Assembly (NCBI GenBank): GCA_009760855.2
Contig: WPIO01000005.1
Coordinates: forward strand, 8,280,001-8,344,000
From: Cristatella mucedo
Lineage: Eukaryota > Bryozoa > Phylactolaemata > Cristatellidae
Length of the DNA: 64,000 bases
Direction: 5' to 3'
The position numbers were made by a program, and so were the translations under genes. The notes below the pieces were generated by a model. It was not told the origin of the DNA, made no database searches, and saw nothing but the letters and a program-made list of their open reading frames with translations. This document shows, one piece after another, positions 1 through 64,000 of this stretch (its first letter is position 1; every line of letters starts with the position of its first letter).

Positions 1-111
1 GATCCTACTAAGTGGTCGCAATTGGTGTCTTCTTGGGTGCTTCTGCGTAAGCACATTTACATGAGAACGCACGAGCAAAATGTGAAATTCGGCGAGTGCA
101 TTCTAATCAAG

Positions 112-235
112 CAGAGCTGGTTTAACCCATTGATCGAGATGCTAGCCTCGACCAAGGTCAAGGTTAATGCACTGAATGACTGAAGCCCCTGAATAGAGAT
201 TAAGTTCACCTAGGGTGCCATACAAATGAATTATG

Positions 236-277
<42 letters not shown>

Positions 278-290
278 TACGGTGCACTAC
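112..290 (+). repeat. SINE-2 (tRNA-derived) copy ending in an AT microsatellite
   Basis: A degraded tRNA-like head (a ggtttaaccca-type box A region, then a gaccaaggtc stretch) leads into the family tail 'cctgaatagagattaagtt' and 'gccatacaaatgaatta'. An (AT)n run at about 240-273 follows. The same head and tail recur in both orientations at about 1.7, 6.8, 20.1, 28.9, 38.2, 52.7 and 62.6 kb. The tail resembles the 3' end of the window's L2-like LINE. Confidence 0.7.
240..273. repeat. (AT)n microsatellite
   Basis: An uninterrupted alternating AT run, probably grown from the AT-rich 3' end of the preceding SINE. Confidence 0.9.
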
Positions 291-420
291 AATATTCATT
301 TGAATTCCAGCCTCGGGTCACCAATCCGGCTGACTGTAGCTTAATTGGAGTGGACTTCGGTGGTGTACTGCCCCTGTCAGTGCTGATGATTGGCGACGAC
401 TCTGTGCACGTCCTGGAATG

Positions 421-510
421 GGCGATCCTTCATTGCCAAATGCAAGTGGAGGTGATAGCCTTAAGGCTCTTCTGCCGCTATACAAGTGAGGCTGCTAAAT
501 CGGCTTTTAT
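421..510 (+). repeat. SINE-1 3' half
   Basis: It carries the SINE-1 body 'gcgatccttcattgcca', 'gatagcc..aaggctcttctgccgctataca' and the family tail. The tRNA-like head is missing or too diverged to see. Complete relatives lie at about 3.95, 9.96 and 47.2 kb. Confidence 0.65.
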
Positions 511-584
511 TGCTACCCAAGCACCGCTGCCAAGGCGATCGATCTTACTACAGGCGAGAGCCAAGCGATTCACTGCCTATCGGC

Positions 585-960
585 TGCACCGAGCGGCCGA
601 TGTCACATCACTTCACTTGATGGCCGAGTCGTTAATCGGCCGAGTTCGCTTCTAAGCGAACCACTCTCCCTCCACTCGCCCAGTGCGAGAGCGGTTCGAG
701 AGCCGTCGCCTGGCGCAGTGATGCAGTGATGACATGCATGCCGGAGGCGAAGTTACCTGTGAGGATACCGAAGCACGCTACGCCATGCGGCCGACCTCAC
801 ACCATTGCACTCGATGGCCGAACCAATAGTCGGGCTCGTTCGCTTCTCTGCATTACAACCCTTCTCCACTAGAGAAGCTCGACAGGCGAGTAGCCGGCAC
901 AGTGACGAAGCGTGTGCCGGACGCGAAGTTACCTGCGAGGATACCAAAGCCCAGGTAGAC
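585..960. repeat. Local tandem duplication (~200 bp) overlapping an SLC16-like exon end
   Basis: About 585-770 is repeated, diverged, as about 785-945. Shared blocks are 'gcggccga..tca', 'gatggccga', 'gttcgcttct' and 'gcgaagttacctg.gaggatacc'. The second copy contains the 3' end and splice donor of the SLC16-like exon on the minus strand, so the first copy is a displaced duplicate of that donor with only a few exon bases. Confidence 0.6.
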
Positions 961-1813
961 CTGCCACAGCTCCTGAGCGAAAATCGAAGCCACCACTCCG
1001 GCTGCAGCTAGCAGCGATCCGACCGCGGTGACCAGCCGAAAGCCTAGCCTCTCGGCTAGAGGTAGAGCGACGAGGCCTGCAACGACCAACGCACATCCGG
1101 CCTGTTATTACATCCCGCCAGCCCAGGCGGCTGCTGTAGGTGCTCTGGTAGCGGCAGCTGCTGCTGCCATGGAGTGGCGCTAGCCAGTGGAGGCACCTAC
1201 CCCCATCCTACCTGCTACCCTGAGTCTGTCTGGATATCCTCCACTTGTTCTAATGCGATGAGCGACAGAAACCCGACAGACACCCAGAGCTTCGCCCCCT
1301 GGTCCGTTCCGGTTACACGGAGCACGCACGACGTTCCAAATTTGCTTCAGGCGCTGGTGCAGTCTGTCGGGCGACAGGCTAGAGAGGTGCAAACTAGTCG
1401 TCGCGTAGGACGAGCTGCTTGTTCGCAAGTGCAGCAGCACTGCAGTCGGACTGCCACGACCTGCCGCAAGCGACCTCGGAACGAGGGGCAGATCGGTTAC
1501 GAAGGGGTAGTTCTCGGGGCAAATACGACTCGAGCCTAAAAAGGCCCAGCAGGCTGCGAAGCCTCGCGAGCACTGAACGGAGAGAAAGACGGAGAAAGAG
1601 ACGGATATAGTTGGAGAACGAGGGAAAGAGGACATAGGACATTTGTGTTGCACCTAAGAGATCTTAATCTCTATCTACGCATGTTGCAGGGCTCTATAAA
1701 CCAAGGTCGTGGTCTCGAGCACTCGTCGCCCGAAGGCGAGTACCTTATCCCCAGGTCAAACTAGGGCTGCAAAGAGAGGAATAGAGAAGAAGAGAGAAGA
1801 AGAGAGAGAGGAG

Positions 1814-1864
<51 letters not shown>

Positions 1865-2257
1865 TCGGCTGCACCTCGGGCCAAGCAGACAGCTGTACGA
1901 CAGAGAACGAGCACCTTCAGGGCGAGCGAGCCCGACCCGCGCCCTACCGCTCCTCCTCGTCGACCGACACGTCGGTGGGCTAACGAGGCTGGGCGCTCGG
2001 GCTCACTGAGCTGCTCCGCTGCAGCGCTCCACTGCAGCGTCTGCAAGCGCCGGATACTGACTGCCCAGGAATTGACACGAGCCTCGCAGACTTCCAATCC
2101 ACGACAGTTCGCTGCTTGTCGAATTCGGAAAGACGGTGGCGTAGGAGACGGTCATGATGCCGATACAGCCAATCGAGAAGCCGATGCTGAGTGCCTGGCA
2201 GAGGAGCGACGCCGCCAGGATGACCCAGGCGTAGCCACGGTCGCGCCGGCTCCCCAT
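933..2257 (-). CDS. SLC16-like monocarboxylate transporter, N-terminal two exons (partial)
   Basis: Two minus-strand exons encode the start of a major-facilitator transporter of the monocarboxylate transporter family, which moves small organic acids across membranes. Exon 1 (2257..2062) begins at an ATG in strong context (gccgccATGG). It encodes the family's 'D-x-G-Y-x-W-V' entry motif (RDRGYAWVILAAS), TM1 and a conserved 'SWIGSL'. Exon 2 (1076..933, 144 nt) encodes 'LVALPLAERLGFR', a second helix and the start of TM3 (LGFGILAG). Both junctions are phase 1, so they splice in frame: acceptor gttgcag at 1077, donor GTAACT after 933. The donor of exon 1 (GTCAGT) is the least certain boundary. 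The roughly 1-kb intron holds a GA microsatellite. No third exon is visible to the left edge, so the gene either continues outside the window or is a fragment. Substrate and paralog cannot be told. Confidence 0.6.
1655..1770 (-). repeat. SINE-2 fragment, minus strand
   Basis: The reverse complement shows the head (gacctggggataaggt..ctcg), a box-B-like 'gtgctcgagaccacgacc' and the tail 'agatagagattaagatctctta'. It lies in the intron of the SLC16-like gene. Confidence 0.55.
1770..1862. repeat. (GA)n microsatellite and purine tract
   Basis: An imperfect purine-only stretch becomes a pure (GA)n run at about 1816-1860. It lies in the intron of the SLC16-like gene. Confidence 0.9.
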
Positions 2258-2701
2258 GGCGGCTGCTCGGAGGCGATCGGGGAGCAGAGCTGAAACGCAG
2301 ATGTGATACAGGTGAGGCTGGCAGCGCTAGCGCCGCGCTGCCGCGAGTTACTCCGAAGCCAGAAACGTGAGCTTTCTTTGGAGCGGACCTCACTTGCTAC
2401 GGCTGGTAAGCTTCCAAGAGGGAGCCACTTCGGCCGGAAGAGCAGCCTCCAAAAACCGCTAACGCAGCCGACTGAGTGGGTCTGTGCCCTCCAGCGCTGC
2501 GTTGACATGGTTGACGCTTCCCAAAACGAGACGGTGACCCAACGCCTTGCTCTGAGATGTAATGTATAGGTGAGGTTCTCGCCACGAGCGCTTAACCACC
2601 ACTAGACCCAATGTTGCCTAACCCCGGCGCACGCACAGACACGTAAACACACACATATACGAGCACACATACAAGCACATGCACAAACACACAAGCATGT
2701 G

Positions 2702-2703
<2 letters not shown>

Positions 2704-2757
<54 letters not shown>
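2704..2757. repeat. (CA)n microsatellite
   Basis: About 27 uninterrupted CA units. They are preceded by a degenerate cacaca-rich flank from about 2640. Confidence 0.95.
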
Positions 2758-2758
<1 letters not shown>

Positions 2759-3142
2759 GCGCGAATGCACACATGTAACTATGGGGCTGTGTCGGACTTT
2801 CTCCACAGCAACTCTTACCCTACCTAGCAAAGCTGTAGCCGCCTTGCCTTGCCTATTGCGCCTTTCAGCCCTTTTCTGGGACGTCGAGAACCACGCCGAA
2901 AGCCTCTATCTCGCCATGGTAACGGGTGCAGGGCACCGATGTTAAGGCATAGCCGGAATAACACGGGCTCCGACGGGGCCAGACGGCTACAGTTTACTTG
3001 GTTGGGGCGTTAGTAGCTTGTTACTCGGTGGCGGCGAAGCGTTCCAGAGCCACATCTCCACTCCATATGCACGTCATGTACGCCATAGACAAACCGAGTC
3101 TGTCGCCCCTACGGCCTCAGCTTCGCTAGCCTCACGCAGGCT

Positions 3143-3290
3143 ATGTAATGTATCTCCGTCTGTAACTCCGCAAAGTCATAAAGACTATGTGGGTGTTATG
3201 CAGGAGAGTTTTGTATAGCGTACTCACAGCCTAAGCGACTTTCGGTACGCATTCGGTAGCCAACAGAATTCGTCTCAAGCTATACCGCGA
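3143..3290 (-). mobile_element. LINE-B 3' end remnant, minus strand
   Basis: Reverse complement of the LINE-B 3' untranslated end. Shared blocks are 'ggctaccgaatgcgtaccga', 'ctgtgagt', 'actctcctgcataacaccc' and 'gagttacagacggagataca'. Matching copies lie at about 19.0, 45 and 52 kb. Coding sequence is absent, as in a 5'-truncated insertion. Confidence 0.65.
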
Positions 3291-3952
3291 ACAATAAGCT
3301 AACTAGCATGCTCAAACAACCGATAGACTAGGCATGCGGGGTAGTCACGGCGGTGGCCTGCGGCGGCGTCGATGCAACCTGACCGGGGCCCCTCATTGGA
3401 TCCCTACCTAGCGCCTACCTGGTCTCCAGGACACGAACGGCTAGCATAATTCGCAGTGTAAATTGAACTTGGCCGTTTATCGCTGGACACTCAGGCGCGT
3501 TTGAAGTCACTACGCGGCCACATGGCGGGGCACCGTGCCTACACCCAAACATTCCCATATCCTCACTCGATACTCGATCTCTCACATATCCTTGCTTTTA
3601 CCTACTCCCACCAATTTCTCTCTCTCTAGCCCACTCACTTTGCCTCTCTCCGAGCAGCTGCAAAGGTGCCGACGACGACCTCACGGTTTCACGTGGATCC
3701 TCTTTAATAACCGTTATAGGACTAGCCCCACGTGGTCGATGGGTGAGAGCTCAGCTCATCCTCAATCGCCCGGGCCTGCAAGGGGGATCGATCTATTCAT
3801 GCGAGCCAGTCTTTCCATAGTCCACTATCTTGGGCGGATGCTGCATCGCAGCCTAAATACTCCTCCATGAGAGACGAGGTAAAAACCCCAAAGCAACTCC
3901 ACAATCCCCACCGATTTTCGAGAGAAAAAATGTCAGTGCTCTCATTAGGGGA

Positions 3953-4120
3953 GTGATGGCACACTGGGTAAGGCGGTTGCTTTCATGACCTCGGTCCCGA
4001 GGTCGTGGGTTCGATTCCGGTGGTGGGCGATCCCTTTATCGCCACAGCAAGCGGCGTGATAGCCATAAAGGCTCTTCTGTCGCTATACAAAAAGAGGCTG
4101 CTTAAGCAGCTTGGATTTAT
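3953..4120 (+). repeat. SINE-1 (tRNA-derived), near-complete copy
   Basis: The tRNA-like head shows a box A ('gggtaaggcggttgc') and a strong box B ('gtgggttcgattccgg'). The body is 'gcgatccctttatcgcca' and 'gtgatagcc.taaaggctctt', and the tail 'ctgtcgctatacaaaaagag' precedes an AT-rich end. Box A and box B spacing fit an internal RNA polymerase III promoter. It is one of the best preserved family members here. Confidence 0.8.
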
Positions 4121-4274
4121 TATTTATTATTTAACCGCAATGGCACCAGGGCGAAGGGATGGCAACAGCCTGGGCGTCGAACGCCTACTCGAAACGACGC
4201 ACGAGGCCTAGAGGTGTAACGGGAAGAGCGAGAAGTTTGAGGTGGTGTGCGATAAGACATCGTAGCTGCGGTGC

Positions 4275-4400
4275 TGACGAACGACACTCCGCGTGAGGCG
4301 GGTGCAGTTCGAACACCTACAAGTGGTGAAAGCTCGGTAGTAGCTCGAACGCCTACAAGGGGGGGGGGCATAGGCTCGGTAGTAGCTCGGCACCGTCACG
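4275..4400. repeat. Two-copy short direct repeat with G-run
   Basis: A block of about 40 bases ('cgaac.cctacaag' then 'gctcggtagtagctcg') occurs twice in tandem. The second copy carries a run of G bases. I recognise no gene from about 4130 to 4690. Confidence 0.6.
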
Positions 4401-4689
4401 ACGCCACGTACCAAAGGAAGCAGTAGTCATCTGAGCGATGTTATGAAAAGAATATGGAAGTCGTCCATTTTGTGAAGCTCTTGGCAGCATCCCAGCAACG
4501 GGATGTGTCTCAGCCAGCATGCATGCAGTGCCGGTGCAAGGCATTTTGGTGCCCTGGGCGAGATCGGATATCTGGCAGCCCCTTCTCACTAAAGCCCTTG
4601 CCCACCCGCCCATTATGAAACGAAACCCAATTTGCACTGTCTAAAAATTTTTCATTGCCATAGAGATTCACAAACATACATTACACGTG

Positions 4690-6049
4690 TGGATGCGGTA
4701 ATACGCACAATGCTTAAAATTGATGTTCGAAACTTGGCTTCCCTTTTCTTAGTTTAAATTTGGAAAACCCTTTTTCTCCACTGGCCCCTGAAATTGGCAA
4801 GATTAATAAAATTCTTACTGCCTCAAAAAGATTGGGAGCAATATCTATCAATTTATTTTGCAATAGAAATTGCAAGACGTCTTGGGGATTCACAGTCTGG
4901 GGAAGCTTCCTGGCAATAGCTTGCAGCTCACCATACATTTCCTCTCCATCTAAAGCCTTGCTGTCTCCATGAGTAAAAGACTCCCCCAGAGACTTGCACT
5001 CGCTAAGGATATCCTCTGTGGGTATTTCGGAAATATTGAAGACATCCTACAGGAACTCAAACTATGTGCTGTTTTGTTGAATCTGATTGAACCTTTCAGT
5101 AATAGATTCTACTCCTGCATCTAGAACAGCATAATACAAGTTAACCTTGCAGCTCTCATTGGGATCCTGTACAGCCTTATCCTACGCTTCATAATCAAAC
5201 AGCCTTCCCTTTTTGACTTGCTGATTTGCTTCAAACGTGAGTTCAACCTCCAATTCTTTAGCTATTTGAGTTGCATCCGCAAATAATATATGGAAGCTCT
5301 CTTCACTTCGGATAGTACTGATTTACTTTTTGAAGTTTTCCAGCTATCTAACTCCCAAGTATCAAGTCCGTTAATGTCTGCTGTAGAACTTTGCTAGTGA
5401 CATTGACCTCGAACAAAATGTAGTACGAGGTACGAAGCGGTACTAAAAATGGAAATTTTGCTATGTTATTGGCCAGTGTTTCTGCTTCAGATTTTGCAAT
5501 AGCTCCAGCCATCCCTTTCTGACTCATAAGTTCATATAACTCAATCAGAGCATCGGAAACTTTGCCAAGGTTGTACCTCAGCGTTTTCAGAGCATCAATT
5601 CTACTTCGCGTAGATTTACATTCAGTATCCTCTTTTACACTCCATTTCCTTGCCTTTAATGTTCCTGCAATTTGCGTAGCCTTTTCCTCTCATATTTTCA
5701 ACATCTAATCCCATATCTTGGAGCTGCTTAAACAGAACTTCACTCGTGAATCCACCCGTGGTTTCTTGAAACGGCAAGAAACCAAGAAAATACGCTGTTG
5801 CAACTTGTTGCAAGACTTAAAATACACTGCCTTGATTATCACTCATCTCCGTCTGGTGGTTTCTTCATCTTGCTCATCCAGACATTTTTGCAATGAAATA
5901 TGTTTTGTCTGTGACTTGTCTGGCGAATCAGTACATGATTTTTGCTTCTTAAGGTATTTTAGAAACGAGCCCTTTACTTTTGCTTGCTCGTTGGCATTTT
6001 TAGCCCTTCACTTATAGTTTTGAGCCCCTGACGGTTTCTTATTATCCAT
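4690..6049 (-). pseudogene. Decayed hAT-type (TTF/ZMYM-like, DUF4371) transposase
   Basis: On the minus strand, reading from an ATG at 6049, successive frames recover pieces of a hAT-superfamily transposase of the kind often annotated 'zinc finger MYM-type' or 'TTF-type'. In order they are: an N-terminal Lys-rich segment beginning MDNKKPSGAQN; a central piece 'ETTGGF..LGLDVENMRGKGYAN', matching the conserved 'RGQGYDNG-N-M-G' block; 'SRIDALKTLRYNLGKVSDAL'; 'SYYILFEVNVTSKVLQ'; and the C-terminal dimerisation motif 'NLFEAVRILLILPISGASGE'. Several stops and frameshifts break it (a TGA follows 'QNYK' near the start). The total is well short of the usual 600-800 residues, so part of the middle is deleted. 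I see no intact copy and no clear terminal inverted repeats. Confidence 0.8.
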
Positions 6050-6711
6050 AACTATGTCAAAAGTAATAACATTTATAGTTTTTATAATGCTCTTGTACTG
6101 TACCACTGAGTGTAAAATGCCTGAAAACCAATAATTATTATTATTGGCATACAGCAACCTTCTACAAACAGCAAGAGGCTACTGCTGGTGGTCCAGTAAT
6201 CAGCTGCAGACCGAGGATACAAACACAGTTTCGACCCGAGTAACTGCAGTACTCCTCATGTCGGCCGAGCCAGCAGCCTGATCGAACAGGCTATCCTGGA
6301 CGACCGGGGCTTGCCTGTTGTGTAGATAATTAGACTGTGCACAAAAAGAGCAAGACCGAGCAGCAGCCAACAGCAAAAGCAAGTGGCAAAGACTCGCACG
6401 GTTCTTGCACAACCTCAGGACCATGAACAGAGAGAGAGACCCTACTGGGGGCACATTAATATATGGGCCTGAGTTACATAATCTTCAACACAAGGCCTTT
6501 GACTCTCAACTCAGTTTTGAAGCTACCCTGACTTGAGCCCGATGGGCTCCACTATAGGTCATGCCTTTGAGGGTCACAGCAACTTGAGGCCTTTGATTCT
6601 AGGTTTCCCTTGTGCATTTGAGGACTACAGTACATAGAGAGGCCTTTGATACTTGACTCATTTTTGAATCAACGAATGGACTCTCTAGCACCGGGATAAA
6701 TAAAAATAAAT

Positions 6712-6860
6712 AAAATAAATATAATTCATTTATATAGCGCCCCAAGAGAACTTAATCTCTATTCAGGCGCTTCACATATGCCTCGGGGCTCGAGCCCATG
6801 ACCTCAGCCAGACCTTGGTCGGGGGCGAGCACCTTAACCGCTGGACCAAACCAGCTCGGC
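6712..6860 (-). repeat. SINE-2, near-complete copy, minus strand
   Basis: Read on the minus strand it has box A 'gctggtttggtccagcggtt', then 'aaggtgctcgcccccgacc', box B 'catgggctcgagccccga' and the tail 'gaagcgcctgaatagagatt', 'aagttctcttggggcgctat', ending in 'ataaatgaattata'. This is one of the clearest copies for defining the family. The tail folds as a GCGCC..GGCGC stem. Confidence 0.8.
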
Positions 6861-7154
6861 GGGATGGATTCTCAGACAGCCCTTGGGGATAAGAAACATA
6901 CAGAGGATTCTACCGTTGGTTTGAGCACCCTAGATACATGACTCCATTGTGTTCTGCAAGGCAACTACACGTCCCTCTAGTCACTCCTTAGTTACTAGAT
7001 ACCCCATACGAGAGGTTCGAGTTCTTTGACCGAATCCAGACACTGCAGGCTTCAGCTGCACTGCTCAGTTCTTTCACTGCCTGAAGCAGCCATTTTCCTC
7101 AAAGACCAATTTGCCCAAGGAACGAGGTCATCGACCTGCCCACAAAATCTCTAA

Positions 7155-9000
7155 AAATAATAATAATAATACATTTGAACAGCACTCTCAGAGAACTCAG
7201 TCTCTCTCTAGGCACTTTACATATGCTGCATTACCAAATGATTAGCGGTAACAACTGCAAGCAGCAGGCAGTGTAAACAAGTACATGCACATGAAGGACG
7301 AATCACAAGACCTGCCAAATGCTGTAATAAAAAGGCGCATTTTAAGCTTCTTTTTAAATGTCGTCATGCCAGGGGACGTTTTGACGTGCATCGGTAATAA
7401 GTTCTAGGCTTTGGGAGCACAGTTACTGAAGGTACGGTCTCCAACGGTTTTGAGATTAGTACGAATTATGGCTAAACGATTCGAGTCAGAACAGCAGATG
7501 GTACGATGCTTTGCCTGCCTGGTTGGGGAGTAGATCTGATAGGTAGGCTGGAGCCAAAGAATGAAACGACCTGAAAGTGAGTGAAAGAAAAATCCATGAA
7601 ATCAATGCGTAGCTTGACTGAGAGCCAGTGCAGGTAGGCGAGAAGTGGTGTGATGTGGCAATTGTGATGCTCACCACAGACAAGCCTAGCTGCCGAGTTT
7701 TGCACCTACTGCAAGAACGTGATTGCACCGGCCGGTAGACCAGCAAGCAGTGAGTTGCAGGAGTCAAGACGGGATGTGGCAAATGCAAGGGCCAATGTAG
7801 ATGCGGTGTCCCTGCCTAAACGAGCCCAAAGTTGAGCAATTTTGTGTAGCTGAAAGTAGGCAGACTTGACTGTGGAGCTGATGTGGTCGTTTATTGACAT
7901 GTCACTTTGGAATATGACATCTAGGTTTCATGCAGATTCAATAGAAGATTAGCAGGAGCCGATTTTGAGCATCAGGTTTTCAAATATCTGAATCACACTT
8001 GGTTTGCCCATAACTAGTAAATTGGTTTTGTCGCCATTTAATTTACGAAAGTTTGCTGCCATCCATATGCGGATGTCATCAATACACGCAGCAAGGGTGT
8101 GAAGAGAATTCGATGTGCTGGAGCGCTGGGAGGGATCAAAGCAAAGGTACAACTGAGGGTCATCTGCATAGAAGTGAAAGCCTAGATTGTGCTTGGCGAT
8201 CACATCGGCACGAGCGAGAGTGTAAACTGTGAAAAGAAGCAGACCAAGCACAGAGCCCTGAGGTAACCACCCCCATACTTAAGTGGTTTCTCGGATGATC
8301 TTGGTTCGTTCACACCAATACTCTAGAGACTCTCACTGAGATAGGACCTGAACCATTGTAGTGCAGTGCCAGTGATGCCCAGGCGAGATTCAATATGCTC
8401 GAGGGATTTTGCGATAAATAGTACCAAATGCTTCAGAAAGATCAAGCAGAACAAGCAGTGAGACTTTACCCAAGTCTATATTCACGAGAAGGTCGTAGTA
8501 CACCCTAAGCAATGCTGACTCCGTGGAGTGATTAGCTCTAAACCCAGACTGTAACTTACTTGCTAGGTTTGAGGTCTCAATGTGGAGTCCAGCTGGTCTG
8601 CCACAACTCGTTCCGGTGTCTTTGGTAGGAACGGGAGAAGGGAGAGTGGACGGAAGCTGCTCAAGTCTTCTTGGTCTAGCGCTGCTTTTCTTAATTGGTG
8701 GCCTCACAACAGTCTTTTTGAAAGGTGAGGGGATCTGAACTGAGGCTAAGTACATTTAATATGTTAGTTATGCATGGCAGCAGCAGATCTAAGCATCGTA
8801 CAAGTAGGACAGTGGGAATACGGTCTGCAGGACTAGTAGTCTTCTGTGACTGGGAGATAAATTTCAGAATAAGATCACTCGTGGCCTCCTTGAATGTAGA
8901 CATCGACGTAGTGCACAGAATCGATGGAAGTGGGTCCTGTGTTGATGTAATTGTGGGACAGGAGTCCCGAGGGGATGCTGCAACCCTAGGTATGGACCCA
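7155..9000 (-). mobile_element. L2-like LINE (family A), 5'-truncated and frameshifted
   Basis: A minus-strand non-LTR retrotransposon with reverse-transcriptase blocks in order: 'RIPTVLLVRCLDLLLPCIT', 'KTVVRPPIKK', 'LQSGFRANHSTESALL', 'LLVLLDLSEAFGTI', the catalytic block 'FHFYADDPQLYLCFD' (YADD near 8160), 'RKLNGDKTNLLVMG', and the C-terminal 'ATSRLDSCNSLLAGLP' and 'QNSAARLVC'. The 3' end is a GCGCC-type stem followed by an (ATT)n tail at about 7153-7172. Stops and frameshifts split it into at least five reading frames. The endonuclease domain is missing. Confidence 0.85.
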
Positions 9001-9960
9001 TGTCTACTGCAAACAGTTCGTACCACCACTCCTTGCTCCTGCACTGTTCGGATCATTCTTTATAGTGGCTTTCTATCATATTCATTCAATAAGCAGCCAA
9101 AAAAGTTTTGCCATGGAAAGTGGTCTGGTGTTAGCTATTAACACCTCACCAAAAGATAGCTGTCTACTAGTTTTCTACTTTTTTCTGACATCCCCTAAGC
9201 CTAGCGCTCTAGGCGATTGCCTCGTTCGTCCAGTGGAAGCGCCGGCTCTGCATGCATGCAGTGGCAGAGATCTCAATTCGAGGGCTTTCGCCTGGCGATA
9301 GGGCTTAAGCATAGGTATGCAAGGCAGTACGACAGTACGAAAAAACAACTCAACGAAACTCGTAAGCGTGTTGAGGCTCAATAGAGCATGTCGATGAGTG
9401 CGGCCGAAAATGCGAACCACATGCGTGCGATCTCGATGTATTCCCGTGAGCTATTCTTTTGCACACACATGTAGGCACACGTGCCGCCTAACGGCGAACG
9501 AGCGGACTCACACCCACCCTACGAGACCTACCTTAGCGCAAGACCCAACTCGGACGGCGGTCAGATGGGCGTAGCCACCGGGGCGACAGGGTGAGTGAGG
9601 CCCGAAGCCGGTTGGCCGATTTCCAAGCTGAGATCGCGAGCTTCCCTAGGCCGGTCGGCGGTTGCTAGCACGAGGCTGTGGCTACTCCCGCCAGGTGACG
9701 CTCGGCGACGTGCTCGCCAGTGGGTGCTGGGTGGTGGACGGCCAGCAGCATAGATATTGTTCGTGGATGAGCAATGAGCATTGTGTAGCGTAATCCAAGG
9801 CGCGGCCAGCAAGCCGGAGTCATACAGCTACGCAACAGCCTTATCGGACGTCGCGCCAGCATTAACAACGAAAAATGCAGCACTCGCTCGAGAACATGCC
9901 ACAGCTGATCGAGCTCACTGGGATAGCGGAAGCTCGCTCGGAGATCCAGCTATAGTGAGT
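9000..9960. other. Stretch without recognised features
   Basis: Short overlapping reading frames exist on both strands, but none shows family motifs or convincing splice context. Confidence 0.5.
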
Positions 9961-9963
9961 CGT

Positions 9964-10125
9964 AATGGCTCACTAGGTAAGGCGGTTGCTTTTCACGACC
10001 TGTCTCCCGAGGTCGTGGGTTCGAATCCCTAGTAGGTGATCCTTCATCGTCACTGCAAGCGGTGGTGATAGCCGTCAAGGCTCTTCTGTCGCTATGCAAA
10101 AAGAGGCTGTTAAATCATCTAGTAT
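9964..10125 (+). repeat. SINE-1, near-complete copy
   Basis: Box A 'ctaggtaaggcggttgc' and box B 'gtgggttcgaatcccta' are both clear. They are followed by 'gatccttcatcgtcactgc', 'gatagccgtcaaggctct' and the tail 'tgtcgctatgcaaaaagag', then an AT-rich end. Confidence 0.8.
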
Positions 10126-10700
10126 TTTTTTATCAACACAAGTCGGCTGCCTTCCAGCTAAGGGCGTCCAGTACCAGGGGGAAGTAGCGCGAGGGCTGTC
10201 TTTTCAGTAGCCCGTGAAAGTCACCCGACCTCAGATAAAAATAGCACGATCGCTACGGTTTGCCACGAATCAGCAGACGGCGTGCATGCTTTCGGACCAC
10301 GGAAAGCTACGGTAGACCAGGCGTCCAGCGATGATCCGTCTCGCAGTCTTTGCGAGGCTTGTGAGGATGGGATCAAGTTGTGCATTCGGTTGCTTCCGTT
10401 ATGCCCTCCTTTGGAGCCACCAGATGCGTAGTGAGACCTTTCGGCGCCTGGGGACGAAGCTACAAATAGCGCCCACTCCCTTTGTCAACAATTGCTGCAA
10501 AATAACTCCACAACAGGCAAGATGCAAAAACACACGCTAGCCTTCATATCGAGAGCCGAGAAAGATTTATTAATTGTAGTACAGCCACAAGGTAGCTATC
10601 GAAACTTTAACTTAGGTGGATTTTTCTGGCCTTGAACGTGGCAAACTGGTCCATTACAGTTTGAAAGTCAATATTTTCCAGTGTTTATTTCTCTTTGCTT
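10125..10700. other. Stretch without recognised features
   Basis: Unique-looking sequence between a SINE and a LINE. I see no gene motif or convincing exon. Confidence 0.5.
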
Positions 10701-10704
10701 AACA

Positions 10705-11447
10705 AGGCCAAATCATGCATTCACGAAATTCCGTCTTGACTTCTGTAACTCACTGCTTGCTGGCCTACCGGCATGTGCGATCAGGCGATTACAGCCGGTA
10801 CAAAACTCTGCAGCTAGACTTGTCTGTCGTGAGCGTCGCAGTTGCCACATCACACCACTTCTCGCCGATCGGCACTGGGACTACCAGTCAAGCAACGGAT
10901 CGACTTCAAGGTTTTGTCGCTCACTTTTAGGTCTCTTCATTCTTTGGCTGCAGCCTATCTCTCAGATCTACTCCCTCACCAGGCCAAGCATCGTACCACC
11001 AGCTTTTCGGAATCCAACAGTTTACCAGCTTTTCGGAATCCAACAGTTTACCAACACCTCGTACAAACCTCAAATCTTTTGGAGACCGTGCATTTAGCTC
11101 GTATGCTCCCAAAGCCTGGAACTCCCTCCCGACTTGCGTCAGAACATCCCCTGACCTGACCACATTTAAAAAGAATTTAAAAACACACCTATTTAGGACA
11201 GCATTTAGTGGGTCCCTGTGATTCGTCCTTCATGTGCCTATGCGTGCTGACACTGTGCATGCTGCCACTTTCCACATTTGCATGCTGACCCTGTGCATGT
11301 CACCCCTAACCATGTTATTCATGTTGTTTATCAAGCATGATATTACTTACCATTCAATCGCGTTTCCCTTTGCAGCAAATGTAAAGCGCCTAGAAAGAGA
11401 TTGAGTTCTCTGAGGGCGCTTTTTCAAGTGCATTATTATTATTATAG
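10705..11447 (+). mobile_element. L2-like LINE family A, 3' portion
   Basis: It encodes the C-terminal part of the LINE protein ('LDFCNSLLAGLPACAIRR', 'QNSAARLVCRERRSCHITP', 'ALGLPVKQRIDFKVL', 'AYLSDLLPHQAKHRTT') across two frames. The full 3' untranslated region follows. The end carries the stem 'aagcgcctagaaagagatt..gagggcgctt' and an ATT tail (about 11436-11447). A 26-base tandem duplication ('accagcttttcggaatccaa...') sits at about 10999-11050. The 3' tail abuts satellite sequence directly, so the LINE inserted into the satellite block. Confidence 0.85.
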
Positions 11448-12638
11448 CAATGGCATGGGCGAATGTTGCAATCCATGGCAAATCGAAGAGAAATGGCCGC
11501 ACCAAGCTCCAATTCTTGTTCAACGTAACATGTCACTATGTGCGCACATATTTTTTAACCCACTCTGTGTCTTCAATCTTGGGTAATGCATGGCAATTGA
11601 CGGCAATGGCTCGGGCAAGAGGGGCAATCCACTATGATCCATTGCAAATCACCGGACAGTGGCTGGGCTAAGATCAAATTTTTCTTATGTAACACAGCGC
11701 ACTATGTTTAAAGTGCAATCACATCCTTTCAAACACGCACATGCAATAGCGAGTAATTAATGGCAATCGATAGCAATTGCCCGGGCCAATACCCAGCTCA
11801 CGGCAAATCGATGAGAAATTGGCAGTGCGAAGCCCCAATTGTCATTACATATAACTTTCCGCTGCGTCCAAAGTAAATCTATGGCAAATTCAAGCTTCTT
11901 TGCTCGTTAGCCGCCAGAAATGCGCGGCAATCGATAGTAATGGCCCGGACAAATACTGCAATCAACAGCATTCCTCTTCAAAATGCCCCGAAATCGGCTC
12001 CTTAGTGCTCCAATTTTGAATGTATAATGAAAAGCACTCTATTTAAAGTGCAACCATACAATTGTTTACCAATCTCGCTCGTAAAATCTCGGGCAATGCA
12101 TGGCAATCTACGGTAATAGATTGCCTTCAAACAGCAATCCGTTACAAACTATGGAAAACTGACCACAAATTGGCTTCGCGAAGCTCCAATTGTCATTGCG
12201 TGTATTATTTCACTATGTTCAAAGTGAAACCGTGGAATTTTCAAACTTTATTTGCCCGTTGATTGTCAACGATGCACGACAATTGACAGCAAGGGCAGGG
12301 GCCAATACCAAAATCCGAGGCTAATGGACGAGAAGTCTTCTGCACCAATTTCTAATTCTCATTCCACGTTGCATCTCACTGCCCGCGTTTAATTTGCACC
12401 CATTATGCGCGTCCAATAGACGTCAATTCGTGGCAATCGATGGCAATATCCTGGGAAAATACCGTAATCCATAACAGTCCGTTACAAATGGACTGACAGT
12501 TGCTGAGAAAAGCTCCAAATTTTCTCGAGTATTGCAGCATACTGCAATAGAAGTGAAACCACATTCTTTTAAACAACCATGAACGTGCAATCGAGGGCAA
12601 CATGGCAATCAAAGGTAATGGCCCATTTTATACCATAA
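11447..12638 (-). repeat. Diverged satellite array, left block (period ~150-180 bp)
   Basis: The core 'ggcaatcgatggcaatggcc' and its variants recur at about 11451, 11605, 11775, 11939, 12112, 12291, 12443 and 12617. Spacings are 152-179 bp. Between cores lie diverged copies of a unit containing 'gtgcaatcacatcctttcaa'-like sequence. Orientation is called minus relative to the right block, where the core reads 'ggccattgccgtcgattgcc'. Units are strongly diverged, so the array is old. No coding sequence is supported here. Confidence 0.8.
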
Positions 12639-12824
12639 TATATAATTCATTTTATATAGTATGGTATACAATGGGCCATTACCTTTAATTGCCATGCATT
12701 GCCCTCGATTGCACGTTCATGGTTCATGGTTATTTAAAAGAATGTGGTTTCACTTCTATTGCAGTGTGCTGCAATACTCGAGAAAATTTAGAGCTTTTCT
12801 CAGCAACTGTCAGTCCATTTGTAA
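12482..12824. repeat. Long near-perfect palindrome in the satellite
   Basis: The left arm (about 12482-12638) and right arm (about 12660-12824) are reverse complements with only a few mismatches and two small indels. They flank an AT-rich spacer of about 21 bases. Shared arm blocks include 'ctcgagtattgcagca' and its complement, and 'tgaacgtgcaatcgagggca' and its complement. The arms match each other far better than neighbouring satellite units do, so this inverted duplication is much younger than the array. Confidence 0.85.
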
Positions 12825-13400
12825 TTCGTTTCAAATTGGCTGGAAATCGGATGTTTGAAGTTGCATTTATCACACCGCATAACTTTTACTGTGCTCGGAC
12901 ATGCTGTCATTGTGCGCACATTTATCTTGGCCAATGCATGGTAATCGACGGCAGTTACCCGAGACAATAAAGCAATCGATGACGGTCTGTTACAATTACA
13001 AACAAAGCCGGTGGGGGAAGATCCCAATTTTTTGCGTATTACACTGCGCTGTATTAAAAGTGCAACTTTTTTAAAACCGCATCCTTTCAATAAATCATGA
13101 ACGCACATTTGAAGGCAATGCACGGCAATCGGTGGCAATGGCCCGGGAAAATATGGCAATTCATAGCGCACCTGCACAAATAGACCGAAAGTTGCTGGGC
13201 GATGCTCTTAATTAGGTTTCTCGTTCCGGTATACTCTATTTGGTGCATTCTTGAAATGCCATTGTTAATGCTAGCCCTCAGTCCGTGCATTGCAATCAAC
13301 TACAATGGCCCATGCCAATACAGCACTCTTCTGCAATTCGTAGCAGATCGACTGCACGTAGGCTGTGCAAACCTAAAAAATGCATCAGGTATGATATTGC
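12825..13400 (-). repeat. Satellite units continuing after the palindrome
   Basis: Cores recur at about 12953 ('ggtaatcgacggcagttacc'), 13135 ('ggcaatcggtggcaatggcc') and 13304. Orientation is as in the left block. The gap from 12617 to 12953 equals two unit lengths. Confidence 0.7.
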
Positions 13401-13482
13401 ACTTTTTTAAAGTGCGATGTAATGCCTAAAGTAATAAAAATACAGCAATCAAGGCCTGGCAATTTCCGTCGATTGCCACGAG

Positions 13483-13758
13483 GTTCATATGAGTGTAGGT
13501 AAACGGCTATATTCACAAAAGCGGGTGGTGCGATGCTTAGCCTGGTGAGGGAGTATATTGGAAAGGTCGGCTGGGGCCAAAGAATAAAGGGACCTAACAG
13601 TGAGTGACAGAACCTTGAAGGGGATGTGCTGTAAGACTGGGAGCCAGTGCAAGTGGTGTGATGTGGCAACTGCGACGCTCGTGACAGACAAGCCTAGCTG
13701 CCGAGTTTTGCACCGACTGTAAGCGCTTGATTGCACAGGCCGGTAGACCAGCAACCAC
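13483..13758 (-). mobile_element. L2-like LINE family A fragment inside satellite
   Basis: Minus-strand frames give 'PACAIKRLQSVQNSAARLVC', 'HERRSCHITP', 'PFKVLSLTVRSLYSLAPADL' and 'LPHQAKHRTTRFCE'. Both ends are truncated and there is no 3' tail. Confidence 0.8.
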
Positions 13759-13759
13759 T

Positions 13760-14420
13760 CGTATATTGTTTACGTTAACGAGGATCTGTCTCTGCGTGAC
13801 AGTCGAGACAACGAAGCGATCGTTGACAATGACGATCACGTGCATGTAGGTGCACTCATTTACATATTCAACGGCTGCATGTTGTTTCTTCTCAATTTGA
13901 TTTCATATCCTTTTTCTTACACACCTTCTCGCATACTTTAACCGCAAAGGTCTGATTTGGAAAAGAGGTGTACCTGAGTGCTCACCATCTATGCAAAGGA
14001 AATGTGCAAAGACGCATGGATTTTTGAAATGCTAGTTTTTCTTCTGATGTCATTTACGGAACCGATTGATGTAAACGATGGTTTGCTCTCCGTACATAAC
14101 TTCCGTAATAGCTTATGTTACACAGAAATTCATAGAATAGTACTCAACATCATACCATTGTGTTCACAAAAATTGTTCTCATTGTTTGTTGTGCTTACAT
14201 TATTCAAGCACTCGATTTAAAGGCATCATAACAGCGATAAAAACATGTATTGTTCTTACATTATCAGCTGGTTAATAAGATATTTGCAAGATTGATTCAC
14301 GACCTAACCACACCCGGTCATAATTCCCCTTGCTTGAACAGCTCCAGAGCTTCGCAGCTGATCGATATTTGCTTGTCACCTCTAATCGTGGTATGCTTGT
14401 TGGGATTGATGCTACCGTTA
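13760..14420. other. Stretch without recognised features
   Basis: AT-rich sequence between satellite blocks. Plus-strand frames of 74-80 codons at 13978-14474 show no family motif. Confidence 0.5.
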
Positions 14421-14424
14421 ACAA

Positions 14425-14517
14425 TTAGACCATGCTTCTTTTGCAGCAAACGTAAAGTGCCTGGAAAAAGATAAATTTTTCTGAGGGTGTTATACAAATG
14501 TGTTGTTCTTATTATCA
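14425..14517 (+). mobile_element. LINE family A 3' tail
   Basis: 'tgcagcaaacgtaaagtgcc' is followed by 'tggaaaaagataaatttttc' and 'tgagggtgttatacaaatg'. This is a very short 5'-truncated copy of the family A end. Confidence 0.65.
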
Positions 14518-14954
14518 CCGAGAGTTACGGATATGCTTCCTTGTCCGGCAGACAAGGTCCCTAATGGCTTGGCACTGACCTGCAAACTGAAAGTTCACAC
14601 CCCTGGAAAATTCCTTGGAAGCTCTCAAGTAAAGCACGATACAAATAAATACCCATCATTTTCACCTTAACACCACCATAGCTGTACGAGCCTGAATTTT
14701 TACTAATTAATGTAGCTTCTGGCCCTACCAATGATATCTTAGGGCTCACCCAAATTTTAATGCTCACCACACCTAGCTGTGGAGAGCCGCTGACGTGTTA
14801 TTCCGGCTAACCACAAGGTCTGCCTCACCTAGTACGCCCGCTTGACTCATACCCGTGGTCTCATGACTTGAGTTAAGTATGCACACCAATGACGGCAGAG
14901 AAATTACGGGTATTACTTATTTCCCGTATATGCTTACATTTGCACTTTGTGAGA

Positions 14955-15075
14955 TAATGATAATAATACTACTACTACTTTTTATAGTACCCTCAAAGAA
15001 CAGAATCTCATTCTCGGCACTTCACAGATGCTATGTAGACAACATTACCGAATGGTTGATGGGGATAAAAAAACG
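14955..15075 (-). mobile_element. LINE family A 3' tail, minus strand
   Basis: Starts with an interrupted (ATT/ACT)n run, then 'agtaccctcaaagaacagaa' and 'tctcattctcggcacttcac', the reverse complement of the family A 3' end. Confidence 0.65.
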
Positions 15076-15450
15076 TCCTTAATTGCCACTTCCATGCTGC
15101 TTACACAAAACAATAAAACCACTAACCTGCGACGACTATGCAATTATGCACGTTTAGCAAAATGTAGCCTGACTAGATTTGTGAGATCGAGTGCGACGGC
15201 CGCGGCATGCGTACACAATGCAGCATGGCCAGCAAGTGAGCTCTAGTAACCTCTCATTCGTCGTACCTACTTCTGCGGGGCTAGGTTGGTTGGCAACTGG
15301 AGTTGGTCTACGGTGGTTGCGAGAAGCACTCTATGGGCCTACAGCTTGAGCAGTAAGGCATTGGAAGAAACACAGCATGTCAAATGCTGTGCAATAGTCG
15401 ACAAATAAAGTGCAAAATTACATCTACGTTTTCAGGTTACCTTTAACCTT
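15075..15450. other. Stretch without recognised features
   Basis: Between a LINE tail and the right satellite block. I see no supported gene. Confidence 0.45.
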
Positions 15451-18110
15451 GTAGAATTTCATATGCAATTATGCCATGAGAATCAAAGTTTCCTGTAGCC
15501 AATTGATAGATTAGTTTTGAAAGGTTGCAATGAATTGCAGGATTTGCCCGAGGATTAGCTATTGATTGCTGTTCATTGCCCGATATTGAACGCATATTTT
15601 GAGTTGAAATAGAAGTAGAGCACTTTAGAAAGAGTGTGCTTTCATACCAGATGTATAACTTGAGCTTTTCACAGCCGTTTTGTGGTCGATTTGAGGAGGA
15701 TTTCAGAAGATTACTACATTGGCAGGGGCCATTTCCGTTTATTGTAATGCACTGACTGAGAGCTAGCACAAACAATTGAGCACCAAAATAGACTATAACA
15801 CAAAGCAAAATCTAAATGGGAGCATCACCCAGCAATTTTCCATCTTTTTGTGACGGTGCGTTATGGATTGCCGTATTTTCCCGGGCCATTGCCGTCGATT
15901 GCCGTGCATCGCCCTCGATTGTACGTCCGCGATTAGTTGAAAGGATGTGGTTGGACTTTTAATACAATGCCGCGTACTAAGTAAGAACAGTTTGATGTTC
16001 TCCCGCCAGCTTTGTGTCTAATTGTATCAGAGCGTCACAAATTACCGTACTTTTCCGGGCCTTTGCCTTCGATTGACATTTGTTGCACGAGATTGAACGT
16101 GGACAGTGAGTTGAAATTATGTGTACCAACAGTGAACGTTATTTGGCATGGTAGTTGGAGCTTCGAACAGCCGATTTCTAGTCAATATGAAACAGATTTT
16201 GGCCGAAGCCGGGCCATTGCCGTCGATTGCCGTGCATTGCCCTCGATTGTGCGCTCTTAATTGTTTAAAAGGATGTGGTTGCACTTTTAATGCAGTGTAA
16301 TACAATACGCAAAAAAGTTTTAGTTTTTCTCTGCAACTTTTGGTCCATTTGTAACGGGCCGTTGTGGATTGGCGTATTTCCCCGGGCCATTACCGCCGAT
16401 TGCAGTGAATTGCCTTCGATTGAACTCGCACAATGGGTGAAAATTATTCGCTCGCACAGTCGGATGTCATGTAGAGTGAGAGTTGCAGTTTCTTGCAGCC
16501 AATTTTTTTATTTCCTATGGATTGTTTATTTGGCCCAGCCTTTGCTGTGGATTGCCGTGCATTGCTGACAGCTAGCAAGGAAAACAGCTTGAAAATGCCA
16601 TGGCTTAACTTAGCGAAATGTTATAAACAATGGCGATTGGAGCTTCGCACTTCCATTTTCTTGTCACTTTTTCGAGGGTTGGAGTTGTGGCCTGGACCAT
16701 AGCTGTCGATTGCCATTCATTGCTCGAAATTGTATGTGGGCGATTTGTTGAAAGTATGTGATTGCACTTCAAACACAGTTCGCTGTGACCCGTATAAAAA
16801 AATTGATCGTGGCCGGGCCACTGTCCGGTGATTTGCGATGGATCATAATGGATTGCCGTACTTTCCTGGGCCATTGCCGTCGCTTGCCATGGCATTGCCC
16901 ATGTTTGAACGCATAGAGCGGGTTTAAAGTATGGGCGCAGTGATATGTTGTGTGGAATGAGAATTGGTGCTTGGTGCAGCCATTTCTCTTCGATTTTCCA
17001 CGGATTGCGGAATTGATCCTTGCCATTGCTACCAATTGCCGTGCATTGTTGACAATTAGCGTGCCAAATAGCTTGAAAGTTCTACAATTTCACTTTTAGC
17101 ACAAAGAATTATGGAATGCGATGACAATTGGCACTCCGTACCGGCAGCCAATGTGTAGTCTATTTGCCACAGATTGTAGTGGATTGCTGTTTCGAGTAGA
17201 GCCATTGGCGTAGATCGCCATGCATTGCCGGAGATTGTACGAGCGCAATTAGTTAAAATGATGCGGTTGACTTTAACCAGTGTGCTTTTTAATATACATT
17301 TAAAATTGGAGTGGTGCGAAACCGATTTTGGGTCATTTTGTATCAGATTGCTGTAGATTGAGGTATTGGCTCGGCCCATTGCAGTCAATTGCAGTGCATT
17401 GCTTACGAATAGTCTAGGCAATTGCAGTGAAATTATGCAAATACACAATAACCGAAGAGCAGAGCAGTGTGCAATCATAACTTGAGCTTCTAGTGTACGC
17501 GTTTGGTCGCTTTTCGGCGGATGGTGGTGGATTGCGGTATGACACCGGGCCGTTGCAGTCGATTGCAGTGCACTGCTATCGAATGGTCGAAGTGATTACA
17601 GTGAAATTATGTGGAGTAAACATTATTCGAAGATTAGAGCAGCGTGCAGTCATAATTAGAGCTTCTAATGTACGCTTTCTGGTCGCTTTTCGGCGGATTA
17701 CAGTGGATTGAGCTTGATTGAGGCGGATTGCGGGATGGAACCGAGCCGTTGCAGTAGATTGCAATGCATTGCATGAAAATGCGTGTGAACAATAGAGCAA
17801 GATTTTGTGGATGCGCTGTGAACTGAGTTTATTTTTATATCCAATGTAAATTAAAACTTTGCGATGAAGATTTAAGAATGATTTGCAATGAAATAGATGG
17901 GATTTCGGTATTTCCCGGGTCATTTCGGGTGATATCCGCTAATTGCCAGAGTTCTCGAACGCGCAATTTTTGTATTTTACGTGGGTGTGCTCACAACACG
18001 ATGCAATTTAATATGAAAAAACACTGGAGTTGGTACAATTTATTTCTAGTCATTTTTCAATGGATTCGGTGGATAGGAGTAGATTGCAGATAGATAGCGG
18101 TACAGGCCTC
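15450..18110 (+). repeat. Diverged satellite array, right block (period ~150-180 bp)
   Basis: The core 'ggccattgccgtcgattgcc' plus 'gtgcattgccctcgattg' recurs at about 15727, 15883, 16057, 16211, 16384, 16532, 16693, 16868, 17020, 17200, 17373, 17547, 17742 and 17917. Spacings are 156, 174, 154, 173, 148, 161, 175, 152, 180, 173, 174, 195 and 175 bp. Best preserved units continue 'ttgaaaggatgtggttgcac' and 'ggattgccgtattttcccgg'. Some units resemble each other more at two to three unit steps (16532 with 17020, both with a 'ctgacagctagc'-like segment). This suggests a former higher-order arrangement. Orientation is opposite to the left block. Confidence 0.8.
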
Positions 18111-18127
18111 CGGCATTGAAGCAAATT

Positions 18128-18175
18128 TGCATATTTTCGCGTTCGAGCATGTTTGCATATTTTCGCGGTCGAGAT
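18128..18175. repeat. Short tandem duplication
   Basis: 'tttgcatattttcgcgttcg' recurs almost unchanged about 26 bases later ('tttgcatattttcgcggtcg'). Confidence 0.75.
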
Positions 18176-18819
18176 GTGAAATTTAATGAAAAGATAAAAT
18201 CGAACGTGTAATACAATATCGGCCCAAAATTTAAGCTCGGCAGTGCCAACTTCCGGTTGATTTCGGCCTAATTAGAGTGGATTGCGGTAATTCGTGGAAG
18301 CCGGAGTGTAGAGGTAAATAAGCAAACAGATCCGGCCCGCCCGCCTACCTCAAACGGAGTTGTCTCTCCTGCAAAACGTCGTTCGTCTCAAATCCTTACC
18401 CGCGTAGCAACAGGCTACAATATTTTGAAGCTTAGCTTTGAATTTCCAGCTGAAGATGTGCTAAGTAGGCAAACTTTTATAAACATGCGTGCATAATGTA
18501 TGCAATTCGTCAATGGGTTAGCCTTCATTTAGGATTTGATCAAGCTAAGCACAATTTTGCAAACCATGTTCTCCGTGTTGGACAATGATTACTCGAGTTT
18601 TCGCTTGAGGATCTCGACATTAAATGATTTACGTGAGAGAATGGGCCAAACAAAATTCGCAGGGTGCATATTTTATTTTCGTTTGCTCTACTGCGAATGC
18701 TTATGCAGGCCAAATGCAAGATACTAACCTTGGTTTACTTTAAGTTGCTTTGAAGTCCATTTGAGAACGCTTAAGGCGAAATAGCAGCGATTGGCAAGCT
18801 ACGGTTGCATTTGAGTGAT

Positions 18820-19115
18820 GTCATTCTTAAGCAGCGACAACTACTGTCCTGCTGCCAACTATGGCTCATCCTTTTCAGCGGTCCTGAGCTGCTACTTCCA
18901 CGCTACTGACTACCTCAACTGCTCTCCTGACTCAGCTATGCTTCCCACTTTCTCTTTGTTGCGTCAGACGAAGTCTGTTGGCTACCGAATGCGTACCGAA
19001 AGCCGCTTAGGCTGTGAGTGGGCTATACGAACTCTCCTGCATAACACCCACATAGTCTGTATGGCTTTGTGGAGTTACAGACGGAGATACATTACATTAC
19101 AATTATGTTACACTA
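18820..19115 (+). mobile_element. LINE-B 3' end
   Basis: Overlaps the C-terminal end seen at 23.0 kb ('gcagcgacaactactgtcct', 'atccttttcagcggtcctga'). It continues into a 3' region with 'ggctaccgaatgcgtaccga', 'cataacacccacatagtc' and 'gagttacagacggagataca', ending in an (ATTAC)n tail. This copy and those at 3.1, 44.6 and 51.9 kb define the 3' end of the second LINE family. Confidence 0.75.
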
Positions 19116-19253
19116 TGCTATCGGTTAACAATATCTTTAAGTATATACATTTCACAGTATCGAGTAAAATGCATCCAGTAATAAATATTGGAAAATTTGG
19201 TAGTATAAGTTTATATGCTGCAAGAGCCCCACCCACTATAGAAACCAATTCAC

Positions 19254-19418
19254 ATACGGTAGATCTATGGTGCTCGCTCTTCACGACCGAGGCCGTGGTT
19301 TTGAATCCTTTAATGGGCGATCCTTTATTGCCAATTGCAAGCGGTAGCGGTAGCCATTATGGCTCTTTGGCCGCTTTACAAATGAGGCTGTCAAATCAGC
19401 TCCATTTTTTTGTAGAAC
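19254..19418 (+). repeat. SINE-1 copy
   Basis: A degraded head ('ggtgctcgctcttcacgacc') with a box-B-like 'ggttttgaatccttta'. Well preserved body 'gggcgatcctttattgcca' and tail 'ccgctttacaaatgaggctg'. Confidence 0.7.
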
Positions 19419-19429
19419 AAATGAGAGGA

Positions 19430-20020
19430 TACTAGCATCGGATATCAGTAACTATGTATACGCCAAACTGAACAGATATCTTGTCTTCCGAGTTTCTTTC
19501 AGCATGCTTGTATAATTGGTTCCTATGAACTATAGATTGTACTGCTTTGAGACCTTGGTGGCTGGTAGGTTACCGAGACATAAAAAAGAATAATGGCAAC
19601 ATTCTTGTTAAGTTCCTGCTTTACCAACTGAAGCATAACATTTTGATAGCATCACAATTTGAAAGTTACCTTCTCTGCTCACTGCAGCTACCCGCTCTTG
19701 CGACTTAAATTTTCCCTCAGAATCTGCATTAGAGCATTCGGTACACAATTTTCAGAGTTGCATGGTCCATTAAAGAACTACAGCACCACCGATTTATCCA
19801 TATTTCGAAGACAAAGGCACCGATGTAGAGAATGACGCTATGTACCAAAATTTCTGTGTCTTAGTAGTTTTATTATGCACAAATTACTTATGGCGCATAA
19901 ATATTGCAAATGGTTATTTTACCCACAAAATTACATTTCGGGATCAAGGCAGTGATAAATTTGAAACATACCCATTTCAAATTAGAAAACAGATAAATGT
20001 TCACCTTTTGGCGTCGAGCT
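19430..20020. other. Stretch without recognised features
   Basis: Single-copy-looking AT-rich sequence with no motif-bearing reading frame. Confidence 0.5.
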
Positions 20021-20023
20021 GAT

Positions 20024-20168
20024 TTGGCCCATTGGTTTTAGTGCTCGCCCCGACCGAGATATGGCCGACGTCGGGGGGGGGGGGGCTTGAACCCCGTGGC
20101 ATATGTGGAGCACCTGAAGGGAGATTATGTTCTATAAGGGCACTTAACAAATGAATTATATTTAGCTA
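20024..20168 (+). repeat. SINE-2 copy with poly-G run
   Basis: Head 'tttggcccattggttttagt', then 'gctcgccccgaccgagat', a run of about 12 G bases replacing part of the box B region, and the tail 'agcacctgaagggagattat' and 'aacaaatgaattata'. Confidence 0.75.
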
Positions 20169-20419
20169 GGAAAAACAAATGAATCACTTTGTACTCATAC
20201 TAAAGTTACGCAAAGATGATCCCAACAAATTTTGAAGTGAGCAGTTTCTCGAGATCACGATTGTAGTGTAAATCGCTTTCACCAATCAGTCCTCGGATGC
20301 AGTCACCCGTCAGCTTATCCAAAAAACTGTCTCTGGTAGCACTGCTTAAAGTCCAGTAGATACTACGCTTAGTAGGACGAGCTCGCCTTGCTCGTCCGAC
20401 TAAGCCCTTAAATGTGTTT

Positions 20420-23025
20420 ACATGAGCATCAAAGATTTGGATTTTGAAGGACATCGTACACACCATTGTGCCATTACTCTCGGCTATAAGATGTGCAGTT
20501 TTTCGCAAGGGCCATCGTTTGAATCAGTTGCAATCAGGTCTTTATCAAAGACAGTGCCTCTCACTGTTGTGATCTACCGACCCCCTTCTAGCTGTCTAAA
20601 CTTATTCCTCGCTAAAATATTTGTGTGTGACAGGCCGTTACTGATTGCTGGAGACTTCAATATTCACGTTGACAACCTTAGCAACATCCAGGTCCGCTCA
20701 TTTCTTGACTGTCTGGAGAGTTTTGGTTTGGTCCAACACGTTAACCATACCACCCACGTCGGTGGCCATATTCTACATCTCGTGGTTATTAAGGATGTCC
20801 GCCCCACTGACCCTCTCAGTTCGGTGTCGTTTACTGTTCCTGCTCCCCTGTACGTACAGGCTAATGTCGAACTTGTCAAGCGACGTAACTTACAAAGCAT
20901 TGACATAGACACATTTTTGAAATAGGTTTTTGGTGCAGGTCTTCTTGATCTGCATTCAGACTCGACCGGCAGCCTCGATACTCTTACTGATGCAGTAAAC
21001 ATGACACCAAGGAGTGCTCTTGACAAGCATTCTCTTGTTCATTCTATCCGTGTACAGAGTCGCGGAGATTCCTTTTAATTTACAAAAAAACTCATAAAAA
21101 TGCACCTAGTTAAGTGCAGGCTTAAACGCCGTTTCAAGAAATTGGGGTCTGATGCAGATATAGTAAATTTCCAAGACTTCCTTCGAGTTAGCACCCGGAA
21201 GCTTAAAAAAGCCAAGGCATCTTTTTTCACTCGAAAGCTGAACTCCTGCCAGTCGGACCCTAAACAGATTTAAAAGACAGTAAACCATTTACTGGCCAAT
21301 GCTGAGAAGTCTTGACTCCCCAGATATTAAGAGCTCAGCCGAAAAGTTTACAGCCTTCTTTACTGAAAAAATTGTGCACATTCGTGCTTCCATAAAGCCA
21401 CCTCCGACTATAGCAACCACGGTGTCACAACCTGTGACCTTCCTTAAAAGGTTCTCTTAAGAGGTTTCTGCATGCGATGTGGCTACCTTAATAAGGTCTA
21501 GCAAAAAGAGCTCGTCTCCTGAAGACCGTATACTCTCCGTATACTCACTACCGTATATCTCTGTGGTCTTCACTGGCAGACTAACTTAGCCCTGCCATAA
21601 CCGAGAATTGTAATGCTTCTTTGGGAAAAGGGGTCGTCCCCATGTTCTTCAAATCGGCAATCTATAGGCCCATACTTGAAAAGCCTGGATTAGATACAGA
21701 GGTCCTTGCAAACTATCGCCCAGTTTTAATTATTTCTTTCTTGTCAGAGATTCTTGAAAAAATTGTTGCTAAGCAGCTGGCTGAACATATTGAAAAGAAT
21801 GAAATATCAGAAACATTTCAATCAGGGTTCAAGAGGCAGCACTCCACTGAAACTGCTCTCCTCCACATGTTAACAATGACATTCGACGTGGCAACGATGA
21901 CGGGAATGTCACTGCCCTAGCTCTGCTAGATCTGTCAGCTACCTTCGACACCATTGATCACGATGTTCTGCTTGAACGATTGAGAACAACGATCGGTCTG
22001 GCAGACGAAGCACTGGCGTGGTTTAAATCGTACTCGTCTGATCGTGTTGAATCCGTGTCGTGTGTGGGTCAAGTCTAATACACTAGACCGGTCACCTGTG
22101 GAGTCCCTCAAGGGTCTGTACCCAGTCCCTTGTAGTTCTCCATTTACACTCTAACTCTGGGAAAAGTTATTAAGGCCCGTGGAATAGGATATCACTTTTA
22201 TGCTGACGATACTCAGCTGTATTTGTCATTCAAACCGTCGGAATCTGCTGCGGCAACTGAAAAACTGAATGCTTGCCTTGCCAATATTCAATCCTGGATG
22301 TCAGAAAACTTCCTGAAATTAAATGATGATAAAACCGAACTGCTTCTCATAGGACACCCTAAGCGTGTGGCTGGACTAAAAGGCTTTGCTCTTCTAATAG
22401 GTGATGCAATTGTGCAACTATCACCACGTGCTCGAAATTTAGGTGTCGTTTTCGACAACTGCCTCAATTTTAAAAGCGTCATTCAGAAGACTGCTTCTAT
22501 GCTAACCATCACGTCCGATCCCTACCCAAGATAAGGAGCTGTCTTCCACAGTGGCTTACAAAAAACAATTTTAACTAACTCCTTAGTTCTGTCTCGGCTT
22601 GATTATTGTAATACTCTTTTGGCTGGGCTGCCAAAGAAAGCAACTAGGGCCACTGCAGCTGAATATAAAGATGGCTAGTTTTCAAGTCCCAGAGGTTTGA
22701 GCACGTGTCGCCTTTACTGAAAGAGCTAGGATGGATGCCGGCTGAGCAACGGATACAGAGCAAAGGTCTTATGCTGATCCACAAGGCTTGGCTCCTTCGT
22801 ACCTAGCAAAAATGCTGCACCAGTTTCAGCCTGTTTGCGCCCTCAGGTCCTGTGTGGACAATAAATTAGCTGTTTTATTCCTCAGCTTAAAGACCCCTGG
22901 CGACAGAAGCTTTAGCTCTGCAGGTCCTAGACTGTGGAACTCGCTTCCACAATTCTTACGCAACGACAACTACTCTCTTGCTGCCGACTATGGCAGATCC
23001 TTTTCAGCGGCCCTGAGTTGGTTGC
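20420..23025 (+). mobile_element. LINE-B: endonuclease and reverse transcriptase remnant
   Basis: The longest copy of the second non-LTR family. The first part encodes the end of an APE-type endonuclease ('PLLIAGDFNIHVDN', 'FLDCLESFGLVQHVNHTTHV', 'GGHILHLV'). Reverse-transcriptase blocks follow: 'FFKSAIYRPILEKPG', 'LANYRPVLIISFLSEILEKI', 'FQSGFKRQHSTETALLHM', 'ALLDLSATFDTIDHD', 'GVPQGSVPSP', '[15 protein letters not shown]' (YADD near 22200), '[16 protein letters not shown]' and 'RNLGVVFDN'. The C-terminal module is 'SFSSAGPRLWNSLPQFLRND'. Stops and frameshifts break it into about six frames. It lacks the family's 3' tail, ending in unrelated sequence after 'cagcggccctgagttg'. Confidence 0.85.
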
Positions 23026-23159
23026 ATATGGTATTATGGTATATATTGCATATGGTAGAGTTTATGCTGGCTTGGTTTCCGTGTACTTAAACAAGCTCCG
23101 ACTTGGCTTCTGCATTAAAAACGTACACTATTAAATTTTGATTGTAATTCGTCAACACA

Positions 23160-24570
23160 CGACCTACGTAGTCCTGCTTTCAACACTCACAGCAAAGCCG
23201 GAATTGTAGCAAGTTCACGATTATGCATTGCAGTATTCTGTTATTGCCTCAAATGTTTAGTGTGGTGCTCAAGTATCCGAGGAAATACATGGAATCTGAG
23301 GGCAACCGAGACTGTCATCCGCTGAAAGGGAGAAAACCATGCAAGCTTTTAGCCGAAATAGCACAAATCTGTGCAAAGACATCGTTATAAAACGGCCGAT
23401 CGTATAGTAAAAACCAGCTAGTGATACTATACTAACGATCTCTGTCCCTTTCAAAGCCTTAGCACCACGGCTGGCAGTAGCTGCAAGACTGCAGGTTGGG
23501 CTGCCCAGCTACTCTCAAAGCTAAGCAGGCGGTGCTATTTTGCAGCTTTCCTACTCGATTCAGTTCAGAAAAAGCTGAGCATGGCATACTGAATACAAAT
23601 CAAGATGCCCATGCTCTCATTTATCAGCAAATTGGAAACAACAAAACTTGTAAACCCAATGCCATAAAGATTGCATTACCACGTTCAGAACGTGCACAAC
23701 TGAAGGAATCTTTGGGGTATTGTTTCCAATAGCTGACTTATGACACCGGCTCCCATCTTGTAGCTCGCAATACAGAATACCTGCTGCAGGATTCAGCACA
23801 CTATCTGGGTCGCTGACTTTGGGCACCCTACCGCCGGGCTGAGATCCAGCAACGAGTGCTCAGGCCTCAGCATGCGCAGCCATGGCAATCACTGACCTAG
23901 ATAATCCTCGATTTCCTCACACGTGTTTAGTAGGGAATTTGAGTTTGGCTGTGGTTCAGAGTCCAGTAGTCCTTGCATTACTTTAGGGGGGCCATTTTAT
24001 TTTACCTTTACAAAAATTCGCAAGAAGCACCAATTCTGAGGTGCACATGAACTTGAGGCCAGCAATGTGATCAATCTGCAAAATAACCTCAGCCTAACCC
24101 ACGACAGGCTAATCGTGCTAAATCGTGACCATCAATTGCCACGAGAGCATAACGAATCGACTCATTTCGCAGGCCTTATGATGGTGGCCTTCTGAGCCAT
24201 TCAAAATTAACAACTTCGACCATTTGTATCGCTTAGCCAGGCAATGACAAGACACAAAGGCAGTGACACATTACTGTGATAAACATGCAAAGCAAATTAC
24301 TACTAGGCAAAAACCGAAAAAATGTAATCAACGATCCCCTGGCAACTACAGCACATACAGTACAAGAGAAAAAACTAGTAAGAATGTAACCAGAACAAGT
24401 ACGGTGTCATGTATAATGAGTGTATTTGGCTTTTCAGACAGACTAGCTACTAAATGGTCTAAAGCGGAATCGCACGGCAAGCTGTTCGGGCACAGCATTA
24501 TAGATAGCGCATGAGCTGACAGCAGCGTTTCGGCAAGAGGTTAAAGGTAGCACAAAAAGTTTAGAGGTGA
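23160..24570. other. Stretch without recognised features
   Basis: No family motif on either strand. Reading frames of 60-83 codons have no convincing splice context. Confidence 0.5.
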
Positions 24571-24635
24571 GTGTATTACCCTGCTCCCCGAGGTTAACCG
24601 GTCATACCCTGCTCCTTGAGGTTAACCGATCACAG
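24570..24635. repeat. Tandem duplication of ~31 bp
   Basis: 'taccctgctccccgaggtta' followed by 'accggtca' is repeated immediately with small changes ('taccctgctccttgaggtta', 'accgatca'). Confidence 0.8.
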
Positions 24636-24935
24636 TAGTCAGTAGAGTAAGTATTCAAATATAACCAAGGCGTCGAGCAGCCGTACGGGCACATTGCGGC
24701 TAAGCTGGGATGTGGGCAGGGAGATAGACTGCTGCAGAGAGGACAGCGGTGAGCTCCACACTCCTCAGAGCTCCTCGCTCGGCGAGCCGCGCTCGGTGCA
24801 TCAGCGCTGGGCTAAGGCAAACCGCAAACTCCCCACCCTAAGGGGCAGTGGCCGCGTCACCGCGAGACAGCAATATGACGACGAGTCTGAGGCGGCCTTG
24901 CGAGGACTGCCTTGCTCTCGGCCGTCGCTGCTCAC

Positions 24936-25132
24936 CGACGTAGATGCTCAAGAGTAACCAGGATGGGAACTACAAAAAGGCGCCGAGCTCTAGCCTCGAA
25001 GTCATGTATGTACCAGCGCCCCGAGAGCACGTGGTCAAGCGTGCAGGGTGTCACGCGCGACCCGGGCGCCAGCTGCTTACTTAAAATTAGGCAACCGCCG
25101 ACGATAGCCGCCAATGCTATAGCTGCTCGCAC
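24936..25132 (-). CDS. Candidate exon of an unidentified membrane protein
   Basis: A minus-strand open segment has a strong acceptor (a pyrimidine-rich tract ending tttgcctttgcag before 25132) and two possible donors. One is CG/GTGAGC at 24936; the other is the earlier TTTTAA/GTAAGC, giving a 55-nt exon. It starts in phase 0 with 'VRAAIALAAIVGGCLIL', a credible membrane helix. It could follow the candidate exon at 28261-28433, which ends in phase 0 with a basic segment. I do not recognise the protein, and the whole could be chance. Confidence 0.28.
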
Positions 25133-25429
25133 CTGCAAAGGCAAAGAAACGACAGTGTCAGTAGGAAGCAACCGCAGCACGGCCAACGGGAAAGCAGGCA
25201 AGAGCTAACAGGGCCAAGAGTTGGGTGCGGCCGTGAACGAAAGCAGTTCGGAAGAATCGAGGCACTGCAAGTAGCATGCAAACATACACATTGGTATATC
25301 ATGGAGCAAGCTGGGCGCGGAACCTTCAACCGGCTACTCATACCCACACCCACTCATCCCCACGGGTACTGGGTGCGTGTGGGTGACATCTGTGATCTTA
25401 TAGGTGGGCGTGAGTGGGTATTGGCCTGC

Positions 25430-25862
25430 TTTATAAAAATTCCACTCGAGAGTGCATTTAGGACTCAAATAAACCTCAAATCCTTTGGAGTCCGTGCATT
25501 TAGTTCGTATGCTCCTAAAGCCTGGCACTCCCTCCCGACTTGCGTCAGAACATCCCCTGACTTGACCACATTTAAAAAGAACTTGAAAACACATCTATTT
25601 AGGACAGCATTTAGTGGGTCCCTGTGATTCGTCCTTTATGTGCTTATGCGTGCTGACACTGTGCATGCTGCCACTAACCACATTTGCATGCTGACCCTGT
25701 GCATGTCACCCCTAACCATGTTATTCATGTTGTTTGTTTATCAAGCATGATATCACTCACCATTCAATAGCATTTGCTTTGCAGCAAATGTAAAGCGCCT
25801 AGAAAGAGATTTGAGTTCTCTGACGGCGCTTTATCAAGTGCATTATTATTATTATTATTATA
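25430..25862 (+). mobile_element. L2-like LINE family A, 3' end
   Basis: Encodes the C-terminal module 'TQINLKSFGVRAFSSYAPKA', 'WHSLPTCVRTSPDLTTFKKN' and 'LKTHLFRTAFSGSL', then the whole 3' untranslated region. The end is the stem 'aagcgcctagaaagagatt..gacggcgctt' and an (ATT)n tail. It matches the copy at 10.7-11.4 kb very closely, so it is one of the younger insertions. Confidence 0.88.
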
Positions 25863-26321
25863 ATTATTAGGAGTTCAAAAGCCCGAGTCTGCCTGCAGTT
25901 CTTGTGGGCAGACTCGGCCCATTGTGATGCTCGCTGCCCGGTCGATGGTCTGCATGGCTGGCACGGCCAGGGCAAAGTCGGAGGATAACTTTGCCGAAGC
26001 CGGTAACACGGTGACGAAGAAGCGATGCGACCTGGAGCCCAGGTCGTCAAATATCTGTCATTTTTGAGTTCCAATCGCGATATTTGCAAATACAAGGCAT
26101 TTCTGTTTGCCGTCCAGTGGCATAGGTATGGGCGGTCCGGCGACCGAACTTACAGCGATGATGGGTGGGCAGGACCAGCACGCTTTAGCAACGGTTGCCC
26201 GTGGGTACCGGCCCAAATGGCAATTGAGCTCGCTGAAGCTGAGGCAAAGCCAGGCTGTGCCTGCAATCGGGTTTCAATAGCTAGGTTGCTTTCCCCAGCC
26301 AAGCACTGCTCTACCTCGCTC

Positions 26322-26400
26322 GGGGGGGGGGGAGCTGGGTGGGGACAAGAGAGAAGGGGAAGTGGGAGAGGAGAAGAGAGGGAAGGCTCGGCTGCTTTCC
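26322..26400. repeat. Poly-G run and purine-rich tract
   Basis: About ten consecutive G bases followed by a G/A-rich stretch ('ggggaagtgggagaggagaa'). Confidence 0.8.
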
Positions 26401-26424
26401 CCAGCCGAGCGCTGCTCTACCTCA

Positions 26425-26505
26425 TACTCCCTTTACAGCATATGCAATGTGCCTAGAAAGAGATGAACTTCTCTGAGGGTGCTATACAAATGCATTATTA
26501 TTCTT
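26425..26505 (+). mobile_element. LINE family A 3' tail
   Basis: 'ttacagcatatgcaatgtgc', 'ctagaaagagatgaacttct' and 'ctgagggtgctatacaaatg' precede ATTATTATT. It is the terminal 80 bases only. Confidence 0.7.
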
Positions 26506-26590
26506 AATATCTCGCTCGGGGTAGGCACCAGTGCCGGACTCTCAGTCAGCAGCTCTTGTGTCCAGACTAGTTAAACACAGCCGCGCTGCC

Positions 26591-26591
26591 C

Positions 26592-26670
<79 letters not shown>
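26591..26670. repeat. (CA)n microsatellite
   Basis: About 40 CA units with one early CG interruption. Confidence 0.95.
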
Positions 26671-26672
<2 letters not shown>

Positions 26673-27089
26673 AGTACCTACTCAGAAAAGCAGCCGATAT
26701 TTGAGTATACTTCGAGGATAGGTGTATATGGATGCCTCTGGTCCTCGCAGCACGGACATTTTTGTGTGCTGCGAAGGCTCGCACGAACCACCAACCTAAC
26801 TGGAGCCTGCCGACCGAGGACGATGGGTTCTTTCAGTCGGGCCCGACCGAATCATTGGAGCCCAGAAGAATTATGTTTGCACTTGCACAGAAGGATTCAG
26901 GTTCGACGAATTACAACAATCCACCACAATCCACTCTAATTAGGTTAACATCGACCAGACGTTAGCATTGCCAAGCTCAGATTGTGCTGATATTGTGGTA
27001 CACGTTCGATTTCATCTATCCACCAAATTTCATGTCGCTTCGGCACTAGCACTTGGAAATAAGCTTTGACGCCGAAAAGTCGAACGAAC

Positions 27090-27243
27090 CAGTCCCACGA
27101 ATCGTCCTTTGTGTGCTTGTATGTTCTGAAACTATGCAAGTCATGACTAACCAGTTGACACGCTGTCTATGCAGCATATGTTAAGTGCATAGAAAGCGAT
27201 TTGGTTCCATTGGAGTGCTACATAAAAGCTTAGTAATTATTAT
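27090..27243 (+). mobile_element. LINE family A 3' untranslated end
   Basis: 'cccacgaatcgtcctttgtg' corresponds to the sequence just after the stop codon in better copies. The diverged tail is 'gttaagtgcatagaaagcga' and 'ttggagtgctacataaaag'. Confidence 0.6.
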
Positions 27244-27464
27244 CCAGCATTGTTACATGGCATGATGCCACTAAAAGGCCATATAAGTCTCCGACACAGT
27301 GTAGACGTCACGTGTATCCACGTGCATGTATCCAACACAAACATGTGTGCCTGCCGGCCATGCAGGCCTGCCTGCCCTCCACAGACAGCAGCATGGCATT
27401 AAAGCTCCATTGGCTAGCCGGCTGGTCGACATTAAAATAGAAGCCGCATGATTGCTGACTACAG

Positions 27465-27690
27465 ATCTTACAAGCTCCCTGGTTTGGTCTAGGCTGGTCT
27501 ACTGCAATTCAGTTTTGGTTGGCTTACCTAATAAAAAAGCCACTCTGCACCTGGGGCTAGATATGGCTGAAAGGTTAGTCAAAACATCCTAGAGGCTCAG
27601 CCATGGGTTTCCTTTGCCGAAGGAGCTGGGATAGCTCCTGGCCAACCGCGAATACAGTCTGCCACCGGTTTAAAATGCAATAGCTGCAAA
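27465..27690 (+). mobile_element. LINE-B remnant (C-terminal region)
   Basis: Broken frames read like the LINE-B segment at 22.58-22.77 kb ('SRLVYCNSVLVGLPNKKAT', then 'LPKELG'). Confidence 0.5.
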
Positions 27691-27990
27691 ACTTGCTTCC
27701 CTTGGCACTTTTCATTTATGCCACAGGCTTTCAACTTTCTTCTTTACACACGCAAGATCACACAAACACTGGAACTACTCATGCGAAATAAAGCGCAGCC
27801 TCGAGTCGATAGCTAAATTTGGCCAGACGCCTGATCGGTCGGCTCGGCTGAGTGCCACAGCCAAAGGAGGAGGCACAGTGCGCTTGCTCTCTGTAGCACT
27901 TGCCGCATTACTCTCCCTGTACCTCCTCCTCATCGTCAGTGGCAAGAGCAAAGCAGCATTCTCTGCTCTCGTGCACAACTAAGCGTTAGA

Positions 27991-28024
<34 letters not shown>
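27991..28024. repeat. (CAG)n-like trinucleotide run
   Basis: 'agcagcagcagtagcagcag' and following units, with a single TAG interruption. It lies in a GC-richer stretch (about 27.8-28.45 kb). Confidence 0.85.
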
Positions 28025-28260
28025 AGCTACCGTCCAGGTGGATGGCTGGCTGGCTAGAGCACAGCCACGTAAACAGCAGCTCCGAACCCAACGTTAACGA
28101 CGTCACACTCGAGCGAGGCCACCCCCAAAGAAGCAGAGCCTGTCGAGGCTCCAACCTCCGCTCTGCCTGCCGCGAAGCTTCGGCTTTGTACGCAGCAGTG
28201 CATGCACAGAGTGAGTGCGCTGCTGCTGCGTACAAGCCCGAGCCGAGAGCGCCGCCATAC

Positions 28261-28433
28261 CCGGACTCGCTGATGCCACTTCTTCTGCTTCTTGGTGATG
28301 AGAGACAGCACCGACTCGCTGCGCTGCAGCGCGAGCATCGACAGGTGCGGCGTTGCCACCACTCGGCCGCCGTCTTTCGACGAAAGCTGATGGCCAGTCG
28401 GGCTCACGTCAGCCGAGCCTTGGGCAGTGGCAG
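28261..28433 (-). CDS. Candidate exon of an unidentified protein
   Basis: On the minus strand, a pyrimidine-rich acceptor (ctgccttcctcag before 28433) opens a 173-nt segment that ends at a CGG/GTATGG donor. It reads 'SADVSPTGHQLSSKDGGRVV', 'MLALQRSESVLSLITKK' and a basic end 'QKKWHQRVR'. It starts in phase 1 and ends in phase 0, compatible with the candidate exon at 24936-25132. I recognise no family and nothing outside the window supports it. Confidence 0.28.
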
Positions 28434-28796
28434 CTGAGGAAGGCAGGATGACAGCGGCTGCCTTAGCCGGAGGCTTCGGTCAGCCCCCTTCGACTAAGCC
28501 AGCGCAGCATGCAGGAAAAGGGTCCTATCTGTCTCGTACGCACTTGCATAAGTAACTCGAAAGCAGGCTGCTCCCATGCAACTTTGGATGGGCTGCTTCG
28601 GCGGGGGAAGCGGTGCCATGCAAGAAAAGACTAGAATGCTAAATGAGGCTTAGCCAAAAGCCAGAGTTGCTCTAATGCGGCGGCAAAGCGCTTGCACCTC
28701 GCACTACAACTTTTGATGACAAAGGTAAGGCAACGTCAACATGGGTCTCCAGAGTTGAGCATGGTCCTGCGAAAGTGAGCAAGCATTGTGCACTAA

Positions 28797-28940
28797 TTTG
28801 GTCCAGTGGTTAAGGTGCTCACCCCATGACCAAGGTCTAGCCGAAGTCGTGGGCTCGAGTGCCCTGGCATGTGTGAAGCGCCTGAATAGAGATTAAGCTC
28901 TCTTGGAGCGCTATACAAATGAATTATATGTATATATATT
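28797..28940 (+). repeat. SINE-2, near-complete copy
   Basis: Box A 'ttggtccagtggttaaggtg', 'ctcaccccatgaccaaggtc', box B 'gtgggctcgagtgccc', tail 'gaagcgcctgaatagagatt' and 'ggagcgctatacaaatgaat', then an AT run. With the 6.7 kb copy it is the best guide to the family consensus. Confidence 0.82.
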
Positions 28941-29329
28941 TATGTATTGTAACAGCGAGACCCATACCAACTCTGCAGCTTCGTTAGTGATATTAGCTGA
29001 GAAGGCAGTAACATGACTTTACATGAGCATACAGCTATCGGTCTCATGCAGAGGTGTTGTAGCGCTCACCAAAAACCGAAAGTAAACATGCTCAATGTAT
29101 GAACATGTTCAAGTGCTAAGGAGGCTGTGCGTGCATTTATTGCGCATGGCTTACGTCCTCGTCACCCAAATGCCAAAACGACGGTTCTAGTTTTGATACT
29201 ATAGGCGAAGTTAAAGTAAGAACAGGGGAAAGGTAAAGAGCAGCCAAGTTAACAACCCCACCCGTATGCAGCGGCAGAAGACCTCTGCAGCTCTCAATCC
29301 AGTTGTAGCACGGTAAAAAAAAATTAACT

Positions 29330-29400
29330 GCTGCACGACTCGAACCCAAACCTGGGTATTACAGCCAAGCACCTTAACCCTGGGCCAGGACAAAGAGGAT
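29330..29400 (-). repeat. SINE-2 head fragment, minus strand
   Basis: The reverse complement gives 'cctggcccagggttaaggtg' and the box-B-like 'tttgggttcgagtcgtgc'. Body and tail are absent. Confidence 0.55.
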
Positions 29401-30840
29401 GTAAATTGTGATAGCAGTGAGGAGGCACATTGTGGCAGCACCAGTGGCAAGGACTTGTAAAACAATTGGTCAGCGACTGCATATGCATAGAGTAAAGAAA
29501 TAATATAATACATATAACAAGTGCACAATTACAAATCAATTAACATCGACCGGCATCCACAATCTGTGTGCAAACACCATCATCGAAGTGCCTGCAAACG
29601 ACCTATAGCAAGCATGTGCTTGAATGGGCTAAACACAGCAACACGAAACTCTGCCGGCTCTGGACCGTCTCATGCCCATTTCTGCAAAGCGGATCCACGT
29701 GCACACCCTGGCCAGACAAAATTCTCCTAGGTGGGTTCATTCCCAAGAGGACTGTCGTTACAGCAGGGGAACTTTAGAAACAGTCAAAGGGAGACCGTGG
29801 AGGTGTCGATCACCTTGGCTTGCAAAAGGACCGAAGAAAGAGGTGGAGACTGTGCGGTCCCTGTACATACTCGAGCGATTATGACAAGTAGCAGCCCCAG
29901 TCGAAGCACGAGGTGTGCCATGTTCGGCTGAGCAGGGCACCGGGTTTGTGCAAAGGCAGGGGGCATTCCTCTTGGCCGATAGGCTGTGTCACCCATGCCC
30001 ATTGCTCTGTACGTCAGGACGTCGTCAGAGAAGCCAGTCGCGTGGTCTTGTCACTAAAAGGCAGGACTATCCGGGCTTGGCCCACCCACATGCACAAGTC
30101 CCAGGACGTCAGTGGAGTTTTGTGCAGGTAGTGGTGAAGGGCTAGTACTGCCTTTGCCAATGGCCGACTGCAAAAGACCGGGACCATGGGGCTGCCGCGG
30201 CCAATTTTCGGAGGCGGTCATTTCAGACGGATGGGATTAACACAGCATAGAACAATTAGTTATTCCTCAAGATCAGTTTTACATATTTTCTTAAATAGCT
30301 ATACATTTACCTGTGCAAGATTTACGCCTACTTTCATTTTGCTGTCTGTGAGTAGTCTGTCACCTATTGCCTATATTCCTTTCACATGCATCTTTATCAC
30401 AAAAAGTTATATATTTCGACCCCCCCCCCCCATAAATCGACTGAAAGCCAACGCAGTCCTTGAAGCAAAAGTGACACGTGACTGAACTTGGATTTGAACT
30501 ATGTACAGGACAGACAACAGGCCAGTGTCCGTTGCCAAAATTCGTAATCCCAAATTGGCTGGACGCTTTGCAAATTTTACAAACCATTTCAACTTATACA
30601 AAAATTTTGTCGCATGCGACAAGATTTTTGTAAAAAAAAAAGTGAGTTGTAAAACTGGCATGGCTCCTCCTCTAGTGGCACTCCGCAGTGGCCGAGGCTA
30701 TCAAGGTGCTGAGATTAGAAAGAATGAGACACAACGACACGAAAGAGGCACTCACTCATTTACTCTTTGGAGTGGATTTCGCTGGGGCTCCAAAGAGAAA
30801 GATGCTGGCATTTAACGGCAAGTGACAACGATGAAGTTTC
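29400..30840. other. Stretch without recognised features
   Basis: Includes a C-run at about 30420-30430. Frames of 60-104 codons on both strands show no known motif. Confidence 0.5.
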
Positions 30841-30845
30841 AAGTA

Positions 30846-31125
30846 CAGCCAGTCCCCCATCCCCGACTTACAAATTTGATAAGGACCGGCAAACCTGTCG
30901 TAAGTCAAATTTTCGTAAGTCGAGAATGATACATGATATGTTCTGACGCTGTCAGTCATCGTTCCTCCCTACTGTTTGTGACGTTTTCAAATCAATTGAC
31001 CGCATGCAAATATTGAAGGTTTTCTTGGATAAATACTGATTTTCACCTGTGTTTTCGTGACCGTGGCTGAGTTCCTATCTCCGAATTTTCGTAAGTCAAA
31101 CCGTCGTAAGTCAGGGGGCTGACTG
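30846..31125. mobile_element. 280-bp MITE with mariner/pogo-like ends and TA duplication
   Basis: The ends are inverted: left 'cagccagtcccccatccccg' with 'acttac', right 'gtaagtcagggggctgactg'. TA dinucleotides flank both sides. Inside, 'cgtaagtcaaattttcgtaa' near the left end is mirrored by 'ttttcgtaagtcaaaccgtc' near the right. The 'cgacttacg..cgtaagtc' theme is typical of Tigger/pogo-type non-autonomous elements, a comparison I make from memory. There is no coding capacity. Confidence 0.8.
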
Positions 31126-31129
31126 TATA

Positions 31130-32700
31130 AACTACATGAAATTTGTACACTGGAATGCACAGCAGGATCGTGCATCTGGCTCGTTATCAGATGCAGTAGC
31201 TGCACACTGCAGCATACTCGAATGTCGGAACACTTGCTTTTTTTTGGTCATTACACATCAGTCATTAAGGGAGAGTGTTTACAAATTACGCTAGGTGCTA
31301 CAGTAATTCACTCTAATTTCATTCTGCCATGCTCATGCACGGCAGGTGACAGCTGCTGCCTGATAGCTGATCACATACGCTCGGAAGCTCTGGGCATAGA
31401 TTGTATGTATGCAATAGTGAGGCCGAGAAAAAAATTGTGGGGAAACTTCAGCACTGTAACAAATTTCGGGTCTGTGTGTCCGCTGACCTGGTAGTAAGTC
31501 AAGCCTACCTGGTGAGCCCGGCCCAACATTGGACAATGAGTCCACGCCACGACCTTGGCCGTGAAGTGCCCGAACCTTAACTTCATGTCTCTTTCTGTTT
31601 TTGACCTAGCCACAAGTGAGACATTCACTGAGCTTTGACAGCAAGAAGCTCCCGGGCTTCTTTTGCAGTGCGTTCATTTCACAGAGGTTTTTCGTATGTG
31701 CTATTTCTGTGAGTTTCGGCAGTATGACACACAGCGACTTCCTCAGTTGCTTGTTTTTCATTGCTTTCTGCAATAGGTACGGTTATTTTACGCTCTCTGT
31801 ACTCCTTTTGGTTCCCGATTAATCGCTGTGAAAAGTCACTGGTCAAGAATGGCAAGAGGAAACTGCAGGTTTTATAAGGAAATCGGCCAGTACTAGTGAA
31901 AAATCACGAAAACTAACTTTGCCTAGTGAACATGCCTCATTCAGAATGTCCGCCCCCGAGAATAATCCCGAACAGATCATACTTATGAGCGTTCATCTCT
32001 TATCAAAGGCAGGCGCACCACAACTTCTGGTCGGTCACACCCACTCTACAACAGGTCCACTAACTCGGCTGTTCCAAGGGGAGCACTAGTCGTCACTTCA
32101 GGGGACAGATAAGGGAGAGCTCAGCTGCTGGAATGCCACTGCAACACTTTAAAGAACCTACTTAAGCTCATACTCCGGTGAACTTACAGTACTTTAACGT
32201 AAAATCTCCAGTGTCAGAGTGCAAGATGCAGCTGAAAATGCCAATTAGCAAATTATCTCTCCCTTTTTGACACTCAGCATTGCTCTACCCTCGTTGTACG
32301 ACTTTAAATACATCACGAAGAAGTCAATGTGAATGTGACGTCAGTGACTGCTACTTACAAGATAACTAAAGCACTAACAAACCTAGCAAATTATATAGGT
32401 TGAAATTTTTTAAATAGTTGAAATTTATACTTTATTTTATCTATTAATATTGAATAATCTGTTGCAATTTTTGATATTATTGAATTCACTAATCCATGCT
32501 CCCAAGTTTAGAACAATCTTTATTTACTTAATAATCCTTAAACATTTCACCAAGAGTGGTTATTTCAGTGACTTGTCACCACTTAATTTAGCAGGAAAGG
32601 GGTGTCAACATCAGGGTGCATCAGTTGAGGTACGCCTGACATCCGACTACATTAAACTTGCAGAGGGTTGGGCACGGATCACATGGTAGGGCAAATGGCC
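31130..32700. other. Stretch without recognised features
   Basis: AT-rich toward 32.4 kb. No motif-bearing frame, RNA gene or mobile element recognised. Confidence 0.5.
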
Positions 32701-32738
32701 TGCTATGGCATCACCATTCTGAACTATATACATACATA

Positions 32739-32926
<188 letters not shown>

Positions 32927-33116
32927 GAATGAGAGCTTACTGCCTGTGGACTTGCCATCTTGCCGTGTGAAAGAAGAACGACTTTCTTGCTTTAATTAGT
33001 AGATATATCTATATATTGATATTTTTTTAACTAGTATATATACATTAGCCACCCTGCCGGAGTTGAGGGTGCTACCCGGACCTCCCGTTTCAGGAATAGG
33101 GACCATATGGCTTCCG

Positions 33117-33144
33117 ATATATATATATATATATATATATATAT
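33117..33144. repeat. (AT)n microsatellite
   Basis: An uninterrupted AT run of about 14 units. Confidence 0.9.
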
Positions 33145-33287
33145 CTTTTTATTATACACTGTTATACCTATTACAATGGACAGTTGGCTCACATTTGAAT
33201 GCACTCAAAAGGGGCTTCGGGTCAATGCTGACTAAGGGAAGCCATGAGATGCAACAAAGTGCCCAGAACCTTAGGTACCTAAAGCAG

Positions 33288-33445
33288 GTGTTGGCCTATC
33301 GGTAAAGAAGGGTGAAAGCACTTGACAATCAAGACCATGGGTTCGAGCCCAGCACAAGGTGATTTTGTATTGCCTGCTGCAAGCAGTGCAACAGCCTTTA
33401 AGTCTCTTTTGCCACCATATATAAATGAAACTGTTATACCATCTG
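33288..33445 (+). repeat. SINE-1-related copy
   Basis: Head 'ttggcctatcggtaaagaag', box B 'catgggttcgagcccagc', body 'gtattgcctgctgcaagcag' and tail 'gccaccatatataaatgaaa'. It is diverged from SINE-1 copies elsewhere, perhaps a subfamily with the 55.5 kb copy. Confidence 0.65.
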
Positions 33446-34310
33446 CTCAATTTCACCCCAAGGCTGCCAATGGCCGACCCTGCTGGAGGGCTGTATCAAT
33501 CGGCCTGATTCCTGGCCTCTTCCGGATCGTTCTAAAGGTCGGCAGCAGCCATTTAACTCTCTCCAAGGCCACGTCGTTCGGTCAAACACTAGAAGCTCCA
33601 GTCACTGGTACAGAGGCAACCGTTATTATCGATTCAAAGTTGGCAGGCAGCTGCCTCCGGAGGCCATTAGCAAAGTACACACACAAGCCGGCACACCGCA
33701 GACAGGCAATCGATGCAGTGGAATACCAACCTGAAGCACTGGCAAATGCAAGCTTCTCCATTCCAGGCCGACCAACTGTCAGATCTGCAGGTGCCGGCAC
33801 TCTGGAGAACAAGGAATGCAAGATGCATGCACTCAGCAACTAGGCAAACGGTCAGACTACCACAAAAATAGACGCCCCAATATAGCACCACACAGCATGT
33901 GCAGGCAGTGTGCGGCTGCACTTAAGCTTAAGCTCCGGTAATCATCAGCCCCCAGCAGTTCAGGCTTCTAGCTTCTTATGGAGGAGAAGTCGGCTCAGCC
34001 GAGAAAGCTGCCTATCGGGCAATTGAAGGCCCAGCAAAGCAGCAACAGGCAGCAAGTTAGAGGACCGGCAGCCTAATGAGATGCTGCCAGAGCAGAGGGA
34101 TTGCTGGCACTGTCAAGCAAAGTGACAGAAATGGGGAGGCATGCTGCCGGCACCAGCTCTATGTAGCCTGAGCGCCATCTGGCTATCTTTGTCGGCAACT
34201 CAAAGGGACTGTGAAAGTAAAATGGGCATCACGATCGAGAGCCATTTACAGCCGGTTTTTTCCAGAGAGGTCTTAGCCTAAACGGCTTTTGGTTTGCACA
34301 GGTGGCCAAC
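33445..34310. other. Stretch without recognised features
   Basis: A 173-codon plus-strand frame (33322-33843) begins inside the SINE and shows no motif. I do not consider it a gene. Confidence 0.45.
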
Positions 34311-34319
34311 AGATTTATC

Positions 34320-34592
34320 TCATGCAACACTGAACAAGTGAGAAGCAGAGCTGAGTCCGGAGGACAGTACATAAATATTGAAGCGGCACAAGGCAGTCAG
34401 AAGGAAAGTGTCCGAGTCGGCAACTGAAGAGAAAATACCGTCGTTGTGCCAGCAAGGATCGTGACAATGTGTTTCACGGTCTAGGACTTGTATCAGTGCT
34501 CCGGTGAAGCTTTCACCGGCTGACAGCCTAGGCTGTTGAAATCGATCAACGACAAAACTAAAGTATACCGGGAACCACTGTCCAGAGTCCAT
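34320..34592 (-). CDS. Candidate terminal exon of an unidentified minus-strand gene
   Basis: A pyrimidine-rich acceptor (cttctgttcactgtccag before 34592) opens a phase-0 frame. It begins 'MDSGQWFPVYFSFVVDRF', continues through 'CHDPCWHNDGIFSSVADSD' and stops at 34320. It is phase-compatible with the candidate exon at 35439-35605, which ends in phase 0. No family is recognised, and it may be chance. Confidence 0.22.
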   Translation of the reverse strand: MDSGQWFPVYFSFVVDRFQQPRLSAGESFTGALIQVLDRETHCHDPCWHNDGIFSSVADSDTFLLTALCRFNIYVLSSGLSSASHLFSVA

Positions 34593-34759
34593 CTGGACAG
34601 TGAACAGAAGTCGAAGCATTATAAATGAAAACAGGCATATGTGAGAACTGGTTGGCTAGCTGGACTGATGATTGACCTCAGGAGCAGAACCAGAAACTCA
34701 TTGCAGAAGGGCACACTACATGACCCTACAAACAGACCAATCATTCAGTATCCAAGGGT

Positions 34760-34760
<1 letters not shown>

Positions 34761-34831
<71 letters not shown>
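34761..34831. repeat. (CA)n microsatellite
   Basis: About 35 uninterrupted CA units. Confidence 0.95.
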
Positions 34832-34832
<1 letters not shown>

Positions 34833-35438
34833 ATGTATCCAGTGGTATACGGTTAAGGAATGGATTTGTCAACCTGCATGATGTTAAAGGTCTGCGACAA
34901 CCAGCAGTTGTTAATCACTAAGCCAAATCTCGAGCAGCAAGCCATCTTCCTTGCACTGCAAGTTCGGAGTCAAAATGCAATTAATAGTAATATACATAGC
35001 AATAAAGCATTTATATCGTACCTTACAAGAACCAAATCTCGTTCTAGCCACCTTGCATAGGCTGGCAGTGATGCCTTTTCGGAAGCAGAAAGATAGTAGC
35101 TCTTTTGCAATACAAACAAGCAAACGTCTCACATTAACTTAATGGAATGTGTCCTCGGTATAAACATCTAGCTGAGTAGGCCTGGTACAGATGTCTCTGC
35201 CCCTGCTATTCATAGTCCCTCCGTGCTTTCGTGTGTAGAAACTTGCATTCTGACCGGCAAGGATGATACCATCGTTGGTTGGCAGAATCAAAAGACCACA
35301 TTAGCTCACTAAGATGACCAGCCCTGCCACAACAGCAAGGGTGTTATGTTCAGTAAGCTCGGGCCAAGAAGTAGCAGTCACCATAATTCCGTAAAGGCAA
35401 TGCATATGACATATCTCTGAAGGAGAACTCGGGCTTAC

Positions 35439-35605
35439 CTGGGATATAGGGGCTCGAGCTGTATTTGGAACATCCTTCCCTTCAGCCCTTTCACCTATGC
35501 TACAACCTGACAAATTGTAAATTTCTCTAGCTTTAGCTAGCCCACCCTTGCCAATTGTCCCAAGGAAGCAGTGAGCAAGACTGCAAATGACTTTAATGGC
35601 TGTTC
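35439..35605 (-). CDS. Candidate internal exon, unidentified gene
   Basis: Minus-strand segment of 167 nt ending at a consensus donor CAG/GTAAGC. It reads 'TAIKVICSLAHCFLGTIGKG', 'GLAKAREIYNLSGCSIGERA' and 'EGKDVPNTARAPISQ'. It starts in phase 1 and ends in phase 0. The acceptor (tatccaaaag) is weak. The phases fit the neighbouring candidates at 36159-36313 and 34320-34592. The sequence looks protein-like, but I cannot assign a family. Confidence 0.3.
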
Positions 35606-36158
35606 CTTTTGGATACAATCTTTAATAATACTTAGCTCATTTTACTTGGCAGCAAGAGGAATATGACGATGGAAATCAACTACTTTATTACATGGGGTCA
35701 CCGAAGCGGTTCCAAGCCTCATCTATCTCAAAGCTACACACAATGTGCCTGCAACCAGTTATTTTTGGCTGGTTCCAACACGATAAGCACTCCTAATGGG
35801 GGCCACTCTCCTTAGGAATTCCTGGCCGTGCACCACGAAATAGGAACTACGAGTGTGTTATAGGCAACATCAAGGTTACAAATAACTTCTCTCAGACTAA
35901 TGCTTATGCTGCTTCATATAATTTGAACATTTCTTATGGCCATACTTTCAATGCGTTGATGCCAGTCCCTCGATATCAGGAAGTAAAAAACCTCGATACA
36001 GGAAAATCAACGTTGTTAAAGGATCGTGCCTCCAATAACTAGGCCTCGGGTAATCCAGCAATTGATCAAGACAGGCTAGGTGCAGTGGCATTTGGCAGCT
36101 AGCCACTCGGGGACCAGGCAGACATTACCGAGTCAGACTCCAGAGTCAGGCCCATTAC

Positions 36159-36313
36159 CGGCGACTGCATAGTGGTCTGCTAATGCAGGTGCCCAGGTAG
36201 AAGCAAGAAGAAACCGATCGTTCTCTTCTCTGCCTGCCTGCGCTCGGCATGACTCGTGAACATTATTAAGTCCACGAATAAAGCCGACCAATCTCATCGA
36301 GCAACATTTTGCC
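36159..36313 (-). CDS. Candidate internal exon, unidentified gene
   Basis: Minus-strand segment of 155 nt between an acceptor attcagtag and a donor CCG/GTAATG. It reads 'MRLVGFIRGLNNVHESCRAQ' and 'LASTWAPALADHYAVA'. It enters in phase 2 and leaves in phase 1, exactly as needed between the candidates at 37636-37813 and 35439-35605. Confidence 0.25.
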
Positions 36314-36579
36314 CTACTGAATGAATTACATGATGGAAGATGGGGGGACAGATATTTCTTGTACTGCCAGCTGTCCGTTTGAAGATGACCAGCCACCAGG
36401 TTAGATCTATTTGCTACACCAGAGAAGCCAATTTCGGCTACATTATTGATTTTCTAGTCTTAAGGCAGCCCCAAGACTCTGCTAGCTGGATGTAGTACGC
36501 AGCTGTGCCTCTACAGCAGTCGAGATTGGGTATCACAAATGTATAGACCAGCTTTGCAGCAGGTCTAAAGTCGTGCAAT

Positions 36580-37500
36580 ATTACATCACTGAAAGTAAGC
36601 AGACTTTACTGTGGAGCTGGTGCACACATCTATCGAAGGTCTTTTTGGCATGGGGCACACTCAGATTGCATGCAGAAACCAGGTGATATATGTTGAGCGG
36701 GACCATTTTCAAGGATAGGCTTTTCAGTTTCTGAGTGTGGGCAGGTGCATTAATGACTCTAGCATGACTCAATCGCCATAGGCCTGGACTTCCAGATGCA
36801 CCAGCTTTCAGGCCATAGCAGAGGACTGCGCTTTGAATCATCACATACACACATACCTTGGCGTACTTTCCTCATCCTCTTCAAGAAGTTTCTCCTTTAA
36901 CATAAATAAAATATCAGCATGAAAAGTTATGATACGGATAACAATAATGACATGCAATATTGCAGCACCCCAAGAGATTAAATGTAATCAACTCAGGGGA
37001 TGTCGTGATGCTAGTCAGTACAGAGTTTCTGGCTTTGGATAGAGGAGTGAAAGCAGTAAAGCACAACAGCCATGAAACAACTATAATGACAGCTGCACGT
37101 AGCAACATGCACAAGAAAAGAATAGGACGCTTCAATTAACAAATTGTGCAGACACAACCAAATACAGACTGAGTTATGAAATAAGGATTAAAGATCTTCT
37201 AAAAAGTCAAGAAAGTACAGATATGCTAAGAAACACAAGCACGGGATAGTACATACATACCAAGAACTGCAAGAACCACAAGAGAGCAGAGAGTGAATGC
37301 TTTGGCCAATGTGGTATATCAGGAAGGGAGTGGAGCATCCAATATGTGCAGTATATGGTCTTGCTTAGTGAAAATCACTTACACTGGAAATGTTAGCGAC
37401 TCAACCTAAACATAACAGTGATATGACATTTGTTTAGCACCCTCAGAGAACTAAATCTCACCACGCACATCGAGGAAGTGGCAACATCTACGGAATGAAA
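36580..37500 (-). mobile_element. LINE family A relics, rearranged, minus strand
   Basis: 36580-36850 gives a diverged 'LKMVPLNIYH..LHSKVCLL' segment resembling the post-RT region 'LKIGSASIYP...IKSACIQ' of better copies. At about 36940-37000 and 37425-37475 lie two separate copies of the reversed 3' tail ('gcaccccaagagattaaatg' and 'gcaccctcagagaactaaat'). Confidence 0.6.
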
Positions 37501-37635
37501 CAGCAGCTAGGCATGGTCCTGACGACAAATTTAAGGCATCACTTAGTGTGGCAATACAACCAGTTTTAATATTTAAATCCAACATAAAGGTTTTAGTCGA
37601 ATGGCTTGATTGCCCAAGGTACAGTGTGAGGTCAC

Positions 37636-37813
37636 CTGGTGGGAGGGGACATGGTTTGCAGAATCAGCCCTAACAGCGACCTGACAGCTAAGCTTGTGGA
37701 ATCTTCTAGAGAGATGAAATCAAAAGGCTGTTGATTGCCTGCATACAATCGCAATCCGAGGAAGAGACAACAAAGACGGAACAGTGCAGCTGGGCTCCAT
37801 GTGGCAGTTGTCA
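37636..37813 (-). CDS. Candidate internal exon, unidentified gene
   Basis: Minus-strand segment of 178 nt between a weak acceptor (tgctcacag) and the donor CAG/GTGACC. It reads 'TTATWSPAALFRLCCLFLGL', 'RLYAGNQQPFDFISLEDSTS' and 'LAVRSLLGLILQTMSPPT'. Entry is phase 1 and exit phase 2, compatible with the candidates on both sides. Confidence 0.28.
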
Positions 37814-38091
37814 CTGTGAGCATTTTCCTTTTAGCCGTGACATCAAAAAACTTCTTTGTAGCATCCTGCAGCTGACCATCTGTCCCCAGAACACGAGCAG
37901 AAATACATCAGGTCAGTAGACTGCGACTGTGGCTGCACGATAAGGTTGATGGGTAGGCACTCTTGCTTTAGGCATTTAGGCATGTCTCCAACTTTTGAGC
38001 CAATGCTAGCAGCTACAAGACCGTTGACTCGCGTGCCACAATAAACTAAGGGAAGTACAACTCCCCAAAGAGGTCCCCTACACTTCATGAC

Positions 38092-38440
38092 ACACTCGTG
38101 GGTTGGAGTCCTGCAGCAGCGATACTTTTATTATTCATTGCAAGCGATAGTGATAGTCGTTAAAGCTAAGGTGCTTGCCTTTAACGACTATGGTCAAGGT
38201 GAATGTATGTGATGACTTAAGATAGTGGGCTCGAGGCATATTTGAAGCACCTGAAAAGAGATTAAGTTCACATATGGTGATTTATATATGAATTATATTA
38301 CATTTTATTTATTCTGCTGCTACTTACTTAAATGAGGTTGTCAAATAAGTTAACCTTTTGTCGACCACTGCAAACGAGTTGGTAGGCACCAAGGTTCTTC
38401 TGCTACTTTAATGAGGCTATTGACTCAGCCAATCTTTACC
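38092..38440 (+). repeat. Cluster of SINE-1 and SINE-2 fragments
   Basis: 38092-38165 is a SINE-1 middle piece ('gttggagtcctgcagcag', 'attgcaagcgatagtgatag'). 38166-38300 is a SINE-2 copy ('taaggtgcttgcctttaacg', tail 'gaagcacctgaaaagagatt', 'atgaattata'). 38310-38440 holds two more SINE-1 3' ends ('ctgctacttacttaaatgag', 'cttctgctactttaatgagg'). Confidence 0.6.
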
Positions 38441-38449
38441 CATTTTACA

Positions 38450-39550
38450 TATACATCTAGCTGACTTCAAAGTATAATTAGCAAACAACTTAAAGGAGCA
38501 TCCAAAACAGAAGACAACATATGAAAGCTTAAAACGCGACCACAGTCCAGGCATTAAAACAGCAGCAAAGGACAAATCAACCCTTGGTCAACCACGAACA
38601 TGACTGTGGGCAACATTCTGGCATGATGGGGAGATCATGGTTACATGTAGAAGTGAGGTGGCTGCTACCTGCTACAATGCATCAAAATCACCAGTATAAG
38701 CCATGCATTTGGCTGTGAAAAGCAGCCAGACTCATCTTGCTCGAAAAACAAACAGATTGTTGTACAGCAGGAGCAATGACTGTGGGCATTTGGGTCGGGG
38801 CTCAGCAACAGGGCTGGCCATTGGGTAATGACTGAGTGACCCCAAGAGCCCTAGCTGAGCTCACTGCTTTCCCCTTCCAAATTGAATACTCATGCACGAG
38901 GTGGCCTGTGTAGGCTTCTGTCAGACGTATAGAATGAGCATTCAATACACATTTTAAGCATACAGATCCCATCAAATACCAAAGGCAGCTTTACTTAGCA
39001 AAGATATAATAGATCCTGTTATCAACACACAAAACTAGCAATGAAAAGGTCAGACACACGGAAGCAGCACCCAACTACCAATGCCACCCCATCTTATAAC
39101 AAGAGAATCAAGCCAAGCATCTCTTTAGAACTCACAAAAGAAAATATACTAGCCGATGGGGCATCGTTTGTTCATGCAACTCGAGATTCACTTTCAGGAG
39201 ATACAGAATGCAATGACCAAGCCGGGTCCCCACACCCAACAAGATCACATTTCTGTTAATCAGATTTGGTCAAAGGCAGTGAACAGTTCTGTCCATACAA
39301 AGCTCACATGTTGTGCTCATTTATTTTTTGCTGGCATGAATTAGGATGCCACTTAAGCACACCACCGGCTTCTGCTTGAATCTTTCAGACAGTAGTTACC
39401 CTTCTAATTAGTTTCTCTCTTGCAAAAAGCTGCCTCCTACGCAGACACTGTGGCAGGTATGCTCCATTCTGCTGGGGACAATCATGTCATCGATTTGCAT
39501 ACACAAGACATCTGGTCCCTGTTGGCCCTGGAGCCCATTGCAAATGAGAA
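38450..39550. other. Stretch without recognised features
   Basis: No recognised repeats or motifs. A possible intron of the unassigned minus-strand gene. Confidence 0.45.
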
Positions 39551-39561
39551 ATAACAATAAC

Positions 39562-39678
39562 CTTGTCCGTGATCCTCCACTGGCATCAAATCAGTAAGCC
39601 AATTGTAGAGATTTTCTAAGAATAGAATTTGCTCACAGCCATACCTTGGTGCCTCATAACACAACTTTATACTGCCTC
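39562..39678 (-). CDS. Candidate internal exon, unidentified gene
   Basis: Minus-strand segment of 117 nt between an acceptor (gctttactag) and a donor CAAG/GTTATT. It reads 'GSIKLCYEAPRYGCEQILFL' and 'ENLYNWLTDLMPVEDHGQ'. It enters and exits in phase 1, fitting the 37636-37813 candidate. Confidence 0.25.
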
Positions 39679-40578
39679 CTAGTAAAGCTAAATGATGTGT
39701 TTGTTAGTGACAAACCCATGCCTGTGCCCGAAGAAATAGCTGCGTGGATCATATTTAACACAATAAGATACAGAAAGGCCTTTAAAAGCCAATAAGAGCA
39801 GCAACCAGAGTCAACAACTTATTACAACTATTAAACATACATTTTTACAAACAAGCAGCATGTATCGGCTTCGACGTATGGACAGAACTAGGCCACTAAC
39901 ACAGCGCTCGTAACGGTGCCAGTCCCAGCCTATACCAGTCCCAGACAAATACCGGTGAGCCGCTGGACCAGTGAACCATAGAAAGCAACTTTTACGTTCA
40001 GCACCAATGCACAAAGGCATGCCGACAGCAGCGGAATATGGCAGCAACGAAGAGCGGTTATTACTTAAGATAACAAGTCCATATCCAACGCGTAGACAAG
40101 TCTATTTGACAGTGCCGGAGGGTTACAGGTATCTAGCACAAAAAGATCCTTTACGGTGCCTTGAGGGAGTGAATAAACCCAAGGTCTAGAGCTAAATTCC
40201 TGCCTGGCTCAAAGCTTCGAGCTTACCTAATTGAATATTACACGACGTCGGCTTGTATGCCACCCAACTATAGATGATCACATAACCGGTCACTACCCGC
40301 TACAGTTTAGGGACCGTACAGAATAAATATCTCGGCAGTCATAGTGTGGCTGATTGGGCACGCCTCCATTTCCATATCGTGATAGAAAAGTGAACAAGGC
40401 CCGACACTCAATTCCACCGTCCCGCTTCTAACAGCAGCAGTTCAATAGATGCTAAAGCTTACTTGAGAGATATCTCTTTATAAGTTTTCCACTAGCGGCT
40501 AGGTGCTCAAGCACATGAGTTCGGCAGGACTGCCGTTCTACAAACAACGCCTGGTCGGGCCATCTCAGCCTGGCTTAC

Positions 40579-40679
40579 TCCAGACTAGCGACCTCTTCCC
40601 ATGTCATAGCTTTACCATAAGGTATTTTCAGGGCAGCTTCTACAAGCAAATATCTCAAGTATGAATCGCAGCTCAAAAG
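40579..40679 (-). CDS. Weak candidate exon, unidentified
   Basis: Minus-strand 101-nt segment between gaccctcag and a GGA/GTAAGC donor. It reads 'DSYLRYLLVEAALKIPYGKA' and 'MTWEEVASLE'. It ends in phase 2, so it does not join directly to the candidate at 39562-39678. Another exon would have to lie between them. Confidence 0.2.
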
Positions 40680-41470
40680 CTGAGGGTCGTTCTTTACTGA
40701 GGCTTGAGTCTACTTTTGGTCATCAAAGTCCCTTCCGTATCAGCCTCATGACGTCTACTCAACTCAGATTCGAAAAATCTTAAAGTCCTAAATATGGTAT
40801 GCGCTATTCTTAAATCTGACAAAATACTTAGTCATTTAGTGGCGAGAGGCAGCTCATAGTCGTCGGCATTCTGCAATCGCGGCATCCTCCGGTGGCTGAA
40901 AGGCACGCTAATAAAGAACAAGATATGACACGGTTAGCGGAAGAATTGCCCAGCCGGAAAAAATCACTGCTAGTATTCTTAAGAATTCAGCGCTACCAAA
41001 CGCTTCCACAGCTATTTGCAAACCACGTCGCCGTTCGATAATGCATTAGCGACGGACTATGAAGGAGGGCAACAAAAAGCCGAATAGCAACTGCAGCGAC
41101 CCAGACCACTACTGAATACAGATCCTATATGCAGGCACGCGCTCGCGGAAAGTGTTACTGCTACCAAAGACGAAGCGCAGACGGCGACAAAATCTCAAGC
41201 AAACCGGTCGTACCGATTCCCACGCAGGTGCACTGCGCCCCGGCATTGCTGGTACCCGCCCAACAGGAAGCGGCAGGCTATCGCATCGTATTGGTATGTG
41301 TTTACAAATACGGCCGTATCTTCAAAGCCGTCTTAAATATGAAGGCCTGAAAGTCTAATAAAAATTAATATCATCTGCCTCTATAATTATGCTTTCAGTC
41401 AAAACAGCGCAATCAGTTTGCACGTAAATATATTTAACGCCTGAATTTGGCAGGAACCGGAATTGGGAAA

Positions 41471-41530
41471 ATGGCGCGCGATAAAATCGCTACTAGTGAA
41501 CCTCCCGAGGAACGAATTCTTTCGCTTGAG
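41471..41530 (+). CDS. NUP214: NUP214 exon 1
   Basis: ATG in good context (A at -3, G at +4) begins 'MARDKIATSEPPEERILSLE' and ends at GAG/gtagtg in phase 0. This 20-residue leader is not conserved, so the start rests on frame, donor and position. No TATA box is obvious upstream. Confidence 0.65.
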
Positions 41531-44500
41531 GTAGTGCATTTTTCTACAGTCTTTGCCTCCTGACATTGACAAGTACTTAAAAGTGTTCTTCGGTATCTGG
41601 GGTGCTCTAAATTATCTTGGAGTATTTTCGCTAGTTTCCGCGTATTTAGTCAAGCTTCGTTAGCCGGCCCACATGGGACCTGCAGCCCTAGCCATCGCTT
41701 CTGCCAAGCTGTCCCTGCTAAAGACTCCCCAAGTAAGCAACTATCATGTGTACCGTGGTCTCTCTTTGTATTGGGTTGCAGTTTTTCTGGATGTTAAGTA
41801 CTCTGCACGGAGAGGTGCACGATCGATTACCAGGCGGAGTTCTTTTGGTCCTGGTCGACGCTGGAAACTTAAATACTGCTTCGCACTTGCAGACCTCTTA
41901 CCGCTGTATTATCAGGGAATATTTTTAGTCTAAAGAGCGGAATATAGCATCGGGACAGAAGTTTTGGTGGTTGCTCTCCTGTGTATGCGTAGTGCAGTCG
42001 AAGATTTATTGGGTAGGCGTTGCTTGAAGCTTGTCCAAACGCTGCTGGACATTATGATACGCTTGACCCTCAATGTTTAGCATGGCTCCCTGATCGATTA
42101 AATATGCTATGCGTTTGTTTTTCTGCGGTTACGCCGTCCAGATTTCGTTAAGAAGTTCTTGTTGTAGGAGTTCTATTTCAAACAGATTTGTCGCATTAGA
42201 ATTGGCCCACCTCCTGATAACTGCCGCTTCAGCCAGCTTGTGGCCACCAATGATAAGTATGGTCTGGTGGCTGCTGGGCATGCCAAAGGTAAGCTATTTA
42301 GCTTTAATGTAGTAGATCTTAATAGTGCAATTATAGTTTTTTTGCATGCTCGTTTCCATTGAATCCTCATCATTGGAAACCATTTTATTGCAGTGGTAGC
42401 AGCGTGTCTCCTTTGTTGATATAGGCTACTTACCAGCCCTGCTGCCAGTAGTAGTCCTAGAAGTATATGCCGTTGCTGCAGAATCGCATGCTGTGCAATT
42501 CTACCCAGCTTTTGGAAATATAGTTGTATTCCTGCCGAAAGAGAATAACTGTGCTGATTAATGTTCTTAAGGAGCCATTGAGATAGTGGCTTGTGTGCCT
42601 TTGGACGCTGACACATTTATTCCAAGCCTGATTGTGCCAGATTACTTTCCTGTGACTTCCCATCACAAATTGATTGTTCTCCAGTCTAATGGCTATTTAA
42701 GGGTCAGGCCGCCTCACTGACGTGGCCGTGCCTCTCATTTCTTGGTGGCTTGAGCCTGTCTCACGTGAGCTTACCAGACTTTTCAGTTGCTAGCATTTTC
42801 AGACCCCTCTTCAGATATACGACCTGGCGGTCTCACTGGAATTCTAGTTGTTGCTGGTGCTTAGAGGGTAACCAATGGCTTATCAAGGTTAGTAATTTGA
42901 TTAGTAGTCAATAATGATGATAAGACATTCAGTCGAGCACCCCTAAAAGAAGCAGTTCTCTTTCTAGGCACTTTAACCCAGCTGAAAAGGAATCAAAGTC
43001 AAATGGTCAGTGATTGCATGCACCATTTCAGCATTCACTTGGACGGACCAAATGCTATGAGGAACAAGTCACATTTTTAGCTTCTTAAATTTGTTAAGTC
43101 GGGGGATGTCGGGATATCAGTCATAAGTGATTCAGGCATTTGAAGCATAGGAACCGAAAGCGTGGTTCTAAGCGATTGAGGTACAGGAATTATCTTGCCT
43201 GGGCATATATGGTTGACCGTAGCTTGGGCTTAACAGTGATGTGATGGGGCATTGTTTGAATAACTCGGGGTTCTTACCAGCAGCATGGTCATGGAGCATA
43301 AGCTTCACGATTCGTTCGTGAGCCTTTACCTGAGTGCCTGTGGGCAGAGAAGAACCCCTGCCATAACGATCGGTTGGTGTTTCCCTCTGATTCGAAAGCC
43401 ACATGCCCCGGCTTCAACAACTGACAAGGAGTGCTTCTCTCTTTCCCTCACACATACACAGACATCATCAGACACCTTTCTTGACTATGCCTGTCAGTCT
43501 ACTGTGATTATATCTACGGAAACGAGCGGCACTACACTGACTTGCAGACTAGTGTTAATTCATCGTTTGGTATAGCTGCCAAGTCTATTGACTTTTGGCT
43601 GGATAGCCTGTTTTGAGTGTTTGGTCGCCCATGCCAACGGTTCTCTTTTTGACTTCGACAATGCCAAATAGTGTAGGCTTTGTGTACATGCTTTGTGATT
43701 TAAATCTTAGCAGCCTTTACAGTGCTCATGCTGTTGCTGCTGGATGTGCTGTAGATGCTTTCACCTTATGCTCTCAGGTCTGCTGAGTATGCCATTAACC
43801 CAAACTTTGTGTACAGCTGGAATCTGTCTCTTTTATGCCAACTGTGCGGATAAAGGCGCTCCTGTGTGCTTGCACCACAGCTAGCAAGTACTGATTTCTG
43901 GTGGCCAGCAACATTTTCTTACTCGTATTTTCTTGCAGGAGTTAGGGTCATTAGCATTGCAACTATACTGGAGAATGACATGCATGTTACCGATAAGGTC
44001 AATACCATCATCGACAATGTCGACTACATAGGAGATGTTGTTTTGACGTCAGAACCAGTGCACATCGGTTTCAGTGCTGATGGCCTCATCATGTCTGTGG
44101 CATGTCATTCACTGCAAAATCCTGTTGACTCAAGCAATCCAGTGCCCACAGTTTATTTCTACGATGTCCGTGCATTCTGTCGAAAGGTGAGTGCTCATGT
44201 GCAGAATAATTGCACAGCTAAAACAGTTTCTTTCTACGGTAATAACAGTGTTGACTTGGTTCGTCGTGCTTGCCCAGTTGTACGGCTTTTGCACTGAAGG
44301 CATGCATGGCACACGTTTGCTTCGTGAATTAATTTCTGCGAAGAGCCGTTCTTTATTCAGTCAAACCTGGTCTGTATGCAACCTTGCCCATACATGCCAC
44401 TTTTCACAGTTCCAGCTAAAGCAGCAGTAATTCACCTGTCCTGCATGCCTTTGAGCAATTTAATAATAATAAAATAAGACATTTGTGTGGTGCCCTAAGA

Positions 44501-47500
44501 GAACTAAATCTCTTTCTGTATACTATACGTGCTTGAAAGGAAGTGTGTATATTGTTTAGTGACAGCATGCACAGTGTCAACACCTATAGCACACAAAGGA
44601 CAAATTACAAGGACCAACCAAATGCTCTAATGTAATGTAATGTATCTCTGTCAGTAACTCCATAAAGCCATAGAGACTATGTGGGTGTTACACAGGAGAG
44701 TTTGTATAGCCCACTCACAGCCTAAGCGGCTTTCGGTACGCATTCGGTAGCCAACAGACTTCATCTTACGCAACAAAGACAAAGTGGGAATCATAGCAGA
44801 GTCATGAAAGTAGTTAAGGTAGTAAGTAGAATGGAAGTAGCAGCTCAGGACTGCTGAAAAGGATGATCCATAGTCGGCAGCAGGAGAGTAGTTATCGTTG
44901 CGTAAGAATTGTGGAAGCGAGTTCCACAGTCAAGGACCTGCAGAGCTAAAGCTTCTGTCGCCAACGGTCTTCAAGTGGAAGAATTGAACGGCTAATTTAT
45001 TGTCCACACAGGACCTGAGGGCACGAAGAGGCTGAACTGGTGCAGCAGTTCAGCTAGGTATGTAGGAGCCAAGCCGTGGCGAGCCTTCTGGGTCAACTTA
45101 AGATTCTGAGAGGCAGGTGCGCTTTTAGCTTTATTTTTAATGTCAAGCAGGATGTGTTGTGGCATCACTCAGGAGTGGGTTCCAGGCTTTAGGAGCAAGC
45201 GAGCTGGAGGCACAGTCTCTAAGCGATTTGATGTAAATAAAGCCAAGTAGGTTATTTAGTAATTGGCTTCATATGTAATGGAAAGCAACCATTCAGTGAG
45301 CATGTGATGTATGTGGTCCCCTGTGGATCCATTTTGTGTTTACTGTTCTTTAGAATGTATACTCTCGCCAATGTAATCGCCAAGCACAATATAGGCTTTC
45401 ATTTTATGCAGGGTACCGCAGCTGTACTTGCGGTTTATACCTTATCGGCCTTCCAGCAAGTCAGACTCTCAGCTTCCTAACAGAATGCATTGCTAGCATT
45501 CGCACTTGGATGGCAGCAAGCCTTCTGAAATTGAATGACGACAAAACCAATGTACTAGTTATCTGAAAACCAAGTGTTACTAGAAACTGGATAGCCTAAC
45601 TCATTATCTCGACAAAAATATCCTCCTTTAGCATATGCCCAGAATCTGGATGCACTCTTCTAAAATGAGTTTTCCCGTAGATGAACACATCAGCTTCACA
45701 TTCATGTCTGCCTACTTTTATCTATGTAACATTGCCAAAATTTGGGCTTGCTTGGATAAGGGCTCCACAGCCAAGCTGGTCCATGCATTTGTGACATCCC
45801 GACTAGTTATGTAACTCGCTACATGTAGGTCTTCCTGTCAGTGCAATAAAAACAAACTGCCCTCTTAGTTTGTGTTAGACAGCAGCCATAATTATTTATG
45901 GTGAGCGTCGCATTTGCCTCATTACACCACTGCTCACCAATCTGAATTGGCTGCCTATCAAGCAGAGAATCTACTTAAGGATCCTGTCATTCATCTTTAG
46001 GTCCTTCTATTCTGTTACTCCGGCCAAACTCGGGTGCAAAAAATCCTCGCAGTAGGGTGACCCCTCTCTGGCTGGAAATTCGTTCAGGTAATAGGATACT
46101 TTGTATGCTGCCAGACATACTCTAGTAATGCGAAGCATGTGAAAATATGTATTGAGAACCAAAAAACCAACACGTGCTGTTGGTGTGTGTGCATTTAGTG
46201 TGATGTCGTCCCACCACGGTTCAGTATGACCTCTTATCTGGCCAGGAATCTAGACTGCCAGCTTCTGTGTTGCCTCTTCTGCTGTAGCGCATTCCAGAAA
46301 GCCTGTGTTTTGCTGAAAATGTCGACTACTGGTGCAGGCCGAACACCCGACCTTGACCGGTGATAGATATTGCTTACTAGCCGCTCTACTTGGGTTTTAA
46401 TTGTTTTAATTCTGCGACTGGCTGAGCCACTGCACCAGCACCAAACAATGATTCCTCAGCGAGTACTTTGTTAAAATCTCTGTTGGTCAAGAAAAGTGAT
46501 TTTCGAGGCTTACATACTCCATTTGGGGACCCTATGCATACTTACTGCCTGTCAGGTGTACTTTTTGACGAATCCTTGTTTGATGCTGGTGCAGTGGCTT
46601 AGCCAGCTGCCTGATTGGAAGGCTGTAAAACTACTATGGGGCGATATTGACAGACTGCTGATGCCAGGTGTTCAGTCTAAATCAGTGGCCGACCTTTCAG
46701 CAACAACAGCAATAATAATAATAATAATACATCTTGATATGGCACCCTCAGAGAACTAAATCTCATTAAATCTCTTTGGAATGTGCTGAAGTTTAAAAGA
46801 CAGCAGTAAAGCCGGTAGCTTCTATTCCTGGCCATACATGGGAGGTCGTTGAGAATCGTGGTGGAACGCCGTCACATTAAAAGCTCACACACCAACAGCA
46901 TGTGTTTGTTTTTGGGTTTTTAATAAATATTTTCACCATCTTTGCATACCTTTAGCATGCATGGCGTCTCATGCCTAGCACACCTGTTTACCCGAACGAA
47001 TTTACAGCCACTGCAGTGGCCGCCATACTGCGGGTATTTTGGGCGCGAGAGTACACATAAATGAGCTAGTTTCACTTTAGGCCTCCTGTTTCACCACTCG
47101 AATTACTGACTCTGGTCGATTACTTGTGCCCATACCTGACTTCAAAGCTATCGGAGACCGTGGCTGCAGTTACAATGCTCTTAAGACTTGGAACTCATTG
47201 CCGACTGACATCATTTTAAGTCGTTATGGCAGATTTGGTAAGGTGGTTGTTTTAAAAGACCTCGATTTCCAGGTCACGGGTTCTAATCCTGCTGTGGGCG
47301 ATCCTTTATTGCCACTGCTAGCAGTGGTGATAGCCGTAATGGCTCTTCTGTTGCTATACAAAAGAGGTTGTTTAATAAGCTAGTTTATCACATCATCACC
47401 TGATTTGATGATATTCAAATAGAAGCTGAGAACATACCTGTTCCATGCAGCCTCTGCTCGATCCTAGTGAACGGTCCTTTTATGTGGCTATGCATCACGA

Positions 47501-50500
47501 ACTGCGCACGGCATGACCAAGGGCAACAACGACATGCTTTTGTACAGTGCTCCAGTAGACTTTTCTGCTTACCTGTGCATGTTTGAGTATTACTAACCGG
47601 AGGTCTTTCTAAGCCGCGGCCAGCGGAGTTGTGTGCTTTTGCCTTAGAATGATAATTGTGCGCTTTTGCATGCTTACCCAAGCGTTATACATTGCTTTCC
47701 ATTGACTATTGGTTATTGCTGCTCTTTCAGCAACTTGTAAAGTGCATGTATAGAGACCAAGTTCTCGTAGGGCAACACGAAAAGACATTACTTTGTTAGT
47801 GTATATGTTTGACCTCTACTTTAGTTCTTGTATATTGGGGCATTTTCTCTCTTGATTTTTAAGGGAAATCTCTAGACGAGCTTATTAATTGTGGCTGTGC
47901 TTTACATGTTATATTACGTCTTCCCATCCCATAGCTGAATTGGAAAGGTTGATTGCTTTCCTTATTAGTCTGCTGTGCAACAGCTTGCAACGATGCTCAT
48001 CTGGGCATATGATCGATCATGTTATGTTTATTGGTGTTTTTTTGCAAGCAAACCTAGAAGTCTTGTCCATCTGACTCATTCTTAGACATCGTGATGCATT
48101 CTCCTGGTTTTTTCGTGGTTTTGCTGCTGGCAATTGTTTGTCACAGTACAGTCCTGTCATCAGCTGTCTGCTACGACTCTTATTTGCCACCTGTTGGCGG
48201 CATTCATGCTTCATCCAGTCATAGGTTGCAGTATCATGTAGCGGGGAGGTTAGAGCATTCGGAAGCATTCTTGGTGCGATTGCCGTTAGCTGACATCTCA
48301 TGGCGATTTTTTTTTATGCAGTTTTTCCTGTTATAGTACCGAGTCGCTTTTAAAATATCTGTTGCAGAAAACGCCCGAACCTTTCATCACGACCCATCTT
48401 GGTGCAGGGCAAGACGTAGCAATAACTGACTTTCGGTGGAATCCTGAAGAGAGTGATGTTTTTGCTGCCTCTCTGTCAAATGGATCACTCTTCGTAGCCA
48501 AATGCACTTTTCCTGGACATATTGACCTTAAGGAGTTGGCTCCTCAGTCAGTAGGAAGTTCTGCTCAACCGCATGGTGATGATATAACCTGCATTTGTTG
48601 GAGTCCAAAGGGGAAGCAGCTTGTTGCAGGCCGAGCTGACGGCTTACTCGTGCAGCTTAGCAAAACGCTGGAAGTCAAGGCTCGCGTGCCTGCACCACCT
48701 GGTATATCTAAGGGGGCAGGTATGTTTCCTCCACAGTCTTTAACTTTTCTTTGATAGGTCTCGTATGTAGATAGTCAGTGCTCAGATTTTGGATTGCTGA
48801 TCATGGTTGGACGATTTTTTTTAATTATCTGTACCCCACACATCTATTACTTTACATTAAAAAATCACAACTTGGCATGATTTTAAATCTTAAAAATGTT
48901 CTTGAACTAAAGGGTGCCACACTGATACCACAAGATAAAATGTGTGTTGTTCTGTTTGCAATGCAATATTAGAGAGTGTCGGCCACCCTTCGAAATGTCT
49001 TCCTCTGAATTATAATTCGTAGCATGTCCTGAGTTTGCATGAACTTGAAGTATGATGCCACCAAATATTATTTCGAAAAATCATGACTCAAAAGCTAAAT
49101 GTGCTCTAAAAACTAGGCAAAATGAGCTGTATTTGTGTTTTTAGCTCCTTGCAAGCAAACCTATTAAACACCATTTGCCTCTAATAGTACTTTGCGATTG
49201 GAATTCGTCCTTAGTATACTTCTAATAACCTGTGATGATTTGGCCCAGTGGTCAGGGTGCTTGCTCGACCAAGTTCAAGCTGAATGTATTTGTGGTTGGT
49301 ACTGGATTGTGCAGCTTCAGTTAGGTGAGGTTCGTCTGAGTCTGGCCTGTCATCACCCTCGACCAAACGAATAATGCTGCACCAATGAAATCATGACTTA
49401 TTATGAACACAAACAGTGGCTTGCCTAGTGTCTCTTATATTTCCCCTTTCTATCTAAGTTCTTACACTTGAGGTTCATAATATATTTGTGCTCTGTGTCG
49501 TGTTGGGCTCTTGCTTTTCAGGTCGCAAGACTGCTATCACCATCCCGTGCTATGTCTTTGTTATTATGGTTAAGTCAATCCACATAGGCTGAGGGTCTGA
49601 ACAAATTCTGTACAAGTTACCGTGGTGAGTCTGAACTGGGTGGGTCTTCATTTAAACATGCTTGTAGCCGGAGAATGGCTAGTACATTAGTGTCCGAAGT
49701 CACCGGTAGTAGGCTTGGCTCACGAGGCCGACAATACATTCTTGCTTTTTGAGGGCTTCGATATTTCGTAAGGATATTATGGGTCAATAAACTCAATATG
49801 TATAGGTTCAGTCACATTGTTTTTTCCACATTTTTACTTGGGCCAAACTGGTATAAATCAATTTGGTGCTGACACAGCTTAAGACAGAAAATAGCATTAC
49901 GTGGCATGCTAAGCTGAAACTCAAGCTTGAAAAGAAATTTACTACTTTGCTTTTTGGGCCAGCAGACTGAAGTTGGTGTGGAGACTACATGTTACCCATC
50001 TACTGCAGGGGGGGGGGCGACACTCGGTCGACTAGGAGGAACTGTGCACCCATTAGTTCATGCATTCATCAAGGACTTTTTTTTTTAAATGACGAATACA
50101 GTTGACTGGTATCTGCAGCTGCAGGTAGTGCCTTAGCAACAAACTTATCTTTGCAACTCTAATGGTGTTGCCTTCCGAGATGGATGGTAACGTGAGGTTT
50201 ATTATCATGCCTAAATAATATAGGTAGTAGAGTTCCTACTGTTTTTCAACTCTTTCCTGATCTTGATTTGGATTGTTTCTAACCATACATTCTCTTTAAA
50301 TTGGCACACTATTTCATAAAGTAATACATTACATACACAGATTACTTGTAATGAAAAATATTCAGACATACCTTCATATTGTTCAACTGTCGAACCTTTG
50401 TAAAGGCTCTTCTGCTGCTATATAAATGAGACTATTGAATCAAATAAGCATTTTGCTCTCTCGCCCCGTCACAGCATGAATGCTGAGAACAATGACGCAC

Positions 50501-53500
50501 TGCAAGTGCCACAATAATAATAGTAATAATGCACTTGATAAAGCGCCCTCAGAGAACTCAATCTCTTTCTAGGCGCTTTACATTTGCTGCAAAGGGAAAT
50601 GCAATTGAATGGTGAGTAATATCATGCTTGATAAACAAACAAAATGAATAACATGGTTAGGGGTGACTTGCACAGTGTCAGCACGCATAAGCAAATGAAG
50701 GACGAATCACAGTGACCCACTAAATGCTGTCCTAAATATGTGTTGTTGTTTTTTATCATCGATTAGTTTTAGAAAATTTGCTGCCATTCATGTACGGATG
50801 TCAGCAATACGTGCAGCAAGTGAGTTGAGAGAATTCGAGGTGCTCGAAGGCTGGGACGGATCAAAGCAAACGTACAACTGAGTGTCATCCACATAGAAGT
50901 GAAAGCCTAGATTGTGCTTGGCAATCACATCAGCAAGAGGGGGAGTATAAAGCGTGAAAAGAACCAGACCTAGCACGGAGCCCTGAGGTACCCCATATTT
51001 CAGAGGTACCTCGGCTGATCTTTGTCCATTCACGTCAATACTCTGGAGTCTCCCACTGAGAAAGTGTTGCCTTGTCATTTGCAATACCGCAGCAACCGGA
51101 GAGAAATGGGTCTATGCTTGCCACCTGCAGCCTCTAAGCAGGGCTTGCAGAGCCCTGCCTTTCAACCGAGCTACTAAATGATCTTCCGAAGCTTATTGGT
51201 TGCCTTGTACCAAAGCCAGACGGCAACTGCTTGACGCGATTCATTGACCCAGCCTTTGGCTGCCTAGTCTCCACCAATTGCTAGTCGGTTCACGGGCAGC
51301 CGCTTTGATTATGAGTGTCTTGCCATCCTAGGAGGCCTCATCAGCCAGGAACTAGTGGGGGCTTGCCTATGGCAGCATGTTAAAGAAGCACAGCTACACC
51401 TTCACCTCAAAGTTCGACTGCAGCACCACCGTTGTAGTATCCCACTGAGCCAGTATCAGTCAAGCGCTCTGGGATTTGCTAAGTTCTTGGTCCGAACATA
51501 TAGCAGTAGGGTCCCTGTTCATCTCCATTGGAATTAAATTCATGCAAATGAAGCATGTGGCATCCTCTCTGCAGTCTTTTTATGTGCAGGCATTTGTTGT
51601 AGGATATATGAAGCTAGCCAAGTACCGAGTGCTTGGTGTTACTAACAACTGAGGGTCTGTGTGAGTCCCGCTAGCAGATGGTAGGATTCTGCCGGTCAAT
51701 TGATAGGAATGATAACCCAGGTGGTCAGCAATGCTAATGTGCTGATTGGAGAGGAAACAGCAGCCTGAACGGTGCTCCAAACAAAGCTATCAGACGGCAC
51801 ATTACACCACTTCTGTATGATTGTCACTAGCACCCTATCAAGAATCAAATCAACTTTAAGATCCTCTTTTTTGCCACGTGTCCTTTCAGTCACTTACACA
51901 AGCCAATGTAATGTATCTCTGTCTGTAACTCCACAAAGCCATAAAGACTATGTGGGTCTGTCTGTAACTCCACAAAGCCATAAAGACTATGTGGGTGTTA
52001 TACAGGAGAGTTTTGTCTAGCGCACTCACAGCCAAAGTGGCTTTCGGTATGCATTCGGTAGCCAACAGACTTAGTCTCATGCAGCAAAGAGAAAGAGGGA
52101 GGCATAGCAGAGCCTACTGTCTAACATCATTGCTGTTCCAATATGCTCTCGCACTCCAGTAATTTCACTGTCCTTGTACTAAATAGAAATCTTTTTGGTT
52201 ATCAGGCCTTCAGTTCATGTGCACCAAAAGTCGGGAACTTGCTTTTGGCATCTGTCACCTGCATTGACTCGGCATCATTTAAGACTCAGCTTAAGACGCA
52301 TCTGTTCGGCTCAGTTTCTCTGTACCCCAATGAACTTTTGTTTTCGTGTGCGCTGTGGGTACTTTTACATAATTCGGTGCACGTTACTAACCTTGGATCC
52401 TGCTAACCAGTTTTCCCGAGGGTCATCTTGTTTGTTTTTGCATGCTTGTTTTCACCGTGATACATTGTTTGTCAACTTACGGTTATTGCTTCTCTTGCAG
52501 CTAGTTTTAAAGCGCCTGGATAGAGGTTTGATTCTCTTAAGATGCCATGTAAACGACTTATTATTAAGGCTGTAGTAATGTTGTGATGAATCACCACTTG
52601 TGAATAAGACCGTAAGAGTTGCATTGTTGCCAGCTACTTATATGGCAGTTTAGCTGCAGCTAAATAATACTAATAATAATTCATTTGTATAGTGCCCCAA
52701 GTGAACTTAATCTCTATTCAGGCACTTCACATATGCCTCGGTGCTCGAGCCCACGACATCAGCAAGACCTTGGTTGGGGCGAGCACCTTATCCGCTGGAC
52801 CAAACCAGCTAGAATGCTAGGAAAGAGGTTTTCTTACTGAATAGCTGGTAGCCTCCTTTTAGCCCCTTCAGCTAGCATTTCAGCATTAGCAGATTTAATT
52901 TTACTTTTAGTTTTGTAGACATTTCTTGGGTATGGTTTCGGAATGCCAGAGAAAAAGTACTTTTCTGAATGAGTTCCAAGGCTGAGCCAATGCTGCGTTG
53001 TCTCCCACCTGAATATTTGAAAAGGCTCAATGCTTGCTGGCTATATGTATCTGAGCCACGTTAACTATGGCAACAGCAGAATATGTGAGATCAATGTATA
53101 TTACATCAGCCTTGCTAGGTGTAGTGGCATTGGCTGATTAGAAATGATGACGTTCTTATTCCAACTGGGTAATAGTTGCAGTCGCTTTGCAAACGATGCC
53201 CACTGCCAGATGATGGCGTTACATGTCTATCTCCAGATGTGTCAGGGAAGCCCGTGTTCAGCTGTGGTATGCTCGAATAGTGCTAATGAGACTGATTGCT
53301 GGTTAACTGAGAGCAAATGAGCCCTTTTTATCTGCCTGGAAATTAATTACATGTCATCCACAGTGCTGGATGTTCCAGAGCTCACTTGCTTTGTACCCCC
53401 TGGTATGATTGTACTGTTGGATATTCTCATTGTAGCCCTCTCTGTGTTGTGGCAGTCTACCTATGTCTTCTTTGTCAGCTATGGTGAACTTAACGAGACA

Positions 53501-56500
53501 GCCGGTGACGTTCAGCCGACCATGGTCGGTGTGTATCTAGCTGTAAGTGCTATTTTATCTTAGGTTTTCTATAATTGTTGATATATGTGTCTATCTGTGC
53601 ATCTGTATTTCATTATTTGCCAATCTTGTATTGCAGAAAGACGGACAGGTGACAGCCTACCACAATTATGGTGACTTGTGTTTTGGCTCGTCAGATACTG
53701 ACCAGCAATGTGGCTACTATATGGTTCAGATACCAAAGTGGTGAGCAAATCATGTCTGGAGCTGTGTAACTGCTATAGGCAATTATGTCACCAGCATTTT
53801 TAGAATAAGTGCATTCTGGCTTTTTTATAGGGATATTATCTTGGCCTTGTCAGCTACATCCATCAGCAGCTGTGTCCTTGGAAAGGTTTCAGCCGAACAG
53901 GTATTGGAGTGGCTCGTGTGTTGGTTTATCTTGATTAATTTATTAAGTTATTTTGCCTTGTTACATCTTAGCCTGATGTGTGCCACAATGCAACGAATTT
54001 TAGCCGTGGCCGTGGCAACCATGGACGCTTGACGATTCCGGCCAGATTGCAATGCCACTTCAGCAATCGGATGATAATGACAGCTTCCCTCGTGGCTTAG
54101 CACTAACTCTTACTGCACAAAATGAAGTTCCCGGCCAAGGTAGGATCGTGTATGGTTGCTCTTCTAGTTTTCACTGTGGAAACATATTATATTATTTGCT
54201 ATTTAGCGAAATTCATTTTATGCCTGTACATGCAACTATTATTTTTTCTAGGCCCAGGACTGTCATATCCTGCTAGTCCGGTTGTATTTGTCCTTAGTAC
54301 TGAGGGGCTGCTCATGCCGTACCATGTTATCAACAGCTTGCCTGCTTCATCCTCAATCACCAAGCCACCCGAACAGCTGTCCTCTGCTGGGATAGAGTTT
54401 GTGAATTCTCCGCCGACTACAGGAACTGCTGATCGTGCTACTGTTGCTGCCTCTGCATATCCTGGAATTTCGCTACTACAATCAGCCAGTGGTGGTGTGC
54501 TGAGTAATAAACCAGCCAGATTGCCTGATTTTTTTGGTAGTAGCTCAGGTCAAGGCATGGGATCAATGCCACACAATAGTGCATATCCATCCTTGGGTGA
54601 GTCAACTGCTGCTGTGCCAGTGAGTACTTTAAAACCACAGTTGATTCCACCAGTGGTGTCACAATCACAGCAAGTCCCACCTGCTTACAACGAAGCTCCT
54701 TCGGGTATGCTTACTTTCTCGAAGACCCCCATGGGAGTGCCAGCACTCAATAAGCCACCAGCTGAGAGTGGGCTGACGCAGCATGTTCAACTCGAGCAGA
54801 AAACGTCATCAACTGCCTCAATGCCTGCACCTACCTCATCTTTGCCTGCACGGTCCATTGAACTGGAGCCCAAGAGTGTGACAACTGATAGTTTGTATTC
54901 AAGAGCAATTCAGGAAGAAGTAAGTGCTACATTTTATGCGTTTAATGAACATTGTTGAAGTATGCCTATTCTGGATCCCTTGATTATTGCTCTGCACCAT
55001 GTGATTTTTCGCAGGTAACTAATTTTGCGAAAGAAGTAGCAGCACTGCGGATGTCATGCCAAAGGAATCAAAATGTTAGTGATATTGTCGGTTCAAAAGA
55101 AGAGTTTATTGCCCTTAGTAAGCAACTTGGTGAACTGACCGAAGATGGAAGAAACATTATGGCAACTGTCCAGGTAAATAAATACTAGCTGATTTAACAC
55201 CCTCTTTTGTATAGCGACAGAAGAGCCTTGACGGCTATCACCGCCGCTTGCAGTGGCAATAAAGGATTGCCATCCCTGGATTCGAACCCGCGACTTCGGA
55301 ACCGAGGTCGTGAAAAGCAACCGCCTTATGTAGTATGCCATCACGGCATCACAGATATATTTTTCTACTTGTAGCATAGCTGTGGTCCCTGGGGTAAAGT
55401 GGCTGGTTCTGATCATACAAGGATTTAACGAATACCTTACTGCCTTTGATTTCTCATTAATTAGAGGTTGTTTGTTCGTTCACATATTTGTCTAGGCTTG
55501 CTAGTCTGTAGAGCTCCGTACTTCTGCTAGTATTTCAAGACCCAGGTCTTAGGTTTGAGTTCTTCTACAGGCTTTATTGCCTGCTGCAGGTGGGTGATGG
55601 CCTGGCTCCTCTGCTGCTGCATAAGTGAAGCTGTGGATCAGACGATTGTTGCTTCTTTTTTTTTTACTGATCTGTATGCTTCCTAATACATTATTGGGAC
55701 ATCTCCCTTCTCTAAGGTATGCTCACAGCATGGCTAGTGTCTCGGGTTATCATTGTCACTGTTTTGTGTTAAGCATAAATGTTGTTTGAACTCATGGCAA
55801 CCTTATGATGTAGTAGGCAGCCTTACCTCCGTAAAGCCTCTAAAGAAAATGTTGAGTTAAAGTCTGTGAATATTAGCCCATAAACTGAGTACGGCCAAAA
55901 CTTGGTTTTAAATGCTTCTCTGGATAAGGGTTTTTCAAAGGCTTTTAAATCTGCGATCGTTCGACCGATACTTGGTCCGAATTGATTTAAGAGTTCCTAC
56001 CAAACGATTGCTCAGTCACCCTTCTTGTTTTTCAAAGGTTCTTGAAAGACTGTCTCTGAGCTGCTTGCATAACACACTGACTAATAAATTTTCAGAAAAT
56101 TTTCGGTCTGGATTCAGCGACACTACGAAAAAATTGCTCTCAATTAGACCAACAAGATTCTGAGCACCAGCAGTGATAATAGTGTCGCTCCCCTGGTTCT
56201 GTTTGATCTGTCAACAGTGTTTGACACTACTAATCACAATATCATAATTGAGTGATTGAGCACCGCGATCAGCCTAGCAGACAAGTTGCTAGAGTAGTTC
56301 AAATCCAAACTTATGCGGTCGTGTTCAATCAATGTCGTGGGGTGGTCATAGCTTATCCATGAGACCGGTCACCTGTAGAGTTCCACTGAGGTCTGTTCTA
56401 GGTTCTTTGCTGTTCTCCATTTATACCGAGCCCCTGTGAAAATTGGCTTCGCGCTCATGGGATCAGCTATCACTTCTTCACATTTTGATAACTTGTCTGC

Positions 56501-59500
56501 TGGCTTCAGTGCCGAATTTCGTGCACTAACTGACTCATTTTCTCATGTGCTTAACCCTACTCATACCAAAGGTCTCACATGCGATGCGATCAAATATACT
56601 CCTACAAGTTGATGCTATCATCCCCTATTTAAACCAAATTCTGCTTATCTGACCACGTGCAGATCTCATCCAGTCAATAATCTATGCCCTCCATTGCATC
56701 TAAAGTCACTGTGAAATCGCACAACCTCAAGACCCTTGACATCGATGCTGTCTGCTAGCAAATGTCTCCTTTGCCCCTGCTGCTCTATCCCCCTTCCGAC
56801 CTTTCATCATTGGTAGAATGCTACAAAACGATGCTAGTTACCCCCCCCCCCCCCCCCGCTCTCAGCCAGATGTCCTGTGGTTTACTGCAGACATTTAAAC
56901 TAGTTCTGCTAAGCAAAAGCTTAGAATAGCTTAGTATACACTAGATCAAGACTGACTGTCCATCGACTGACATACAAGGACTACTGTAGATCATACCAAT
57001 CGATCCTAGCTAAGGCCAAGTCTAGCTTTTATAATAATATTGTTTAATCACAGTTGCTCCATTCAAAAATGCTTATGTCTGCAATCAAGCATTTCTGTAA
57101 CTGCTCCCATGTTGGCTCCTTACCCAGTTATCCTAGTGGTGATCTAGCTGATCGCTTCCCCAACTTATTTTTCAGCAAGATAGACAAGATCAGAGAGTCC
57201 ATTCCAATGGTAGAAGCATCTTCTGGACTCCTGACCCTCAATAACAACCCCTCAGAGCACCCGTCCCTCAATTCCGTGCAGCACCTGAATGTCTACATTC
57301 AATTATTGAGTTAGTTATGGACAAACCAAGTGTGGTTCAGAAAAGGGGAAAACCTGCCGCTCAAAATCGGCTCTGCCAGCATATATCCTGAAGAATCTGT
57401 ACGTAATCTAGGTGTCTTGTTCCAAAGTGACCTTTCATTAGACGACCACATCAGCTCCACCATCAAGTCTGCCTGCATTCAGGTACATATCATTGCAAAA
57501 ATTCGGGCTTGCTTGGACAGGGATACTGCATCAAAAATGGTCTATGAATTTGTAACATCTCGTCTCGATTTCTGTAAGTCCCTGCTTGCTGGTTTACTGG
57601 TGTGCAATCAGGTGCTTACAGTTGGTGCAAAACTCTGCAGCCAGGCTTGTCTGTCGTGAGCGTCGCAGTTGTCGCATGACAGCTTCTTGCTGACCTGCAC
57701 TGGCTCCCAATCTAGCAGACTCTCCCATCATGCTAGGCATCTTACCACCCGCTTTTCCTAATCAAGTCATTTGGCTACACCTCGCACGAACCTCAAACCT
57801 TTAGAGACCATACTTTTAGTGTGCATGCTCTCAAAGCCTGGAGCTCACTTCCGACTGCCGTCACGACCTCCATGAATTGATATTTAAAAAAAAGCTAAAA
57901 ACTCGTCTATTTGTCACAGCATTTAGTGGGTCCTCGTGGTTCGTCCTTTGTGTGCATATGTGTGCTGACACTATGCATGTTGCCAATAATCCTTTTGCAT
58001 GCTTACCCTTTGTATCTCATTACTCATACTATCCTTGTTGACATTGTTCATGCTATTGCTAACCTTTTGATCACGCTTTTTTAACAGCATCTGTAGAGTG
58101 CCCAGAAAGGGATGAAGTTCCCTGAAGGCGAAATACAAATGTATTATTGGTATTATTATTATTGGACTAACTTGCAAATCTAGCTACAACATGTTCTGCC
58201 ATAGTTGTAAAAGTAAATTGAATTTATTTTTCACAGTTTTTGTGGGGCAGGCTTGTATTTTCACCCTGACGTTGACACCAACGAAGACTTTTTTCCGGAC
58301 GGAGCATGTTTAGATTTACTATGTCCGGACGATTTATTCATGGACTGTTCATCTCGGACGATTCATCCTGAGGACTTTTCATCCCCGAACGATTCATTCA
58401 GAAGAGTATTTAAACTTTTTAACATTACTGAAGGACTACACTGGAAACATTGTTAAAACAAATACCTTTAATTAGGGTTTAGGGTTTCTTGTCGGCATGA
58501 ACAGTCAGTGGATGAATAGCTAAGAATGAATCGTATGCGGATGAAACGTCCTCTGGATGAATCGTCCGGGATGAATTTGGTCCAATCTCAGCAAGAGTAT
58601 TAATGTGAATGAGAAAAGATCATCCAAGGAAGCACTGAAGTATGGGATACGACCGGGTTCTGGGCTTGGTCTGCTTCTCGTCAGAGATTATACTCTCCTT
58701 GTTGCCGATATGATCGCTAAGCATAATTTAGGCTTTCACTCCTATGCAGATGACACTCAGTAGTACCTTTGCTTTTATCCCTCGCTGCTCTCTAGCTCGA
58801 CGAACTCTATCAGCTCATTTCCTGAATGTTTTGTTGGCATCTGAACATTATTTATTGCAGCAAACCTTCTTTAGTTAAATGACGATAACACAGGTTTACT
58901 AGTTATGGGCAAACCAAGCGTGACTCATAAATTGATAATCTTAACACTCCAAATCGTATCTTGTGTTTGATCTGCACGAAATCGTGGTATCCTGTTCCGA
59001 AGTGACCTTAATTGGTCACTTGGGAACAGGACACCGAGATTAAGTTCTCTCAGGGTGTTCTTAAAACGATTTTTACTACTACTGCTTGCCTGCACAGTCA
59101 CTTAGCGGCAAAGTGATTTGAGGATATTTACGTATGACCCAATAGATAACTCCTTATTTAAGGAAAAACTTTGCTCTCGACCTGCTTGTGCCTTGGGTAT
59201 ATCTTGTGACAGCCTTTGAAGCGATGGGTAGTGCAGATGTAAATGTTCGACAAATGCTCGGTTGTAAAATGTATGTAACCAAAGCAGAGTTGACATGCTC
59301 GACAGAGCTTAGGATTGTGCCCATGGCAACAATGCACGAAAAATGAACCCGCTTCACGAAGAATGCTGAACATCAACACCGGGAATGACAAAATCGGCGG
59401 TCGACTAACTGTTGAGTCATGAAATACCAAACAGGAGCAAATCGTTCTTGATAAGTGAGTGTACTGCGTTTGTGTACATGTCGTCAACTTTTACGTAGCC

Positions 59501-62500
59501 AGCTTCATCGAAAAGCAGAGCAGAAGCTATGGGTGCATCTATACGTGTGCAAGGACTCGTTAGCTAGTATACGTTGATGAATTTATTGACTGTGTTGTTT
59601 CTTTTGTCATTGTTTATGTATATTGTGGCGTTTATGTCGTGATGTGGTGTCAGCAGCCAATAGAAATTTCAAGCCAATAGAAATCTCAGCCAATTGAACT
59701 TGATGTTTGAAGCATGTCGTGTATTGTAGAGCTGTGCTACCGATGTGCATGAATTGAAACTGAAGGTTCTGGAGACATTTACACTTCTCGAGCAATGCCG
59801 ATCACTGCAGAGATGTTACAATCATCCGGAATATCAAGATCTTTTGAAGTCTCGCCCTCTTGACCACCTTCTAAAATCTAAATCACAGGTGTGTTGTGCA
59901 CTATTGCTCCTTCTTTAGCCCTTTTTACTGACGCATTGTATGGTAACCGTGCTAGTTGTGAATCTATTACTCCTCTTGATGTGGCTATTATAGACACTTC
60001 GTCCTCTTCGTTATGTGCTCTGTTGAAACTGCGTAATTTAGAACCAAGGCTTAGAGAAAGTCTGATCACGAGATTGCTAGCTGAGTCTGTCCAGACTGAG
60101 TTCTGATGCTTGGACAGCCTGCCACGGAAGAGCTCCCAATACCGATGACACAGTTGCAAAAGGTGATGCAGCGTGAATAAGTTGATGCCTGAAAATATAG
60201 GTACTTAACTAGACACTATAAATGCTAGGATATGCAATCAATCTGAAAGACAATATGAAGCCAGCCAAAAAAAACTAGGGACATTTAGGCTGGCATGGCG
60301 AAATTTGCATTGCTTTCACCTTGCAGAATAAGGGGAAATTTGAAGTATCTGTAGATTAATCAGATTAATGCTTGCAATTATGAAAAGTTTTGTTTTTGAG
60401 ATATTAATCTTCCCCATAACTGTCTGAATATGGTATCAGTTTTATAATATCGATCATCGGTAGCTTCCCTCATGGCCTTCTTGACTGGTTCTTTTTGTAG
60501 GCCATGTGTATCTTGAACTGATCCGATATTTAACCTTGAAGCATAGGTAACTGGATATCTTTTGGCATTGCTCAGTGTGACCCACTGGCAGCCTCGTCAT
60601 CCTGCTGGTCTTCTACCGGCAGTATAACCATCAACATGGTACTGGCTCTTGCTAATTCCCCTGTCGACCAGCCTATATCACATATTTTTCAGGAGGCTTG
60701 AGTTGTGGGTTTGCATCATCACACCCTCTGATGTGTCTCTGACCCTGACTGCCTTGTTTCCAATGCTAGCATAAGCATTTTTGTGTGAAACTGTTTGCTT
60801 GTAAGCAGGCTGTGACACAATTTTTCTTTTCTCAGGTTACTGATCTACTCACCTAATGTGTCCTTACTGTGCTTAGTCGAGAAGCCAGACAGCAGAAGCA
60901 GCATGCCTGCATACTGTCTGTCGTCGTGTTTTAGGAGGTGGAGAGGCTTTACCGCAGCGTGCAGCAGAGCCTGGATGACCTCTCCCAACGCATTGACGAT
61001 GACTGGGCCAATGTAGTTCAGCAGCAGCAGCTGCAGCGTCTGACACCCGGCAGAAGTGGCAGGTCCCCTGGCCGAGTCGGTGCCAGTCCTGCCCGAGCAC
61101 GGTTGCACCCCTCTGGCTCGGGATTGCGTGCCCTTGACTGCAACGACAAAATTTACTCGGCAACGAAGACTACAGAGCTCATTCTGCACTCTCAGGAGCT
61201 GCTTGCCGATGAGCTGACAAAGCGTCTGAAAGCGCTACACTTGGGTACTCCGTGCAGTGGCAGTGGTGCCACTTTTGTTCACAGGCAAGTCTGCTTTGAG
61301 GTCTCTTCTGAAGGATAACTTGTAAGGCAATCAAGAGTGAAAAATTGATATGGTTCTTGCTACTTTTTTTTTACACGTTGCAGCCGTCACGAACATGGTG
61401 ACCTATCGACAGAAGTATGTGCTGGTGGCAATGTCTCCAAAGCAAGCTTTGCTGCCGGTGGTGGTGAACCGGAAGCACCTTCGGGCAGCAGACCTCGCCG
61501 TCTGACGCCAGCAGCAAATGCCCTTTTGTGCCGCTATCTCGGCTCAAGGAAGGCTACAGACTCAGTGGCAGCAAAGCCTGCGAGTTTATCACTGTCAAAA
61601 GTAATTGCTGCCGAAAAGTTAAAGCAACAATTGACTTTGCTTCAACACACTTCTGGAAGTCTGCCAACAAGTAGGTTTAATTATGAATGTTGTGTTCTAT
61701 GCAGTAGCTACATACATGAATGTTGTGTTCTATGCAGTAGCTACATACTAGCATATACTTGGCGATATAGGTCTTCTTTTTTACTTTGCTAAAGCAAAAG
61801 CCTATATTGTTTTATTACATACAATTGCTAGCCTATGTGCTTTATTGATGTTGAGATTGTGATGCAAGAATGCACACCCCAGCTTATCACAGTGCTACGC
61901 CTAAATGTTGCCTGCTGGTACTAGGCTGGGGCGGGCTCCTCCCGACCATGTCTACCTATCGGAACGCAGCATTCCTGCTGCACGAGCCAAGACGCTAGCC
62001 AATCAAAGAGCAACTTGGTTTGAGTTCAGTTGCGTCTGAATGCTCCAAGTCGTTGCTGTTTTGGAAGACGCACACACTCAGACTCACACTCACACACACG
62101 CTTCGCAACATTGTGACGTGTTCGGAGTAAATTTATATGTGGCGACCAGCATTTGAGATTTTAATCATGTCCCTTAGGCTGGGATTCAGTATAGTTGCCA
62201 GTCACCGAACCTCCAGCTCCTTTGGTCTATAAATGTTGAGATCGTCATTTGAGAGCACGTACCCCAGCCTAAGGCAGTGCTGCACCTAAATGTTGTTGTC
62301 TGCCAGTACTAGGCTGGGACCCCCTCCCGACCTTCGCTAGCCATTAGGAATGCAGCATTCATGCTGCTAGGTGCGAGTAAAAACCGTAGCCAATCAGAGC
62401 GAGCGTTCCTGAGCTGCAGACGATGGAAGTTCCGGTTAGCATTAACGTCTGCAATTGAGTTGACTGGTTAAACTTAATTGAGCTCGGTTGTGTCAGAGTA

Positions 62501-64000
62501 TTCCAAGTCGTTTGCTGTTTAGCAATACGCTCAAGCTTCACAGCATAATTGCGTGTGCGTGCGTGTCCAATTCATTTGTATATTGCCTTAAAAGAACTTA
62601 ATCTCTATCGAGGCACTTTTCAAATGCCGAACGACTCGAGCCCTTGACCTCGGGTCATTCAAGGCAAGCATCTTACCCCTAGGTCACATCAGGGCGTCTC
62701 GGATCTTGTGATCTGATCAGTGAAGATCTTGTACTCCGAAGAATTTCCGTGCAAAAAAAATTGGTCCCAAAAATGCACAGTCATGACAACCTATTGGCAT
62801 TTAAATTATCTAGATACCAATGAGACACTTCGGTTGCTCTTATTAGAGCAGTCTAGCACGTCATTGGGTAAGCGTAAGCAACCCATACGGGTAGGTTGTC
62901 TGTCCCCTTATAATTGATGTACGAGGTTAAGCACTGTCTAGTGTTGCTTTCAAGTTAGCCGAAAGCATTAGAAAAAATTGTATTGAGACCTGTGCTCCAG
63001 AAAGTGTGCACCCTGATTTTGCAGCAGAAAAATGGTCGAGGCATTCTTCACGGCGTTGTGTTCAGTTCAGTCGGCACCCAGTGTTGTAGTGAGAATTATG
63101 CCTTAAACCACTTGTTTGGTAGACTGGGTCGGTACTCACGTAAAAACCAGAAAGTTGCGCTCACAGATCAGATACCCACATTTCCGACCTACATAACAGC
63201 TAATACCATTCAATTTAAAATGTTCACAAAATCAGAGTCGTAATCCATGCTGGCAGGTTTAGTCCTATTTGTGGCAGTGTTGCTGAAAGGTTGCTTTAAT
63301 GCTCGTGTATAGGTGGGCTAACCTTATATAATCGTTCAAGCATCGGCTCGTTTTGAACTCAAGTTGCTGGTGTAGCATTCATTACTGCATGTTACCTCCA
63401 TGAGCCTAATTCCTGTGGTTTGGTTTTCTCTTTGTCCCGAAATAGGAGAAACCACCGTGAGAGACTCTGGTCGTGTCATGGCCGATCGTCAGCAGTCCGA
63501 GCTGACCTGCAGCATCACCAGAGAGCCGGCCACAACCAGCGATGGCATCCTTACCAGTCGTGCTACCAGGCAGGCTGCTGCCCCAGTCGGCATAGCGCTT
63601 GGACAACCAGAGGCATCATCCAAGTCTTCTGCAGGATCATCGCTGCTAGAGGCTGCTCAAGACCTACCGCTGCAGCAAAGGCAAGCAGCTGTAACTGCTG
63701 GCTCACCCTTCGTGACGAGTGCACCTCGACACGGCATGGCCTCAACCACGGTGCCACCAGCTGCTAGCAAGACATCACTTTCTGCCTTTGCCTCGATGGC
63801 GCAACCTGCGGCGGCACAACCTCCTGCTCGGAGCAGTAATGCTGACCGGCTGGGAGCGGCTGCCGCGGAGTCGGTGCGCCCCATGCCAAGCCCCGCTGTG
63901 CCTCTGCCTAGGACGAGTGCCGGTGTCAGTCTGGCTGCTGGTGGCATTGCCACCAGCAGTGCGACTTTCAAACCGATGGCTACGCCCACCGGCCAGCTGC
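41471..64000 (+). CDS. NUP214: Nuclear pore protein Nup214/CAN, 14 exons, 3' end beyond window
   Basis: Nup214 is the cytoplasmic-side nucleoporin whose propeller docks the mRNA-export helicase DDX19/Dbp5 and whose FG tail binds transport receptors (family knowledge). Exons: 41471-41530, 42168-42288, 43939-44186, 48368-48719, 53436-53542, 53637-53740, 53831-53900, 54004-54139, 54252-54919, 55015-55173, 59730-59888, 60935-61284, 61384-61670, 63446-64000+. All phases agree, giving 1,125 residues without a stop. Residues 1-430 form the beta-propeller ('NDKYGLVAAGHAKG', 'FRWNPEESDVFAASLSNGS', 'CWSPKGKQLVAG', 'LSTEGLLMPYHVIN'). Residues 431-622 are a Pro/Ser/Thr linker and 623 to about 850 a coiled-coil region. 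From about 880 it is Ala/Ser/Pro/Thr-rich. Vertebrate Nup214 is about 2,090 residues, so roughly half, including the FG repeats, should lie past the right edge. Introns 5-9 and 12 are about 90-115 bp, while others reach 4.7 kb and carry transposons. Confidence 0.95.
42168..42288 (+). CDS. NUP214: NUP214 exon 2 (first propeller strands)
   Basis: Acceptor cttgttgtag; donor AAAG/gtaagc, phase 1. It encodes 'EFYFKQICRIRIGPPP' and 'QLVATNDKYGLVAAGHAKG'. These align with vertebrate 'DFQFRALKKVRI' and 'LLAVSNKYGLVFAGGASG'. Confidence 0.88.
42905..43385 (-). mobile_element. LINE family A remnant in NUP214 intron 2
   Basis: Reverse complement of the family 3' end ('gagcacccctaaaagaagca', 'gttctctttctaggcacttt') and part of the coding region. 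Strongly diverged. Confidence 0.65.
43939..44186 (+). CDS. NUP214: NUP214 exon 3 (propeller)
   Basis: Acceptor attttcttgcag; donor AAG/gtgagt, phase 0. It encodes 'GVRVISIATILENDMHV', 'VHIGFSADGLIMSVACHSLQ' and 'VPTVYFYDVRAFCRK'. These match the human 'GLQIFPTKNLL', 'HLALSCDNLTLSAC' and 'IIAFFDVRTFS' positions. Confidence 0.92.
44460..45240 (-). mobile_element. LINE family A copy split by a LINE-B insertion
   Basis: 44460-44632 is the reversed family A 3' end (ATA-rich tail, 'gtgccctaagagaactaaat', then 3' untranslated sequence to 'ggaccaaccaaatgct'). After the LINE-B segment, family A resumes at about 45108 with 'ggtgcgcttttagctttatt' and 'gggttccaggctttaggagc', matching 7340-7430. Position: NUP214 intron 3. 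Confidence 0.75.
44633..45107 (-). mobile_element. LINE-B 3' end nested in LINE family A
   Basis: Begins with an (ATGTA)n-like tail 'taatgtaatgtaatgtatct' and reads back through the LINE-B 3' region to 'gcgagttccacagtcaagga', the C-terminal 'WNSLPQFL' region. The better preserved coding end and intact tail show it is younger than its host LINE. Confidence 0.8.
45335..46030 (+). mobile_element. LINE family A fragment (RT to C-terminus)
   Basis: Broken frames: 'ANVIAKHNIGFHF', then an altered catalytic region where 'tttatgcagggtacc' replaces the YADD coding bases, 'KLNDDKTNVLVI', and C-terminal 'SRLVM..HITPLLTNLNWLPI'. NUP214 intron 3. Confidence 0.65.
46115..46965. mobile_element. Element with ~185-bp inverted terminal arms
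   Basis: Left arm about 46115-46300 and right arm about 46775-46965 are reverse complements at roughly 75 percent by eye. Shared blocks are 'gtgaaaatat', 'gctgttggtgtgtg', 'ccaccacg', 'tggccaggaat' and 'cattcca'. The spacer shows no reading frame with motifs and contains a LINE family A tail. The arms look like terminal inverted repeats of an unnamed DNA transposon or foldback element. Position: NUP214 intron 3. Confidence 0.7.
46703..46772 (-). mobile_element. LINE family A 3' tail inside the inverted-repeat element
   Basis: (AAT)n run followed by 'tggcaccctcagagaactaa', the reversed terminal stem of the family. Confidence 0.7.
47085..47800 (+). mobile_element. L2-like LINE 3' end, interrupted by a SINE
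   Basis: 47100-47220 encodes 'IPDFKAIGDRGCSYNALKTW' and 'NSLPTDI'. After the SINE the same module resumes at about 47400 with 'DDIQIEAENIPVPCSLCSI'. The 3' tail at about 47735-47800 is 'aaagtgcatgtatagagacc' and 'tcgtagggcaacacg'. NUP214 intron 3. Confidence 0.7.
47224..47388 (+). repeat. SINE-1 inserted in a LINE
   Basis: Head 'ggcagatttggtaaggtggt', box B 'cacgggttctaatcctgc', body 'gggcgatcctttattgccac' and tail 'tgttgctatacaaaagagg'. 'acatcat' occurs on both sides (about 47208 and 47390) as a possible target-site duplication. Confidence 0.8.
48368..48719 (+). CDS. NUP214: NUP214 exon 4 (propeller core)
   Basis: Acceptor atctgttgcag; donor GCAG/gtatgt, phase 1. It contains the most conserved part: 'VAITDFRWNPEESDVFAASL', 'SNGSLFVAKC' and 'ITCICWSPKGKQLVAGRADG'. 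Human has 'MKWNP..AVCLADGSIAV' and 'VCWSPKGKQLAVGKQNG'. The 'WSPKGKQL' block alone is nearly diagnostic for the family. Confidence 0.95.
49235..49330 (+). repeat. SINE-2 head fragment
   Basis: 'gatttggcccagtggtcagg', 'gtgcttgctcgaccaagttc' and 'tgtggttggtactggattg' without the family tail. NUP214 intron 4. Confidence 0.5.
50396..50445 (+). repeat. SINE-1 3' end
   Basis: 'taaaggctcttctgctgcta' and 'tataaatgagactattgaat' only. NUP214 intron 4. Confidence 0.6.
50511..51090 (-). mobile_element. LINE family A, internally deleted
   Basis: Tail (AAT)n at about 50511-50528 and a well preserved 3' untranslated region to about 50735. Then a jump to the reverse transcriptase: 'YGVPQGSVLGLVLFTLY', 'HNLGFHFYVDDTQLYVCFD' (YVDD) and 'LQSIDVNGQRS' in one open frame of 98 codons. 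Roughly the C-terminal third of the protein is missing between the two parts. NUP214 intron 4. Confidence 0.85.
51905..52118 (-). mobile_element. LINE-B 3' end with internal tandem duplication
   Basis: The reversed LINE-B end has 'gtctgtctgtaactccacaa' with 'agccataaagactatgtggg' present twice in tandem. The rest matches the 44.6 kb copy to about 'gaggcatagcagag'. NUP214 intron 4. Confidence 0.8.
52143..52572 (+). mobile_element. L2-like LINE 3' end, subfamily C
   Basis: Encodes 'RNLFGYQAFSSCAPKVGNLL' and 'SASFKTQLKTHLFGS', then a 3' region ending 'agcgcctggatagaggtttg', 'attctcttaagatgccat', 'ttattatt'. It is related to family A but differs in the 3' untranslated sequence. NUP214 intron 4. 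Confidence 0.7.
52672..52815 (-). repeat. SINE-2, near-complete copy, minus strand
   Basis: Minus-strand reading gives 'tagctggtttggtccagcgg', 'ataaggtgctcgccccaacc', box B 'gtgggctcgagcaccga', tail 'gaagtgcctgaatagagatt' and 'gggcactatacaaatgaatt'. NUP214 intron 4. Confidence 0.82.
53436..53542 (+). CDS. NUP214: NUP214 exon 5 (propeller)
   Basis: Donor GCT/gtaagt, phase 0, is clear. Acceptor atattctcattgtag is preferred over upstream AG sites because it joins exon 4 in phase and gives 'ALSVLWQSTYVFFVSYGELN', aligned with human 'RVLDVLWIGTYVFAIVY'. Confidence 0.8.
53637..53740 (+). CDS. NUP214: NUP214 exon 6 (propeller)
   Basis: Acceptor cttgtattgcag; donor AAGTG/gtgagc, phase 2. It encodes 'KDGQVTAYHNYGDLCFGSSD' and 'CGYYMVQIPKW'. 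The 'C(F/Y)GS' and 'YY...W' positions match human '[21 protein letters not shown]'. Confidence 0.9.
53831..53900 (+). CDS. NUP214: NUP214 exon 7 (propeller)
   Basis: Acceptor ttttttatag; donor CAG/gtattg, phase 0. It encodes 'DIILALSATSISSCVLGKVS', the counterpart of human 'DLVLAASAASTEVSIL'. Confidence 0.9.
54004..54139 (+). CDS. NUP214: NUP214 exon 8 (propeller)
   Basis: Acceptor gaattttag was chosen because it alone keeps the 'WTLDDSGQIAMPLQQSDDND' frame in phase. Donor CAAG/gtagga, phase 1. Human has 'WLLEDSSRAELPVTDKSDD' followed by 'SLPMG'; here 'SFPRG'. Confidence 0.88.
54252..54919 (+). CDS. NUP214: NUP214 exon 9 (end of propeller, linker)
   Basis: Acceptor attttttctag; donor GAA/gtaagt, phase 0. 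It opens with 'VVFVLSTEGLLMPYHVINSL', the last propeller strand (human 'VLMLLSTDGVLCPFYMIN'). About 190 residues of Ser/Pro/Thr/Ala-rich linker follow. In contrast to vertebrates the linker has almost no FG dipeptides; only 'DFFGSSSG' carries one. Confidence 0.93.
55015..55173 (+). CDS. NUP214: NUP214 exon 10 (coiled-coil start)
   Basis: Acceptor gatttttcgcag; donor CAG/gtaaat, phase 0. It encodes 'VTNFAKEVAALRMSCQRNQ' and 'KEEFIALSKQLGELTEDGRN', similar to human '[20 protein letters not shown]' and 'TSEEMKMLRTESDDL'. Confidence 0.9.
55200..55348 (-). repeat. SINE-1 copy, minus strand
   Basis: The reverse complement shows 'gcaagcggcggtgatagccg', box B 'cgcgggttcgaatccagg', and head 'aaggcggttgcttttcacga'. 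It sits just 27 bases inside NUP214 intron 10. Confidence 0.82.
55515..55650 (+). repeat. SINE-1-related copy
   Basis: 'agacccaggtcttaggtttg' (box B region), 'ctttattgcctgctgcaggt' and tail 'ctgctgctgcataagtgaag'. Resembles the 33.3 kb variant. NUP214 intron 10. Confidence 0.55.
55890..56475 (+). mobile_element. LINE-B RT remnant in NUP214 intron 10
   Basis: Broken frames parallel the 21.6-22.2 kb copy: 'FSKAFKSAIVRPILGPN', 'VLFDLSTVFDTTNHNIIIE' and 'TGHL*SSTEVCSRFFAVLHL'. Truncated at both ends. Confidence 0.65.
56480..58165 (+). mobile_element. LINE family A with RT core deleted
   Basis: 56480-57300 corresponds to the end of the endonuclease and the linker ('DSFSHVLNPTHTKGLTCDAI', 'FPNLFFSKIDKIRESIPMVE'). 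57310-57660 is the post-RT region ('PLKIGSASIYPEESVRNLGV', 'HISSTIKSACIQVHIIAKIR', 'VTSRLDFCKSLLAGL'). The C-terminal module and 3' end reach the (ATT)n tail at about 58140-58165. The catalytic domain is missing. A C-run lies at about 56840-56856. Confidence 0.75.
58285..58590. repeat. Short inverted-repeat element with 'ggacgattcatcc' motif
   Basis: Left arm about 58348-58410 ('ctcggacgattcatcctgag', 'gacttttcatcc', 'cgattcattc') and right arm about 58500-58585 are reverse complements at about 85 percent by eye. The spacer is about 90-100 bp. Related half-motifs ('tccggacgatttattcatgg') extend the left side. Non-coding, NUP214 intron 10. Confidence 0.7.
58620..59065 (+). mobile_element. LINE family A fragment
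   Basis: 'KYGIRPGSGLGLLL', 'HNLGFHSYADDTQ' (YADD followed by a stop), 'LLVMGKPS', then a jump to the 3' terminal stem 'ccgagattaagttctctcag'. NUP214 intron 10. Confidence 0.75.
59730..59888 (+). CDS. NUP214: NUP214 exon 11 (coiled coil)
   Basis: Acceptor cgtgtattgtag; donor CAG/gtgtgt, phase 0. It encodes 'DVHELKLKVLETFTLLEQC' and 'PEYQDLLKSRPLDHLLKSKS'. The block 'LLKSRPLD' is the counterpart of human 'HLLYKRPLDPKSEAQ'. Exon 10 joins it directly without loss of alignment. Confidence 0.93.
60935..61284 (+). CDS. NUP214: NUP214 exon 12 (coiled coil with basic insert), GC donor
   Basis: Acceptor gtcgtgttttag, phase 0. It encodes 'EVERLYRSVQQSLDDLSQRI' and 'DDDWANVVQQQQLQRL' (human '[20 protein letters not shown]'). 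A Gly/Ser/Pro/Arg-rich insert ('TPGRSGRSPGRVGASPARAR') follows, then 'LILHSQELLADELTKRLKAL' (human 'NREIINQQRKRLNHL'). No GT site gives the phase-2 end needed for exon 13. The sequence CACAG/GCAAGT does, pointing to a GC-AG intron of 99 bp. Confidence 0.9.
61384..61670 (+). CDS. NUP214: NUP214 exon 13
   Basis: Acceptor cacgttgcag; donor ACAA/gtaggt, phase 1. It encodes a Gly/Ser/Ala-rich stretch, then 'RRLTPAANALLCRYLGSRKA' and 'AAKPASLSLSKVIAAEKLK'. Human has 'KLSPMKQAQLRNFLAKRKT' and 'APASLSRS' at this point. Confidence 0.88.
61683..61748. repeat. Perfect 33-bp tandem duplication
   Basis: 'atgaatgttgtgttctatgc' plus 'agtagctacatac' is repeated exactly, starting 12 bases into NUP214 intron 13. 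Complete identity means a recent event. Confidence 0.95.
61845..62532 (+). repeat. Two direct copies of an unclassified repeat
   Basis: Copy 1 is about 61845-62075 and copy 2 about 62222-62532. Shared blocks are 'gatgttgagat..g', 'accccagc', 'cagtgct.c.cctaaatgtt', 'gtactaggctggg', 'cagcattc.tgctgc', 'tagccaatca', 'tccaagtcgtt' and 'tgctgtt'. Each copy has an internal CCCCAGC...GCTGGG stem. No coding motif or tRNA head. NUP214 intron 13. Confidence 0.75.
62572..62698 (-). repeat. SINE-2 copy, minus strand
   Basis: The reverse complement reads 'ctgatgtgacctaggggtaa', 'gatgcttgccttgaatgacc', box B 'aagggctcgagtcgttcg' and tail 'gtgcctcgatagagattaag', 'ggcaatatacaaatgaattg'. NUP214 intron 13. 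Confidence 0.75.
62700..63440 (+). other. Rest of NUP214 intron 13, nothing recognised
   Basis: No repeat of the families above and no alternative exon with a convincing frame. Confidence 0.5.
63446..64000 (+). CDS. NUP214: NUP214 exon 14 (start of low-complexity C-terminal region, cut by window)
   Basis: Acceptor ttgtcccgaaatag, entry phase 1, completing an Arg codon with exon 13. The frame is open to the window end: 'ETTVRDSGRVMADRQQSELT', then strongly Ala/Ser/Pro/Thr-rich sequence such as 'SASTTVPPAASKTSLSAF'-like runs. GC content and composition rise compared with earlier exons. No FG dipeptide occurs in the visible 185 residues. The FG repeats that bind transport receptors would be downstream if the protein is typical. 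Confidence 0.88.

Follow-up and report, generated by a model that had tools for sequence, protein, structure and literature searches.

What is the paired array of repeats near the start of this stretch of Cristatella mucedo DNA? In the window (i.e., the whole 64,000 nucleotides analyzed here), diverged units lie in two blocks of opposite orientation that face each other, and the initial annotation took them for a decayed satellite, either formerly pericentromeric or dispersed. Are the blocks the remnants of such a satellite, or are they parts of something that moves? Based on the evidence outlined below, we conclude that the element is very probably an old, non-autonomous DNA transposon of the foldback type. 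The mobile unit consists of inverted arms, each built of ordered, diverged monomers of ~174 bp, around a core without recognized coding sequence.

The two blocks and the copy that carries them

The recurrence that raises the question is real. At up to three mismatches, the core motif GCCATTGCCGTCGATTGCC has 16 matches in the window, all of them within 11592-17567, and the mean in shuffled sequence is 0 (n = 100). With up to five substitutions allowed, the left block holds ten minus-strand and three plus-strand matches, and the right block holds 13 separate plus-strand sites. When the core is searched at ≤6, the spacings in the right block are 166, 157, 174, 154, 173, 152, 158, 174, 152, 179, 174, 174, and 196 bp; those in the left block are 154-184 bp, with a single double step of 336 bp. 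The unit length of ~170 bp and the strong divergence described at the outset thus both hold (spacings of ~152-196 bp; mean identity within an arm, 0.528). Does the likeness extend past the short core? A lack of such homology had been named beforehand as the refuting result, and the homology is present: the units form ungapped families of 110-120 nt, so that the shared sequence is larger than the core, and the left block aligns head-on, in inverted orientation, to the right over 1190 bp (66%, E = 1.6e-131; 11445-12624 versus 17031-15883) and over 600 bp (70%, E = 9.8e-83; 12823-13415 versus 16198-15620). The two blocks are inverted copies of one array. Together with the spacer, they are a single transposable element with facing TIRs, whose parts are as follows (L numbers denote other loci of the genome).

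10713..11445, plus strand: LINE 3' end with an ATT tail, adjoining the left arm and outside the element; 88.6% identical to L019 5715-5007, with matches at many other loci
11445..13430, minus strand: left arm (TIR), about ten diverged monomers, delimited by the inverted alignment to the right arm and by monomer matches
12482..12824, no strand: palindrome within the left arm, formed by two 103-nt stretches (12482-12584 and 12722-12824) that are 97% complementary, its inner arms 93% over 45 nt
13431..15600, no strand: internal core without a recognized coding region, common to other copies
13498..13757, minus strand: LINE-derived piece in the core, 79.5% identical to window 11026-10754, contained in the longer alignments of the core with L018, L022, and L024
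14370..14515, plus strand: LINE 3'-end piece in the core, 68% identical to window 11294-11445
14956..15057, minus strand: second LINE 3'-end piece in the core, in the opposite orientation, 69% identical to window 58163-58061 and similar places
15600..18302, plus strand: right arm (TIR), ~13-14 monomers at a spacing of 152-196 bp, collinear with L014, L015, L012, and L017
18286..18301, plus strand: right tip GGTAATTCGTGGAAGC, preserved, with two changes relative to the family tip

The right arm is collinear with those four loci at 72-76% over 2.1-2.4 kb. By alignment to it, the left arm is without its outer ~1.27 kb and its tip, and this lost portion was found neither upstream of the LINE nor elsewhere in the window. 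The extent given initially, 11447..18110, is close at its left end (~11445) and falls short at its right, which actually lies at ~18302. The annotation was also correct in seeing LINE fragments in the spacer, namely the three pieces listed above, and its proposed alternation of 155- and 174-bp spacings has a counterpart in similar 150/174 strings in other copies; the alternation therefore looks inherited with the arm, as opposed to being a product of local satellite turnover. Its suggestion that units are most alike at two to three unit steps fares less well: mean identities over 18 arms are 0.540, 0.550, and 0.567 at lags 1, 2, and 3, which for a higher-order repeat amounts to just a weak three-unit trace. 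Neither an Rfam nor a tRNA scan found a match in the window.

A dispersed family with defined ends

Is this a single locus or one copy of many? In the 572-Mb genome (688 contigs), the 19-nt core has 270 exact matches (control, 0) and 5541 at up to three mismatches (control, 95). Among the 100 of the 270 exact matches listed, the sites are spread over many contigs and clustered only in ones to threes. We fetched 20 loci of 10 kb, selected via core and monomer matches; at least two minus matches followed by at least two plus matches, as in the window, occur in 11 of them, and the other nine have mainly a single orientation. The genome-wide search proposed in the initial annotation thus finds many dispersed copies and not a single locus, and the longest same-orientation run in the 20 fetched loci is ~18 matches.

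The likeness extends through the spacer. Window positions 13480-15393 align to L018 6773-4855 (76.7%; 1944-bp alignment), and 13816-18074 align to L021 3993-8221 (75.8% over 4323 bp). Seven of the 20 loci (L010, L012, L018, L020, L021, L022, and L024) match the window core for >290 bp past the first LINE piece; L009 is tied to that core through L018 and L010, and L011, L013, and L016 match shorter stretches. Because these seven loci carry long parts of the window spacer, the LINE fragments in it are the element's own, and the first of them, lying inside the longer L018, L022, and L024 alignments, was present before those copies spread.

The copies end at a common tip, …GGTAATTCGTCGAACC, and their flanks diverge past it. 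The exact tip has 238 matches in the genome (117 forward and 121 reverse; control, 0); at two mismatches there are 1204, compared with 398 for the control, an excess of ~800 tips. A 198-base query across the tip was scored at 39 other places: in 35 of these, its alignment ended at query position 174-179, and in the remaining four at 151-163. The family has several hundred copies, and the genome-wide counts of core and tip match the dispersed, multicopy habit of foldback-type transposons.

Do the copies also bear the mark of insertion? In ten copies with two tips, the flanks share a target-site duplication of ~9 bp: 52 of 90 positions are equal, compared with 27.4 in re-paired flanks, and 0 of 5000 re-pairings reach 52. 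The register used, which starts one base outside the tip and has a length of 9, was spotted by eye in some copies ahead of the test and is one of 21 offset-length pairs tried; it is the only one to give 0/5000 (as length 11 at offset 0, 9 at offset 1, and 7 at offset 2), and the next best pair gives 118. L029 was entered with the outer of its two left tips, and without this copy the count is 45 of 81, compared with 23.7 (0/20000). By copy, the matches of nine are seven in L011, L014, L029, and L032; six in L033 and L035; five in L021; four in L034; two in L013; and one in C44, so that two of the ten (L013 and C44) have no duplication. The two flanks of L034 agree in a perfect 9-mer when extra G at the left tip are taken as part of the tip, and otherwise in 4/9.

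Empty counterparts point the same way. When the two flanks of a copy were joined, two of nine such joins crossed the junction in another fetched locus. The empty site of L032 is L024 3822-4103 (80%; a gap of four bases adjoins the insertion point), and that of L011, a copy inside another repeat, is seen in L031, L016, L017, and L028, with L031 diverged (65%) and gapped near the junction. The other seven joined flanks have no empty site among the fetched loci. What these copies display is the discrete insertion with target-site duplication that characterizes foldback elements, with a duplication of ~9 bp that two of ten copies lack and with empty sites for two of nine.

How do these results bear on the satellite reading, in which an inversion would have split decayed satellite DNA so that its two blocks face each other? 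Tandem, diverged units of near-nucleosome length in both orientations fit such a history, but the dispersed copies share one minus-core-plus order, a common tip, a duplication, and empty sites, and their same-orientation runs end at ~18 matches in 20 loci of 10 kb. The long homogeneous arrays and homogenized monomers of a satellite are not what the family presents in the loci sampled (mean identity within an arm, 0.528; runs of up to ~18 in the 20 loci). The satellite reading is contradicted at the window locus, and overall we regard it as very improbable. Of the original interpretation, the dispersed repeat survives and the former pericentromeric array does not, given the TIRs, the sharp tip, the ~9-bp target-site duplication, and the empty sites; blocks and spacer are one transposable element. 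One transposon accounts for the apparent two-block satellite, which is a warning that a satellite survey based on monomers may be counting the arms of transposons. Could a Helitron or Helentron have borne a satellite-like array here, as in oyster repeats? We give this next to no credence. Helitrons are not known to have TIRs or a target-site duplication, whereas the present family has TIRs at both ends and duplicates its target. Helitron or Helentron carriers of such arrays are described in PMC7492417.

Monomer order, age, and possible exchange between arms

A foldback transposon, our preferred reading, should have long TIRs built of direct subrepeats, and this is how the copies are made. Ten delimited copies (including L025, with estimated tips, and leaving out C44) are 2.75 to 6.5 kb long, with subrepeats of 140-200 bp. 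Arm length varies between copies, from 72 bp (L035) through ~400 bp (L032 and L034) up to 2.1 kb (L013). Nor does the array always face the same way between its tips: L032 has plus matches only and L034 minus matches only.

When did the monomers diverge? The comparison covered 14 elements, whose 18 arms supplied 177 monomers, units spaced outside 140-200 bp having been dropped. Within one arm, monomers have a mean identity of 52.8%. The best match of a monomer averages 0.746 in one other element's arm, compared with 0.626 in its own arm, and in 170 of 176 cases the closer match lies in the other arm. The best partner tends to sit at a like distance to the tip: the two distances differ by at most 87 bp for 61 of 177 monomers, compared with 12.8 at random (r = 0.78). 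Since monomers are nearer to other elements' arms than to their own arm, the array is older than its dispersal; it diverged first and spread later. Could the monomers be copies of the tip, i.e., extra binding sites? The likeness is weak. Tip and monomer consensus agree at 15/25, 18/30, and 20/35 positions, levels reached by 120, 32, and 39 of 3000 shuffles, and the last 20 bases show nothing.

The arms of some copies also seem to have a history in common. Because the arms of one copy can pair as a hairpin, we posit that paired arms exchange sequence, by which arrays would be lengthened, shortened, and flipped. Two copies suggest such an exchange. In L014, the arms are 94.5% alike over 1392 bp, and the outer 800 bp are 0.915 identical to the partner arm, compared with averages of 0.74-0.75 to other arms. 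In L029, the left side has an outer tip, then 340 bp of arm and 47 bp of right-hand flank, followed by a second left tip. The 47 bp are the inverted right-hand flank, bar one base, and the right tip shares seven of nine target-site bases with the outer tip on the left. More broadly, the arms are mutually the best match in L014, L029, L033, and L034 and for one arm of L032; they are not in L011, L013, L021, and L025, although register-shifting indels may weaken this test. We speculate, quite tentatively, that arms can be rewritten from the opposite arm of their own insertion and that the copying can run past the tip into host DNA, which would bring host flanks into the element and might let them travel onward when it next moves; L029 is the sole case. 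This copy may thus be a concrete example of how foldback arms change and pick up host DNA.

A candidate transposase and comparable elements

What moves the family? As a coding region, the core is a poor candidate: ten open reading frames (four from the window and six from L019, L021, and L022) contain no Pfam family. A LINE-like frame of 266 aa in L019, recognized by eye, is likewise without a Pfam match, so the scan is not very sensitive. No autonomous (coding) copy of the family was found. The genome has 59 MULE matches, the best of which is a 453-aa open frame with its own TIRs of ~144 bp. Two of the 59 loci were examined (L039 and L040), and their TIRs differ from those of the family; the TIR of L039 shares a single 9-letter word, GGTAATTCG, with the family tip. 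The MULE gene of L039 lies beside an array and was considered as an autonomous member, but it has inverted repeats of its own (4160-4244 and 6182-6105), and its far side is without family monomers.

We posit that a transposase supplied in trans would cut at the tips and insert the element with a 9-bp stagger. Judged from duplication length alone, this enzyme most likely belongs to the Mutator-like (MULE) superfamily, an assignment that we favor with moderate confidence. MULEs have target-site duplications of 8-10 bp, typically 9, and the family shows this length (52/90, and 45/81 without L029); such lengths are reported for Tm1 (most commonly 9 bp), tied to the Mutator superfamily by the title of its paper and by its transposase, and for Tetris (8-10 bp), and the genome has the 59 MULE matches. 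Might the foldback element instead have been moved by another superfamily (P/Galileo-like, hAT-like, or other)? This analysis linked no transposase to the present family, which leaves a place for such an enzyme. The duplication of ~9 bp speaks against it when set beside the 7-bp flanks of Galileo and the 8-bp duplication of hAT elements, and we consider a non-MULE transposase possible and rather unlikely.

Does a foldback family of this sort have precedents? Drosophila FB and sea urchin TU elements are likewise foldback-shaped, with arms that contain tandem subrepeats; these subrepeats are shorter than those here. The closest described case, compared by description, is Tetris of Drosophila virilis (PMC4079207). 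According to that paper, it is a foldback transposon whose TIRs hold an array of ~220-bp tandem units, its complete copies have no conserved open reading frames, its duplication is 8-10 bp, and its authors, who found no transposase, linked it to the Mutator superfamily without a definite classification. A satellite arose from the Tetris array. The units of Tetris are ~94% alike, in arrays of up to 66 copies; in the present family, by contrast, units are on average ~53% alike within an arm and keep a shared order, with runs of up to ~18 in the fetched loci. Tm1 of root-knot nematodes, a Mutator/Foldback element, resembles the present family in its TIRs, which are composite, variable in length, and internally repeated, in its duplication, most commonly 9 bp, and in arms that are ~93% alike on average (PMC3169594). 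It differs in an internal repeat of ~14 bp and in that some members encode a putative transposase, none having been found here. Galileo (PMC3573991) is like the present family in its long, variable TIRs (18-1250 bp), in internal tandem repeats in some subfamilies, and in chimeric copies without matching flanks; it is unlike it in belonging to the P superfamily, with a 7-bp duplication.

The letters of the tip and core did not occur in the literature searched, in which we recognized no described family as this one. We take it to be a new foldback family of a known kind, set apart from Tetris, Tm1, and Galileo by their descriptions and distinct in how old its monomers are and in the order that they share. 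In sum, it adds to the foldback elements a family whose several hundred copies carry arm repeats that are old and keep their order. Elsewhere in the window, the frame at 48290-48751 has matches to solved chains of NUP214 (E ~1e-10).

MULE genes and their repeats

At two other loci from the same genome, L040 and L039, a gene of the Mutator-like transposase superfamily (MULE) is flanked by inverted repeats, which at both loci are composed of short direct repeats:

L040, 2493-4652: MULE gene flanked by inverted repeats
L039, 4160-6182: MULE gene flanked by inverted repeats

The L040 gene holds an open frame of 453 aa, and GGTAATTCG is common to the L039 inverted repeat and the tip, the outer end sequence shared by the arms of the foldback family.

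Foldback tips alone and in clusters

In L029, a further locus, 47 bp of right-hand flank recur in inverted orientation between two left tips (537-583 versus 3897-3943, 1 base mismatched). Several tips run through L013 (at 546, 1456, 6463 and 7609), and this series probably represents foldback elements nested in, or adjacent to, each other. A pair of outward-facing tips in L038 (475-494) is spaced by only 18 bp. Within the window, our core-motif scan found no monomers adjoining the tip at 26900-27074, which spans ~175 bp and is 76-81% identical to other tips.

Other coding pieces in the window

48290-48751: part of a NUP214-like gene, from a match to solved structures
54107-54958: part of a NUP214-like gene, judged by eye
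4714-5689, minus strand: pieces of a possible hAT-type transposase or zinc-finger relative

By eye, these minus-strand pieces look like a hAT-type transposase or a zinc-finger relative.
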